This document shows, piece by piece, positions 1-54,378 of a stretch of DNA of 54,378 nt. A model generated the notes under the pieces. The model saw nothing but the letters and a program-made list of their open reading frames with translations, had not been told where the DNA came from and searched no databases. The stretch comes from Pirellulales bacterium. GTDB lineage: Bacteria > Planctomycetota > Planctomycetia > Pirellulales > JADZDJ01. The DNA lies in contig JADZDJ010000160.1 in the NCBI GenBank assembly GCA_020851115.1, positions 1-54,378 on the forward strand, read 5' to 3'. How positions within the stretch are numbered: position 1 is the stretch's first letter; each line of letters starts with the position of its first letter. A program made the translations under genes and the position numbers.

Positions 1-146
1 GCGTCGTACTCGACGGTGCCGCAATTGCCACTGGCTAGATTCATGTAGTGAAGTTCCCAACCCGCTGCGCATAGCCGGAGTAAAGTTCCTGCCATGAGGA
101 ACTCAATGTCATCGTGGTGGGCGGCAATGGCAAAGACCGTCGGCAT
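1..146 (-). CDS. PIG-L (LmbE-like) family deacetylase, N-terminal part, cut by window edge
   Basis: Reading the reverse strand from an ATG at 146 gives about 48 residues beginning [20 protein letters not shown] and running off the left edge. The AHHDD segment matches the AHPDD zinc/catalytic motif near the N terminus of PIG-L/LmbE N-acetylglucosaminyl deacetylases, and the following [18 protein letters not shown] fits the first helix and second strand of that fold. Family members remove acetyl groups from GlcNAc-containing substrates. It lies directly downstream of, and on the same strand as, the NagB-like gene at 285-1211, so the two probably form a small amino-sugar operon. No strong ribosome-binding site is visible. 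The substrate cannot be read from this fragment. Confidence 0.8.
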
Positions 147-284
147 ATGAGGCCAAATTAGAGGCAGGGGGCTAGAATTCTGAATTTACCAATCAAATCT
201 ATTTAGGAGCCCTATTTGATAGTTGATTGCAATTCGAATAGCAATTTACTATCTACCGCCTGTTTCCTCGCCCCTATGCTCTTC

Positions 285-1211
285 CTAGTGCATCTCCGCG
301 TCGCACGTGCCAATACCGCTGCGCAGAAAATTGAACTGTACGTTGGGATGGTCGGCCAACAACGACATTGGAACCGCTGAGTCGGGGATTTTTTTTGAGA
401 TCATGAGCGTGGTCAAGCGCTGGCCGAACGGGTTGTCGTGGTTGCCAGCGTGCCAGATTGAGACCTTTTCGGCTTGCCAGGTTTCCACGGGGCCAACGCT
501 AATGGCTTGCGTCGGCACGGTAGAAACCACGCCGCCGCCACTGGTGCGGGCGTTTTGAATGATCGTCATTGGATGGAGATCGACGACACGCGTCCCTAGC
601 TTGCGATATTCGGCCGGCGGCGGCGGCGCGTCTTTGTACTTTCCTTCGCGACGCGGTGGGTCGTTGAACGCCCAATGTTTCACCTCGCCTTGGCCCCCTT
701 GTATCACGATGCAGCGAGCATGCTTCCAGCTTTCGACATATTCACGCACATCGGCCTTTGGGAAATGCAAATTCTTCTCCGGCATTCGCAATTCCGGTTT
801 GATTCGGTTAAAGCACAAGTCGCGGTCGCACTTGGCAAAGCTGAGGGGAAAGGTCTCAGGTACGTCACGGCCGTCAATGGCCCATTCGTCCATTCCCCAA
901 AAATGCGCGTTTTTCAGGTCGAGCTCTAGCTCATTGACGAGCCGGGCTACCAGAGGAAGTTGCTCGGTTGGCCCGATCGGGCCGCAAATTCCAGTCGGTT
1001 GATCGGGCGTGGCCTGTTTCCAGGCGCTAATGTATTCGAGCGCCTCGGCCAAATAGAAATCCTCTATGGTGTCGTAGAATTTCACGGCAAAACCTGGACG
1101 CGACAAGCCAAACATATCGTCGGCCGAAAGTCTTGCGGCATCGTCTACGATTTCTCGATCGAGCGTGGTGTAATCCCACCAATCGGGAGCAACTTTGCTG
1201 AGAGAACGCAT
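285..1211 (-). CDS. NagB-like glucosamine-6-phosphate deaminase/isomerase family protein
   Basis: A 308-residue protein of the NagB/6-phosphogluconolactonase fold. Visible landmarks are WGMDEWAID (the MDE segment of NagB), the [14 protein letters not shown] segment that corresponds to the GxxxDGHIAFNEP active-site loop, and [11 protein letters not shown], which matches the VPTKALTVG segment. NagB converts glucosamine-6-phosphate to fructose-6-phosphate and ammonia. Here the catalytic Asp of the DGH triplet reads as Val and the loop Glu is Asp, so the deaminase reaction should not be assumed. It is probably cytoplasmic, since no signal peptide is seen. The PIG-L deacetylase gene follows on the same strand, which suggests a joint role in amino-sugar turnover. 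The family call is secure; the reaction is not. Confidence 0.8.
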
Positions 1212-1409
1212 GAGAAATGGGGCATTCGAATGAGAATTGCGAAGGGAAACTAGTTCGTCGCCACGCCGGACAGAAAATATCCGCAGTTTGCAACGATTGC
1301 TGCAGATTATGGCAAAACAACTGCGGTAGCGATAGCCCTTGACGGACTCAAATCGTTAAGGTTATCGCGCTGCGTAAAAGAGAAAGAATCGCCGTTTGCG
1401 GCGAGTCGG

Positions 1410-3029
1410 TTACATTTCCTGGCCGACATCGACGACTTCGATCAGATCGAAGTTGTCGCCTTTGGCGGCGCCGCCCATAACAAGAATCTTGGAACCGTAG
1501 GGCACGATGCGATGGACAATTCGTGGCGTGTTGGCCGCGACGCGGTCCCAGCGGCCGGCAGTTTGGTTGAAACAATATATATTGCCGTTGCCGACGCTGA
1601 CAAAGACTCGACCGTTCAAGGCACATGCGGCAGGAGCGAAGCCGTTGAATTGCGGCCCAGGAATATTGGGGCCGGAACTCCATTTGCCAGTAGAAGCATC
1701 ATAAATGTCAACATCAAGGCTTGGCGTGTCGTCCTCCATGAAGCCGCCGATGAGATAGATCTTGCGATCGGCCACTGCGGCAATCAACGCGCGGCGCTGA
1801 AAAGGCTGCTCGACACTGGTCCACGCTAAGTTCTTGGCTGTCAGATCGAGTACATCCATTTTCGAGAGCCACTCCTGGCCATCTTTGCCGGTCATATTCC
1901 AGCCGCCAATGACATAGAGCTTGCCGTCGACAACTACTACATCGTGCGATGATCGCGGCACGGGAAGCGGTGGTAGCGGCTCCCATTTTCCAGTTGCCGG
2001 ATCAAAACAAACACAGTCGGCCACTGAATGATTGTCTTCATTTTCATCCGGCTTGTTACGCGGCTCCATGCCGCCGACTCGATAGATTTTTCCCGCATGA
2101 GCCGCAAGATTCATGCCTTGCAGCCCCGGTCCGCCGGGAAGTTCCTCCCATGTCTTGCCGTCGGCGAGATTGAAACGATGAAAGCGGCGTGAAACGGCCG
2201 CGGTTGAGTACTTGTGCGTTCGCACAATGTGACCACCATACACATAGAGCCAGCCGTCACAAGCCACGGCCCCAAAGCTGGAAGCAGCTTCGGGCATCGG
2301 CGCCAATTGTGGATGTTCGACCTTCGTCTGGGTACCGCTGACGGAATCGGTTCCGTCTCCGATATCTACCACCAGCGTCGGATAGTGGCGAATTTGCTCG
2401 TAGTTTTGGCTATCGCGCATGCCAGCCTTGGTCTCAAAGCACCGTGCCCAAACGCCGTACCGGCCCATGGCAGCGAATGTCTCGGTTTCTCCGTTGCTGT
2501 CGGTCTTCACCTTTGTTTGAGAAGCGTTGGGAAGGATTACGGTCACCTCGGAATTGGCAACGGGCTTGCCGTTCGCCTCGATTCTGAATCGCACGTCGCC
2601 AGGCCTACCGATAGGAATGATTTCGGCTGGCGCAGCCTCGCCAAGATTCGCCTGCGTGGCGAACGCATTGCCGAGAATTGTCTTTGGATGATAGACAAGT
2701 AAGAATGGTGGTGAATCGCCGCGTTGATTGACGCCAAACTCGAACGCACCATAAACAACGGCTTGGTCGCTGCGCGGAAGAGTCACTTGGTGAGCCTCCG
2801 CTTTTTTCTCGATCGTCAGCGGCACGGCAGTGCCCGCGAATTTGCGCGACCATAGTTTCGACGAATCAATCATGCCGTCGTCGATATCCTCATCGGGTTG
2901 CAGATCCTCACTCAAAATTACTTGAGCTGTCGTGCCATCGGCAGCAGGAACCACAAATAGAAAATGGGCATGCGCAGGACTAACGACCCCGAATACGATT
3001 AAACTTGCGAGTGATAGCCGCATCGTCAA
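1410..3029 (-). CDS. Secreted DUF4198-like domain plus kelch-repeat protein
   Basis: A 539-residue protein with a signal peptide (MTMRLSLASLIVFGVVSPAHA) whose predicted cleavage leaves a mature N terminus starting HFLFVVPAADG. Residues about 22-215 resemble DUF4198/NikM-like periplasmic domains, including an Ig/carboxypeptidase-regulatory-like stretch (GKPVANSEVTVILPN). From about residue 250 to the end there are five or six kelch motifs, recognised by repeated GG pairs followed by spaced Tyr and Trp (YVYGG, YRVGG, YVIGG, YLIGG, LVMGG), which should fold as a beta-propeller. Its location is periplasmic or extracellular. The function is unknown. The mature N-terminal histidine could be a metal ligand, as it is in some copper and nickel proteins, but that is inference. 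Confidence 0.8.
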   Translation of the reverse strand: MTMRLSLASLIVFGVVSPAHAHFLFVVPAADGTTAQVILSEDLQPDEDIDDGMIDSSKLWSRKFAGTAVPLTIEKKAEAHQVTLPRSDQAVVYGAFEFGVNQRGDSPPFLLVYHPKTILGNAFATQANLGEAAPAEIIPIGRPGDVRFRIEANGKPVANSEVTVILPNASQTKVKTDSNGETETFAAMGRYGVWARCFETKAGMRDSQNYEQIRHYPTLVVDIGDGTDSVSGTQTKVEHPQLAPMPEAASSFGAVACDGWLYVYGGHIVRTHKYSTAAVSRRFHRFNLADGKTWEELPGGPGLQGMNLAAHAGKIYRVGGMEPRNKPDENEDNHSVADCVCFDPATGKWEPLPPLPVPRSSHDVVVVDGKLYVIGGWNMTGKDGQEWLSKMDVLDLTAKNLAWTSVEQPFQRRALIAAVADRKIYLIGGFMEDDTPSLDVDIYDASTGKWSSGPNIPGPQFNGFAPAACALNGRVFVSVGNGNIYCFNQTAGRWDRVAANTPRIVHRIVPYGSKILVMGGAAKGDNFDLIEVVDVGQEM

Positions 3030-3248
3030 CTCCTGATTTCGAATTCAATGTTGCCAACGAAGTATCCCGTTGCGGATTAGTCGCACGGGATAAGTCTCTT
3101 TTTCGTGCCAATCCAAACATTCTTTGCCGCCGCGAAGTAGTACCGCCGACGAATCTTCCGCGGCGATAGGCGTAGTTTACCCCCTAGCCGGAGTTTAATA
3201 ATGACCTTGGGCAATCTATTGTCATAAATTCATCGGCGACATTCCGAA

Positions 3249-3707
3249 TCAGCGCGTGTCGGGAACCAGTTTAATGACAAAGTCGAACTTGGCGTTGGCA
3301 GCCGATGCTGCAACCGTAGCCCGCAGCGGTGAGTGGGCGCTGTAGTGTTGCGGAAATGGTCTGCGCATAGCAGTGTTTGACGCGGCGGTGTGCGGTGGAT
3401 CGTCGACGATTTCGACACGATAGGTTCCTGGCAGCAAACCGATATCGGAAGAAAGTTGATATTTGCCATCTGCGATCACACCGCCAGTTTTTTTTGCTTG
3501 CGCTTGCAGAGGTACAAAGACAATAATGGCTTCGTTGACCGGCCGACCATCGAGTTGAACGCTGCCAGTGACAGCCACTCGTCGCGGTTCACAGCCGGTT
3601 GCTAACGCCAGCAAACAGGTTACCGCGAGCAAGGCCGCTCGCGCAGTTTGAAGGCGGTCAGCCGCAAACCACTGTCTCGGATCAAAAACCTGCGAGCGGA
3701 ATTCCAT
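3249..3707 (-). CDS. Putative lipoprotein with a carboxypeptidase-regulatory-like beta domain
   Basis: The frame is open to 3776, but ATG at 3707 (MEFRSQVFDPRQW) is the more economical start and gives about 152 residues. It has a hydrophobic stretch AALLAVTCLLALATGC ending in a lipobox-like LATGC, so it is likely lipid-anchored. The mature part begins VAVTGSVQLDGRPVNEAII, the usual opening of the small planctomycete proteins with a carboxypeptidase-regulatory/transthyretin-like fold, which often sit beside DUF1559 genes as this one does. The start overlaps the end of the upstream DUF1559 gene by about 25 bases, implying coupled translation. The function of the family is unknown. Confidence 0.72.
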   Translation of the reverse strand: MEFRSQVFDPRQWFAADRLQTARAALLAVTCLLALATGCEPRRVAVTGSVQLDGRPVNEAIIVFVPLQAQAKKTGGVIADGKYQLSSDIGLLPGTYRVEIVDDPPHTAASNTAMRRPFPQHYSAHSPLRATVAASAANAKFDFVIKLVPDTR

Positions 3708-4659
3708 CGTTTCGTTTAGCGAGCTGCCGCAGCACATCAGGGTTCGTTGTCTCTCCGATAAATCGTGTCGCGCCATCGACCAACGCCATATTTACTCCGC
3801 CGGGGTGATCGCTGCGAAACGTATTCCATTCCCAGCAGCCCGTGACGAGCCGATCGCTGTTGAAGACGCCGGCCACTGAGCCTTGGCTATTGAACGGGTA
3901 GGCATCAGCCCAATAAGTGCTTCCTCCTTCTTGCGGACCACCACCGCAAAGATTGGTTGAAATAACAAGGCCATAGTCCATATCACCAGCGAGGAATGTC
4001 TTCGTGGTACCGTCGAGCAGCGAAATCATCTGCACGCTAGTCTTGTTTTCGCGGGCTCGTTTCGGATTCGGATCGACGATCGCTCCGTTGTGATGCTCCG
4101 GCTTGGGACCTGTCGCCGTGCAACAGTTACTAAAGTGGCTATATTCGCTCCCAGTGCTGACAGCATAGCTCGACCATCCGCCGCTGGGGGTAGTTCTGTA
4201 GAAAATCATCGAAGGGCAGCGAAATACGGAGACGGCGGTGCTGGCGAATTGCACGTTGGTTCCTTCGGCGATCATCAACTGCGGATTGTATTGAGCAAAT
4301 AGCGATTGTTCTTCCAGATAGGGAAGAATCACCACAAAGGCACTGGCCCCCGTGTAACGAACTTTTGCAGCCGAATCGATGACCGACGTTTCGACCCTCG
4401 GCAGTCGCTTATAAGTATGATTGTAGTTTTGAAACGCCAGTGCAACTTGCTTGAGATTGTTCGAGCAACCCACTCGACGCGCCGCTTCGCGGGCCGCTTG
4501 CACCGCCGGCAGCAACAGCGCCACCAGCACGCCAATGATTGCAATCACAATCAATAGTTCGACCAAGGTGAAAGCTGTCGGCGCTCTACGGACGCAACAT
4601 CTAGAGCGAGGGCGGCCCGACTCAGCATACCACAAATCAGGTTGAATATTTTTGGTCAT
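3682..4659 (-). CDS. DUF1559 domain protein with type IV pilin-like N terminus
   Basis: A 325-residue protein. After a short basic leader it has AFTLVELLIVIAIIGVLVAL, the prepilin N-methylation and helix motif with the Glu at +5, followed by AREAARRVGCSNNLKQ, which is typical of planctomycete DUF1559 proteins. Near the C terminus HPGGVNMALVDG fits the H-x9-DG motif of the family. These proteins are greatly expanded in planctomycetes, and a pseudopilin-like role at the cell surface or in secretion is assumed but unproven. The ATG overlaps the stop of the upstream PEP-CTERM gene by four bases and its 3' end overlaps the lipoprotein gene, so the three are probably co-transcribed. Confidence 0.92.
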   Translation of the reverse strand: MTKNIQPDLWYAESGRPRSRCCVRRAPTAFTLVELLIVIAIIGVLVALLLPAVQAAREAARRVGCSNNLKQVALAFQNYNHTYKRLPRVETSVIDSAAKVRYTGASAFVVILPYLEEQSLFAQYNPQLMIAEGTNVQFASTAVSVFRCPSMIFYRTTPSGGWSSYAVSTGSEYSHFSNCCTATGPKPEHHNGAIVDPNPKRARENKTSVQMISLLDGTTKTFLAGDMDYGLVISTNLCGGGPQEGGSTYWADAYPFNSQGSVAGVFNSDRLVTGCWEWNTFRSDHPGGVNMALVDGATRFIGETTNPDVLRQLAKRNDGIPLAGF

Positions 4660-5618
4660 CGCGTTGCAATGCTCCGGGTTCGGCCGCGTAGGCGAGCCGC
4701 GAAGGTTAATACTCCAACGCCAATCAACGCTGCGAGGATGGCGGTAGGCTCCGGTACATGCGAAGCCGCCGACGATGGCGCGAAGGGGAAGTTTGTTTGC
4801 CAGATCACAAAGTCGGCGCCGTCCACGTTGCCGTCGCCGTTGGCGTCGCCTTGAGTCAAGACAGCACCGCCCGATTTGGGGAAATTCGTCTGCCAGGCCA
4901 CAAAGTCCGCGCCATCCACAGTGCCATTGCCGTCAAAATCGCCGTCTACAAGCGTCGGAACGGAAACCAGCGAATCGATCCGTATCGCTTGCAGGCTGGA
5001 GTGCTCGAACGAGTCGGCCGCGATGCGGAAGTTGCCGACTAATCCGGGCACAAAAGTTTGCCAAATCAGTTCCTCATAGCCGACGCCGCCATAGAGCGGA
5101 TAGTCCGAAATGTAGAGACTACGATGGACATCGGCAGGATCGCTAGCCCTAACCAGCGTATTCGCGGCGTCGTAGACCTTGATCGTATTGCGGAGAATGC
5201 CTCCTCCTGTGCCATCGCCTTCAGGATCGTAGTCGGGATTCATCGTGCCCGCGGTTTGTACGATGATGTACGTGCCACTGGCCGCCGAGGGGGAATCGCT
5301 GGGAATCAGCGCGTCAGTGGAATAGCTGCCGCTGAAGGAATACAAACCGCCGCTACTGGCGACAAACGCTCCCGTCCAGCTCAATTCCGGATCGTCCGGG
5401 AGTGGAGGATTTGACAAATGCGAATTGGGTGTCGCGGCAATTGGCGAATTGGGGCCGCCGTTGTTCCAGATTTGGGATGTCGAATGCAAATCGCCGACGT
5501 CCCATTGCGTTGGCTCAACGAAGCTTTCGCCTCGAGCAGTATTGATCATCCAGAGGAACCGCAGGCTCAAAGCCAACAAAAAAGAAGTAGCGGCAATCGT
5601 TCGATCGAGTCGTTGCAT
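4656..5618 (-). CDS. PEP-CTERM protein with dockerin-like calcium-binding repeats
   Basis: A 320-residue secreted protein. The N terminus carries a signal sequence (TIAATSFLLALSLRFLWMI), and the middle is beta-rich and unrecognised. At about residues 225-275 two copies of a DxDxNGxVDGADFVxWQTNF motif occur (DGDFDGNGTVDGADFVAWQ and GDANGDGNVDGADFVIWQ), matching type I dockerin/EF-hand calcium loops. The C terminus is VPEPTAILAALIGVGVLTF followed by an Arg-rich tail, a classic PEP-CTERM sorting signal for exosortase processing. It probably ends up on the cell surface or in the matrix. Its stop overlaps the DUF1559 start by four bases. The ligand is unknown. Confidence 0.88.
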   Translation of the reverse strand: MQRLDRTIAATSFLLALSLRFLWMINTARGESFVEPTQWDVGDLHSTSQIWNNGGPNSPIAATPNSHLSNPPLPDDPELSWTGAFVASSGGLYSFSGSYSTDALIPSDSPSAASGTYIIVQTAGTMNPDYDPEGDGTGGGILRNTIKVYDAANTLVRASDPADVHRSLYISDYPLYGGVGYEELIWQTFVPGLVGNFRIAADSFEHSSLQAIRIDSLVSVPTLVDGDFDGNGTVDGADFVAWQTNFPKSGGAVLTQGDANGDGNVDGADFVIWQTNFPFAPSSAASHVPEPTAILAALIGVGVLTFAARLRGRTRSIATR

Positions 5619-5668
5619 GGCAAGGCTTCGCGAGGGTGAACGAACTGTGACAATGCGCCCCAGTCACA

Positions 5669-6439
5669 TCAGCATTTCATGGTACCGCGGATCGCAGTGA
5701 TGCTTCGGAGCCGAACAATGCGGGCCGCCGCAAATCGACGCCAATTCAACACCAATGCCAATGAACCGCTTGCGAACAGCGTCAATCCCAGAGGTTCCGG
5801 CACCTGGGTCATCACGCTCGATTGATCCAATCGAATAGCGGCAATTTGCGAATGGATTCCCATCCCCCAATTCAGATCAAAATGGGTGATTGCCCCGCCG
5901 ATGCCCGTAAGATCCCATTGAAAAAGCTGCTCCGTCGCGCTCAATGCAGCGGTCGTAACCGGAGCGATCGCCTGGGTGCCACCGTTGTAGTTGAGGACGG
6001 GCGGCGCGATCGCCGGGCTGGAGATTTCGAATTGCAACAGAACCGTTTGGATGCTTGCAACCGGCGTTGCATCCAAAACTTGGAAATTGCCATCGGCATC
6101 GAAAGTGTAGATGCCGCCGCCAGATCCAGCCGCCAAGGGGTAGCCACCACCCGAGGTTTTATCTAATTGAGCATCCCCGCCGAGATCAGAGCCGATCGGC
6201 GACGGCCAAAGATTGGTGTTCGTGCCGCCTCCGGGGTAGCCTGGATTACTTTCCGCGCTAAGCGCTGGCAGCGTCCATTGGTCGTCGCTCACATTGCCGC
6301 TGAAATTGGGATCGATCAATGCCGCGTGAGCAGGCGCTGCATACCCGGAAATCAGTACGGCAATCCCCCAAAAAAATGTTCTGCAATCATGAAAATGAAG
6401 TTGAAGTCCCGTCGGCGCTGTGAGTTCTAATCTCGGCAT
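5669..6439 (-). CDS. PEP-CTERM sorting-signal protein of unknown function
   Basis: A 256-residue protein with a signal peptide (FFWGIAVLISGYAAPAHA, cleavage near residue 40), a low-complexity Gly/Ser/Asn-rich beta-type body, and a C-terminal VPEPLGLTLFASGSLALVL followed by basic residues. This fits the PEP-CTERM anchor, although the tail after the Arg cluster is longer than usual. It lies about 50 bases upstream of the dockerin-bearing PEP-CTERM gene on the same strand. No enzymatic domain is seen. The exosortase itself is not in this window. Confidence 0.75.
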   Translation of the reverse strand: MPRLELTAPTGLQLHFHDCRTFFWGIAVLISGYAAPAHAALIDPNFSGNVSDDQWTLPALSAESNPGYPGGGTNTNLWPSPIGSDLGGDAQLDKTSGGGYPLAAGSGGGIYTFDADGNFQVLDATPVASIQTVLLQFEISSPAIAPPVLNYNGGTQAIAPVTTAALSATEQLFQWDLTGIGGAITHFDLNWGMGIHSQIAAIRLDQSSVMTQVPEPLGLTLFASGSLALVLNWRRFAAARIVRLRSITAIRGTMKC

Positions 6440-6984
6440 CGTAAAAATTCTCCAGACAATTGAAGTGAAACAAAGTGCTTGATCGTATGGCTTTTGAAAT
6501 GTGAATGGTATGACTTATGGAAGGTGTTCTGGGGCAGCCTGCTCGACGATGAAGGTCCAGAGATCGAGCGATGCCACCACCTTCGTTGGCCCACCATTAA
6601 GGAGGGTTCAGGCGGTTCGTCCGCGACGAAGGCAAATCGTGCCCCGAAAATCGCGGTGCGGTATAGAAGTGCGGCATATTTGGCAGGTAGAGTTAGTGGA
6701 TGTTTAAGTGCATCAGCTAGGTGATACTGAGTCTCAATTGCGAAAGAATGATTCTATTGTACCTATAGTAGCCGTCAAGGGGCCAATTCTAGTTTTTTCC
6801 GCCGCCGCCGAGCTGCACTGCCCCTCTAATCTATTGGAACAACATTCATGTTAGAGGGGATTTCTGCAACCCCTTCCTCGCGACTATGGTAGGGGGGGAA
6901 TGTGCCTGAGGTGGAAATCCTGGATTTAGTAGCGGCAGGATTGCGACAGAATTCGGATATGCTGCACTCGCGGCACGATTGCCC
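6440..6984. other. Gene-poor intergenic stretch with one hairpin
   Basis: About 545 bases between the PEP-CTERM gene and the metallophosphoesterase, both on the minus strand. No convincing gene is seen. The only structure noted is a 9-base inverted repeat, CCCCTCTAA at 6821-6829 and TTAGAGGGG at 6851-6859, with a 21-base loop. It could end the metallophosphoesterase transcript, but no U-run follows it. Confidence 0.5.
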
Positions 6985-7890
6985 TTAGGCTGCCTCTAGT
7001 TCGAACACTGTCACTTCCGGCCGCATATTGAAGCGGAGGCGGTGCGAATAACCCAATCCGGGATTGATATAGAGAGTTCGGCCTCCGCTCAGAGCAAATT
7101 CTCCTGCCGTATACCGCCGATTTCTCACCGGCATGATCGGCGGTGGCAAAAATGGTGGCTTGACCTGTCCACCATGAGTATGACCGGAAAGTACCCAACC
7201 AGGAATTGCAGCCATTTCGGCCAAATCAACTGCATCTGGATTGTGGCAAAGTGTGATTGTCGGGAGCGAGGGGTTGACACGTGTTGCTAAATTCTTTGCA
7301 TCAAAATTCGGCCCCCAAAGATCGTCAACGCCGAGAAGCTGAAGCCCTGCGACGATTTCAAGGTCGTTTTGCAATAAACGAATCCCCTGGTCTCGCAACC
7401 GGGATTTCAGTGTTTCGGCAACGCCAATTTGCTGCCAACCCCAGCCGTAATCGTGATTTCCCAATGTTGCAAAACAGCCGAGTGGGCCTGGCTTCAAGTA
7501 TTCCAGCACGCGGGAGACATCGCCGGCGCAATCGGTCCAGCGACAGGTCATGAAATCGCCGGTAATTACGGTAAGATCCGGATCGAGGGACGTAATAAGC
7601 TTCATCGAATCGATCAGATAGTCGATATCGACAATCGGCCCGACGTGCAAATCGCTGACCTGCACAAGCCTCCGCCCTTCGAGCGATCTAGGCAGCCCGA
7701 CAATCGGCATCGGCCGGTGGGCGACTCGCACCCAGTGAGGTTCGATCCGCCAGGCATAGAGTGCCGCCGCAATTCCTGTCCCAAGGCTTGCACCGCCAAT
7801 TTTCAACAGCCGTCGGCGGGTAATTTTCGGAAAAGCTCGCATTGGGGATGTCCTCAGTGTTGTTCCAGTGTGCGCAAGCTTTATGTCCAT
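6985..7890 (-). CDS. Tat-exported calcineurin-like metallophosphoesterase
   Basis: A 301-residue protein with a twin-arginine signal (TRRRLLKIGGASLGTGIAAAL), so export folded with bound metals is likely. The metallophosphoesterase motifs run in order: SDLHVG (D-x-H), GDFMT (GD), GNHDYG (GNHD), and GWVLSGHTHGGQ (GHTH). They supply the binuclear metal site. It is closest in layout to the YkuE/YaeI type, which includes UDP-2,3-diacylglucosamine hydrolase-like and phosphatase members. An alternative start 16 codons downstream (MRAFPKITRRR) would give a more standard Tat leader. It is transcribed divergently from the LpxL-type acyltransferase, so a link to envelope lipid metabolism is possible but unproven. 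Confidence 0.9.
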   Translation of the reverse strand: MDIKLAHTGTTLRTSPMRAFPKITRRRLLKIGGASLGTGIAAALYAWRIEPHWVRVAHRPMPIVGLPRSLEGRRLVQVSDLHVGPIVDIDYLIDSMKLITSLDPDLTVITGDFMTCRWTDCAGDVSRVLEYLKPGPLGCFATLGNHDYGWGWQQIGVAETLKSRLRDQGIRLLQNDLEIVAGLQLLGVDDLWGPNFDAKNLATRVNPSLPTITLCHNPDAVDLAEMAAIPGWVLSGHTHGGQVKPPFLPPPIMPVRNRRYTAGEFALSGGRTLYINPGLGYSHRLRFNMRPEVTVFELEAA

Positions 7891-8101
7891 TTCAACGGCT
7901 CATGGCAGCCAGCCAGGGCAATTCACATGGCTGATTCGCAGGAAATCAGTGTGCCAGGCTCACGTTCCTTGTAAATTCAACGACGATAAAACCGCTATTT
8001 GCCCATTCCACCAAGCCTGTCAATATATGCGAACCAGTCACCGCGTCATCCGCAATGAAACGTCTCGCCTCATACGAAGCAGCCCACGGATGGGTTCATT
8101 G

Positions 8102-9034
8102 ATGAAACCGAAGCAGGAGCAGTTGACTAATCTCGGCCATTTTGCCGTCTACCTGATCGTGCGGACGTTCGTTTGCATCCTCCAAGCCGTTCGTATGGAG
8201 ACGTGTGAACAGGTTGCCGAGTTTGTCGCCTGGCTGGCGACCGACGTTCTGCGCCTGCGTTTCAACGTGATCGACGAAAATCTGCGGCATGCTTTTCCAC
8301 AGATGATGCCCGCAGCTCGGCGCGAGATGTGCCGGCAGATGTGGAAGCATCTCATTCTGATGCTCGCTGAAATCGCCCACTTCCCGCGCAAAGTCCACGA
8401 CACCAACTGGCGCGACTTTATTTACTTCAAGAACGAAGCCCCGATGATGCGAGAGTTTTTTCGCAATCGTCCGCGAGTTTTCGTTTCTGGCCACTATGGC
8501 AATTTTGAACTGGCTGGCTACACGATGGGTCTGTTTGGCTTCCCGACATTCACGGTCGCGCGCCCACTCGATAACCCGTACCTCGACCGTTTCGTGAATC
8601 ACTTTCGCGCGCTCAAAGGTCAGTATGTGCTCCCCAAGCAAGGCAGCGCATCCGAAGTGGCCGACCTGCTCCAAGGCCGCGGCACATTGGGTGTGCTGGC
8701 CGATCAGCACGCAGGGCCGAAAGGCTGCTGGGTCGATTTCTTCGGTCGCGCGGCATCGACGCACAAGGCCATTGCCGTCTTCGCCCTGTCGAACAACGCT
8801 CCACTCATGATCGGCTACGCCCGCCGCATCGGCAAACCGTTGCACTATGAAATGGCCATGGAAACCGTTCTTGAACCCGAACAGATGCCGCTAGAACTCA
8901 AGGACGTCACGGCCCTGACGCAGTGGTACACCAAAGCCCTCGAAGACATCGTCCGCCGCGCCCCGGAGCAATACTGGTGGGTCCATCGGCGGTGGAAAGA
9001 CATGCGGCCGGCGAGAAAGCAGCGAACCGCCTAA
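8102..9034 (+). CDS. LpxL/HtrB-type lysophospholipid acyltransferase
   Basis: The open frame extends upstream to 7868, but homology begins at MKPKQEQLTNLGHFAVYLIV, so ATG 8102 is chosen (310 residues; ATG 8090 is a close alternative). A single N-terminal membrane helix is followed by the acyltransferase signature SGHYGNFE, with His131 and Glu136 in the H-x4-E arrangement of the LpxL/LpxM family. DQHAGPKGCWVDFFG and the C-terminal PEQYWWVHRRWK are also characteristic. These inner-membrane enzymes transfer acyl groups to lipid A precursors or related lipids. It stands alone between a metallophosphoesterase and thiS. Confidence 0.9.
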   Translation: MKPKQEQLTNLGHFAVYLIVRTFVCILQAVRMETCEQVAEFVAWLATDVLRLRFNVIDENLRHAFPQMMPAARREMCRQMWKHLILMLAEIAHFPRKVHDTNWRDFIYFKNEAPMMREFFRNRPRVFVSGHYGNFELAGYTMGLFGFPTFTVARPLDNPYLDRFVNHFRALKGQYVLPKQGSASEVADLLQGRGTLGVLADQHAGPKGCWVDFFGRAASTHKAIAVFALSNNAPLMIGYARRIGKPLHYEMAMETVLEPEQMPLELKDVTALTQWYTKALEDIVRRAPEQYWWVHRRWKDMRPARKQRTA

Positions 9035-9182
9035 TGTACTAACGTGCAAAGTCGTCACCGTCGGACGCCAAAGATGAGACGGTGAATCCTTGCTGTCGAG
9101 TGCGGCACAATGGCCTTTTTTGCAGGCCGCCGATAGAATCGAATCCTTACCCCCGATGCTTTCCGCTGTACGGGCTTTCCAA

Positions 9183-9383
9183 ATGACGATCGTTCTCAAC
9201 GGCCAAGATCGAGAAATTGCCCCTGGAACAACGATTGCGCGCTTGATCGACGAGCTTGGTATCGAAGCCAGACATGTGGCAGTCGAAGTCAATCTGGTGT
9301 TGGTGCCTCGAGTCGATCACCAGGATCATCAATTGTGCGATGGCGACCGGCTGGAAGTCGTGACGTTGGTGGGAGGAGGGTAG
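9183..9383 (+). CDS. thiS: Sulfur carrier protein ThiS
   Basis: A 66-residue protein starting MTIVLNGQDREIAPGTTIAR at 9183; upstream in-frame starts give an unlikely leader. It has the beta-grasp pattern of ThiS and ends in VTLVGGG, whose terminal Gly is adenylated and thiocarboxylated to donate sulfur for the thiazole ring of thiamine. It lies about 110 bases before thiG, the standard partner. No thi-box (TPP riboswitch) was recognised upstream. Confidence 0.9.
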   Translation: MTIVLNGQDREIAPGTTIARLIDELGIEARHVAVEVNLVLVPRVDHQDHQLCDGDRLEVVTLVGGG

Positions 9384-9492
9384 TAAAATCGGATGTCGGA
9401 TGTAGGATTCTGGATGGTACACGTCGTTCGCGGATGAATGCCGAGTCGCCTGTATTCCGCTCCCTCACCTCGATCTGACCCATCAAATCCAT

Positions 9493-10344
9493 ATGAATGT
9501 CGAACTTCAAGAATCGTCGAAATCAGCCGCAGATTCGTTTTGCCTCGGCAATCACACGTTGCAAAGCCGGCTGATCGTGGGTACGGGCAAGTATGCCAAC
9601 TACGAGCAGATGTCGAGCTCGCTCGAAGCCTCTGGTACCGATTGCATTACAGTCGCGGTACGGCGCGAGCGGCTGATCGACGCACAGGGCAATAACTTGC
9701 TGGATTTCATTGACACGGAGCGCTATATCCTGCTGCCAAATACCGCGGGTTGCTTCAGTGCCGACGATGCCGTTCGCGTTGCGCGGCTTGGACGAGAGAT
9801 ATTGCTGGGGCTGGAAAACCCGGGGGCCGATTGGGTGAAGCTCGAAGTGCTCGGCGACAAGAAAACGCTGTTGCCCGACCCGGTCGCTACGCTGGAGGCT
9901 ACTCGGCGGCTTGTCTCCGAAGGGTTTCAAGTGCTGTGCTATACCACCGATGATCCGATGACCGCCCGTCGCCTGAAGGATGCCGGTGCCACGAGCGTCA
10001 TGCCTGCAGGCAGTCCGATCGGTTCTGGTCAAGGCATCTTGAACCCAAATAACATCCGCATTTGCCTGGAGTATCTGAAGGATGGCGACCCAGACTATCC
10101 CGTAATCGTCGATGCCGGCGTCGGCACAGCCAGCGACGTGGCGATCGCGATGGAACTAGGAGTTGATGGCGTGCTGCTCAATACGGGCATTGCCCATGCT
10201 AAAGATCCTCTGCGGATGGCCCATGCAATGAAAGCCGCATGCAGCGCTGGGCGGCTGGCTTATCTGTCGGGGCGAATTCCCAAAAAGCTGTATGCGACGG
10301 CGAGCAGCCCAGAGGAGGGTTCGATTGCCTCGAAACCAAGCTGA
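9493..10344 (+). CDS. thiG: Thiazole synthase ThiG
   Basis: A 283-residue TIM-barrel enzyme that makes the thiazole moiety of thiamine from deoxyxylulose-5-phosphate, dehydroglycine or glycine imine and ThiS thiocarboxylate. [14 protein letters not shown] and WVKLEVLGD are characteristic, and Lys116 is the Schiff-base lysine position. [19 protein letters not shown] and [20 protein letters not shown] form the phosphate-binding half. It is about 20-25 residues longer than the usual 255-260 because of an N-terminal extension, so the true start could be internal. It follows thiS on the same strand. The remaining thiamine genes are not in this window. Confidence 0.95.
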
Positions 10345-10377
10345 ATCGGTTTATCGCGCCGTTTCATTGTGCCGTCG

Positions 10378-10578
10378 CTAGTTGAGGTGACTGGACTTGC
10401 GCAACATCGACGATTCAATCGTGTGAATCCATCCAGCGACGACAAAATACCAAGACCTCCGAGCGATCGCAATGCAAACGGGATGGCGAATCGCGTATGT
10501 CTCACCATTCGTCAGTCGGATTCGCTTCGGCTCGAAAGGGGACATTAAGCTCGCCAAACGTCGTTCTTCGTCGCTCAT
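10378..10578 (-). CDS. Small conserved-type planctomycete protein, function unknown
   Basis: From ATG 10578 the reverse strand encodes 66 residues beginning MSDEERRLASLMSPFEPKRI. The stretch PFEPKRIRLTNGETYAIRHP, followed by a basic-hydrophobic strand and VVAG, resembles a small family common in planctomycetes with the pattern PFxPFRIxLxDGxxYxVxHP. It faces thiG, with the 3' ends about 34 bases apart. The frame continues upstream to 10692, but homology appears to start at 10578. The recognition is from memory and short, so confidence is moderate. No function is known. Confidence 0.5.
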   Translation of the reverse strand: MSDEERRLASLMSPFEPKRIRLTNGETYAIRHPVCIAIARRSWYFVVAGWIHTIESSMLRKSSHLN

Positions 10579-10738
10579 CTTGATCCTATTCCACGATGAA
10601 ACATATGCAGCCAATTCCCGCTGTTTCATGCTTGTAGAGGCTGCGGCATTCCAAGGCACGAACGCCGCACGTTGCCTTGGCAAATCAATCAATGCGTAAC
10701 ATCTCGCGGCAAATGCCGCATTTTGACAGGTTCAGCGA

Positions 10739-12859
10739 ATGTTTTCTCCCATCGACATCCTCGGCCTCCAGGGCCGCATTGCCGCGCGGCTGATTCAGTA
10801 CGAACAGCGTCCGCAGCAATTGGAGATGGCTGGAGCTGTCGCGGCGGCGATTGAAGCACGGCGGCATTTAGTAGTCGAGGCTGGCACGGGCGTCGGCAAG
10901 AGTTTCGCCTACTTGGTTCCGGCCATCTTGGCGGCGACGGCCGAGAAACCCAAAGAAGACGGCTCGAAGGATGACGATGACTTTCAACATTCCACCAAGA
11001 AGTCTCGATCGGCAACAGCAGCGAACGCCGCCCCAAAGAACCGTCCGATTCAGCGGATCGTCGTCAGCACGCACACCATCGCTCTGCAAGAGCAACTCGT
11101 GCAAAAGGACATCCCGCTGCTCAAAGCCGTGATGCTCAATGAATTCACGGCAGTGCTTGTGAAGGGCCGGCGCAATTATGTCAGTCAGCGCCGGCTGCGA
11201 CTAGCCCAAGAGCGCACCGCCAGCCTATTCAGCGTCGATGAGGAACACCATCAACTGCGAAAATTGGTCGATTGGACGAAAGCAACCACGGATGGTTCGC
11301 TGGCCGATCTGCCGTACAAGCCGATGCCGCAAGTTTGGGACGAAATCGCCAGCGACAGCGGCAATTGCATGGGACGCAATTGCCCAACCTACGGCGATTG
11401 CTTCTACTATCAAGCACGACGGCGCGCCAGCCATTCGCAAATCTTGGTCGTCAATCATGCGCTGTTTTTCAGCGATCTCGCCTTGCGACGGAAGGGAGCA
11501 AGCATTTTGCCCGATTACGACGTGGCGATTCTCGACGAAGCCCATACTATCGAAGGCGTTGCCGGCGCTCATCTAGGGCTGGGAATTTCATCCGGCGCAA
11601 TCGACTACACTCTCAATAAGCTCTACAACGACCGCACCAATCGCGGCTTGCTGGTGCATTACCATCTGGGCGACGCCCAGCAGGAAGTCGAGCGCTGCCG
11701 AGTGCGGGCCAGCGATTTCTTTGACGATATCGACCGTTGGCTCGACGACCAGGCCGCCGCGAACGGCCGCGTGTTGCAGCCCGATATCGTGGCCAATTTG
11801 CTCAGCCCAGCGCTGATGAGCGTCTCGCGCATCGTGCGTCGCCACGGTGAGAAATTCAAAGACGAAAATGAAAAATTCGATTTTAATTCGGCCGCCGATC
11901 GCTTAACGGCACTGGCGGGCGAAATCGAACAGTGGGTTAAACAATTGCTTCCCGACTCGGTTTATTGGGTCGAGCGGGCTAAGTCTCGCCGCGGCCAGAC
12001 GCGGTTTGTGCTTGGCGCTGCACCAATCGATATCGGACCGGCACTGCGCGAGCACCTGTTCAACGAAGTGCCAAGCGTCATCATGACCAGTGCAACGCTT
12101 TCCGTCGGCAAGCGGCCGTCATTCGACTATTTCAAGAGCCGAGTCGGTCTGACACAAGCCGAATGCCTGCGGCTTGGCAGCCCGTTCGACTACCAAAAGC
12201 AGGCGGAATTAGTTCTGGTTGACGGTATGCCCGATCCGGCACAAAGCGAGGCCTATCAGCGCGCCTGCCTTGAGGCGATCCGCCGTTATGTCGCGCGCAC
12301 CGATGGCCACGCCTTCGTGCTGTTTACGAGCTACGACATGCTGCGCCGCACCGCGACGGCCCTTACGCCTTGGTTGGCGCAACACAATTTGCTGCTGCTC
12401 TCGCAAGCCGAGGGGATGCCGCGGAGCCAGATGCTCGAACGCTTCAAAACGAATCCGCGGAGCGTACTGTTGGGGACCGATAGTTTTTGGCAGGGCGTCG
12501 ATGTCCCCGGTGATGCGCTGCAAAATGTCATTATCACCAAGCTGCCCTTTAGCGTCCCCGACGAGCCACTACTGGAGGCGCGAGTGGAAGCGATTCGCGC
12601 TGCATGTGGTAATCCGTTCACTGACTATCAATTGCCGGAAGCCGTACTAAAGCTCAAGCAAGGCTTTGGCCGTTTGATTCGCACCAAAACCGACACGGGG
12701 ATCGTCGTAATTCTCGATCCGCGCGTGCGTAGCAAGCCGTATGGACGGATGTTCTTGGAGTCGCTGCCGGACTGCCCGATTCGGATTGAACACCTTGCTG
12801 GCCCTCAACGCCACCAGGCGGCCGCTCGCAGCGATCCGCGGCCCCCACACTCCGGTTAG
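10739..12859 (+). CDS. dinG: DinG-like superfamily 2 ATP-dependent helicase
   Basis: A 706-residue XPD/DinG-type helicase. Residues about 46-56 carry Walker A (EAGTGVGKSFA), then STHTIALQEQL (motif Ia), ILDEAHTIEG (DEAH box), MTSATLS (motif III), DSFWQGVDVPGDALQ (motif V) and FGRLIRTKTDTG (motif VI). Three iron-sulfur cysteines are visible at 210, 215 and 221 (CMGRNCPTYGDC), but the usual first ligand in the KGRxNYxC segment reads Ser149. An acidic and Lys/Ser-rich insertion (about residues 67-100) separates motif I from Ia. Such helicases unwind 5'-overhang DNA, D-loops and R-loops in repair. It is a single gene. The C terminus is short and lacks a nuclease domain. Confidence 0.92.
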   Translation: MFSPIDILGLQGRIAARLIQYEQRPQQLEMAGAVAAAIEARRHLVVEAGTGVGKSFAYLVPAILAATAEKPKEDGSKDDDDFQHSTKKSRSATAANAAPKNRPIQRIVVSTHTIALQEQLVQKDIPLLKAVMLNEFTAVLVKGRRNYVSQRRLRLAQERTASLFSVDEEHHQLRKLVDWTKATTDGSLADLPYKPMPQVWDEIASDSGNCMGRNCPTYGDCFYYQARRRASHSQILVVNHALFFSDLALRRKGASILPDYDVAILDEAHTIEGVAGAHLGLGISSGAIDYTLNKLYNDRTNRGLLVHYHLGDAQQEVERCRVRASDFFDDIDRWLDDQAAANGRVLQPDIVANLLSPALMSVSRIVRRHGEKFKDENEKFDFNSAADRLTALAGEIEQWVKQLLPDSVYWVERAKSRRGQTRFVLGAAPIDIGPALREHLFNEVPSVIMTSATLSVGKRPSFDYFKSRVGLTQAECLRLGSPFDYQKQAELVLVDGMPDPAQSEAYQRACLEAIRRYVARTDGHAFVLFTSYDMLRRTATALTPWLAQHNLLLLSQAEGMPRSQMLERFKTNPRSVLLGTDSFWQGVDVPGDALQNVIITKLPFSVPDEPLLEARVEAIRAACGNPFTDYQLPEAVLKLKQGFGRLIRTKTDTGIVVILDPRVRSKPYGRMFLESLPDCPIRIEHLAGPQRHQAAARSDPRPPHSG

Positions 12860-13167
12860 AATTTGCTCCTGGGCTTGAAACACGCGCTGCAGGAAACCTG
12901 TCGAGTTTGCAAGGATGCGGCGGAGAAAGTGGTTCGTAGTTAGGGGGGGCAGCCAGAGTGCATCGAAAAACTTAGCAAAATGCGGTTCTCTGCGCACTTT
13001 GCTGAGCGTTCGAATTGCCATTCTGCCTTCTCCATTTTGAAAACCTGATTTGCTCTGCAGGTCTGGCCGATTGCGAGGGGCGCAGGCCCGCGGTAAGCTA
13101 AAAAGCGCCCGAGTCCTGCCTGCCTTCCTGCCATTATCTCCCACCTCAGCTTCGCGAGTATTCGGCC
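12860..13167. other. Intergenic stretch, nothing recognised
   Basis: About 308 bases between the DinG-like gene and the DUF1549 gene, both on the plus strand. Open frames on the opposite strand have no recognisable protein pattern. The stretch should contain the promoter of the DUF1549-DUF1501 pair, but no clear motif was identified. Confidence 0.4.
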
Positions 13168-15525
13168 ATGACGCGCAACGTTCGGTCGTCTGCTCTAGCA
13201 GCGCGGTGCCGTTGGCATTGCTTGAAGCGAATCGAATTCGTCCATTCGATTGCCTTGTTTATCTTTGTTGTACCGTTCTTTCTTTTCGCTCCTGCAAGGC
13301 TGCTTTCGGCCGTCGAGCCTGTCGAGGCAGAAAAAGCAGGCGACGTGTTCCAGACGGGAACATGGCCTTTCCGACCGCTCGAGCGACCCGAAGTTCCCAA
13401 ATTGACTGCACTTCACGAATGGGTTCGTAACTCTGTCGATGCTTTTGTCGGTCAGAAACTCGAAGCCGCCGGTTTGCGTCCCAATTTGATCGCCGACAAG
13501 CTCACGCTGCTGCGCCGCGTGACCTTCGATCTAATTGGCCTGCCGCCGACGCCGGCCGAACAAACGGAATTCGTGTCGGACCAATCGCCCGATGCGTATG
13601 CCAAAGTCGTCGATCGATTGCTCGCCTCGCCACGCTACGGCGAGCGGTGGGCGGAACATTGGCTCGATCTGGTTCGCTATTCCGATACCGATGGCTTCAA
13701 ACGCGACGATCTGCGACCCGATGCATATCGTTATCGCGACTTTGTGATCCGCGCCCTGAACGACGATCTGTCCTACGATCGCTTTGTCCAACAACAACTG
13801 GCCGGCGACGAGTTAGAGCCTGGTAATCCCGATGCATTGATCGCCACAGGATACATGCGATTGCCTCCCGACGAAATCAATGCTTCCGACATCGTCCAAC
13901 TGCGACAGGCGACCCTCGACGACATTACCGAGAATGCCGGTCTGGTGTTTCTCGGGTTGACGATCGGTTGTGCGCGTTGCCACGACCACAAGTTCGACGA
14001 AATCAAACAGACCGATTACTTCCGTTTGCAAGCCTGCTTTGCGGCGATTGTGCCGACTGACGACGCAACGATTGCATCGCCAGCCGAGCAGCAACAATTC
14101 GATGCCCGGATGGCGCAGTGGAAACAGGCGACCGCCTCGATCCGCGCAAAGATCGACACTGACTTGGCCGACGAGCGCGGCGAAGTGATGCAAGAAGCGA
14201 TCTCCGCGTACGATCCCGTTACATTGAAAGCAATCAACACGCCCCCGGAAAAACGCACTTGCATTCAGAAGCAATTAGTTGCGGAAATCGAGGACTGGAT
14301 CGAAATTCGTCTGGCGCGCGCCTATCGCCGTTGCCAGCCTAACGAACGCAAAGAATTTGACGAGTTGACATCGACCTTGGCAAAGTTTGATCCGCTGAAG
14401 CCGTCGCCGCTGCCAACGACCATGGCAGTGTTCGATGGTGATCGAAGCGCCGCCCCAACGTATGTATTGGCGGGTGGCGATCCTCACAAGCCAGGTCCGG
14501 AAGTGACCGCGGGTTTCCCTGAGTTTTTGGGGGCGAGCAATCCCAGCATTGCTCCACCTCAAGCGCAGCCAAGCTCGACGGGCCGCCGGTCGGCACTCGC
14601 TCGGTGGCTCACCCGCCCCGACCATCCTTTGACGGCGCGCGTACTTGTGAACCGCTTGTGGCACTATCACTTCGGCCAAGGAATCGTCGCCACGCCGAAC
14701 GACTTCGGCGTTATGGGGGCCAAGGCCACGCATCCAGAACTGCTCGATTGGCTCGCTTCGGAACTGATCGCCGGCGGCTGGCATTTGAAGCCAATCCATC
14801 GCTTAATCGTACTTTCGGCAACCTATTGCGAATCGTCCAAGGTCGATCCTCAGCAGGCCGATCACCAAGCTGCGCTATCCGCCGATCTGGCCGACAACTT
14901 ACTTTGGCATGCCCGACGGCGGCGATTGGAGGGCGAGTCGTTACGCGATGCATTGCTGCAAGTCTCCGGCCAATTGAATTTTCGAATGTTCGGTCCCGCC
15001 GCCTTGCCTGCCTTGCCGCCGAATCTTTCCGAGCGTTATTCGTGGGATCCCGACCCCAAGCCTGAAGATCGCAGGCGACGATCGGTTTATGTGCTGGCCA
15101 AGCGAAATCTTCGCATACCGCTGCTCGAAGCTTTCGATCAACCCGACATGCACAATAGCTGCCCAAGTCGCAGCAACACCACCACCGCTCCACAATCGCT
15201 CGAAATGCTCAACAGCGAAATCACCTTCGAATCGGCCCGATCTTGGGGTGAAAAATTGCTCGACCAGTGCGGAGGTGACGAAACCGCCTTGATTCGTGCT
15301 GCCTATGCAGAAGCCTACGGCCGACCAGCGGATCGGCAGGAAATTGAATCGGCTCGTCAGTTCATCTTGTCCGATGCTGCGGCGTTATACAATGACGAAA
15401 AACAGCTCACCGATCACCAACTTTCCGTTCCACTGCCGGCAAATGTCAATCGCAGGAACGCTGCCGCTGTGTTCGATTTCTGCCATGCCATCATGTGCTC
15501 GAACGAGTTTCTGTATGTTGACTAG
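13168..15525 (+). CDS. DUF1549/DUF1553 secreted protein
   Basis: A 785-residue protein with an N-terminal hydrophobic signal (SIALFIFVVPFFLFAPARLL). Residues about 80-290 are DUF1549: LIADKLTLLRRVTFDLIGLP, SPRYGERWAEHWLDLVRYSD and IGCARCHDHKFDEI with a C-x2-CH motif. DUF1553 follows at about 475-750: RRSALARWLTRPDHPLTARV, NRLWHYHFGQGIV, RRSVYVLAKRN. The usual N-terminal planctomycete cytochrome c domain (PSCyt1) is absent. These proteins are periplasmic, very abundant in planctomycetes and nearly always precede a DUF1501 gene, as here. A role in polysaccharide-related redox chemistry has been suggested for the group but is not established. Confidence 0.93.
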   Translation: MTRNVRSSALAARCRWHCLKRIEFVHSIALFIFVVPFFLFAPARLLSAVEPVEAEKAGDVFQTGTWPFRPLERPEVPKLTALHEWVRNSVDAFVGQKLEAAGLRPNLIADKLTLLRRVTFDLIGLPPTPAEQTEFVSDQSPDAYAKVVDRLLASPRYGERWAEHWLDLVRYSDTDGFKRDDLRPDAYRYRDFVIRALNDDLSYDRFVQQQLAGDELEPGNPDALIATGYMRLPPDEINASDIVQLRQATLDDITENAGLVFLGLTIGCARCHDHKFDEIKQTDYFRLQACFAAIVPTDDATIASPAEQQQFDARMAQWKQATASIRAKIDTDLADERGEVMQEAISAYDPVTLKAINTPPEKRTCIQKQLVAEIEDWIEIRLARAYRRCQPNERKEFDELTSTLAKFDPLKPSPLPTTMAVFDGDRSAAPTYVLAGGDPHKPGPEVTAGFPEFLGASNPSIAPPQAQPSSTGRRSALARWLTRPDHPLTARVLVNRLWHYHFGQGIVATPNDFGVMGAKATHPELLDWLASELIAGGWHLKPIHRLIVLSATYCESSKVDPQQADHQAALSADLADNLLWHARRRRLEGESLRDALLQVSGQLNFRMFGPAALPALPPNLSERYSWDPDPKPEDRRRRSVYVLAKRNLRIPLLEAFDQPDMHNSCPSRSNTTTAPQSLEMLNSEITFESARSWGEKLLDQCGGDETALIRAAYAEAYGRPADRQEIESARQFILSDAAALYNDEKQLTDHQLSVPLPANVNRRNAAAVFDFCHAIMCSNEFLYVD

Positions 15526-17053
15526 CTCAAGAATTGAATCTTTCGCTCCGCAACAGACAATCGATTTGCAGTGCGAGCCACCCATTACGGATTCGGCCGC
15601 ACACACCGAATTCACTGCTTCACGCCGCGAATTTCTGCACCGCGCCGGCGGAGGTATTGGATTACTCGCGCTGGCTGACATGCTGCAAAGCAACAAGCTG
15701 GTTGCCGACGACCGGAGTGCTGCGGCGGCCAATTCCTCGTTTCCCAGCCACCTTTCTCCGCTAGCCCCCCGACCCGCTCCACTTCCGGTTAGAGCGCGCT
15801 CCGTCATCTGGTGCTTTATCGACGGCGGTCCAAGCCATTTGGACTTGTTCGATCCCAAGCCAGAACTTGTCAAACTTTCAGGCCAACCGCTTCCGGCAAG
15901 TTTTGCCCGCCCGATGACAGCCATGGGAAAAACGGCCAATACGCCACTCTTGGCGAGCCGTCGAACGTTCAAGCAGCATGGCCAATCGGGAATTTGGGTC
16001 AGTGACTGGTATTCTGAAATCGCGTCCTGCGTCGATGACATTGCCGTCATCCGCTCGTGCTGGGCCGACGGCCTGACGCATGTCAGCAGCGTCGGCCAGA
16101 TGAATACGGGCACGATCTTCGCCGGCCGCCCCTGCTTAGGCTCGTGGGCGCTCTACGGCCTGGGGAGCGAGTGCGACAATCTCCCCGGTTTCGTCGTGTT
16201 GGCCGACTATCCAGATGATCCGCCCGGCGGCAATCGCCAATGGAGCACGGGCTTTATGCCCGCGACATATCAGGGCACCAAATTCCGCAGCGGTAAAGTA
16301 CCGGTGCTCCATGTCGCACCACCCGAAGGCTATGCGGACAATCGCCAACGCCGCGTGCTCCAATTCGTGCAACAATTGAACCGGCACCACCAACTTCCGC
16401 GCGGCGACGACTCGAACCTGGAAGCGCGAATCGCATCGCTGGAGTTGGCTTATCGAATGCAATCGGCTGCTCCTGAAGCAACCGATCTGGCGTCTGAATC
16501 GGCCGATACGATCGCGCTCTACGGGATCGATCAAAAAGAAACCGAGTCGAACGGTCGCAATTGCTTGCTGGCTCGCCGGTTGGTTGAACGCGGGGTTCGC
16601 TTTGTTCAGCTCTACATGGGTTCGGGCAGCAAGTGGGACGCCCACTCCGACGTTGAAGGCAATCATTCGCAGTATTGCAAAGAAACGGATCGCCCCATCG
16701 CAGGGCTGCTTCGCGACTTGAAGCAGCGCGGCCTACTCGATAGCACGTTGGTGATATGGGGAGGTGAATTCGGTCGCACTCCCATGAGCGAAAGCGGCTC
16801 CGGCCGCGACCACAACCCCTACGGTTTTACCCTCTGGATGGCCGGTGGCGGTGTGAAGGGTGGTGTGACTTATGGCGCAACCGACGAAATCGGTCTGTAC
16901 GCTGTCGAAAACAAGGCTCACATCCACGACATCCACGCGACAATTCTGGCGCTCATGGGCCTCGACCACGAACAGCTTACTTTTCGCAACAACGGTCGAG
17001 ACGAGCGGCTGACAGTCACCAGCGGCGAAGTCATCCGTAATATCTTTGCCTAA
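15515..17053 (+). CDS. Tat-exported DUF1501 (sulfatase-like) protein
   Basis: The start is placed at ATG 15515 (MLTSSRIESFAPQQ), overlapping the DUF1549 stop by 11 bases, which indicates coupled translation; the frame is open further upstream inside the DUF1549 gene. The 512-residue product has a Tat signal (ASRREFLHRAGGGIGLLALA), then the DUF1501 body: CFIDGGPSHLDLFDPKPEL, NTGTIFAGRPCLGSWALYGLG, FVQLYMGSGSKWDAHSDV, and VIWGGEFGRTPMSESGSGRD. The alkaline-phosphatase/sulfatase superfamily fold is inferred from the family. It is exported and probably acts together with the DUF1549/DUF1553 protein. The substrate is unknown. Confidence 0.93.
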   Translation: MLTSSRIESFAPQQTIDLQCEPPITDSAAHTEFTASRREFLHRAGGGIGLLALADMLQSNKLVADDRSAAAANSSFPSHLSPLAPRPAPLPVRARSVIWCFIDGGPSHLDLFDPKPELVKLSGQPLPASFARPMTAMGKTANTPLLASRRTFKQHGQSGIWVSDWYSEIASCVDDIAVIRSCWADGLTHVSSVGQMNTGTIFAGRPCLGSWALYGLGSECDNLPGFVVLADYPDDPPGGNRQWSTGFMPATYQGTKFRSGKVPVLHVAPPEGYADNRQRRVLQFVQQLNRHHQLPRGDDSNLEARIASLELAYRMQSAAPEATDLASESADTIALYGIDQKETESNGRNCLLARRLVERGVRFVQLYMGSGSKWDAHSDVEGNHSQYCKETDRPIAGLLRDLKQRGLLDSTLVIWGGEFGRTPMSESGSGRDHNPYGFTLWMAGGGVKGGVTYGATDEIGLYAVENKAHIHDIHATILALMGLDHEQLTFRNNGRDERLTVTSGEVIRNIFA

Positions 17054-17253
17054 TTGCCCGATTGCTGAAACTACTGGCGCTCGTCGGCACGAAGCGCAGT
17101 CTTGAACATTCCTTTGCAACTCGTTAACACCAGCACTTGAGCGAGAGTGGAGTTCCAACTCATTTGTCCTTGTCTGTTTCAATTACACGATTTACAGTAG
17201 CGCGAAGGTAGCCGCACCGTGCTGACGGCGCGGCCATTTCGTAGAATGCCCTC

Positions 17254-18222
17254 ATGCCGATCCTCTATCCACTGCGTTTTGAGCCAATCTTCCGCCGCTA
17301 TCTGTGGGGTGGCCGCAAGTTGGCGACGGTGCTCAACAAACCGATCGGCCCCGAAAGCTGCGCAGAAAGCTGGGAAATCGTCGATCGGCCTAACGACCAA
17401 AGTCGCGTCTCCATCGGCCCACTCGCCGGCAAGACTCTCGGCGAAATTGTTCGCGACCACGGCGAAGCCCTCTTGGGTAGACATCATCCGCAAACGCAAT
17501 TTCCGCTTTTACTGAAGTTTCTCGATTGCGAAAAAACGCTCTCAGTACAGGTGCATCCCAGTGACGAACAAGCGGCAAGGCTCACGCCGCCAGATCACGG
17601 TAAGACTGAAGCCTGGATCGTCGTATCGGCTGAATCCGACACGCTGATTTATGCCGGCTTGAAACGCGGCTTCGACCGCGGCGCCCTCGAACGCGAACTG
17701 AATCGTGGCACCTGCGACCTGTGCTTGCACCGCTTCGAACCTAGTCGCGGCGATTGTATCTTTCTTCAGGCAGGCACCGTCCACGCACTGGGCGCGGGCC
17801 TTCTCATGCTAGAAATCCAGCAAAACAGCGACGCCACCTTGCGCATCTTTGACTGGAACCGGCTCGGCCCCGACGGAAAGTCGCGCCCGCTCCATATCGC
17901 CCAAGCTCTCGAAGTGATCGATTTTAGTCGCGGCCCCGTGAGCCGGCAAACTCCTCAGCCCACCGACCGCCCTCACATCACTCGGCTCGTCGAGTGCGAC
18001 AAGTTCGTCCTCGATCGCTGGGAATTCATGGAACCGGTCCGCATCGGCGGCGACAACCGCTTTCACATCATTGCGGTGCTGCACGGCGCGGCAGACATCC
18101 TCTGCGACCCCGAACAGCAAACTCTCACCCTCGGCGACACGATCTTGCTCCCCGCCGATCATCCCCGCTGTTTCTTCATCCCGGATGGGCCGTCGACGCT
18201 GGTGGATATCTACTTGCCCTAA
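17254..18222 (+). CDS. manA: Mannose-6-phosphate isomerase, class I (phosphomannose isomerase)
   Basis: A 322-residue cupin enzyme interconverting mannose-6-phosphate and fructose-6-phosphate. The zinc site segments are visible: SVQVHPSDEQA (Gln and His), GKTEAW (Glu) and LQAGTVHALGAGLLMLEIQQ (His). The N terminus, LRFEPIFRRYLWGGRKL, is standard. The length matches the short bacterial class I type. It feeds mannose into glycolysis or supplies mannose-6-phosphate for GDP-mannose. The gene stands alone and converges on the HtrA-like protease gene across a 225-base gap holding a nested palindrome. Confidence 0.93.
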   Translation: MPILYPLRFEPIFRRYLWGGRKLATVLNKPIGPESCAESWEIVDRPNDQSRVSIGPLAGKTLGEIVRDHGEALLGRHHPQTQFPLLLKFLDCEKTLSVQVHPSDEQAARLTPPDHGKTEAWIVVSAESDTLIYAGLKRGFDRGALERELNRGTCDLCLHRFEPSRGDCIFLQAGTVHALGAGLLMLEIQQNSDATLRIFDWNRLGPDGKSRPLHIAQALEVIDFSRGPVSRQTPQPTDRPHITRLVECDKFVLDRWEFMEPVRIGGDNRFHIIAVLHGAADILCDPEQQTLTLGDTILLPADHPRCFFIPDGPSTLVDIYLP

Positions 18223-18321
18223 AATAGAGATTTCTTGCGTAATACTGTTCGGCAATTGTCGGTTGGCAGCAGATGCAAAATCATGGCTGATACTCCGACC
18301 GCAGACGTTTGACGCATTTCC

Positions 18322-18378
18322 GAGCCGCGCCCATTAGGAAGCAGGATCGAAACAACCGCTTCCTGACGAGCGCGGCTC
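18322..18378. repeat. Nested palindrome between convergent genes
   Basis: An outer stem GAGCCGCGC (18322-18330) pairs perfectly with GCGCGGCTC (18370-18378). Inside it AGGAAGC (18336-18342) pairs with GCTTCCT (18358-18364). The structure sits between the converging ends of manA and the HtrA-like gene. It may act as a bidirectional terminator or may be a copy of a dispersed intergenic repeat. No T-run flanks it. Confidence 0.6.
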
Positions 18379-18447
18379 CAATTTAGAAGCATGTCGCTCG
18401 TGGCTATTGCAGAGAATCCCTGGTGACCGAATGTCGGGTTGCTGCGT

Positions 18448-19593
18448 TTACTGCGGGAATGTCGAGCGGTCGCCGACTTTGACCTTGATGCGAAGAGTTT
18501 CACGATTGCGCAGCACGACAAGCTCCACTTCGCGGCCGACTTCGGTCAGGGCGACAAGGTTGATCAAATGGTCGTCGTTTTCGATCGGAATGCCGTTTAA
18601 TTGGAGCACGACGTCGCCCACTTGCAAACCGGCCTCCTGGGCAGGGGAGTTCGCTGTGATACCCGAGATCCTTGTCCCGCGTTGCCGCGAAAGACCGGCG
18701 TTGGTTGCCGCCACCGTCGTGAACAGGTGATCGAGCGAGACGCCGAGGTAAGCTCGCACAACATTGCCGTCGCGGTCGATGAGTTGTTTGGCGACGTTCA
18801 TTACAACATTGATTGGAATGGTAAAGCCGATCCCCTCGCTGCCGCCAGAACTGCTGGCGATAGCGGTGTTCATGCCCACAACTTCGCCTTTCAAGTTCAG
18901 CAGCGGGCCACCGCTGTTGCCGGGGTTAATCGCCGCGTCGGTCTGCATAAAGTCCTTATATTTCACGCTTTCGCTCAGCCCGTCCAGATTCCACCGGCCT
19001 TTGGCGCTGATGATGCCGAAGGTTACCGAGTGGCTCAGCCCGAACGGACTGCCAACGGCCAGCACGAAGTCGCCGACATCGATCTCATCGCTGTTGCCGA
19101 TATGAGCTGACACCAATCGGGGCGCGTCGACGGCAATGACCGCCACGTCGGTCTGCAGATCGGCCCAGATTCGAACGGGACTAATGATCCGGCCGTCAGC
19201 AAGTTTGATCTTGATCTTGTCGGATCGAGAATCTTTGACGACGTGGCGGTTTGTAAGCACGTAATAGCGGCCGTGGTATTCGATGATCGTTCCCGAGCCA
19301 GCCTCTTCGACCTGTCGTCGAGGATAGCGGCCAGCGCTCTCGTGCTCCGAGTCGATATGCACCACCGTCGGCCTGGCCACTTGAACCGCTTTTCGCAAGA
19401 CATTGGCTTGGCGCTGCAAGTGGACCGACTCGGCGGCCAGTTCGGCGTACTGCTTTTCGCGCTGCTCGGCCGAGGGCTCGGCGTCGTCGATTTGAGCGAA
19501 CGCGGAATTGCCGCCGCCGAGCATCAGTGCGGCTACAAAAAGCATGAGTTTCAACAGAAAACAGTGCATACGCAAGAGCCGAAGACGGAGCAT
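18448..19593 (-). CDS. HtrA/DegP-like trypsin-type serine protease with one PDZ domain
   Basis: A 381-residue exported protease. A signal peptide (LLKLMLFVAALMLGGGNSAFA) is followed by a short Glu/Arg/Gln-rich helical stretch (residues about 40-70), then the trypsin-like domain with the triad LTNRHVV (His), TDVAVIAV (Asp) and INPGNSGGPLLN (Ser). A single C-terminal PDZ domain is seen from about residue 285 (YLGVSLDHLF, NSPAQEAGLQVGDVVLQLNG). Such periplasmic proteases handle misfolded envelope proteins. The start could also be the ATG eight codons downstream (MHCFLLKLML). It converges with manA and is a single gene. Confidence 0.93.
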   Translation of the reverse strand: MLRLRLLRMHCFLLKLMLFVAALMLGGGNSAFAQIDDAEPSAEQREKQYAELAAESVHLQRQANVLRKAVQVARPTVVHIDSEHESAGRYPRRQVEEAGSGTIIEYHGRYYVLTNRHVVKDSRSDKIKIKLADGRIISPVRIWADLQTDVAVIAVDAPRLVSAHIGNSDEIDVGDFVLAVGSPFGLSHSVTFGIISAKGRWNLDGLSESVKYKDFMQTDAAINPGNSGGPLLNLKGEVVGMNTAIASSSGGSEGIGFTIPINVVMNVAKQLIDRDGNVVRAYLGVSLDHLFTTVAATNAGLSRQRGTRISGITANSPAQEAGLQVGDVVLQLNGIPIENDDHLINLVALTEVGREVELVVLRNRETLRIKVKVGDRSTFPQ

Positions 19594-19762
19594 TTCATCA
19601 ATCCCTTAGGTTATGAACAACGGAGAATACCATCGTTCAATCAATATTCTGAACAGTCACTCGTTCCTGGATCGAGTATACCGTTACCGACGTGAGTTTG
19701 TAAAAAGCGTCGTGGATTCGTCGGTGGCAAAGGTAGCGGCTGGAAATGAGAAGATAAGCGAT

Positions 19763-19783
19763 CGACCGCCTGACGGGCGGTCG
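19763..19783. repeat. GC-rich hairpin
   Basis: CGACCGCC (19763-19770) and GGCGGTCG (19776-19783) form a perfect 8-base stem with a 5-base loop, upstream of the HtrA-like start and downstream of the DksA-like terminator. Read on the plus strand it is followed by a short A-rich stretch. The role is unclear. Confidence 0.4.
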
Positions 19784-19831
19784 CGAGCGACAAAAAGATA
19801 CCGCCGGGTAATTTTTCTAGGTTTCGAGTCA

Positions 19832-19901
19832 ATAAAAAAGGGAGGGCATTGCGAAATGCCCCGCGAGTGTGGCTCGCCTTGGCGGTTCGCGCTGCCCTCC
19901 C
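19832..19901 (-). terminator. Rho-independent terminator of the DksA-like gene
   Basis: Read on the minus strand, downstream of the DksA-like stop, GGGAGGGCA pairs with TGCCCTCCC (plus-strand positions 19893-19901 and 19840-19848) and is followed at once by TTTTTTATT. An alternative tighter hairpin uses GGGCATT and AATGCCC around a 4-base loop (19844-19861). Either gives a GC stem plus U-tract typical of intrinsic termination. Confidence 0.8.
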
Positions 19902-19941
19902 TGCTGAATAACGCTTGAGCGTGGAGGCAAAACTTTCCCGA

Positions 19942-20385
19942 TTAGACGTCGATTTCAATATCCTCGAACGTCGCTTCGGCATCGCCGCCGCTCTCGTTGA
20001 CGCGGCCCCAATCGCCGTCTTGGCCGCCGACCGAACCATATTTTTCGGCTTCCCGCTGACATTCGATGCAATACGTGGCATATGGCAGGGCATTTAGCCG
20101 AGCCAATGGAATTTTGCATCCGCAGCCTTCGCATACGCCATATTGGCCTTTGCGCATCCGTTCGAGTGCATTTTCAACGCTGGCCAGCTCGCGGCTTTCG
20201 ACTTCAGCCAGTTGCGAACTGATTTCATCCTGGGCCGAATCGAGCGCTGCGTCAACCAAGTCGCCAGCGGTTTGAGCGCGCAGCTCTTTGAGCAGGCTCA
20301 AGTCGCCCGCTAAAGCTTGGCGAAGTGCATCTCGCCGCTTGATTAGGATCTGCCTCATGCTCATCAATGCGTCTTTACGTGCCAT
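19942..20385 (-). CDS. TraR/DksA-family zinc-finger protein
   Basis: A 147-residue protein. The N-terminal half (about residues 8-75) is a long helical hairpin rich in Glu, Gln, Arg and Leu, as in DksA. The zinc finger is GVCEGCGCKIPLARLNALPY followed by CIEC, giving C-x2-C-x17-C-x2-C at about residues 86-110. The C terminus is an acidic, Gly-rich tail (GGDAEATFEDIEIDV). DksA-type proteins enter the RNA polymerase secondary channel and modulate transcription with ppGpp; members of this smaller group may do other things. It is a single gene ending in a clear intrinsic terminator. Confidence 0.9.
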   Translation of the reverse strand: MARKDALMSMRQILIKRRDALRQALAGDLSLLKELRAQTAGDLVDAALDSAQDEISSQLAEVESRELASVENALERMRKGQYGVCEGCGCKIPLARLNALPYATYCIECQREAEKYGSVGGQDGDWGRVNESGGDAEATFEDIEIDV

Positions 20386-21076
20386 GTTTGCTCCACTCTA
20401 CTGTCCGTCAGTCGAGATTAACGCGGAAAGGCCGTCCCCTGGCGCGATTTCGTCGAACTGCGAACGTTCTTCATTTTGCCTAAATCCCGATTCGTCGTTG
20501 CCGCGACTTTTTTTGACCCGAAGTGCGGCAATCAAAATATAGTACGACAGTCAACCGGTATGGGTCGTTTTTCAAGACGATTTTTTGCGGAAATTGCCCT
20601 CGCCACACGCGTCAAGCCGTTTACGCGAGCAAAGCCTTACAAGACTATCCATTCTGGTGGTCGAGATTACCAATCGAACATTGATTATTCCTTCGACTGG
20701 ACACTTCTGTGAAGTATTTCACAAATCATGCTCCCGGCTTCAGGATACCAGCGAAAATCGAGCAGAGCATGGAAGCGGCAGGATCGTTCCGATCTTCCAG
20801 TTCTCGCTTTGTGATCTTCCATTCTGAACCGCGAACAAGCGAACCCTTTCCGGTCGCTATGGGATAATCGGCAAAATCGTCACAGATATGCAGGTTTTCC
20901 CTCGGCTGGCGTGAAAGTGCCGACAGCGACTGGTGTCTAGCGGCGTAACCTATTGGCCGAAAAGGACTTTTAGACCGCTGGCAGGGGCCAAAAAGTTTGA
21001 CGCGATGATCGCCGTAAGCTAAATCCCCAATGAGATTTGCGTCTGCGAAACCACCCTGCATCCAACGAGGCCAACC
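20386..21076. other. Divergent intergenic region, no gene seen
   Basis: About 690 bases between the start of the DksA-like gene (minus) and the FHA gene (plus). The open frames present lack recognisable domains or sensible composition. The promoters of both flanking genes should lie here; no specific elements were identified. Confidence 0.4.
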
Positions 21077-23488
21077 ATGCCGATGACTCCGCCCACCGAA
21101 ACCCTGCTGGGGCGCTCCACTGCGCCGCTGGGGCTGCGTATTCGCGGCACCGACCGGGATGGTCAAGTCGTGTGGTTGAATTCCTTGAAAGTAACCATTG
21201 GTTCAGGCAGCAGCAGCACATTGCGACTTCGTGCGCCGGGTGTAGCGCCTGTGCATTGCATGATCCTTCGCGGCCGCGAGCAGACCATTGCGCGCTGCTG
21301 GTCGCCCGATACGCGCTGCAACGGCCGGGCGTTCAAGGACGCGAGGCTGTCAACCGGCGATCGACTTGGCATCGGTCCGCTGGAACTCGAAGTGGTCGCA
21401 CACTCGGAAGGAGGAACACGGAACTCGGAAGCTGCCAACGAGTCCGGCAGAAACAGTGGTCGCCCGATCGACCGGTCCGCGCCGCTGTCAGAATCTGCTG
21501 CGGACGCAACCATGCAAGATCCGCAGATCGTGAAGGCGTTGAACAACATCCGGCGGCTTGGCGTCCGCCTGAGGGCGAGTCGTCGCCAGTCGCGAAGGCG
21601 TATTGAAAAACTGACGGAAGAACTGCGAGCGGCACGTCTTCGGGCCGGCGATTTGGAAAGCCAGATTGCCGCACATCGAAAGCAATCTGCCGCCAATGAA
21701 TCGCACCAGTTCCAGTGGGAGCAGCAACGGCAAGCGATCGACGCCGAGCGCAAGCAATGGCTGCAAACTCAATCTCACATCGAGCAATTACTGGCCGACC
21801 TGGAGCGACGGAGCGAAGCAGCGACCGTTGTCGCGTCGGTGCAAGCGACGCCATCGGTGCCGACCGAGGCCGCGCGCGACATAGAACGGGAAATCGCCGA
21901 CCTGCGCAATCAGCTTGAGACCGAACGCAACGAGTGGGAAGCGCAACGAGCCGTATGGGAAGAGAAACTTGTCAAGCGCGAAGCCTCGCTGCAAGAGGAA
22001 TCGAGTCAATTGCAACAATTGCAGACCAACATCCAGGGCGAACGGTCGGCACTCGAAGCGCAAGTCGCATCTCTCGACGAAGGCAAAAAGCAACTTGAAT
22101 CGCGCGGTAACGACATCACGCAGAGCCAAGAGACACTGGACGAACAGCGGCGAGTTCTGCGGGCCGAAGTCGAAAAGCTCGATCGAGAGCGATCTCAATT
22201 TGCAACCGAGTGCGAAACATTTGGAAAGGATCGCGTCGAATTCGAGCAAAGTCGCCAAGAATTGATAGGATCGATGGAAAAACTGAAAGCACGGCAATCG
22301 GAGTTGGATGCCAAGAGCCAAGTACTCGAAGATCAACGCCGCGAAATCGACGCCGAACGGGATGAAATTCACCAAATTGCCGAGCAGCGTCAGAAGATAG
22401 CTGAAGAGTTGCAAGCACTGAATGCGGGTAAGGAGGAATTGGAGCGCCAACAGCAGGAACTAGCTGAAACGCAGCGAGATATTGCGCTAGCCCGCGAAGA
22501 ATTGCTGCAATCCAAACAAGCCTGGGAAGCGGAGGTTGTTCACCACGAGTCGCCCACCGGTCAACCGCGACAAATCGTCTTACCCAGCCACTTCGCGCCA
22601 GACGCGCAAACGGAGCATTCTGAGGCGACGGCCTCTGCCGATGAACGGGTGCCGGTCGAACCGGATGAAGAGCAAGACGGCGCGGCAGCACCCAATTCGC
22701 CAGGAAGTGAGCCAACAAGCACCAATCCAATTCCTGAAAACTCCGATGAGGTTTTTTCTCGGCTGCGCGCTCTCGACCTGCTCAAGAGCGACGAAGTAAC
22801 GAGGACACAGGAGACACCTGCGGTGGAGGCAGCCGGCGAATCCAAAACGATTGAGGATTCGGCCGAGAATTTGCCAAACCCACGACGGGCGTCGAATTCG
22901 GCCGTCGAGGCCTCGGAATCGGAAGACGAAGATTCAATCGAGTCGTACATGGCTCGACTGTTGCAGCGCGTCGGTAAAGGAGTCGCCGGGAATCCACCTT
23001 TAACTACAACTGCCGCGCAAGGAGCCAAGCCGAAAGCTGCCGCAATGGCTGCCCTTGCGAGCGAGGCTTCGACGGAACCTGCTGCCCTGACCGATTCGCC
23101 GATGCGAACGCTTAGCGAGCTTGAGCCGCGTTCCGCCGCTCCAGAAAAGAGTCGCGATTTAGCGGCGATGCGGGAGATTGCCAATTTCACTGCCCGCACT
23201 GCCATCGCCAAGCACGTTTGGCGAACCAGGATTGCGATGCTGCTGAAACGCTTTGCGATGGGCATCGTCGCGCTTGTCTGCGGATTGATCTTGATCGTGC
23301 TTGCTCCATCAGCGTCATCACACTATTTTCTATACGGATTGACGGCGATCACCGCAGCGATCCTTTGGTTTTTACCTTCCCTCTACCGGGCAAAAAAGTG
23401 CGAGCATCAAGCAAAATCTGCCCAGCAGGAAGCCATGGATAACTACGAAAAATCACCCATTACAGCCAACCCGCCTGAACCGCGATGA
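21077..23488 (+). CDS. FHA-domain protein with long coiled coil and C-terminal membrane hairpin
   Basis: An 803-residue protein. Residues about 15-110 look like a forkhead-associated domain (VTIGSGSSSTLRLRAPGVAP, VHCMILRG, NGRAFKDARLSTGDRLGIGP), which binds phosphothreonine peptides. Residues about 145-480 are a nearly uninterrupted Glu/Gln/Arg/Leu coiled coil. A low-complexity acidic and Ser/Ala-rich linker follows (about 480-700). Two hydrophobic helices at about 727-744 and 750-770 then form a membrane hairpin, leaving a short charged tail. It may be a membrane-tethered cytoplasmic scaffold. No kinase or phosphatase gene is adjacent. It converges with the isomerase gene, with four bases between the stops. 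The function is not known. Confidence 0.8.
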   Translation: MPMTPPTETLLGRSTAPLGLRIRGTDRDGQVVWLNSLKVTIGSGSSSTLRLRAPGVAPVHCMILRGREQTIARCWSPDTRCNGRAFKDARLSTGDRLGIGPLELEVVAHSEGGTRNSEAANESGRNSGRPIDRSAPLSESAADATMQDPQIVKALNNIRRLGVRLRASRRQSRRRIEKLTEELRAARLRAGDLESQIAAHRKQSAANESHQFQWEQQRQAIDAERKQWLQTQSHIEQLLADLERRSEAATVVASVQATPSVPTEAARDIEREIADLRNQLETERNEWEAQRAVWEEKLVKREASLQEESSQLQQLQTNIQGERSALEAQVASLDEGKKQLESRGNDITQSQETLDEQRRVLRAEVEKLDRERSQFATECETFGKDRVEFEQSRQELIGSMEKLKARQSELDAKSQVLEDQRREIDAERDEIHQIAEQRQKIAEELQALNAGKEELERQQQELAETQRDIALAREELLQSKQAWEAEVVHHESPTGQPRQIVLPSHFAPDAQTEHSEATASADERVPVEPDEEQDGAAAPNSPGSEPTSTNPIPENSDEVFSRLRALDLLKSDEVTRTQETPAVEAAGESKTIEDSAENLPNPRRASNSAVEASESEDEDSIESYMARLLQRVGKGVAGNPPLTTTAAQGAKPKAAAMAALASEASTEPAALTDSPMRTLSELEPRSAAPEKSRDLAAMREIANFTARTAIAKHVWRTRIAMLLKRFAMGIVALVCGLILIVLAPSASSHYFLYGLTAITAAILWFLPSLYRAKKCEHQAKSAQQEAMDNYEKSPITANPPEPR

Positions 23489-23492
23489 GCTA

Positions 23493-24512
23493 CTATCCAT
23501 TGCCGCGGGCGGCCAGCACGTCGTCATAATCTCGCAGATGATAGTGAAGGCCGGCCAGATCGAGCACCTTGCACAAGCTGCGGGCAGCGACGCCTAGACC
23601 ATCAGGGCCGCTAAAACCACCGAATTGGCCGCCACCTTTCAAATGCGGCTCCAGATCGAGGAACACTCCCGGAATGCCGCGGCGCTTGAGTTTCTTTTCC
23701 AACGTCGGAATATGATCGCGGAAGTCGCGCAGGATCAAGGCATGGGCCGTGTCGCCAACATCGGCAGGTACGAAGTTTTTGAGTGCTCCTTCATCGATGT
23801 GGCCCTGTCGGCGCGCGCCGCTGGGAGCTTTATAGTCTTTGATATGCATCCAACCAATGCCGGGCTTCATCGCCTGATATTGCTGAAACGCCTCGGCCTG
23901 TGTATATCCTTGGCAAATGATGTTACCACCGTCGAAAATGGTCACCAATGCCGGATGGTTCACTTGGCGGTGAATCTCGGCCATAATTTGCCCGTTTTGT
24001 CCGACGAGGTTGGCTTCAATTTCTAGTCCAAAGGTCAAGTCGGAACGATGACAAGTCTCGGCAATTTGTCCGAGGTGATCGGCGACTTGAGGAATGTGCT
24101 GCGCCGGATCTTCGCCGCGGGGCGGATAGAACGAAAAGCCGCGGATCAGCTTCGTTTCAAAAGCGTGAGCCAGCTCACAGGCGCGCTTTACGTCGGTGGC
24201 CAGATACTTCTTGAACGGAATATATGCGTTCTTAGTGCCGTCGGCTCGATCGACCAGCTTGATTTTCCCGATCGGCGAGCCAATCGACGCCACATTGAGT
24301 CCATATTCATCTTCCAAGTGGCGTATCTTCGTGATTTCGGCTTTGGAAAGCTTCATCACGTTCTTGATGCCGCTGCCGATGTCGATGAATCGAATGCTGT
24401 AATATTGAAGGCCAATCGCGGCCAGCGCGGCAAACTGCTGGGTAGCAGTTTTTTGATTGGCCGCCTCGTCGGCAAAGGCGCTTAGGATGACACGGGGTTG
24501 CTCGTCAGGCAT
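23493..24512 (-). CDS. Sugar phosphate isomerase/epimerase family TIM-barrel protein
   Basis: The start is set at ATG 24512 (MPDEQPRVILSAFADEAANQ), since the upstream extension to 24629 is not homologous in character; the product is 339 residues. It has the AP-endonuclease-2/xylose-isomerase-like barrel pattern with metal-ligand candidates in FGLEIEAN (Glu), VTIFDGGNIICQG (Asp), IGWMHIKDYK (His and Lys) and LDLEPHLKGGGQFGG (Glu). Family members isomerise or epimerise sugars and inositols using divalent metal. It is cytoplasmic as annotated, with no signal peptide. It is divergent from the ABC ATPase gene, and the two share a 179-base promoter region. Confidence 0.85.
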   Translation of the reverse strand: MPDEQPRVILSAFADEAANQKTATQQFAALAAIGLQYYSIRFIDIGSGIKNVMKLSKAEITKIRHLEDEYGLNVASIGSPIGKIKLVDRADGTKNAYIPFKKYLATDVKRACELAHAFETKLIRGFSFYPPRGEDPAQHIPQVADHLGQIAETCHRSDLTFGLEIEANLVGQNGQIMAEIHRQVNHPALVTIFDGGNIICQGYTQAEAFQQYQAMKPGIGWMHIKDYKAPSGARRQGHIDEGALKNFVPADVGDTAHALILRDFRDHIPTLEKKLKRRGIPGVFLDLEPHLKGGGQFGGFSGPDGLGVAARSLCKVLDLAGLHYHLRDYDDVLAARGNG

Positions 24513-24691
24513 AGAAACGTGGTAGGATGGGAGTTTTGCGAAGGATTGAACTGGATATTGTGGTTGCCAATGCACCGACAAGCAAGCCCCTACCATGTCG
24601 CTCCACGCTCTTGTTTCCATGCTTCGCACAGGAAAGCTCTGCGGCGAAGCTCTACGTCGCGCAGAACTGCAGAAGTTACCTCAATGTGATC

Positions 24692-25366
24692 ATGCCGGAT
24701 CTGATTGTCGAAAACATCACGAAGAAATACCCGACTAGGAACGAGCCGCTGACTGTACTGCGCGGGGCGTCGCTCGATCTTTCGCGCGGTGAAAATGTGG
24801 CGATCCTTGGGCCTAGCGGCTCCGGCAAGAGCACCCTGCTCTACATTGTCGGCACACTCGATCGGCCAACCGCAGGGCGCGTCGAACTGCAAGGAAGTGA
24901 TCCCTTTTCGCTTGCAGAGCCGCAACTTGCCGATTTTCGGAACGCGCGGATAGGATTTATCTTTCAAGATCATTTTTTGCTGCCGCAGTGTTCGGTGCTC
25001 GAAAATGTGTTGTTGCCGACGATTGCCGCAGGCGCGGCAGACGATGCGCTAATAGGCCGCGCCAAAATGCTGCTCGACCGCGTCGGCTTATCGAATCGCC
25101 TCGACCATCGTCCGGCCGAACTCTCCGGGGGCGAGAAGCAACGAGTGGCGGTCGCACGCGCCTTGATCCGCAATCCAGTGTTGCTCTTAGCCGACGAACC
25201 TACCGGAAATCTCGATCGTGGCACGGCGGCTTCCGTAGGAAAGCTGCTGCACGAACTGCAGCGCGCAGAGCAAACGATGCTGATCGCCGTGACTCATAGC
25301 CTCGATCTGGCAGCCACGTTCGACCGACGGCTGGAACTGGACTCTGGATTACTAAGGCAGGTATGA
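24692..25366 (+). CDS. ABC transporter ATP-binding protein, LolD/MacB type
   Basis: A 224-residue ATPase starting [20 protein letters not shown] at 24692. It has Walker [12 protein letters not shown], a Q-loop in [13 protein letters not shown], the signature [15 protein letters not shown], Walker [14 protein letters not shown] and the switch His in AVTHSLD. The pattern belongs to the LolD/FtsE/MacB group, which works with FtsX-type permeases. The next gene, 37 bases downstream, is such a permease, so the two form one transporter or lipoprotein-release/peptide-export machine. Confidence 0.92.
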
Positions 25367-25403
25367 ACCCACAGGTTGAGCGTTCACCGCTCACGGCTAA
25401 TAT

Positions 25404-28400
25404 ATGCTAAGGTTCGCCATTCGCTCCCTCGCCTACCATTGGCGGACGAATCTCGCCGTCGCACTGGGTGTGATGGCAGCAACGGCAGTATTGACCGGCG
25501 CGCTCGTGGTCGGCGATTCTGTGCGTGGCAGTTTGCGGCACTTGATCGTCGATCGACTTGGGCGGATCGATTCCGTGCTCGTTGCGCCGCGATTCTTTCG
25601 CACAGAGCTGGCGGACGAGATCGCGTTTAGCCCTGGCTTTCAGAATGACTTCACTGCCGCATTACCCGCGATCGTCCTCCAGGGAACGCTTGCAAAACCT
25701 GACGGCAGCGACCATCAGCATGCTGGCAGCGTCAGCGTGTTGGGCGTCGGGGCAGAGTTTTGGAAGTTCGGCCGCGGCGGCCCACAACAACCTCCCAAGA
25801 CTGGCGAAATCGTCCTCAACCAGCCGCTTGCCGACGAATTACAAGTGAGGCCCGGCGATCAGGTCATGCTGCGATTGCCGCAAGCCGCGGATGTCCCGGC
25901 CGATAGCCCGCTCGGTCGCAAGTCCGAAACCATCCGCAGCCAGCGGTTCACGGTGAGCGAAATCATCTCGGCCGCGGGGCTTGGCGGATTTGGCTTGCGC
26001 CCTTCGCAGCAAGCGCCGCTTAACGCGTTTACGACCGTCGAATCCTTGCAGCGAATGGTTGAAGTTCATGGCCGTGTGAACGCGGTGATCGTCGCGAGTC
26101 GATCAGCGAGTGAAGCCGTTTCGATCAATGCCGAACTGCTGCTTCAAGCAGCACTGCATCCCACTCTGGCCGATTATGGGCTGTCGATTCGCAAGACCGA
26201 ACGTGGCTACTTCAATTTAACGACCGACCGAATGGTGCTCGAGCCGGCGGTCGAACAGGCTGCGATGAACGCCTTCGGCGCGCTGGGCGCTCAACCTGCT
26301 TACACCTACTTAGCGAATTTGATTCGGATTCCCAACAGCAACTGGAAGGTTCCCTATTCAACCATTGCTGCCGTCAACTTCACCACCGATCCACCACTGG
26401 GTCCGTTTGTCGATCTGCAAAGCAAGCCGATTGCGCCACTGGAGGTCGATGAAATTGTTCTGAATTCGTGGGTAGCCGGCGATTTATTGGCTCAAGGAGC
26501 GAAACTGCAACCTGGTGATTCGATCGAGCTCACCTATTTCGAGCCAGAAAGCACGCACGGCAAAGTCGTGGAATCTAGCCACATCTTTCGCTTGAAAGAC
26601 ATTGTAAACCTGGTCGGTCCTGCCGACGATCGCAGCTTCACTCCGGAAGTGAAGGGCGTGACCGACGAAGAATCGATCGCCGACTGGAATCCACCGTTCC
26701 CCTACGATTCGGCTCGCGTTCGCAGCTTGCCGCCGCACGATGAAGATGACAAGTATTGGAAGAAGTACCGCGCGACACCAAAGGGGTTTATCAGTTTGAA
26801 ACAAGGTCGCAAGCTGTGGGGCAGCCGTTTTGGTAATACGACGTCGATTCGCATCCCCGATGTCGAGATTTCCCTCCGCAATCGGTCGTCCGCTGCGTCG
26901 AGTGAAACGACGACATCAAAATCCGAAAATAACGGCAGCGTAACACCGGAATCGCTCGCCAAATTACTGGAGCAGAAGCTGTCGCCCGCCTCAGTGGGCT
27001 TCGAGTTCATCCCGATCAAGCGCTTCGGCCTCAAAGCTGCCGCCGGCACGACGCCGTTTGCCGGTCTATTTTTAGCATTCAGTTTCTTCATTATTATTGC
27101 GGCGCTGATGTTGATCTTATTGCTCTTCAAGCTCGGCGTCGATTCGCGCGCCGCGGAATTGGGCATCGTGCTGGCTGTCGGATGGCGACGGTCGGCCGCA
27201 CGGTGGACGTATTTGCTCGAAGGCGCAGTCGTCGCCAAAGTTGGCGCCTTGGCCGGCGTCGTGCTCGGAGTCGGCTACGCCTGGCTGATGCTCGCCGGTC
27301 TGAAAACTTGGTGGCTTGGCGCGATTACCGCGCCGTTTCTCGGCCTGTACGTTGCGCCGACAACACTTATCATCGGCTACCTCAGCGGCCTTTTCGTATC
27401 GCTGGCGACGATTGCTTGGTCTCTGCGCCAGTTAGGAAAAGTGACAGTGCGGCGACTACTTGCCGGGGAAAGCTTGGAAAGCCGCTCTTGGTCATCGTGC
27501 CGCTCCGCCTGGCCACGATGGTTCGCGATATTCGCGCTGTTTGTCGCCGTCGCCTGCGGACTTGGCGCGACAAGATTTGCCAACGAGTCGCAATCGCTTC
27601 TGTTTCTCGGCTCCGGCGCGCTCGTTTTGACGGCGATTCTGGTTACGATCTGGAACATGTTGCGTTTCGACCAAGACTCATCTCTCATCGGTGTCTGTCC
27701 GCCGCTGGTGCGATTGGCGATCCGCAATAGCAGCCGTTTTCCAATGCGCAGTACCCTAACCATCGGCCTGACCGCCACCGCGTGCTTTCTCATCGCATCG
27801 CTCAGTGCGTTCCAACTCGCCCCGTCGTCAACCGGTCCAAAGTTCAACTCTGGCGACGGCGGGCTTGCACTCATTGCCCAATCCGACCAACCAATTTACC
27901 AGAATATGAATAATTCTAAGGGACGAGACGAATTGGGATTCAGCCAAACTACCCAAGATCTTTTCTCGTCGCTCGAAGCCGGGGCAAGAATCGATCGACT
28001 GAAAATCTTCTCGCTTCGCGTCCAAAGGGGCGACGAGGCTAGTTGTCTGAATTTGTTCCAATCACGACAGCCACGGATTTTAGGACTGCCAGAGGAGTTT
28101 ATCGAACGCGGCGGCTTTGCATGGGCCGCAACGCTTTCAAGCCATGCCATCGCGGAAGCTTCTCACCCCGATCAGATACCGTGGAGATTGCTGCTAGAGA
28201 ATCGCGACCCCGACGTCATTCCCGTTGTCATCGACCAAAACACCGCTCTCTACAGCCTGCATCTGTACGGTGGCGTCGGCCAAATTTTTGAAATCGATTT
28301 GCCGCGCGACGGCACGTTGAAACTTCAAGTCGTCGGGTTGCTCAAAAACAGCATCTTCCAAGGCGATTTGCTGATGAGCGAACGCAATTTTCTCCAGGTA

Positions 28401-28937
28401 TTCCCCGAAACCAGCGGCTATCGGATGTTTCTGATCGAGTCGCCGCCGGCCAAAGCCAATCGAGTCGCTGCGGCACTCGAAACCAACCTGGGAGACTATG
28501 GGTTCGATACGCAGGCGACTGCCGCGCGACTGGCCGACCTGTTTGCCGTGCAGAACGCCTACCTGGCCATGTTTCGTTCGCTGGGCGGCCTGGGCCTGCT
28601 GCTGGGCACTTTTGGATTAGCGACTGTGCAGCTTCGTAACGTCGTCGAGCGTCGCGGCGAGCTGGCCTTGCTGCGAGCCGCTGGATTTCGTCGGAGTCGT
28701 CTCGTTCAAATGGTGATGCTGGAAAACGCCTGGCTGCTTATGGGCGGGCTGGCTAGCGGCGTAATTGCCGCGCTCGTCGCGCTGCTGCCCCATCTGTTCG
28801 CTGGCAATGCGACCATTCCATGGCCGAGCCTGGCGGCGACGCTGTTCACGGTGTTGATCGTTGGCGTGCTGGCCGGCTTGCTGGCCGTGCGGGCTGTCCT
28901 GAAATCGCCTCTTCTACCGGCGCTCCGGAACAAATAG
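25404..28937 (+). CDS. Large FtsX-type ABC transporter permease
   Basis: An 1177-residue membrane protein. An N-terminal helix (VALGVMAATAVLTGALVVGD) is followed by a large extracytoplasmic domain (residues about 50-550). A core of four helices comes next (FAGLFLAFSFFIIIAALMLI onward, with RAAELGIVLAVGWRRS as the FtsX cytoplasmic loop), then three further helices (about 700-810), a second periplasmic domain, and a C-terminal FtsX unit (LGLLLGTFGLATVQLRNVVE, RRGELALLRAAGFRRS, two more helices). The two FtsX units suggest that a fused or duplicated permease serves as the full membrane part for the adjacent ATPase. The substrate is unknown; lipoprotein or lipid extraction is plausible from the family. 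Confidence 0.88.
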   Translation: MLRFAIRSLAYHWRTNLAVALGVMAATAVLTGALVVGDSVRGSLRHLIVDRLGRIDSVLVAPRFFRTELADEIAFSPGFQNDFTAALPAIVLQGTLAKPDGSDHQHAGSVSVLGVGAEFWKFGRGGPQQPPKTGEIVLNQPLADELQVRPGDQVMLRLPQAADVPADSPLGRKSETIRSQRFTVSEIISAAGLGGFGLRPSQQAPLNAFTTVESLQRMVEVHGRVNAVIVASRSASEAVSINAELLLQAALHPTLADYGLSIRKTERGYFNLTTDRMVLEPAVEQAAMNAFGALGAQPAYTYLANLIRIPNSNWKVPYSTIAAVNFTTDPPLGPFVDLQSKPIAPLEVDEIVLNSWVAGDLLAQGAKLQPGDSIELTYFEPESTHGKVVESSHIFRLKDIVNLVGPADDRSFTPEVKGVTDEESIADWNPPFPYDSARVRSLPPHDEDDKYWKKYRATPKGFISLKQGRKLWGSRFGNTTSIRIPDVEISLRNRSSAASSETTTSKSENNGSVTPESLAKLLEQKLSPASVGFEFIPIKRFGLKAAAGTTPFAGLFLAFSFFIIIAALMLILLLFKLGVDSRAAELGIVLAVGWRRSAARWTYLLEGAVVAKVGALAGVVLGVGYAWLMLAGLKTWWLGAITAPFLGLYVAPTTLIIGYLSGLFVSLATIAWSLRQLGKVTVRRLLAGESLESRSWSSCRSAWPRWFAIFALFVAVACGLGATRFANESQSLLFLGSGALVLTAILVTIWNMLRFDQDSSLIGVCPPLVRLAIRNSSRFPMRSTLTIGLTATACFLIASLSAFQLAPSSTGPKFNSGDGGLALIAQSDQPIYQNMNNSKGRDELGFSQTTQDLFSSLEAGARIDRLKIFSLRVQRGDEASCLNLFQSRQPRILGLPEEFIERGGFAWAATLSSHAIAEASHPDQIPWRLLLENRDPDVIPVVIDQNTALYSLHLYGGVGQIFEIDLPRDGTLKLQVVGLLKNSIFQGDLLMSERNFLQVFPETSGYRMFLIESPPAKANRVAAALETNLGDYGFDTQATAARLADLFAVQNAYLAMFRSLGGLGLLLGTFGLATVQLRNVVERRGELALLRAAGFRRSRLVQMVMLENAWLLMGGLASGVIAALVALLPHLFAGNATIPWPSLAATLFTVLIVGVLAGLLAVRAVLKSPLLPALRNK

Positions 28938-28995
28938 GGGCCGATCGAAACGCATTTGTCGAAAAAACGCACATCGGATCCCATGGCGTCGTCGG

Positions 28996-30285
28996 CTACC
29001 AGCGGCCTTCAAGACCAACGTTGATGCCGTGCAGTATCACGTCGCCGTTGGTCGCAATGGCGCGACCTGCGTTCGTTCCGAGGTTGAAATCCAATTGATC
29101 CGCCGCCAAGGCAACTTGGTCGATCCAAATCACGTTGTAGCCGCAGCGTGCAGCCCAGACCTGGTTCATGCGGAATCCGATCGACAGATTTAGATCGCCG
29201 ACAAAGGCCACGCAGCTTTGATAGCTGGTAATATTTCGCTGAATCGTCGAGCCATCGCCGCTGGTTAAAAATTGAGATTGGTTTGCGTCGTTGCCGAAAA
29301 TGCCGGCCTTACCGGTGAATTCCCAAAAGAATTTGTTGCGACATTCTCGCCAGCGGCCGCCGAGCTGGGCACCGAATAGATTGTTCTCGCTGTGAGTGTT
29401 GTAGGCGTCACGGCCGATATCGTAGACGCTCAGGCCATAGTTTTCGCTCAATCGTACGAAGCGAAATCCTCCCAACAGCGACAAGTTGTTCCAATATCGC
29501 AAATAGTTGATTTCCACATTATGCAATTCACTGCTGTAATCGACGCTCGCAGCGCTGAAGTTGCTCCAGCCGGGAAGCTGCGGAAACTGGCCGGGAGTGG
29601 TCAACTGACCGGGACTGATGACGCTGCCGCTGCCGGTCATATCGATGGCACTGAAATACTGGCACTCCCAAGCGCTGGATTGGCTGGTGCGCAGACCGAT
29701 CAGGGTGCGCGGACCAATGCCGGTGTCGAAATCGGCACTGTGCGTATTAAAAACCGTACTTGTGGTTTGGCTCGACAACACGACCGGCTGGACCACGGAA
29801 TCGTTGTTGCGCCACAGGAAGATGGCCTCGGCCTCAACGTACCACCGCGGAAAGCAACCGTTACAGCAATTGCCGCAATCGCAATTGCCACAGTAATGCT
29901 GCCCGCATTGGCAACCCGCAACCGTGCCGCAATCGCCGTTGGGACAGCCAACTGCCGAATTGCCGACAAGCGGATCGGCCGTGATGTTTGAATTGGACGC
30001 GGTCGACGTCGAAGTTGACGCGCCGGTGTAATAAGATCGAGGCGCCTGCGGCGGTGTGGATAATGGCGATAGCGGCAACAGCGGCTGCGCCTCATCGCTT
30101 TGATCGGACGCGAAGACAACATCGCTATCGATCAATTGCGCGGCCGCATTGGATGACGCGAACACCATCGCATAAACGAGTACACACGCTCTGCAAATCT
30201 GCTCAAAATAGCGAGCCACCTTCACACCTCGAGCGATGAATTCATGGATTTTAGCGTGATAGCAACGCATGCACTTGTCGCGCAA
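28996..30285 (-). CDS. BBP7-type outer-membrane beta-barrel protein
   Basis: A 429-residue exported protein. The frame starts at ATG 30285, but GTG 30225 would place the signal peptide (FEQICRACVLVYAMVFASSN) directly at the N terminus. After a Ser/Thr-rich linker there is a Cys-rich segment (ten Cys between residues 114 and 144), then the planctomycete BBP7 barrel: CFPRWYVEAEAIFLWRNNDS, DFDTGIGPRTLIGLR, WRECRNKFFWEFTGKAGIFG, AFVGDLNLSIGFRMNQVWAA and a terminal aromatic GLEGRW. The role is unknown; it is assumed to be in the outer membrane from alternating hydrophobic strands and the C-terminal aromatic. It converges with the permease gene. Confidence 0.85.
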   Translation of the reverse strand: MRDKCMRCYHAKIHEFIARGVKVARYFEQICRACVLVYAMVFASSNAAAQLIDSDVVFASDQSDEAQPLLPLSPLSTPPQAPRSYYTGASTSTSTASNSNITADPLVGNSAVGCPNGDCGTVAGCQCGQHYCGNCDCGNCCNGCFPRWYVEAEAIFLWRNNDSVVQPVVLSSQTTSTVFNTHSADFDTGIGPRTLIGLRTSQSSAWECQYFSAIDMTGSGSVISPGQLTTPGQFPQLPGWSNFSAASVDYSSELHNVEINYLRYWNNLSLLGGFRFVRLSENYGLSVYDIGRDAYNTHSENNLFGAQLGGRWRECRNKFFWEFTGKAGIFGNDANQSQFLTSGDGSTIQRNITSYQSCVAFVGDLNLSIGFRMNQVWAARCGYNVIWIDQVALAADQLDFNLGTNAGRAIATNGDVILHGINVGLEGRW

Positions 30286-30816
30286 CGCCGCAGAGAACGG
30301 TTGTTGTTTAGGTTCGGTTCAACGATAAGACCAACTTGACCGGAAGAATTGGCATTTTTGGAATAGCTTGCCATCCAACGATCAGAGCCGATCTGAAAGG
30401 CGTTCATGAGTGGCGAAATTTTTCGCCGAACACCGCCGCGGTTCGATGCAATCGTGGATAGAGTTCCCAGTGACAAGCTGTGAGAAATCGATTCTCGGTG
30501 TGTGAACAAGAACCTTATTTCTCGCACGCAACTCCATACGCGATGGGTGAATGCTAGCGTCCCTCTCCGTTGCCGGATTCGACGGGTGACTTACAGACTG
30601 AAATTTCGCGTCACATCCGTTGGAGATCGCTTTCGACGTGGCCACGCTCAGCAAGCCGGGTGAATTTCCCAGATTGCTGGCTTCAATCGCAGCTTGACAT
30701 GGAAATTTTCCAGTGCCGCAGATCAGAATAGTCGCGATTGGCTGGCCGATCGCAACTGACAAGGCCATGCACGCCCGCGAAGCATGCATGGCCTTGAAGC
30801 GTTCATCGCGAATTGA
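30286..30816. other. Intergenic stretch with a strong hairpin, no gene seen
   Basis: About 530 bases between the BBP7 gene and the receiver-domain gene, both on the minus strand. An open frame (30382-30789, minus) has no recognisable pattern. The only clear element is the hairpin at 30761-30795, listed separately. Confidence 0.4.
30761..30795 (-). terminator. Probable terminator hairpin after the receiver-domain gene
   Basis: AAGGCCATGCA (30761-30771) and TGCATGGCCTT (30785-30795) form a perfect 11-base stem with a 13-base loop, 22 bases past the stop of the minus-strand receiver gene. No T-run follows, so it may act as a processing or rho-assisted end rather than a full intrinsic terminator. 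Confidence 0.5.
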
Positions 30817-31191
30817 TTAACCGGCAACGGTTGGAATGCATTCGCGCATCGTTTTGCGGAGCTGCTCAGTTGTGAACGGCATCGTTAAGTAGGTCGAGGC
30901 AGTCGGACAAGCCTTCTTCAATTCTTCGACCTTCTTCGTCTGCGGAGCCGTTACGATAATCGGCGTATGGTGGTTCAGCTTGCGGACGGCTTTCCCGAGT
31001 TCTTCGGCTTCATTGCCTTGAGAATTGTAGTCGGCAAAGACCACGTCGAACTGGCCCTTTTGCAGCAGTTCGACTGCTTGCTTGCGGTCGTTAGCTTCCG
31101 CAATGCCATTGACGCCAATCTCGTTCAACGATCGGGTAATGTTCTTGCGAGCTTCGTTCGAGCTGTTTGCAACCAGTGCTTTGATCTCCAT
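30817..31191 (-). CDS. Stand-alone response-regulator receiver domain, degenerate
   Basis: A 124-residue CheY-like protein with no output domain. The fold pattern is clear (IKALVANSSNEARKN, FDVVFADYNSQG, TPIIVTAPQTKK, YLTMPFTTEQL). The phosphoacceptor Asp54 and the switch Thr81 are present. The acidic pair that binds magnesium near the N terminus reads Ala8-Asn9, and the conserved Lys before Pro-Phe is Met104. It may therefore be a pseudo-receiver or use an atypical mechanism. A single gene with a hairpin just downstream; no histidine kinase is adjacent. Confidence 0.85.
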   Translation of the reverse strand: MEIKALVANSSNEARKNITRSLNEIGVNGIAEANDRKQAVELLQKGQFDVVFADYNSQGNEAEELGKAVRKLNHHTPIIVTAPQTKKVEELKKACPTASTYLTMPFTTEQLRKTMRECIPTVAG

Positions 31192-31609
31192 TGTGTTTCC
31201 CCTCTCTCGATTGAAAGCTTGCCGCAGAAAAATGTTCAGCGAGCCCCGGTTGGCGGCAAGGCAGCCGCGGCTTCTATTTCAGTCTAGGTTGACGTAACGA
31301 TGATTGCCTCAAGCGAAGGGCTGTGCGGGCGATAGCAGCTACAATGGCTGGCTTTGACCGCAAATTCGTCACGATCGGACAAATGGCGTAGGATCGAAGC
31401 AGACAGCGCGATAATACCAAATTTGACGACGTTCGCAGCAACGTCTTGAATATCAGTAGCCAACCAAATTCGGCCGAGCCGGTTTGATGGCGAATCGAAA
31501 AGCGGAAAGACAGCCAGCCGCTACACAACGGCTACCAGCGCAAGGCGCTTCGAGAGGATGAGCGTCACAGGCGGCAGAAGGAGCCGCCGCCGAAATGAGT
31601 ATCATTGGG
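31192..31609. other. Intergenic stretch, nothing recognised
   Basis: About 418 bases between the receiver gene start and the rpmA stop, both on the minus strand. No gene, tRNA or clear hairpin was found by eye. Confidence 0.4.
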
Positions 31610-31861
31610 TCAATTCGCTGCCGCGACGACGTTCACGCGTCGACCTTCTCGGTCAAATTTCACAACGCCATCAACTAGGGCAAAGAGCGTGAAGTCCTTG
31701 CCTTGGCCGACTCCTCGGCCAGGATGGAACGTGTTCCCCACTTGGCGAATAATAATATTGCCGGCAATAACCGTCTCGCCCGCGAATCGCTTTACGCCGC
31801 GGCGTTGACCGTTGGAGTCGCGACCATTGCGGCTGGAACCTTGACCTTTTTTATGTGCCAT
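31610..31861 (-). CDS. rpmA: 50S ribosomal protein L27
   Basis: An 83-residue protein beginning [20 protein letters not shown], with the basic N-terminal tail that reaches the peptidyl-transferase centre and the L27 core [39 protein letters not shown]. No N-terminal presequence for protease trimming (as in Firmicutes) is seen. The usual upstream partner rplU is not adjacent; a secreted hypothetical protein gene lies upstream instead. Confidence 0.97.
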
Positions 31862-32025
31862 GACCGATCAATTTACCACGAAGGAAACGGGAATCACGGG
31901 GCGGCGGCAACATGATGAATTCTGAACGGAAAATCGGTGCCAGTGAAGCCACCGCCGTTCATCCTTCATACATGCATTGTTCGTTTTCCGATTCCCGTCG
32001 TTGAAATCAGTTGAAACTACTATTT

Positions 32026-32997
32026 CTACCGGAAAATCCATTCGTGGTCAACCTTGCCAGGGATTCCTGAATAGAATTCTCGTTCGTTCACATCATAGGT
32101 GTCGCCTGGACGCCAAAAGTTCAATTTCAGAGTTTTTTGGGCAATTCGGCGGCCATAACCGGGCTGTTTGCCTTTTTGATAGGCACCAGGCGGATCGACG
32201 AAACGATAGGCGTTCGTCAGGCCTTTGACGTAGATCGAGAAAAAGTCGATTCGCGGGTCGATGTCGGTCCACATCGCAACGCCCCACACGCTTTTATCTT
32301 CGCCAGGCTTGCTGACTTCAATCGGTGTTTTGCTGATTTCGACACTGTCCAGTAGCCGACGATTGGGATCTTCGCGATGCTCGATGGCCGGGATCGCCAG
32401 CGGCAGCACGCGGTCGAGATAGGCCTTCTGATATTCTTGGCTTTCCAGGATGAACTGCGGAAAGAATCGCACGGGATAGTCGACCAACTCGTTTTCGTGC
32501 GTGTGGCCATCGTCTTTCGCGGCCGGTTGCAAGTGGCCGCCAAGATTTTTCACGCGGTAGATCAGGTACCAGACGGTTTTCTTTTCCATTTTGCCGTCAG
32601 CATCCGGCATTTCGACATCGATCATCCGCAGCGGCTTATAGATGAATTCCAAATACCACACGCTGCGGCGAAAGGGAATGTTTTGTGTGAGAGCTTTTAG
32701 AGTCGTGCTAGGCGATTGCGTGTCGGGTTTCCAATCGAGCTCCGAACCGGCCGATTGAATTTCGACAACGTCGTGCTGGGTAACGGTGTCGTTGGTGTCG
32801 ATTTTCGGTGCAATCGTGGTTTCCACGCCGGGGCCAAGTTTGCGATAGCCCTTGGGAATTGCCCGATTGGATTGCGGACCAGCGGCAAGCAAAGGATGAT
32901 CGGTCAACGCCAGCGACGCCGTCGCAAGTATGGCGACAATCGCCAAGCGGCGGCTACAGGCCCGTGGCCGAGTTGAACCGGATCGGAGATTTTTCAT
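32026..32997 (-). CDS. Conserved-type secreted protein of unknown function
   Basis: A 323-residue protein with a signal peptide (RRLAIVAILATASLALTDHP, cleavage near the LLAAG). The body has no enzyme motif I recognise. Notable features are SVWYLEFIYKPLRMIDVEMP, KKTVWYLIYRVKNLGG, and a C-terminal KTLKLNFWRPGDTYDVNERE that looks like a short domain shared by planctomycete secreted hypotheticals. A single His-rich spot (DGHTHENE) might bind metal. It is upstream of rpmA on the same strand, with a 164-base gap. Periplasmic location is inferred from the signal alone. Confidence 0.6.
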   Translation of the reverse strand: MKNLRSGSTRPRACSRRLAIVAILATASLALTDHPLLAAGPQSNRAIPKGYRKLGPGVETTIAPKIDTNDTVTQHDVVEIQSAGSELDWKPDTQSPSTTLKALTQNIPFRRSVWYLEFIYKPLRMIDVEMPDADGKMEKKTVWYLIYRVKNLGGHLQPAAKDDGHTHENELVDYPVRFFPQFILESQEYQKAYLDRVLPLAIPAIEHREDPNRRLLDSVEISKTPIEVSKPGEDKSVWGVAMWTDIDPRIDFFSIYVKGLTNAYRFVDPPGAYQKGKQPGYGRRIAQKTLKLNFWRPGDTYDVNEREFYSGIPGKVDHEWIFR

Positions 32998-33378
32998 GAT
33001 GATCGTGCAGATGGGGATAGCGATGAGAAAGTCTCAAAATCCTATTGTAATTGCCAGTTTGCGGCATGGTCAAACAAGGCGGCACGCCACTGTCCGCTCG
33101 ATTGCTAAAACGCGGTGCTGCCAGCATGCACCCATTCCCACTCGTAACCGCGTAGAATCGTGGCTCGTCATGCTCGTCGCCTAGGCATGTTGCGGAATAG
33201 CAACACTAGATTCTACCACTTTTCTACAGCGGAGTCTCGCTCGCAAGTTCAATTGGCGCAGTAGTTTCGGCATTGCGATCCAACCTCGCCCTGTTTTTCT
33301 GCCCGCTCTTTGGCATCGAACTCGCAATTCGTGCGGGAACCTGATCCATTTTCCAATTACCCGCGAGCTGGGCGACCT
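32998..33378. other. Divergent intergenic region, no gene seen
   Basis: About 380 bases between two divergently transcribed secreted-protein genes. It should hold both promoters. No specific motif or RNA element was recognised. Confidence 0.4.
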
Positions 33379-34209
33379 ATGGCTTTTCGTAATCTGGGCC
33401 TGATTGTTCTGCTACTCATTGGTCACACCGCCGGTACCGTTGCGAAATCTGCCTCACCGCCGACGACCAGCGCTCGCTGGCATCGCTGCTGCACAAAAAA
33501 CTTCCTGACCTACTCAACGGATGCCTTGTTGGCGCAGCAATTGGCCAGGAATTGCGAATCAAAACGCGATGAGTTGGCAAAGAGGTGGCTTGGCGAAGCG
33601 GAGTCCAATTCATCTTGGAGCAATTGCAGATGCTGTGTCGTCGTTCATCCGACGGCCGCCGCCTATGCCGCGGCCGTTGGCCACAGCGGCGAGTCATCGA
33701 GCGGCTGCTCGACGGTTCGCGTCAGCGGAGGCCGACTCGTCTGCCGACGAATTGATCTCCGAGCCGACTGTACCGATCCATTGACTGCTGCACTGCCGCA
33801 CGAATTGACCCACATTGTGCTGGCGGATAAGTTTCTCGATCGGTCGCTACCACGCTGGGCGGATGAAGGGATGGCGATTCTTGCTGATCCTCCTCAAACT
33901 CAAAGCGGACACCGGCGTGACGCCCAATCTGCAATGCTCAGTGCTTCGAGTTTCTCGGTCGACGACTTACTGCAGATGACCGAATATCCCCCACCTACCC
34001 GTCAAACGGCGTTCTACGGCCAAAGTGCTGCGCTGGCGAGATTCCTCGTCGATCGCGGCGGGCATAAGAAACTGGTGGATTTTGTCGATCTCTCGATGGC
34101 GGAGGGCAGCGACCGCGCTTTGTCTGCAATCTATCACATCAGTAACACCGCCGAACTCGATCAACTCTGGCGCCGCGCCACCGTAGAGTCATTCGTCGCC
34201 CAGAATTGA
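33379..34209 (+). CDS. Secreted gluzincin-type zinc metallopeptidase
   Basis: ATG 33379 (MAFRNLGLIVLLLIGHTAG) gives a good signal peptide; the frame is open further upstream. The product is 276 residues. ALPHELTHIVLADKF contains the HExxH zinc motif and LPRWADEGMAILAD supplies the downstream Glu, the arrangement of MA-clan peptidases (similar to the peptidase_MA_2/DUF1570 type). The C-terminal region (AALARFLVDRGGHKKLVDFV) also fits that group. It is probably periplasmic. The target is unknown. It converges on glgB, with about 200 bases between the stops. Confidence 0.82.
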   Translation: MAFRNLGLIVLLLIGHTAGTVAKSASPPTTSARWHRCCTKNFLTYSTDALLAQQLARNCESKRDELAKRWLGEAESNSSWSNCRCCVVVHPTAAAYAAAVGHSGESSSGCSTVRVSGGRLVCRRIDLRADCTDPLTAALPHELTHIVLADKFLDRSLPRWADEGMAILADPPQTQSGHRRDAQSAMLSASSFSVDDLLQMTEYPPPTRQTAFYGQSAALARFLVDRGGHKKLVDFVDLSMAEGSDRALSAIYHISNTAELDQLWRRATVESFVAQN

Positions 34210-34407
34210 CTTTCATCGTCTGCTTTGGTGGCAGCTTCTTGGCGTGGGGCAACCTGCAAACGGAAGTGAAGTGCCCGAACTCGAGCAAAATATTCCCGCT
34301 GCTGGCGGAACCACGGAGCCAGCAGGCTGCGATGCCGCCCTCCTCGATGATATCGTCCGCATCTCACCCATCAATGATTCCAAGCAAGCCATTCGCCCGG
34401 AGTTGTC

Positions 34408-36717
34408 CTACCGCCGCGGTTTAAGCACGATAGTAGCCAGCGGCGGCAGTGTCACTTCGATCGAGTGCGGGCGGCCGTGGGCCATCGTGTCGGTGGCCAT
34501 AATGCCGGGGCCGTTACCCATGTTGCTGCCGCCGTAGTATTGCGAATCGGAGTTCAGAATCTCCTCGTACCAACATCGCTCGGGCACGCCAAGTAGATAA
34601 CCTTCGCGGGGCACTGGCGTGAAGTTGCAGGCGACGACGACGAAATCTTGTGGGTTTTTCGCGCGGCGAACGTAGGCCAGCACGCTACTCTGCCAGTTGT
34701 GACAATCGATCCACTCGAAGCCGGTGTACTCGAAATCCACCTCATGCAGCGCCGGTTCGCGACGGATGGTTCGGTTCAAATCGGCAACCAGCTTTTTGAC
34801 TCCCTGATGCGTTTCCCATTGCAGCAGGTGCCATTGCAGGCTTTCATCGTAATTCCATTCGTTCCACTGGCCGAAATCGCTTCCCATGAAGATCAATTTC
34901 TTGCCCGGATGCGTCCACATATAACTGTACAGCAGTCGCAAGTTGGCAAACTTCTGCCAGAGGTCGCCGGGCATTTGATCGAGCAGCGAATGCTTGCCGT
35001 GTACTACTTCGTCGTGCGACAGTGGTAGCACAAAGTTTTCGTGGAAGGCATAGATCAACGAAAACGTCAACTCGTCGTGATGATAGGTGCGGTGAATCGG
35101 ATCCTTGCGAAAATATCGCAGTGTGTCGTTCATCCACCCCATGTTCCACTTTAAGCTGAAACCCAGGCCACCGACGTAGGTTGGCCGTGACACGCTGGGC
35201 CAGGCGGTCGATTCTTCGGCGATCGTCAACACACCGGGGTGCTGCAAATGCGATTGAATGTTGAATTCCTTGAGGAATGAAATGGCCTGCAAATTCTCGC
35301 GTCCGCCGTATTCGTTGGGAATCCATTGTCCCTGTTCGCGGCTGTAATCGAGATACAACAGCGATGCAACCGCGTCCACGCGCAGGCCGTCGATATGATA
35401 CTTATCCAGCCAAAATAGCGCGTTGCTGATGAGGAAGTTCCGCACTTCGTTGCGGCCGTAGTTGAAAATGAGCGTGCCCCAGTCGGGATGTTCCCCTTTG
35501 CGCGGGTCTTCGTGCTCGTAGAGTGCAGTGCCGTCGAATCTCCGCAAGCCGTGATCGTCGCGCGGGAAATGAGCGGGAACCCAGTCGATCACCACGCCGA
35601 TGCCATTTTTGTGGCAATGATCGACGAAATACATGAAATCTTGCGGCGAGCCGTAGCGGCTGGTGGCGGCATAGTAGCCGACCGTTTGATAGCCCCAACT
35701 TCCCGAAAACGGATGCTCGCTCACCGGCAGCAGCGAAATGTGCGTGTAGCCCATTTCAACGCAATACTCGGCCAATTGGTGCGCAAGATCGCGATAGCTG
35801 AGCCAGCGCGTCGGATCGTCGCCCGGTCGCCGCCAACTGCCGAGGTGAACTTCATAAAACGACAGCGCTTTGTCCAGCGCCTGACGGCCCTGGCGTTCCG
35901 TCATCCACGCTTGATCTTGCCATTGATAACTTTCCAGATCGACCACTTTCGAGGCCGTCCGCGGCGGAACTTCGGCGGCAAAACCAAAGGGGTCGGATTT
36001 TTCGATCTCCGCGCCGTGCGACTGGCGCACTCGAAACTTGTAGAGCGCTCCTTCCCGAAGTTCGGGGACGAACAGCTCCCAAATGCCGCTGGGAATATGC
36101 TTTCGCATCGGATGGCGTCGACCGTCCCAGGCGTTGAAATCGCCGACGATTGCGATGCCCTGTGCATTTGGCGCCCAAACGGCGAAATTCACGCCTTCGA
36201 TGCCGCCGACCGTGCGACGATGAGCCCCTAGCTTGCGATAGCTCTGCCAATGGTTGCCTTCGCCGAGCAAATGCAAGTCGTATTCGGTGAGCAGCGGCGG
36301 AAAGGCGTAAGGATCGTGCATCGTGAATTGTTCGCCGCGCTGATCGACTACTTTCAGCAGATAATCGCTGGATGTTTTATTTTCTTCAGCCGGACAAATG
36401 GCTTCATACAAGCCGGCGGGATGAATTCGCCGCATCGGACGCGATTGGACGACCCCGCCATGCTTGGGATGCAGCACCCAAGCCTGTTGCGAGTGCGGCA
36501 AATAGGCTCGCACGGCGACCGCCGGTCGTCCGGCATTTTCGACCGTGTGCGGCCCAAGGATTTCAAAAGGGTTTTCGTGGCGGCCTTCCAACAAGGCGCT
36601 GACTTTCTCCAGTTCAACCGTAGTGCGCACTTCCGTGTCCTCCAAATTGCGTCCGACAGCAGGTCGATTTTGCCGTGCTTGCTGGCGATTCGCTAGGTGT
36701 GAAATGACAAATTGCAC
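34408..36717 (-). CDS. glgB: 1,4-alpha-glucan branching enzyme GlgB
   Basis: A GH13 enzyme that introduces alpha-1,6 branches into glycogen. N-terminal CBM48-type modules (HENPFEILGPH, FAVWAPNAQGIAIVGDFNAW) precede the catalytic barrel with DGLRVDAVASLLYLDY (nucleophile Asp), LTIAEESTAWPSVSRP (acid/base Glu) and LPLSHDEVVHGKHSLL (transition-state Asp). The C-terminal beta domain ends PLATIVLKPRR. No ATG fits the start: the full 769-residue frame begins with GTG, and TTG 36645 or GTG 36630 would give about 740-745 residues, closer to the family length. No other glycogen gene is adjacent. Confidence 0.95.
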   Translation of the reverse strand: MQFVISHLANRQQARQNRPAVGRNLEDTEVRTTVELEKVSALLEGRHENPFEILGPHTVENAGRPAVAVRAYLPHSQQAWVLHPKHGGVVQSRPMRRIHPAGLYEAICPAEENKTSSDYLLKVVDQRGEQFTMHDPYAFPPLLTEYDLHLLGEGNHWQSYRKLGAHRRTVGGIEGVNFAVWAPNAQGIAIVGDFNAWDGRRHPMRKHIPSGIWELFVPELREGALYKFRVRQSHGAEIEKSDPFGFAAEVPPRTASKVVDLESYQWQDQAWMTERQGRQALDKALSFYEVHLGSWRRPGDDPTRWLSYRDLAHQLAEYCVEMGYTHISLLPVSEHPFSGSWGYQTVGYYAATSRYGSPQDFMYFVDHCHKNGIGVVIDWVPAHFPRDDHGLRRFDGTALYEHEDPRKGEHPDWGTLIFNYGRNEVRNFLISNALFWLDKYHIDGLRVDAVASLLYLDYSREQGQWIPNEYGGRENLQAISFLKEFNIQSHLQHPGVLTIAEESTAWPSVSRPTYVGGLGFSLKWNMGWMNDTLRYFRKDPIHRTYHHDELTFSLIYAFHENFVLPLSHDEVVHGKHSLLDQMPGDLWQKFANLRLLYSYMWTHPGKKLIFMGSDFGQWNEWNYDESLQWHLLQWETHQGVKKLVADLNRTIRREPALHEVDFEYTGFEWIDCHNWQSSVLAYVRRAKNPQDFVVVACNFTPVPREGYLLGVPERCWYEEILNSDSQYYGGSNMGNGPGIMATDTMAHGRPHSIEVTLPPLATIVLKPRR

Positions 36718-36777
36718 AAAATGCGTGGAATTTAATGGCGGAGTTCTGATGCATTGGTATTCGGCGGTCTGACCCGA

Positions 36778-37494
36778 CTATTCGAACCACGGGCGGGGAA
36801 GTATCCCTGTGCCGAACTGCCCCAGTCGCAGGCGAAGCGCGGCAAGTCCCTCTCGAATTCGCCGTCGAACCGCCAGCCAGAAACGCCGTTTGCGGTGCGT
36901 CGATTGGAAGTGTTTGACGTCTTCGAGTGCGGCGGCAGCCATCGCAACGTCTTCGGGCGATTGCAGATCGGTAAATGGCAGTCGTGCAATACTTCCGCAG
37001 CAGACATGCTGCTTCGATCGCCTGGATGATGCGACATTGAGGTGAACAATCGGCTCATCGTCTTCGGCCGTTCGTCGTATACCATCTTCCGCGAGGTGAG
37101 CTGCATCCAACCGCCACAATCGGCAATCAACATCATGGAATCGAAGCGCATGGTCGATCCGGCGCCAGAGATCGCTGTTTTTAATGGGGACCATTTCGCC
37201 ATGGCGTTCCCATTGCCAGGCATTGGTGCGCCACTCGTCGAGACCGTATCGTAACCCCTTCGATACGGATGCGCTCACCGTGTGCAGCGTGACGCGAGAA
37301 GGCTGATCCAATGCCTCTAACCCGCGGACGACGGCCAGCAATTCGAGTCGTTCGCCGCTGGCATCTGGCTCGGCGTCTTTTACCTCAAGCTCTCGCCGGC
37401 CGTCGGCGGTTTGCAGCACAAATCGCCAATTTCCACAGCGATTACGCCGACTTGCCTCGGCGAGCAGATGAAAATGTGGTGCGGGAGCTGGCAT
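36778..37494 (-). CDS. RNase H-like fold protein with missing catalytic residues
   Basis: A 238-residue protein whose first 140 residues align by eye with RNase HI: GERLELLAVVRGLEAL corresponds to the second strand and helix (Glu51 equals the catalytic Glu), and GLRYGLDEWRTNAWQWERHG then PIKNSDLWRRID matches the handle region almost step for step. The first catalytic Asp position reads Glu13 (LLAEAS) and the third reads Val73 (HTVSASVSKG instead of TDSxxVxxG). A C-terminal extension of about 100 basic residues is not part of RNase HI. It may bind RNA-DNA hybrids without cutting. It is divergent from the methyltransferase gene. Confidence 0.75.
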   Translation of the reverse strand: MPAPAPHFHLLAEASRRNRCGNWRFVLQTADGRRELEVKDAEPDASGERLELLAVVRGLEALDQPSRVTLHTVSASVSKGLRYGLDEWRTNAWQWERHGEMVPIKNSDLWRRIDHALRFHDVDCRLWRLDAAHLAEDGIRRTAEDDEPIVHLNVASSRRSKQHVCCGSIARLPFTDLQSPEDVAMAAAALEDVKHFQSTHRKRRFWLAVRRRIREGLAALRLRLGQFGTGILPRPWFE

Positions 37495-37627
37495 GGCTGA
37501 AGAATCCGCACATCCATGCCGCGGAATGAATCTACCCTCGGTTGCGTTTCAGCCGTGGAATATTCATCCAACGGCCGGTCGTCTCGCGTCTATCGCTCCG
37601 CAAAGACGGAGAGCCAATCGTAAGGCG

Positions 37628-37701
37628 CCTGTAAGAGGCGAAACCGTTGTCCGAATGCCGGAATTTGGTTCCGTCGGGGAAGAGATTCCCCCTCCTACAA
37701 G
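37628..37701. repeat. Small element with imperfect terminal inverted repeats and internal hairpins
   Basis: GCCTGTAAGAGG at about 37628 is an imperfect inverted match of CCTCCTACAAGC ending near 37701. Inside, GGGGAA (37676-37681) and TTCCCC (37686-37691) form a 6-base stem with a 4-base loop, and CGCCT/AGGCG (37626-37640) forms a 5-base stem at the left end. A further CTCCG/CGGAG stem lies just upstream at 37596-37611. It sits between the RNase H-like gene and the methyltransferase start, and may be a MITE-like or REP-like repeat. Confidence 0.4.
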
Positions 37702-37720
37702 CAATTCCGAATCGCTCGCC

Positions 37721-38533
37721 ATGATTTCATCGACCCGAAGTGCCCAATCACAACAGCTTTCCCGAGTGACGCAGACGGTGTCTTTTGAAAATTTCCTCGC
37801 TACAATCGGCCAAGTGAGTGTAAAGCAACCACCCAGCGACCGACCGACGACTAGTTGCGCCGAACTCGAGATAGAATTGCGTCGACGGTTTGATGTTGTC
37901 GAGCATCAAATCGCTATCGGCGGGCGACGCTTCGAGTTGCGTCATCCGCGCTCAGCCGACGACTTGATCGATGAGGGCGATTTTGCCCGCGATGAGCGGC
38001 TGCCGTATTGGGCCGAAATTTGGCCATCGGCCTATGTACTGGCCGAGCGGATTTCGGAAGAAAACGGCCGCGGACGTCGAATGCTGGAGCTTGGCTGCGG
38101 TTCGGGGCTATCCGCAATGGCAGCATTGGCGTCCGGATTTGAAGTCACTGCGGTTGATTACTATTCCGATGCGCTACAGTTCGTGCGTCTGAACGTCATG
38201 CTGAACGAACTGCCGCCCGCTACGGTACGTTCCGTTGATTGGCGCGCGTTTCCGATCGAATTGCACGACTTTGACGTTGTTGTCGCCGCCGACGTACTCT
38301 ACGAGCGAGATTATTGTCGCCTGATAGCCGCAGCCTTCAAGCAGTCGCTGCGGGCCGGTGGCATGGGTTTGCTCACCGATCCGCAGCGAGTGAAAGCCGA
38401 ATCGTTTCCCGACGAATGCCGCCGCGCGGGGCTGAGCGTGGGTGAACCAAACGTATTTGGTCCATTGAGTGTTCCCGGCGGCGATACATTCGTCAAGCAA
38501 ACCGTGAATTTGTTTGAGATGCGTCAAGTGTAG
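37721..38533 (+). CDS. Class I SAM-dependent methyltransferase (METTL21/lysine-MTase-like)
   Basis: The frame opens at 37493, but ATG 37721 (MISSTRSAQSQQLSRVTQTV) is a more likely start, giving 270 residues; the upstream part overlaps a repeat-like hairpin region. LPYWAEIWPSAYVLAERI followed by MLELGCGSGLSAMAALASG (SAM motif I), VTAVDYYSDALQFVRLN (motif II) and FDVVVAADVLYERDYCRLI (DxLY post-motif) is the pattern of the METTL21/FAM86-like protein methyltransferases. The substrate is unknown, possibly a protein lysine. It converges with the amidotransferase-like gene, with a 40-base gap. Confidence 0.85.
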   Translation: MISSTRSAQSQQLSRVTQTVSFENFLATIGQVSVKQPPSDRPTTSCAELEIELRRRFDVVEHQIAIGGRRFELRHPRSADDLIDEGDFARDERLPYWAEIWPSAYVLAERISEENGRGRRMLELGCGSGLSAMAALASGFEVTAVDYYSDALQFVRLNVMLNELPPATVRSVDWRAFPIELHDFDVVVAADVLYERDYCRLIAAAFKQSLRAGGMGLLTDPQRVKAESFPDECRRAGLSVGEPNVFGPLSVPGGDTFVKQTVNLFEMRQV

Positions 38534-38573
38534 CTCGAGCATCCTGCACTGGCCCGACTGCTGGAAGCTGCGA

Positions 38574-39326
38574 TTAAGCCGCCGCCAGTTGTAGTGCCTG
38601 CGGCACTTCGCCGGTAATGCCTACGATCCATTCTTCGAAGATACGAATATCGATCGCCGACGCGCTTTCGGCTTCTGGATGGAATTGAGTGCCGAGCACC
38701 CACCAATCGCTGTCTTTGCTCTCGAACGACTCGATAACGCCGTCCGGCGAACGCGCACTGATGAGGAGGCCAGGGGCAAGTTCGTCGATGGCCATGTGAT
38801 GCATGCTGTTGACGCGAATTTCTCCCTCGCCGAAGACTCGCTCCATCAGCGTGCCGGGAACAACTTCCAACCCGTGGCGATGCGCAGGGTCGAGCGAGTC
38901 GAAATGCGGGATCGCTTTCGGCAGATCTTCCGGGAGGTGCAGAAACAGATTGCCGCCGAGCGTGAGGTTGAGTAATTGCATTCCCGATCCAATGCCGAAC
39001 ACCGGAATACGGCGTTTGGCAACCAGTCGGGTCAGCAAGCGGTCGAATTGCTCTCGCCGACTGTTGACCAGCCGGGCGCTGGGGTGCAACATGAAACCGT
39101 CATTTCGCGGGTCGAGATCGGCTCCGCCGACCAGCACCACGCCGTCGAGTTGGTCCAAGATTTGATTTGTATCGTCCGCGTCGGCCTGCGGCGGCAAGAT
39201 CACGGGGATGCCACCCACGGCTTGAATACAGTCGTAGTAGCCGGCGGCGAGGTACGTAAACGCCGGCGAATCTTTCTTGGCGGAACGGTAATCGGCATTC
39301 AATCCAATCAATGGCTTCTTACGCAT
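38574..39326 (-). CDS. Class I glutamine amidotransferase-like (PuuD-type) protein lacking the Cys nucleophile
   Basis: A 250-residue protein starting MRKKPLIGLNADYRS, preceded by a very good ribosome-binding site (AAGGAGG about six bases before the ATG), so this start is firm even though the frame extends upstream. It matches the gamma-glutamyl-GABA hydrolase group: GVVLVGGADLDPRNDG, FGIGSGMQLLNLTLGGNLFL, GTQFHPEAE. The nucleophile elbow is normally GxCxG; here it reads GIGSG, with Gly113 at the Cys position (codon 38988-38990). The His216-Pro-Glu218 pair remains. Hydrolysis by the usual mechanism is therefore unlikely. The function is unknown; a binding or structural role is possible. Confidence 0.85.
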   Translation of the reverse strand: MRKKPLIGLNADYRSAKKDSPAFTYLAAGYYDCIQAVGGIPVILPPQADADDTNQILDQLDGVVLVGGADLDPRNDGFMLHPSARLVNSRREQFDRLLTRLVAKRRIPVFGIGSGMQLLNLTLGGNLFLHLPEDLPKAIPHFDSLDPAHRHGLEVVPGTLMERVFGEGEIRVNSMHHMAIDELAPGLLISARSPDGVIESFESKDSDWWVLGTQFHPEAESASAIDIRIFEEWIVGITGEVPQALQLAAA

Positions 39327-40099
39327 TGGGTTCCTCCTTGCGACACATCTTGTGTCCGTAAAAAAATGAATGGAAACGACCCTTGGAGGCACACTCGTGC
39401 TCTGGCGCTGTTCGGGAAACAAAATCGCAACCAGCAAGCAATGGCTTTCATCTTTCCGGAGAGATACCGGCGAAGACTTCGCAACAAGTGAAACTCGTGC
39501 GTCGTCCCTAACGCATCGGTGTACTCTGGGATGAGTGGTTGGCGACTCGCATCCGTTCTGGGCACTACGCCAGAGGGATTTCCTTATCCTGTGGGCCTCG
39601 TAAACTTTTCCTCCTTGAAACGTCGGCATCGCGGATCTTCGCAAAGTTCGGTCAGGCTACCGGCTGAAAATCCACTTCAGCCAACGCCCCGCCGATCGAC
39701 CTTGCATTCTGCGGCACCGCAATTGCAAACCTTCCGACCAGGTCATCAGGCCAGAGTTGCAAGTTCGAGCGAATGTATCCGCCGGAAAATAAAGTGCAAG
39801 TATTTCCGGCATTTTGCGGCCTTCTCGAGCCACAACCGCTAGATCGTGTGCTAGCATCGCCACGAGCGTCGGGGTTGAGCAATCGAGGTGCCCCAACGCC
39901 CTACCCGGCGGCTTCATCGTTCCAACAACTTCGCTAGAATTTTAAGTTCCAAATGCTTGTGACTTGATGAACTGCGTATCGTAGCGGTAGCTGCCGGCCG
40001 CGGAAAAACGTAAAAATCGTCCGGATTCGTCGGCGATTGAAGATCTCGATAACGATAAATTCCAGTTGCCAACTCCCCAATTCTCCGGTTTCTGCCCCT
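39327..40099. other. Gene-poor divergent region, nothing recognised
   Basis: About 770 bases between the amidotransferase-like gene (minus) and the OleA-like gene (plus). Several overlapping open frames exist on both strands, but none has a recognisable motif or a plausible composition. The promoter of the OleA-like gene should lie near its right end. Confidence 0.4.
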
Positions 40100-41179
40100 A
40101 TGGTTTACAACCACGTCTGCCTCGAATCGCTCGCCTATACGCTGCCGGAGGAAATTGTTTCATCCGACGAATTGGAATGCCGTTTGGAGCCGCTCTATTC
40201 GCGGCTGCGGTTGCCGATGGGGCGCTTGGAGTTGATGACGGGCATTCGCGAGCGCCGATTTTGGAAGCCCGGAACGATGCCCAGCGAGATCAGCGTCGTC
40301 TCGGCTCGTCGCGCGCTGGAAGCCGCAGAAATCGACCGGCACGAGATTGGGGCGCTGATTCACGGATCGGTGTGTCGTGATTTCTTGGAGCCAGCGACCT
40401 CCTGCGGCGTACACCATCGGTTGGAGTTGCCGCGCGGTTGCGCCACTTACGATGTTTCCAATGCGTGCTTGGGAGTACTGAATGGCATGGTGCAAGTCGC
40501 GAACATGATCGAGTTAGGGCAAATTCGCGCAGGCCTGGTCGTCGGCACTGAAGGCAGTCGAGAATTGATTGCAACGACGATCGAAATGCTCAACGCCAAT
40601 CAGTCGTTGACGCGCGAATCGGTGAAGCCCGCGATGGCGTCGCTTACGATCGGTTCTGCAAGCGCCGCCGCGTTGCTCGTCCATCGCGACCTCAGCCGTA
40701 CGGGCAATCGCCTGCTGTCGGCAACGATCCGTTGTAATTCCGCCGGTCACGAACTCTGTCACAGCGGCCGCGATGAAGCTGCCGTCGGCGGAATGAAGCC
40801 CACCATGCAGACGGATGCCGAAACGCTGATGCACGAGGGAGTGGCGATTGGCCGCGAGACTTTCGACCACTTCTTGACCGAACTGGGCTGGTCGATCAGC
40901 GATATTAACAAAACGGCCTGTCATCAGGTTGGGGCGCCGCAGCGCAAACTGATGCTGGAAACCTTTGGCATCAACCCCGCCATCGATTTTATTACCTTTC
41001 CGTGGCTTGGCAACACAGGCGCTGCAGCCATGCCAACGACACTGGCCGTCGGCATCGAACGCGGCCATTATCAGTCCAGCGATCGAGTCGCCCTACTGGG
41101 CATCGGTTCGGGAATCAATGTCTTGATGCTTGCGCTGGAACTAAATAAGCTCGCGGTCGCAGGCGGAGCGATCGAGTAA
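40100..41179 (+). CDS. FabH/OleA-like thiolase-fold 3-ketoacyl synthase
   Basis: A 359-residue condensing enzyme starting MVYNHVCLESLAYTLPEEIV. The catalytic triad of the FabH superfamily is present: Cys123 in DVSNACLGVLNGM, His275 in ACHQVGAP and Asn305 in WLGNTGAAAMP. The segment SVCRDFLEPATS places a Glu at residue 97, which matches from memory the extra catalytic Glu that OleA uses for head-to-head Claisen condensation of two acyl-CoAs; FabH lacks it. DRVALLGIGSGINVLM near the end also resembles OleA. An automatic annotation would probably call it 3-oxoacyl-ACP synthase III. No oleB, oleC or oleD gene is in the window. The gene faces the fatty-acid-type cluster across a Uma2 gene. Confidence 0.85.
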   Translation: MVYNHVCLESLAYTLPEEIVSSDELECRLEPLYSRLRLPMGRLELMTGIRERRFWKPGTMPSEISVVSARRALEAAEIDRHEIGALIHGSVCRDFLEPATSCGVHHRLELPRGCATYDVSNACLGVLNGMVQVANMIELGQIRAGLVVGTEGSRELIATTIEMLNANQSLTRESVKPAMASLTIGSASAAALLVHRDLSRTGNRLLSATIRCNSAGHELCHSGRDEAAVGGMKPTMQTDAETLMHEGVAIGRETFDHFLTELGWSISDINKTACHQVGAPQRKLMLETFGINPAIDFITFPWLGNTGAAAMPTTLAVGIERGHYQSSDRVALLGIGSGINVLMLALELNKLAVAGGAIE

Positions 41180-41264
41180 TTGATCATGGATTCTCAGCCA
41201 GAAAAACGAACGATGAAACGGGCATCTGTTCCGCTTTCGCTTCGCGGCATAGGGTGGGAAGTGT

Positions 41265-41903
41265 ATGGCAATAACATCCGAAGCTGGACGAAGAGTCTTG
41301 ATGACGCTTAACAATTGGCCCGATGATTTGCCGCCGCCATTTCCCATCGAACGACTTACGGTCGAAGAATATCAACGCATCGTGGCGTCGGGATCGTTGA
41401 AACCGGAGAGGCGCGTCGAGTTCCTGGAAGACGTGATCGTTCGCAAGGCTCGTACCAGCTTGCGGCATGATGCGGCCGTTGAAAAGCTGCTCGAATCGCT
41501 GCGGCCGCTGTTGCCGCAGGGATGGAGCGCGCTGCCCAATGGTGAGGTTGTCATGCAGGACAGTCAACCCATACCAGACGTGGTCGTTGTCAGCGACATC
41601 CTCAACGATCGACCCCTCGCACTTCCTCGAGCGGCGGAAACATCGTTGGTGGTTGAAGTTGCCGACGGCTCATTACCTTTCGACCGTCGCAGCAAAGCGC
41701 GAATCTACGCCCGCGCGGCAATTCCTTATTATTGGATCTTGAACTTGCTCGATGGCCAGATGGAAGTGTTCAGCAATCCAAGCGGCCCGGTCCCCATGCC
41801 CGGTTTTCACGAACAGCGTATCTATCGTCGTGAGGACAAGGTGAGCGTTGTCATCGGACTGGATGACTTCGGTGCGATTCGAGTCGCCGATTTGCTACCC
41901 TAG
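41265..41903 (+). CDS. Uma2-family (DUF820) putative endonuclease
   Basis: A 212-residue protein with the restriction-endonuclease-like pattern of Uma2: LTVEEYQRIVASG, RRVEFLEDVIV, PIPDVVVVSDI, SLVVEVADGSLPFDRRSKAR and YARAAIPYYWILNLLDGQME. The PD-(D/E)xK-type residues (Asp in PDVV, Glu in VEVAD, Lys of RRSKAR) are present. These proteins are abundant in cyanobacteria and planctomycetes; their role is undetermined. ATG 41301 is an alternative start. It follows the OleA-like gene by 85 bases on the same strand, and its 3' end faces fabI. Confidence 0.9.
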   Translation: MAITSEAGRRVLMTLNNWPDDLPPPFPIERLTVEEYQRIVASGSLKPERRVEFLEDVIVRKARTSLRHDAAVEKLLESLRPLLPQGWSALPNGEVVMQDSQPIPDVVVVSDILNDRPLALPRAAETSLVVEVADGSLPFDRRSKARIYARAAIPYYWILNLLDGQMEVFSNPSGPVPMPGFHEQRIYRREDKVSVVIGLDDFGAIRVADLLP

Positions 41904-42056
41904 CGCGAGTGATGCAATTTCCTTGCGCTTCGGCGCAACGACTTGCACGAACCGATCCTCGGAACTGGCCGTTTGAAACGGCCCTGCGACCGTATCGCGG
42001 ACGCAAGTTTGTCGGCAAACGAATTGCATGGTCTTGGCAAAGCGTAATATCGACTG

Positions 42057-42878
42057 TTATTCGCGGATCGCTCGGCGAATCAGGTCGCGGTCGAAATAAT
42101 TCACGCTCATTCCAGCATCCACGACGATCTGCTGAGCATTGATGCCGCTGGAACGAGGGCTGAGCAGAAACGCCGCGGCATTGGCGGCTTCATCGGTCTT
42201 GACGGCCTCCTTTCTCAGCGTGACTTGCTCGGCATAGAGATAGGCGTCGACATAGCCCGGTATGCCCGCGGACGACGCCGTTTTCAGCAGCCCCGGCGAG
42301 ACGGCATTGAATCGCACGCGCGAAAACTTGCTGAACGATTTCGCCAGGAATGCGAGCGACGAATCGAGGGCGGCCTTGATCGGGGCCATATAGCCGTAGT
42401 TTTCCGCGGCCATCCGCGTCGTGGAGATCGAAACAGCCACCACGGACGCGTCGGGATCGAAAACTTCTCGGAAGCAATTCGACAGCGACATCAGCGAATA
42501 ACACGAAACGTCGGCCGCGCGTAAAAATGTTGCCTTGGGAGTTTCGTGGAAAGGCTTCAAGCCGGACGTGGGATCCGCCAGGGCCGCAAAGTCGGCCGAA
42601 GCGATGCTGTGCAGCAGGCCGTGCAATGTTGGCCGCATTTCAGCGACCTGATCGCGGAGCCGAGCAATTTGATCTTCGCGTTCGACATCGCACATCAAAA
42701 CTGGTGCATTGCCAACCAGCGGCAGAACCTTGTCTCGGCGAGAGTCGCTGCGAACTGAATAAATCACGTCGGCGCCGTGTTTTGTCAGCACTTGGCCGAC
42801 ATGAAATGCGATGCTCTTGCGATTGGAAACGCCGAGCACCAGAAACGTCTTGCCGGCGAGTTGTAGAAAGTCAGTCAT
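42057..42878 (-). CDS. fabI: Enoyl-[acyl-carrier-protein] reductase (FabI type)
   Basis: A 273-residue SDR enzyme starting [20 protein letters not shown] at 42878. The nucleotide-binding loop [14 protein letters not shown] and the catalytic Tyr161-x6-Lys168 (YGYMAPIK) match FabI spacing; [18 protein letters not shown] closes the fold. It reduces the enoyl-ACP double bond in the last step of the elongation cycle. It is the last gene of the minus-strand run FabF-ACP-two CrtI-like-FabZ-FabI, 68 bases after the dehydratase. Whether this is the housekeeping enzyme or one dedicated to the cluster cannot be told here. Confidence 0.9.
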
Positions 42879-42946
42879 CAATCCAGTTTCACCAAAGTTG
42901 CCGCCGCGAACCGACCAAGGATGCAACGGTCGAATCGGTTTGTGCC

Positions 42947-43498
42947 TTAGGTTGCGCTCGGTTCGCGCGACCTACTGGCCAACATACAAGCGAAGTCGAA
43001 TCTGACAGCAAGTTTTCCGTCGCAAGTGACTTGGGCATCGAAGTAAAATGCGTCGGCCAGCTTTTCGCGGAGCTGCACGTCGATTTCAATCGTTTCGTCG
43101 GGGCGTATCGTGCGTTTGAATCGGACGTTGTTCATCCGCGTGACAACGGGTATCGTGTCGCTGCCATTGTTTCCGCGTCGCGACATCAAAACCGCGCCAG
43201 CCTGTAGGGCGGCTTCGCACAGCAACACGCCGGGCACGAGAGGGAATTCAGGGAAGTGGCCGGTAAAACACCAATTGTGCGCAACAAATGTCTTGCGACA
43301 AATAACTCGCTCGTCGGACTGTTCGATAATCTCATCAATCAGCAAAAATGGCTCTCGATGCGGAATTGCCGCACGGATTTCAGTAGTACTCATAGGCGTT
43401 GCATGTTGACTCGCCGCGTTGACGCCGGAATCCGATCGAGCACAACCCAATCGGTCGCCCTGCGCTGCCGCGCCTGGTTGGTTGGCGAAAGGGCTCAT
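42947..43498 (-). CDS. FabZ/FabA-type hotdog dehydratase
   Basis: A hotdog-fold protein. [15 protein letters not shown] opens the domain, and the catalytic segment [20 protein letters not shown] carries the His and Glu pair of FabZ (3-hydroxyacyl-ACP dehydratase). [14 protein letters not shown] is the usual third-strand motif. The ATG at 43498 overlaps the stop of the upstream CrtI-like gene in an ATGA, arguing for coupled translation, but ATG 43393 ([16 protein letters not shown], 148 residues) matches the normal FabZ start. It probably makes the enoyl-ACP that FabI or the CrtI-like enzymes act on. Confidence 0.9.
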
Positions 43499-44943
43499 TC
43501 CGTGGCCAGCGCCAATTGCGCACCCGGCGACTTCGTCAAGATGGCATCGACTTCATTGGCCACAATCACTCCATAATTCATCGCCCCCAGCCAGCCCGAC
43601 ATGATAATGCCCACGCTGCCGGCGTGATACAACCGCGACACTTGCTGCGGCAGCCCACGACTGATGGCCAACCCCTCAAATTTTGTGCCGAAACTGGCTC
43701 CGTTGGCGTGGCGAGTATAGTGTTCGAAAGTGCGCGGCGTGGACGCTTCGGCATGATCGCTGATGGTACGGATGTTGGGGACATACTTTTCGAGACATGC
43801 GAAGGTTGATTCGACGAGGTCGCGTTTTGCCAATTCGTAATCTTCATCGCCGAGAAATGCCCAATCCTCGTATCGCGCATTCGTGCTAGCCACAATAAAA
43901 CAGCGGTCGCAGTCTGGACGAAGCTCCGGATAGTAAAAAGAAAACTCCCGGCTGGTGATGTTCTTGCCGAGCAGCAAATCGGTGCGGAAGAGTGGCGCCG
44001 TCGAACTAAACAACAAATCGCCGCAGCGCTGGTCGATCATCTCTCCGGGTTTGATCGAGATATAAACCTGCGTGCTGGAACTGTTCAGCCGAATGGCACG
44101 GGCTTCGTCAACAAACGAAGGATCGAAATGCCGTTCACCGACCAAGCGAAAAATCGTCGACTTCAAATTCGCATTCGACACGACGGTGGCACACTTGATT
44201 TCTCGCCCGCCGACGCGAACGCCGGTGATTTGGCGGCGATGATTCACCAGGATACGTTCCACATCGCACTTAATGCGCACATCGACGCCGTTGCGTTCCA
44301 ACTCCTTGTGCATCAGCTTGATGAGTCGGTTAGTCCCGCCGCGGAAGGTATAGACTCCTTTCGACATGAAGTTTGAGAAGACGATGCCGTAGGTAATTGC
44401 CGGGTCTTCCAACGTCGATCCATTGGCATAGGCGATTGGCTCCATGAGCAGCCGAACGACATCCTCGCGGCCTGGAAAAAACCGTTCGAAGAGTTGGCCG
44501 ACTGTTGTTGATTGATCGTCGTAGAAATTCATGCCGCGAACGGCTTCGAAGAACGAAGCGACGGTTTCGGCGGGAACACGGAAATCTCGCGTTAGCAATC
44601 GGACAAAATCGTCGCGGTCGAACGAAGTCGTCAGCGCGAACATCGGGTTGTCGAAACTGAGCCGCTTGAGTTGGATAATCGAGTCGGCGATTTCCCGCGT
44701 CCAATATCGGCGGCAGCTCTTAATCATGCCTACGGGGAAACCGTGCAGCGAAATATCGAAGATCCGCCCGCGCGACCGGCGGAACCACGTCGCCATTCCG
44801 CCCAGCTTGTAGTGCTGTTCCAGCAGCAGCACCCGATGGCCGGCACGAGCCAGGGTATTCGCGCACGTCAGCCCCGCCAAACCACTGCCAATAACAATCG
44901 TGTCATACTCACAGGAAACGCCTTGGAGAAAGTCTTTCGGCAT
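43495..44943 (-). CDS. CrtI/phytoene-desaturase-like FAD-dependent oxidoreductase (second of two)
   Basis: A 482-residue flavoprotein. The N-terminal dinucleotide-binding motif is [20 protein letters not shown], followed by [17 protein letters not shown], typical of the phytoene desaturase/carotenoid isomerase/retinol saturase group. [20 protein letters not shown] is the second conserved block, and the C terminus [20 protein letters not shown] is the FAD-contacting end of that group. Members desaturate, saturate or isomerise polyene chains. It lies between another family member and FabZ in a fatty-acid-type operon with no carotenoid gene in the window, so an acyl chain is a more likely substrate than a carotenoid. 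Confidence 0.88.
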
Positions 44944-45076
44944 GGGGTTGACTTAAGCCGGTAGGGGGATGGCAAAAATGGAAATAAATCGATGGGCGAT
45001 GAACGGGCGCTCGATCGCGGTAAATTCGTTCGCGGTGAATCGTGGGTGCTCGTCTGGGGAATTGATCGAAGTGAAT

Positions 45077-46459
45077 TTAAGTTGCACGCAGTACTAGATT
45101 GGCCACTTGAATGCCGCTCGTAAGCGTGCCGACGATCCCAACGAAACCTTGGTCGGCGCCACAAACGAGCAGACCTTCGAGCGGAGTTTTCGCATCGTAC
45201 CTTTTTTGCGGCGCGCCGTACACGGCCCCACGATCGTGGCCAGTGTAGCGAACGATGGTCGTCGGGGTGAATGTGTCGTGAGCGATCATGTGATTGCGAA
45301 GATCGGGGATGAATTTAGCAGCGGCGACCAGTGTTTTTTCGTACCATTCGGCCTTCTGAGCCTGATATTCGTCGGGGCGAAGGGCCGACCAAGCTTGATA
45401 ATTCGCCAGCGCCGTGAGTCTCAGCCATCCTTCCGGCAACTGGGCGTCCCGGTAGCAAAAGTTGTTCGGCGTACAAATAATGCCGCTGCGTAGATCAACG
45501 AAGTCCTCTGGATTGGCATAATGAAAACGCTCGCTGTCGTTGTAAAACACGATCGTCTCGTTAAATCCAAGCTGCGTCGGCTGGCAATCGAGCGAACAAA
45601 TCGTTTCGACGAACGACAACTCTCCTGGCGTTTGGCGTGGCATTCGATCGGCCGGCAAATTGCATAGCCTCATCGTTTCATTCCAGCCTGCCGACGAAAG
45701 AATTTGCTTGGCATCGAGTTGTGTGCCGTCGTCAAGGATGACGCCGATTGCCTGCTGGTTGTCGCTGGCGATTTGCTTCACGCCGGATCGCAGTCGCAGT
45801 TGGCCACCTAGTTCTTTATACCGTCGAACAAGCTGTTTCAGAATCACGCGGATGCCGCCAAGCGGGCGCCCCAGACCTTCCAAGAAAATGGCGCGGAACA
45901 GCACGCTGAACTGACCAAATTCCATGTCGTGCTCGCGGGCATTGCCGTAGAACATCACCGGGCAGAGTAGCATTTCCACGAGTAGCGGCTCGGAGATGAT
46001 GGAGGACAAAATTTCGCGAGTCGATGCGGCAGCCCGCGGCGCCATCAATTCGTCGTAGTCGAGAATCTCGCCGAGCAACCGCTCGTAATGGTCAAGCTGC
46101 GTGGGAAAAGCGCGTGCTATTTCTGCCTTTAGCAGGGCTGGATCGTTATGGAACCGTAGCTGAACGTCGGGAAAAACGATGACCGATCCTTGCTGCTGGG
46201 CCAGGGCAAAATCATCCCATTTCAGCCGAAGCTGCCGCAACAGCCGCGGCAGGGGGCCTTGCTTCGCGTCGCGCGCAGCATAATTTGTGACGGCGTGCAA
46301 GCCAACGTCGTAGTTGCGATCGTTCAGCCGATAGTACGAATTCAGCCCGCCGATCGCATAGTGCCGTTCGAGAATGCAGACCGACTGGCCAAACATCGCC
46401 AATCGGATGCCTGCGGCAAGTCCCGACATGCCGGCACCAATGATGATCGAGTCGTACAT
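45077..46459 (-). CDS. CrtI/phytoene-desaturase-like FAD-dependent oxidoreductase (first of two)
   Basis: The frame begins at 46504; ATG 46459 (MYDSIIIGAGMSGLAAGIRL) puts the FAD motif at the very N terminus, as usual, giving 460 residues. VCILERHYAIGGLNSYYRL follows. FLEGLGRPLGGIRVILKQLV matches the second conserved block, and LLVCGADQGFVGIVGTLTSG the C-terminal FAD contact. It differs clearly from its neighbour along most of its length, so the two are not a recent duplication and probably do different steps or form a heteromer. It lies 133 bases upstream of the second copy and follows the ACP gene by about 100 bases. Confidence 0.88.
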   Translation of the reverse strand: MYDSIIIGAGMSGLAAGIRLAMFGQSVCILERHYAIGGLNSYYRLNDRNYDVGLHAVTNYAARDAKQGPLPRLLRQLRLKWDDFALAQQQGSVIVFPDVQLRFHNDPALLKAEIARAFPTQLDHYERLLGEILDYDELMAPRAAASTREILSSIISEPLLVEMLLCPVMFYGNAREHDMEFGQFSVLFRAIFLEGLGRPLGGIRVILKQLVRRYKELGGQLRLRSGVKQIASDNQQAIGVILDDGTQLDAKQILSSAGWNETMRLCNLPADRMPRQTPGELSFVETICSLDCQPTQLGFNETIVFYNDSERFHYANPEDFVDLRSGIICTPNNFCYRDAQLPEGWLRLTALANYQAWSALRPDEYQAQKAEWYEKTLVAAAKFIPDLRNHMIAHDTFTPTTIVRYTGHDRGAVYGAPQKRYDAKTPLEGLLVCGADQGFVGIVGTLTSGIQVANLVLRAT

Positions 46460-46564
46460 GGCAGCGTTGAATCGCTCGGGAGTCGGCATCAAAGCCGCCG
46501 ACACTTAAAGAAAGCCCTTGGCTGCGTCGATTCCCGCCTTTGCTGTGTGTTCGATCAACGGTGC

Positions 46565-46825
46565 TCAGGCTTGCTGCAAATCGCGCATGAGTGGTTCGAG
46601 ATACTTTACCGTGCCTGAAAGCGTGGCAAGATGGATGTAGTCGTCCTCGGGGATTTGAATGCGATGCCGCTTGCGCAGTTCCATCACAATGTCGAGAAAA
46701 TCCATGCTATCAAGTTCGATTTGCTCGCGCAGCGGCTTGTTGTCGTCGAGGCTCGACAAATCTTCATCAGGCACGATGTCTGATAGAATATCAATGATTT
46801 CGTCGCGTATTTCAGGGGAATTCAT
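46565..46825 (-). CDS. Acyl carrier protein
   Basis: An 86-residue acidic helical protein. IELDSMDFLDIVMELRKRH contains the DSM/DSL phosphopantetheine site with Ser40. The N terminus (MNSPEIRDEIIDILSDIVPD) and the total length fit ACPs, but the sequence after the serine is not that of a canonical AcpP (for example MDFLDIVM rather than LDTVELVM), which suggests a specialised carrier for this cluster. It sits between FabF and the first CrtI-like gene, all on the minus strand. Confidence 0.93.
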   Translation of the reverse strand: MNSPEIRDEIIDILSDIVPDEDLSSLDDNKPLREQIELDSMDFLDIVMELRKRHRIQIPEDDYIHLATLSGTVKYLEPLMRDLQQA

Positions 46826-47009
46826 GGGTCGCTCGTGATACTAAAAAAAGTTTACCGCGAAGTGTTTCTTGGTCAGTGATTGGTTGGCGTTTTTGAAATA
46901 ATCGTACCGGCCACTGGAAGCCATCGTTACGATCTGCGGTCAATGAATTCACAATTCTTCAAGATCGATTTCTATCACCACCGACAATGGACGACTGGCC
47001 ACGGACGAA

Positions 47010-48251
47010 TCACACCTTCTTGATAATTACCACCGAATTGATTCCAAGCATCCCGAAAGAATTGTTCAGAATCGTTCCGACGCGGTTTCGTTCTTGCGGA
47101 TCGCCGGCGACCAGTCCTTCAAGGAGGCATTCGGGATCGGGACGTTCGAGATTAATGGTCGAATGACACACCCCATCGTCGAAAGCCGAAATGTTTCCAG
47201 CCAATTCCAGTGCGCCAGCCGCCCCCATGGCGTGTCCAATGAAACTCTTCGTATTATTGAACCGCACTCGATCGCTGCCGCCGAACACTTTTCGGAGCGC
47301 TTCGCATTCTTGGACGTCGCCTGACATGGTGCCCGTGGCATGCGTGCTGACAATGTCTATTTCGTCGGCCGACATGCCGCAGCGCTTGAGGGCACTTTGA
47401 ACACACTCCGCTTGACGATCTGGATTTGGCATGACGAAATCGCTGGCATCGCTGTTGATCGCCCAACCGACGACTTCGCCATAAATCTTTGCCCCGCGGT
47501 CCACTGCGTCGCTCATTCGCTCGAGCACGTACAAGCAGCCCCCTTCGGCGACCACAATGCCATTGCGATCAGCATCAAACGGACGTGAGGCTTTGGTCGG
47601 GTCGTCGTGCGCGGCCAGCGCCCCCTGGGCTTTGAAACTCGCAAAAATGCCAAACGTATGTATACTCTCCGACACACCGCCCGCCAGCGCCACGTCGCAC
47701 TCGCCGAGCAGCAGCATCTGCGCGCCTTGAATCAGTCCCGCGTTTCCCGCCGCGCAGGCCGCTCCAATCGTGTAATGTGGTCCTGTGATGCCCAGATTCA
47801 GTGAAATTTCTCCCGCCGGATTGTTGGCGACTGTTCGTGGATTGTGGTGGTGCGACCAAAACTTCGTGTCGTAGTCGAATGATTTCAATTGAAAAATTTC
47901 GTTCTCGGTCTCAACATTGCCGTGTTCGGTAACACCGATGTAGATGCCAACCACCGATTTATCAATATTCGGCCAATCCAACCCCGAATCGACGATCGCT
48001 TCGTGGGCACAGTAAATCCCAATACTGCCGGCTCTTGTGCCGCGGCGGACCTCCTTTTTCTTTTGATGACGCAGTTCGTCGAAATCACACACACCGGCCA
48101 CGGTTTTTCCCACATAGCGAATATCGTAACTCCGCACTCCGCTACGGCCAGCCAGCAAATTGTGCCTGAATTCGCGCAAGGAATTCGCACCCGGCGCGGT
48201 CAACCCAACTCCAGTAATAACAATCCTTTGGGTATCGGACCGGGCAATCAT
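47010..48251 (-). CDS. fabF: Beta-ketoacyl-ACP synthase (FabF/KAS II type)
   Basis: A 413-residue thiolase-fold condensing enzyme. The catalytic Cys166 lies in YTIGAACAAGNAGLIQGA, the first His in VSTHATGTMSGD and the second in NNTKSFIGHAMGAAGALEL, so the Cys-His-His triad is complete and it is not a chain-length-factor type. FDADRNGIVVAEGGCLYVLE is also diagnostic. It elongates acyl-ACP with malonyl-ACP. It is the first gene of the minus-strand lipid cluster, with 480 bases of upstream sequence likely to hold the promoter, and 184 bases before the ACP gene. Confidence 0.93.
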   Translation of the reverse strand: MIARSDTQRIVITGVGLTAPGANSLREFRHNLLAGRSGVRSYDIRYVGKTVAGVCDFDELRHQKKKEVRRGTRAGSIGIYCAHEAIVDSGLDWPNIDKSVVGIYIGVTEHGNVETENEIFQLKSFDYDTKFWSHHHNPRTVANNPAGEISLNLGITGPHYTIGAACAAGNAGLIQGAQMLLLGECDVALAGGVSESIHTFGIFASFKAQGALAAHDDPTKASRPFDADRNGIVVAEGGCLYVLERMSDAVDRGAKIYGEVVGWAINSDASDFVMPNPDRQAECVQSALKRCGMSADEIDIVSTHATGTMSGDVQECEALRKVFGGSDRVRFNNTKSFIGHAMGAAGALELAGNISAFDDGVCHSTINLERPDPECLLEGLVAGDPQERNRVGTILNNSFGMLGINSVVIIKKV

Positions 48252-48730
48252 TCAAGGCGGGTTCCGTATTTTCCTTCGCTATCGGGCAAACCTTGGAAAT
48301 TACCGAAGAATCCGCTTGATGACAAGTATGTGAACTCGCCGTGAGGGATGCGATTTAGAGGTTACAGGGCTAGCAATGACAACTCCCGGCCAAAATTGCC
48401 GTGATAAACTCGTTGTCGGTGTTCACAACCAACACTGAATCCCATCCGAAAATGCTCGTACGACCAAATTCGACTTTTGAAATTTCACACTACCAAGCGA
48501 GCCAAATACATTTTCTGCGCGTGAATAAGGGAAGGATGGGGTAATTGCGACGACACCGCCAGCACTCATTTGCTTACAGAATTGACGTCAATTTGCCGCT
48601 TTTCCAATGAATTTGAGAAAGAAATAGCCCTGAAGCAAATCGAACGAGGCTTTTGGCTGCAATAACTCGCCTTGCCGCCCCCCCCTCGTCTTCGACTTGC
48701 AACCTGCTTTCACGCGATGCAATTTCATGG
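48252..48730. other. Intergenic stretch upstream of the lipid cluster
   Basis: About 480 bases between the PAP2 phosphatase stop and the FabF start, both minus strand. No gene was recognised. It is the likely control region for the FabF-ACP-CrtI-CrtI-FabZ-FabI run; no operator or promoter could be defined by eye. Confidence 0.4.
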
Positions 48731-49480
48731 TTATTCAGCGAGGTGGGGCGATGGCAGCGACTCCTGCCTAAATCTCGGAGCGTCAAATCGATCGAAAAAC
48801 CTGGAAAGTAACCCTCCTGGCAAGACCGCTGCGGCACAAAGCCAGCCCAGGGCCGCACCCCACAGGGTATCACTCAAATAATGGTATCCGCTAACCATTC
48901 GCTGCATGGCTGCCAAAATGGCAAAACTGGCAAAGAGCCATTTGCCTCGCGGTATCAACCATGACAAACCTACGGCCAAGGCGAAAGCGCTTGTTGTGTG
49001 TCCCGAAGGAAATGCTTGACCAGCGCTTCCGGCCGACGTAAGCGGCAGCCATCCATCGAAGGTTTGAAACACGGAAATATTCAGATCGAACAGTTTCAGC
49101 GGCCTGCGTCGAGCCAAGGCCATTTTGAGCAAATTGGCGACAACTCCGGCAAAAACCCAGCCAGATGCAATCCGCACCAATCCACGCCGACGCTCTGGGG
49201 CCAAGACCGAAACGGCGATCAAAATCGCCAGAAAGCCATAGCCGTGTGCGAATACTTCGGCGAGGTCAAAGAGTTTCTTGATTTCGTCCGGGACGAAGCC
49301 GCTGTCGATCAGTCGCGCCAGCGGCATGTCCACCGCCATCGCAGCAACTCCTAACATGGCCAGCATCGCTGGAACGCCAAATTGGAAGGTGACTCCACGC
49401 GGTTGCCGTGATGGCAATAAATCGAGGCTTGCCACATGACTTGCGTCTCGTCGGAGTTGCGGCTGCAAAAGCGAGGGCAT
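48731..49480 (-). CDS. PAP2-family phosphatase, membrane-bound
   Basis: The start is ATG 49480 (MPSLLQPQLRRDASH), giving 249 residues; the frame extends upstream, but that part is not membrane-like. Several hydrophobic helices surround the three phosphatase motifs: KMALARRRP (K-x6-RP), PSGHTTSAF (PSGH) and SGYHYLSDTLWGA (SR-x5-H-x3-D variant, here G-Y-H-x3-D). Such enzymes dephosphorylate phosphatidic acid, undecaprenyl pyrophosphate or related lipids. It is upstream of the FabF cluster on the same strand, 480 bases away, and could contribute to lipid assembly, though that is inference. Confidence 0.9.
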   Translation of the reverse strand: MPSLLQPQLRRDASHVASLDLLPSRQPRGVTFQFGVPAMLAMLGVAAMAVDMPLARLIDSGFVPDEIKKLFDLAEVFAHGYGFLAILIAVSVLAPERRRGLVRIASGWVFAGVVANLLKMALARRRPLKLFDLNISVFQTFDGWLPLTSAGSAGQAFPSGHTTSAFALAVGLSWLIPRGKWLFASFAILAAMQRMVSGYHYLSDTLWGAALGWLCAAAVLPGGLLSRFFDRFDAPRFRQESLPSPHLAE

Positions 49481-49673
49481 TTGAGGTTCCTGTTCGCGGT
49501 ATTCGGGCCAACAGAATAGCAAGGTTTGTAGTCGATCGGAACGCCAAAATCGCGCGGTTTTTGGCCGTTTTCTGGTCCTCGCATTCAGCCAAAAGGTTGG
49601 TTGAGATCGCCTAACCGCGATGCTACGATGCCATGAAGCCCCAAGCTCTGTTGGCAACTCTCTTTTTCAAGGG

Positions 49674-50579
49674 ATGACTCTCGTGATCCATCTCGGACAC
49701 CATGCAATACGGTCACTGTGCTTTGCCCTGATTTGCAGCTCGCTGTTGACCACTAACTGGTCCGCAGCCGATGATTCGACGAATCGGCCCAACAAAGCGG
49801 TTCGAATTCTCTTCGTTACCCAAAGTTTCGGCTATAAGCACGGTTCCGTCACGCGAAACTCAGATCCCTATTCTCCGGCCGAAAAGGCGATGATCGATTT
49901 AGGAGGTTCGAGCGGTCTGTTTCGGGTCGATTGTACGCAAGATGTGGCAAGAGCACTGACCAAAGAGAGCTTGGAAAATTATGACATCGTGATGTTCTAC
50001 ACCACAGGGCCGCGCGACAAATGGCCCCTCGACGATGCCACGCTCGAATACTTTCTCGGCGACTGGGTGAAACAAAAGGGGCACGGATTCATTGGCGTCC
50101 ATTCGGCGGCTGACACCATGGCCGACTATCGACCATATTGGGAAATGCTGGGCGGTTCGTTCAATGGTCATCCCTGGACCGAAAGTGAAAAGGTCACGGT
50201 CACCGTCCACGAACCCAATCATCCGATTTGCAAGCCGTGGGGCGAGGAATTTGAAATCCAGGAAGAAATCTATCAGTTCAAAAACTGGCAGCCCGAAAAA
50301 GTCCGCGTGCTAATGAGTTTGAACATGGATAAGACCGCTATCAAAAAGCCTTATCACGTGCCCATTGCTTGGTGCAAACAATACGGCGACGGCAAGGTTT
50401 TCCATATGAGCCTGGGGCACAATGAAGCCGTTTGGGCCGACCCACGCTACCAGCAGTCGCTGCTGGGGGGCATCAAATGGATTCTCGGCCTGGAAAATGG
50501 CAATTCAGCGCCCAATCCAGAGTTGGACACGAAAGAAAACGAAAAGGCCAAAGCTGCCGTCGAAGCCGCTCAAAAATAG
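49674..50579 (+). CDS. Secreted ThuA-domain protein
   Basis: ATG 49674 (MTLVIHLGHHAIRSLCFALI) gives a signal-peptide-bearing protein of 301 residues; the frame opens at 49620. The ThuA domain (class I glutamine amidotransferase-like fold) shows RILFVTQSFGYKHGSVTRNS, DIVMFYTTGPRDKWPLDD, GHGFIGVHSAADTMADYRPY, FNGHPWTE and DGKVFHMSLGHNEAVWAD. ThuA is linked to trehalose or disaccharide metabolism, and in planctomycetes such proteins are common and exported. It ends in a charged Lys/Glu/Ala-rich tail. It is divergent from the PAP2 gene. Confidence 0.92.
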   Translation: MTLVIHLGHHAIRSLCFALICSSLLTTNWSAADDSTNRPNKAVRILFVTQSFGYKHGSVTRNSDPYSPAEKAMIDLGGSSGLFRVDCTQDVARALTKESLENYDIVMFYTTGPRDKWPLDDATLEYFLGDWVKQKGHGFIGVHSAADTMADYRPYWEMLGGSFNGHPWTESEKVTVTVHEPNHPICKPWGEEFEIQEEIYQFKNWQPEKVRVLMSLNMDKTAIKKPYHVPIAWCKQYGDGKVFHMSLGHNEAVWADPRYQQSLLGGIKWILGLENGNSAPNPELDTKENEKAKAAVEAAQK

Positions 50580-50638
50580 TCAAATCGCAGCGTTACACGC
50601 TCGTTTCACGCGATGCTCGGCCATTGAGTAGGATTGTA

Positions 50639-50884
50639 GGAGCGGCGTCGTTGTCGTACGGTTTGCTCCTGCTCGATCTGGCGCTGCCCGCCGTCGATGA
50701 ATTCGAGAGCTTACGGGCGGTGCGTAAGGCCAAACCGACATAGCCGGTCATCATCCTCACCAATCGCGGCGAAGAGCACGCCCGCGTCGCTGGCTTGCGG
50801 CTTGGCGCAGATGACTATGTCATCAAGCCGTTCGGTGTCGAGGAACTGCTCGCCCGCGTCAAAGCCGTACTCAGCCTGCCTCCT
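50639..50884 (+). pseudogene. Remnant of a response-regulator receiver domain with internal stop
   Basis: In one plus-strand frame SYGLLLLDLALPAVDEFESL (phosphoacceptor strand) is followed by RAVRKAKPT, then an in-frame TAG at 50741-50743, then [20 protein letters not shown] and [19 protein letters not shown], which are the last strands of a receiver domain with the conserved Lys-Pro-Phe. The N-terminal third, including the acidic pair, is absent and no output domain follows. The frame stays open and runs into tyrS, but nothing suggests a fusion. Best read as a decaying OmpR-type regulator. Confidence 0.75.
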
Positions 50885-51091
50885 CTTGGGTTGCACTTTT
50901 CCCGAAGATCGGCAAACTTGAGGGCAAACCCCTTGGGTGGAACCGCTAGGTGGCACTGCCAACCGCAACCTGTTCGTGCCAAACATCAAACAGCCATCGA
51001 ACAATTTTGGATTTTTCGCCGCACACGGAGGGAATTTGCTTGCCCAGGCTATTCGTTTCTATTGCCATTCCTCCATCATCATCGAACACGA

Positions 51092-52375
51092 ATGAACGAC
51101 ATCATTCAGGACTTGAGTTGGCGCGGCCTGATTCACCAATCGACCGACGAGCCAAAGTTACGTGCTTGGCTAGTTGAAAAAAGCCGCTCGCTCTACGCTG
51201 GATTCGACCCCACGGCAGATAGTCTGCATGTGGGGCACCTCATGGCGTTGATGATCCTGCGGCGGTTTCAGCGGACCGGACATCGACCAATTGCACTCGT
51301 CGGTGGTGCGACTGGCATGATCGGCGACCCCAGCGGCAAGAGCGAAGAGCGAAATCTGCTCAACAAGGACGTGCTCAACGCCAATGTTGCTGCCATGCAG
51401 CAGCAGATGCGAAGGTTCCTGGATTTTGATGGCGGCGCGTCGACGGCGGCGCAGATGGTCAATAACTTCGATTGGATGAGCCGTTTCAGCTACCTCGATT
51501 TTCTCCGCGATGTGGGCAAGCATTTTCCCGTGAATGTGATGTTGGCCAAGGACTCGGTCAAAGGCCGCCTCGACCGCGAAAGCGGGATCAGCTACACCGA
51601 GTTCAGCTATATGCTGCTGCAAGCCTACGATTTCGTCTACTTGAACGAAAACCACGCCTGCGAACTGCAAGTCGGCGGCAGCGATCAATGGGGCAACATC
51701 ACTGCCGGCATCGACCTTGCCCGCCGCATGCGCGGAACACAGCTCTATGGCATGACGTGTCCTCTGCTCACGAAGAGCGACGGCGGAAAAATGGGCAAGA
51801 CAGAAAGCGGGGCCGTGTGGCTCTCGGCCGAACGAACAAGCCCATACAAGTTCTACCAATATTGGATCAACGTCGATGATGCCGATGCGGGCAAGTGCTT
51901 GCGATTCCTCACGGAGTTGAGCCGCGAGGAAGTCGAATCGCTCGACGCCGCCCGCGCCAGTGACCCCGGTAAGCGCGACAGCCAACGCCGCCTGGCCGAA
52001 TCGCTGACAACATTGGTCCACGGCGACGCCGGTCTCAACACGGCCAAACGCGCGACTGAAATCTTCTTCGGCGCAGAAATCCGCCAGCTCAGCGACAACC
52101 AGCTCGCCGAAATATTCGCCGATGTCCCCAGCCGTGAACTGCCGCGCGACCGCCTTGCGGGTGAAGGACTCGCGTTGATCGACGCCCTTGCTGAAAGCGG
52201 CCTCGCAAAAAGCAAAAGCCAAGCCCGCCAAACCATCCAGCAAGGCGGGGCCTACGTCAACAATCTCCGCGTGGATTCGGTCGATGCCAAGCTCACCTCT
52301 GGGGATCTTGCAAGCGAAACGGTCATCGTCCTGCGCAGCGGTAAAAAGTCTTACGCCCTGCTGCGATTCGGCTAG
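51092..52375 (+). CDS. tyrS: Tyrosyl-tRNA synthetase
   Basis: A 427-residue class I synthetase starting [20 protein letters not shown] at 51092; the open frame continues upstream into a receiver remnant but has no start of the right kind there. The TyrS motifs are [20 protein letters not shown] (HIGH variant HVGH), [37 protein letters not shown], and [12 protein letters not shown] (KMSKS variant). The C-terminal S4 domain is at about residues 360-427 ([20 protein letters not shown]). It charges tRNA-Tyr. It lies close to a tRNA-His gene on the opposite strand. Confidence 0.97.
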
Positions 52376-52471
52376 AACACTCCACACGTTCTGCCGCGAG
52401 GAGTGGAGCGGCGTTGACACTACCTTTGCGACCCATTCGTCGCAATACACCTCGAAGAACTTAATAGCAGG

Positions 52472-52546
52472 GGTGGCTAACGGGACTTGAACCCGTGACC
52501 CCCAGATCCACAATCTGGTGCTCTAACCAACTGAGCTATAGCCACC
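52472..52546 (-). tRNA. tRNA-His (anticodon GTG)
   Basis: Reading the minus strand gives a full cloverleaf: acceptor GTGGCTA/TAGCCAC with an extra 5' G at -1 (52546) opposite C73, a D arm around AGCTCAGTTGGTTAGAGC, anticodon stem CCAGA/TCTGG with loop TTGTGGA (anticodon GTG), and a T arm with GGTTCAAGTCC. The additional 5' G paired with C73 is the histidine identity element. CCA is not encoded. Confidence 0.95.
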
Positions 52547-53248
52547 ATACCCTTACAGTATAAGGAGTTATGCCAGATTCGCTAGCGCGATTTTTCCTCC
52601 AAAGAACCAAAATTCTAGCCTACTCACCAATGCTTGTACCAAGTGGTGCGTGCATATCAAAGGGCAGCTTTGGCAACGAAACGCTGAAGGGTGCAGCCTG
52701 CGGTTTGCCTGGGTTGATGGACCAAACGCGTCGGAGAGGAGTACGTCGAATGGGACGAGGCGTTCGCGGACGCGTATCAATAATATCCCTTCCGCTTCCC
52801 GTACGACAACAGAGTTCCACCGCTCGGGTTTTGCAATTGGCGTGCATGAGGATAAATGGCGGGCGAATTCAAATCCACGATCGTCACGAAGCGACACGTA
52901 GCAAAAAGGCTCTGGAAAGCTCACGGCTGACGAGGTGAAAGAGGCGATGGTCAAAGAGTCCGACGCCTGCGATTTTTTTACTCGGCTGGGAATGGATTTT
53001 CCATCTGCATTCGCTTTCCAGCGCGCACCGAATGTTGCCGAAACTCAACGTGACAATTCCTTTTTGGCAACAATGTTCGGCAATGCATCACGACAAATTC
53101 CGCTCGTAAGTTGCGGTGTGACAAGAGGATTCGTCGCTGCGTCGGCCGCTGCTGCGGCTCTGGTCCGCTGATTGCGATCGTAGGTGTCTCCTCGGCGGCG
53201 CCAGATCCATTGGCCGTCGATCGAACCAATTGCGGAGACGAGCAACCG
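52547..53248. other. Gene-poor stretch next to tRNA-His
   Basis: About 700 bases with open frames on both strands (for example 52570-52938 plus and 52568-52954 minus) that show no recognisable domain, signal or composition of a real protein. It could hold decayed accessory DNA, in keeping with the RHS fragment further right, but nothing identifiable was seen. Confidence 0.4.
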
Positions 53249-53581
53249 ATGCGGTGGGTCGCGGCAATCCTGTTGGCACTCTTTGGGATGGGTTGGTTTG
53301 CCTGCCAGATCGAGCTAGCCACTGCGCAATCTACTCATTCGCGGCCCGACGACGGATGGAGGCGCACGACAAAGGGCTGGGAACGGTTGGTGGTGCTGCG
53401 AAAATCCGCTGCGCCGCCGGGCGCTGTGCCGCTATGGCAGTTGCATCCGCATCCATTCGTGACCACCTTACTGCTCGTGATGCTGTCGGTGCTTCTACTC
53501 GTGGCATCCGCCGGTGGAGCAATCTTTCCGTCGGACCTATCCTTGCGGCCCGCCGCAAAACGCACCGACAACGGGGCTTAG
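53249..53581 (+). CDS. Small exported or membrane protein, function unknown
   Basis: From ATG 53249 a 110-residue protein reads MRWVAAILLALFGMGWFACQ, a strong N-terminal hydrophobic segment (signal peptide or helix), then DDGWRRTTKGWERLVVLR, then a second helix TTLLLVMLSVLLLVASAGGA and a basic tail. The DGWRRTxxGWE stretch is reminiscent of small planctomycete membrane proteins, but I cannot name the family. The longer frame from 53111 has a less plausible start. Two membrane passes are inferred from hydrophobicity only. Confidence 0.55.
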   Translation: MRWVAAILLALFGMGWFACQIELATAQSTHSRPDDGWRRTTKGWERLVVLRKSAAPPGAVPLWQLHPHPFVTTLLLVMLSVLLLVASAGGAIFPSDLSLRPAAKRTDNGA

Positions 53582-53833
53582 AATGCTCCCAAAACTGGGA
53601 GGCTGTGCCGATGCAAAAAAATAAAGGTCTTCGCCAGAAGTTGTGGTTGAAATAGGTCAGAATTGGCAAGGATAGAAAAGCACTGTCATGGGCAAGTTTG
53701 CGAGTTGAGTGATGCGCGCACGCTGAGCGCAACGACCTTACGGTAGTTTTTCGCGAACTCGCCCGCCGCCGACGAATCGGTTGCCAGGCACGCTCGGCCA
53801 GCAGAAAGGGGTTCGTTCTCGCCACGAGTGGTA

Positions 53834-54378
53834 GATATCCGAAGCTCGAAGGTTCCACACTGTCTCATCCGCCTTCGACCGCTGGATTCGCAAGACGGTC
53901 GATGCAGGGGACGACGGCATCGACCGCACGCTGGCGAACGTCTACGACGGCGACCAAATCGTGTTGCAGTTTGCCGATGACGATGCCGCCGACTTGGCGG
54001 CCGGCGACTTGACGCATCGCGATCTGTGGGGACCGGCGGTGGACGAGTTGCTGGCCGACGAGGCGGTTAGCTCGCTGGGTTCGGCGGGCACGGTCTCTTG
54101 GCCTCTCGGGGATCACTTAGGCACCGTCCGCGACATCGTGCAAGACGCCAGCGGCAGCGCCACGGTGGTCGATCACAACACTTACGACAGCTTCGGCAAC
54201 AAACTCAGCCAAAGCAGTGCCGCAAGCGACATCGTCTTCGGCTTCACCGGTCGGGCGTTCGACACCGACACCGGCCTGCAAAACAATCATCATCGCTGGC
54301 TACAAAACGGCCGCTGGTTGAGTGAGGATCCAATCAAGGATGGCGTGAATTGGTATGCCTATGGCAGCAACTCGCCGA
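53834..54378 (+). pseudogene. 3' part of an RHS-repeat protein, 5'-truncated and running off the window
   Basis: The frame is open from just after a stop at 53831 to the window end with no plausible start. It reads RWIRKTVDAGDDGIDRTLAN, VYDGDQIVLQF, LTHRDLWGPAVDELLADEAV, PLGDHLGTVRDIVQDASGSA, TVVDHNTYDSFGNKL, FGFTGRAFDTDTGLQNNHHR and LQNGRWLSEDPIKDGVNWYA, the order of an RHS core and the RHS-repeat-associated core domain. The usual RYYDP between the Arg and the GRW segment is shortened here. With no upstream YD repeats, it looks like a fragment left by rearrangement, or a displaced toxin-tip cassette. The part beyond the window might contain a C-terminal toxin. Confidence 0.8.

Follow-up and report, generated by a model that had tools for sequence, protein, structure and literature searches.

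A Pirellulales oleA gene faces a conserved type II cluster that may supply unsaturated acyl chains in place of a Pfa synthase

Some of the closest described systems pair the OleABCD pathway with a dedicated acyl synthase. In Shewanella, in Geobacter bemidjiensis and in the type I cluster of Gemmata (PMC3098273), this synthase is Pfa, and ole genes often accompany Pfa-like clusters (PMC3098273). OleA draws a 16:4 chain from the ACP domains of Pfa and, with OleBCD, yields a C31:9 hydrocarbon; Pfa with OleA gives a polyunsaturated ketone (PMC6463001). Desulfotalea makes C31:8 and C31:9 hydrocarbons and possesses FASII clusters containing phytoene-dehydrogenase-like genes but no Pfa, and such hydrocarbons are also cited for members of the Planctomycetes (PMC2649909). 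How bacteria devoid of Pfa make polyunsaturated hydrocarbons has been an open question since the Desulfotalea and, per PMC2649909, planctomycete finds.

The locus described here lies in a window of 54,378 nucleotides, the whole stretch of Pirellulales DNA that was analysed. Its condensing enzyme is homologous over nearly its full length to Xanthomonas campestris OleA (PDB 3row, 3fk5), with the same Glu, Cys, His and Asn at modest identity, and OleC, OleD and OleB-like genes likewise occur in the genome. Unlike the described OleABCD pathway, the oleA, oleB-like and oleCD genes occupy separate contigs, and oleA faces a KAS-ACP-CrtI-like cluster. In contrast to the multidomain PfaA-D proteins, this cluster comprises single-domain KAS, ACP, FabZ and FabI proteins plus two flavoproteins, with no PfaA match; in other planctomycetes, a Pfa synthase occupies the same genomic slot beside the ole genes. 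By gene content, the cluster can be likened to the FASII clusters of Desulfotalea psychrophila and Kuenenia, which combine type II genes with CrtI-like ones and lack Pfa (PMC2649909), but those clusters include radical-SAM genes and further members, none of which is seen in the window cluster.

The condensing enzyme and its key codons are as follows.

40100..41179, forward strand: oleA, thiolase-superfamily head-to-head acyl condensing enzyme (NF006720, PDB matches, aligned catalytic residues)
40388..40390, forward strand: GAG codon of Glu97, the OleA-type catalytic glutamate, equivalent to Glu117 of X. campestris OleA (sequence, 91-row alignment)
40466..40468, forward strand: codon of Cys123, the acyl-enzyme cysteine (sequence, 91-row alignment)

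The reading frame encodes 359 amino acids, and its start codon, the ATG at 40100, lines up with the first residue of Xanthomonas OleA. Glu97 sits in the segment SVCRDFLEPATS, next to Pro98, and in a 91-row alignment its column holds E in all 90 OleA-type rows, X. campestris OleA among them, and I in the FabH of the same genome. Together with Cys123, His275 and Asn305 it aligns with the Xanthomonas enzyme, and the GIGSGINVLM motif is present; an earlier sequence-only reading had named each of these elements correctly. The protein scores 425.6 bits on the curated OleA-type model NF006720/PRK09258, whose cut-off is 285, and the top twelve phmmer matches in the PDB are X. campestris OleA sequences (best E=6e-53, covering residues 1-343 of the window protein). 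In a tree of OleA and FabH proteins, the window OleA falls inside a 43-row clade of its class (support 100/97) and apart from FabH, with X. campestris OleA among the planctomycete OleAs; because the FabH branch is long, the exact root of the OleA tree is unsure. Orthologues, nearly always single-copy, are found in 227 of 296 genomes of the order. Given the NF006720 score, the PDB E-values and this distribution, the OleA observation is not a chance one. The same reading had proposed an OleA-like head-to-head synthase, and the model scores, the catalytic residues, the tree and the co-occurrence with OleB, OleC and OleD all support it. Judged from sequence, the window gene is a true oleA, ordinary as an OleA.

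The genome (5.2 Mb in 304 contigs, 98.8% complete) encodes one OleA and one ordinary FabH; the latter (contig C53) was considered as a second OleA and rejected, being 29% identical and an ordinary FabH. On the far side of oleA, a gamma-glutamyl-hydrolase-like glutamine amidotransferase (38574-39329) flanks the gene, as it does in about 25 of 40 loci of the order.

Facing oleA, on the reverse strand, six genes encoding FabI-, FabZ-, two CrtI-like, ACP and KAS II-like proteins span positions 42057-48251. CrtA and CrtB are labels adopted for this analysis.

41265..41903, forward strand: Uma2-family gene between oleA and fabI (PF05685)
42057..42881 (reading frame open to 42926), reverse strand: FabI-like enoyl-ACP reductase, a conserved cluster member (PF13561, 172 bits; Y-x6-K motif visible)
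42947..43399, reverse strand: FabZ-like 3-hydroxyacyl-ACP dehydratase (NF000582, 102.9 bits against a cut-off of 113; PF07977)
43495..44943, reverse strand: CrtA, CrtI/carotenoid-isomerase-like flavoprotein of its own subfamily (best model TIGR02730, 85.8 bits against a cut-off of 587)
45077..46459, reverse strand: CrtB, second CrtI/carotenoid-isomerase-like flavoprotein (TIGR02730, 87.1 bits against a cut-off of 587)
46565..46825, reverse strand: dedicated acyl carrier protein (PF00550; DSMD serine site)
47010..48251, reverse strand: KAS II-like ketosynthase, the cluster marker gene (FabF-like, 302.7 bits against a cut-off of 494; Cys-His-His motifs intact)

The best NCBIfam models for the FabI-like protein are FabI models, all below cut-off, and orthologues of the window KAS are 62-83% identical. 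Among the loci examined, only two of the same family (L032 and L033) share the placement of the Uma2 gene in the gap between oleA and fabI, which is probably an insertion outside the pathway.

The two flavoproteins adopt a fold of the amine-oxidase/carotenoid desaturase type, within which Foldseek cannot tell a desaturase from an isomerase. The AlphaFold model of CrtA (pLDDT 81) matches the carotenoid desaturase 4rep and amine oxidases, and the best matches of the CrtB model (pLDDT 85) are 4rep and the CrtI structure 4dgk. Neither protein passes any curated carotenoid desaturase or isomerase model, the best score being 87 bits against a cut-off of 587, and carotenoid models match all 21 CrtB relatives weakly (best E 3e-28). 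Orthologues of CrtA in named Pirellulales are 65-73% identical; in a scan of named genomes with CrtA, the best 80 matches are all planctomycete records, a result that is silent on Desulfotalea and Geobacter.

In neighbourhoods drawn from across the order, the genes of the facing cluster recur opposite oleA, and the cluster continues into oleD-oleC in many relatives. Three loci (L093, L120 and L213) present an extended array, mch - ATP-grasp - OleC - OleD - KAS - ACP - CrtB - CrtA - FabZ - FabI, facing OleA, and this looks like the ancestral arrangement; in L231, an OleB-like gene stands right behind FabI at the end of the array. Outside the class, the genes are found on one strand in the order OleA-OleB-OleC-OleD-KAS-ACP-CrtB in L193 and L196, the latter with CrtA as well, and as OleA-KAS-ACP-CrtB-CrtA in L192. 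In the window genome this array has been split, with oleC-oleD, mch and the ATP-grasp gene located on a different contig.

The sequence-only reading had regarded a separated oleA as unusual. Among 27 genomes of the order in which both oleA and oleC were located on one contig, they lie 2-23 kb apart in 13 and 0.15-5 Mb apart in 14; separation is therefore common in Pirellulales, and it looks derived from the linked arrangement. In many Pirellulales (e.g., L080, 10065-12046), oleC-oleD follow mch, the gene of methenyl-H4MPT cyclohydrolase, and an ATP-grasp gene of the RimK-like type, a stable link of C1 genes with ole genes.

OleA, OleB and OleC co-occur strongly across the order. The genomes compared here are for the most part drafts from related organisms. 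Of the 296 in the order, 227 encode OleA, 216 OleC, 221 an OleB-like protein and 203 the window KAS; OleA is shared with OleC in 209, with OleB in 216 and with KAS in 198. All four are present in 181 and none in 62. KAS occurs without OleA in five genomes, of 58-88% completeness. The converse, OleA without the window KAS, is seen in 29, of which 21 belong to a single family (f8) and three others (G034, G278 and G010) are reasonably complete; family f9 is represented among the 29 as well. The f8 genomes (e.g., G058, G099 and G103) encode a more divergent OleA (E about 1e-70), in most cases together with OleC and an OleB-like protein and without a window-type KAS; they possibly harbor a Pfa-type system inside the order. 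Contig scans also recover named relatives from the Pirellulales and other Planctomycetota, for example Bythopirellula, Botrimarina, Neorhodopirellula and Blastopirellula.

A sample of 149 genomes, evenly drawn from the phylum, sets this distribution against that of the Pfa synthase. It contains 54 genomes with OleA, 27 with the window KAS and 31 with a strong PfaA match, the line for the last (E<=1e-180) having been chosen after the results were known. KAS occurs only alongside OleA (27/27). The 54 OleA genomes divide into 27 with KAS, 25 with PfaA, none with both and two with neither (G298 and G409, the OleA match of G409 being weak). At the family level, ten are KAS-only, 15 Pfa-only and none mixed. 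Five KAS genomes show weaker PfaA matches of about 1e-80 to 1e-111, similar to those of other polyketide synthases, and the window's own genome has no match to PfaA (TIGR02813) at E<=1e-60. Strong PfaA-like matches without an OleA match are seen in G344, G360, G374, G401, G416 and G417. Three loci (L184, L189 and L197) carry genes of about 840-2300 amino acids beside oleABCD; those scanned, from L184 and L189, resemble PfaA and type I polyketide synthases, and the two long ones among them contain FabA-like dehydratase regions. In the tree, 21 OleAs of Pfa genomes form one clade (100/100), the G300 protein is placed with Xanthomonas OleA, and OleAs of the KAS type lie elsewhere. Since the Pfa-linked OleAs thus amount to one clade plus G300, there have been few independent switches between KAS and Pfa, and p-values such as 2e-13 for the exclusion therefore overstate the independent evidence.

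The computation shows to which families the proteins belong, that oleA, oleB-like, oleC and oleD genes are all present, that synteny is conserved and that the genes co-occur, with KAS and PfaA excluding each other; the substrate, the product, the hand-over from the ACP and the role of both flavoproteins are what we infer. As we picture the pathway, KAS, ACP, FabZ and FabI would extend and process a chain on the dedicated ACP, while CrtA and CrtB would introduce or move double bonds by oxygen-independent desaturation or isomerisation. Unsaturated, probably polyunsaturated, chains would then pass from the cluster ACP to OleA, which would condense two of them, head to head, to a beta-keto acid. 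OleD, OleC and an OleB-like protein, encoded elsewhere in the genome, would reduce, lactonise and decarboxylate this intermediate to a long internal olefin. The facing cluster would in this way do the job of the giant Pfa synthase in Shewanella, and probably also of that in other planctomycetes, the likely end product being a polyunsaturated hydrocarbon of the C31:9 kind. Because the cluster takes the place of the Pfa synthase across the phylum, it probably feeds the ole pathway with polyunsaturated chains. We consider it likely that a true oleA is served here by a dedicated, discrete type II acyl-ACP synthase supplying unsaturated chains, with OleBCD finishing the product to an olefin. The wider proposal, that KAS-ACP-CrtB-CrtA-FabZ-FabI constitutes a Pfa- and oxygen-independent polyunsaturated acyl-ACP synthase in which the flavoproteins set the double bonds, and that its coupling to OleA yields hydrocarbons of the C31:9 type in much of the Planctomycetota, we hold in even balance. 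The hydrocarbon reports for Desulfotalea and the Planctomycetes fit a C31:9-type product by analogy, without amounting to proof.

The principal alternative is that OleABCD draws on housekeeping chains to make a saturated or monounsaturated olefin and that the cluster is a mere neighbour engaged in another lipid or a pigment. Characterised OleA enzymes do take ordinary acyl-CoA (PMC7064751, PMC6463001), the nearest solved relatives of the flavoproteins include carotenoid desaturases, so that CrtA and CrtB could act on carotenoids instead, and OleA and the cluster lie apart in several genomes. Against it, the KAS keeps to OleA genomes throughout the phylum sample and excludes PfaA, the linkage to OleA recurs outside the class, and both flavoproteins score far below every carotenoid cut-off. 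We regard this explanation as unlikely, and favor the cluster as supplier of unsaturated chains to OleA.

None of oleB, oleC and oleD lies inside the window, so the sequence-only description of an oleA without oleBCD nearby holds for the window; it does not hold for the genome, where oleC-oleD and two oleB-like genes are found elsewhere. OleC on contig C115 (about 22042-23760) passes NF006754 with 657 bits against a cut-off of 478. It does not pass two narrow OleC models (549 against 900 and 499 against 850), and the SDR directly after it, whose two best models are both OleD (384 and 372 bits), lies below a cut-off of 580; these narrow cut-offs belong to Xanthomonas/Shewanella equivalog models. 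The two OleB-like alpha/beta hydrolases (C283, 44856-45776; C21, 4006-4932) share 55% identity, while at the threshold used almost every relative has a single such protein. Because no curated OleB model turned up in the model library used, these proteins were assigned by synteny: the C283 protein is 41-51% identical to genes situated between oleA and oleC in other planctomycetes. With oleA, the two oleB-like genes and oleC-oleD on four contigs, the Ole pathway thus looks complete but scattered, its OleB-like members resting on gene order. The same reading had tied a hydrocarbon role to oleBCD in relatives, and OleB-like, OleC and OleD genes are indeed present there.

A pathway stopping early, at a beta-lactone or ketone, would follow if the OleB-like genes encoded unrelated hydrolases. 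They are unlinked here and score below haloalkane dehalogenase models. Against this, OleB-like proteins accompany OleA in 216 of its 227 genomes in the order, their genes stand between oleA and oleC in L183, L184, L189, L193 and L196, and in G007 OleB and OleC share one frame (L108, 8469-11192; about 920 amino acids, an apparent OleB-OleC fusion), all of which makes an early stop very improbable. Two other sources of an OleB assignment were discarded. The extra gene between oleC and oleD in Pirellulaceae is not OleB but a zinc-ribbon or GYF-type protein, inserted there in many relatives (L069, 17652-18620; L096, 5822-7093; L113, 10611-11828), and plasmids, searched for oleABCD to provide OleB references, gave only actinobacterial OleC-type matches of 35-37%.

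That the window gene instead encodes a starter enzyme of FabH or pyrone-synthase type for the cluster it faces, a thought invited by that position and by its superfamily, we consider scarcely credible: it carries the catalytic Glu, fails the FabH (KAS III) model TIGR00747 (82.7 bits against 292.1), stands far from FabH, a remote outlier in the tree, and matches FabH-type and other families in the PDB only at E>=1e-17, with pyrone synthases, compared by phmmer and outside the tree, further behind (ketosynthase 4v2p, E=4e-5; CorB, E=3e-4; against 6e-53 for OleA).

The sequence-only reading had noticed that oleA faces a fatty-acid cluster but had missed that this cluster accompanies OleA across genomes, apparently in place of the Pfa synthase. 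This is the more interesting point, and the window OleA is notable as the visible end of the conserved type II cluster. In the literature searched, which took in few subscription papers, no description of OleA coupled to such a cluster was found. Surveys that require oleB, oleC or oleD beside oleA (PMC7158056; the high-confidence set of PMC7064751) would miss many such genomes. For the problem of polyunsaturated hydrocarbons in bacteria lacking Pfa, the six-gene set, which in the phylum sample never occurs without OleA and excludes PfaA, offers a direct and testable candidate. If the proposal is true, it would constitute a second bacterial route to polyunsaturated chains, built from small, discrete enzymes that lend themselves to study and engineering more readily than a giant synthase.
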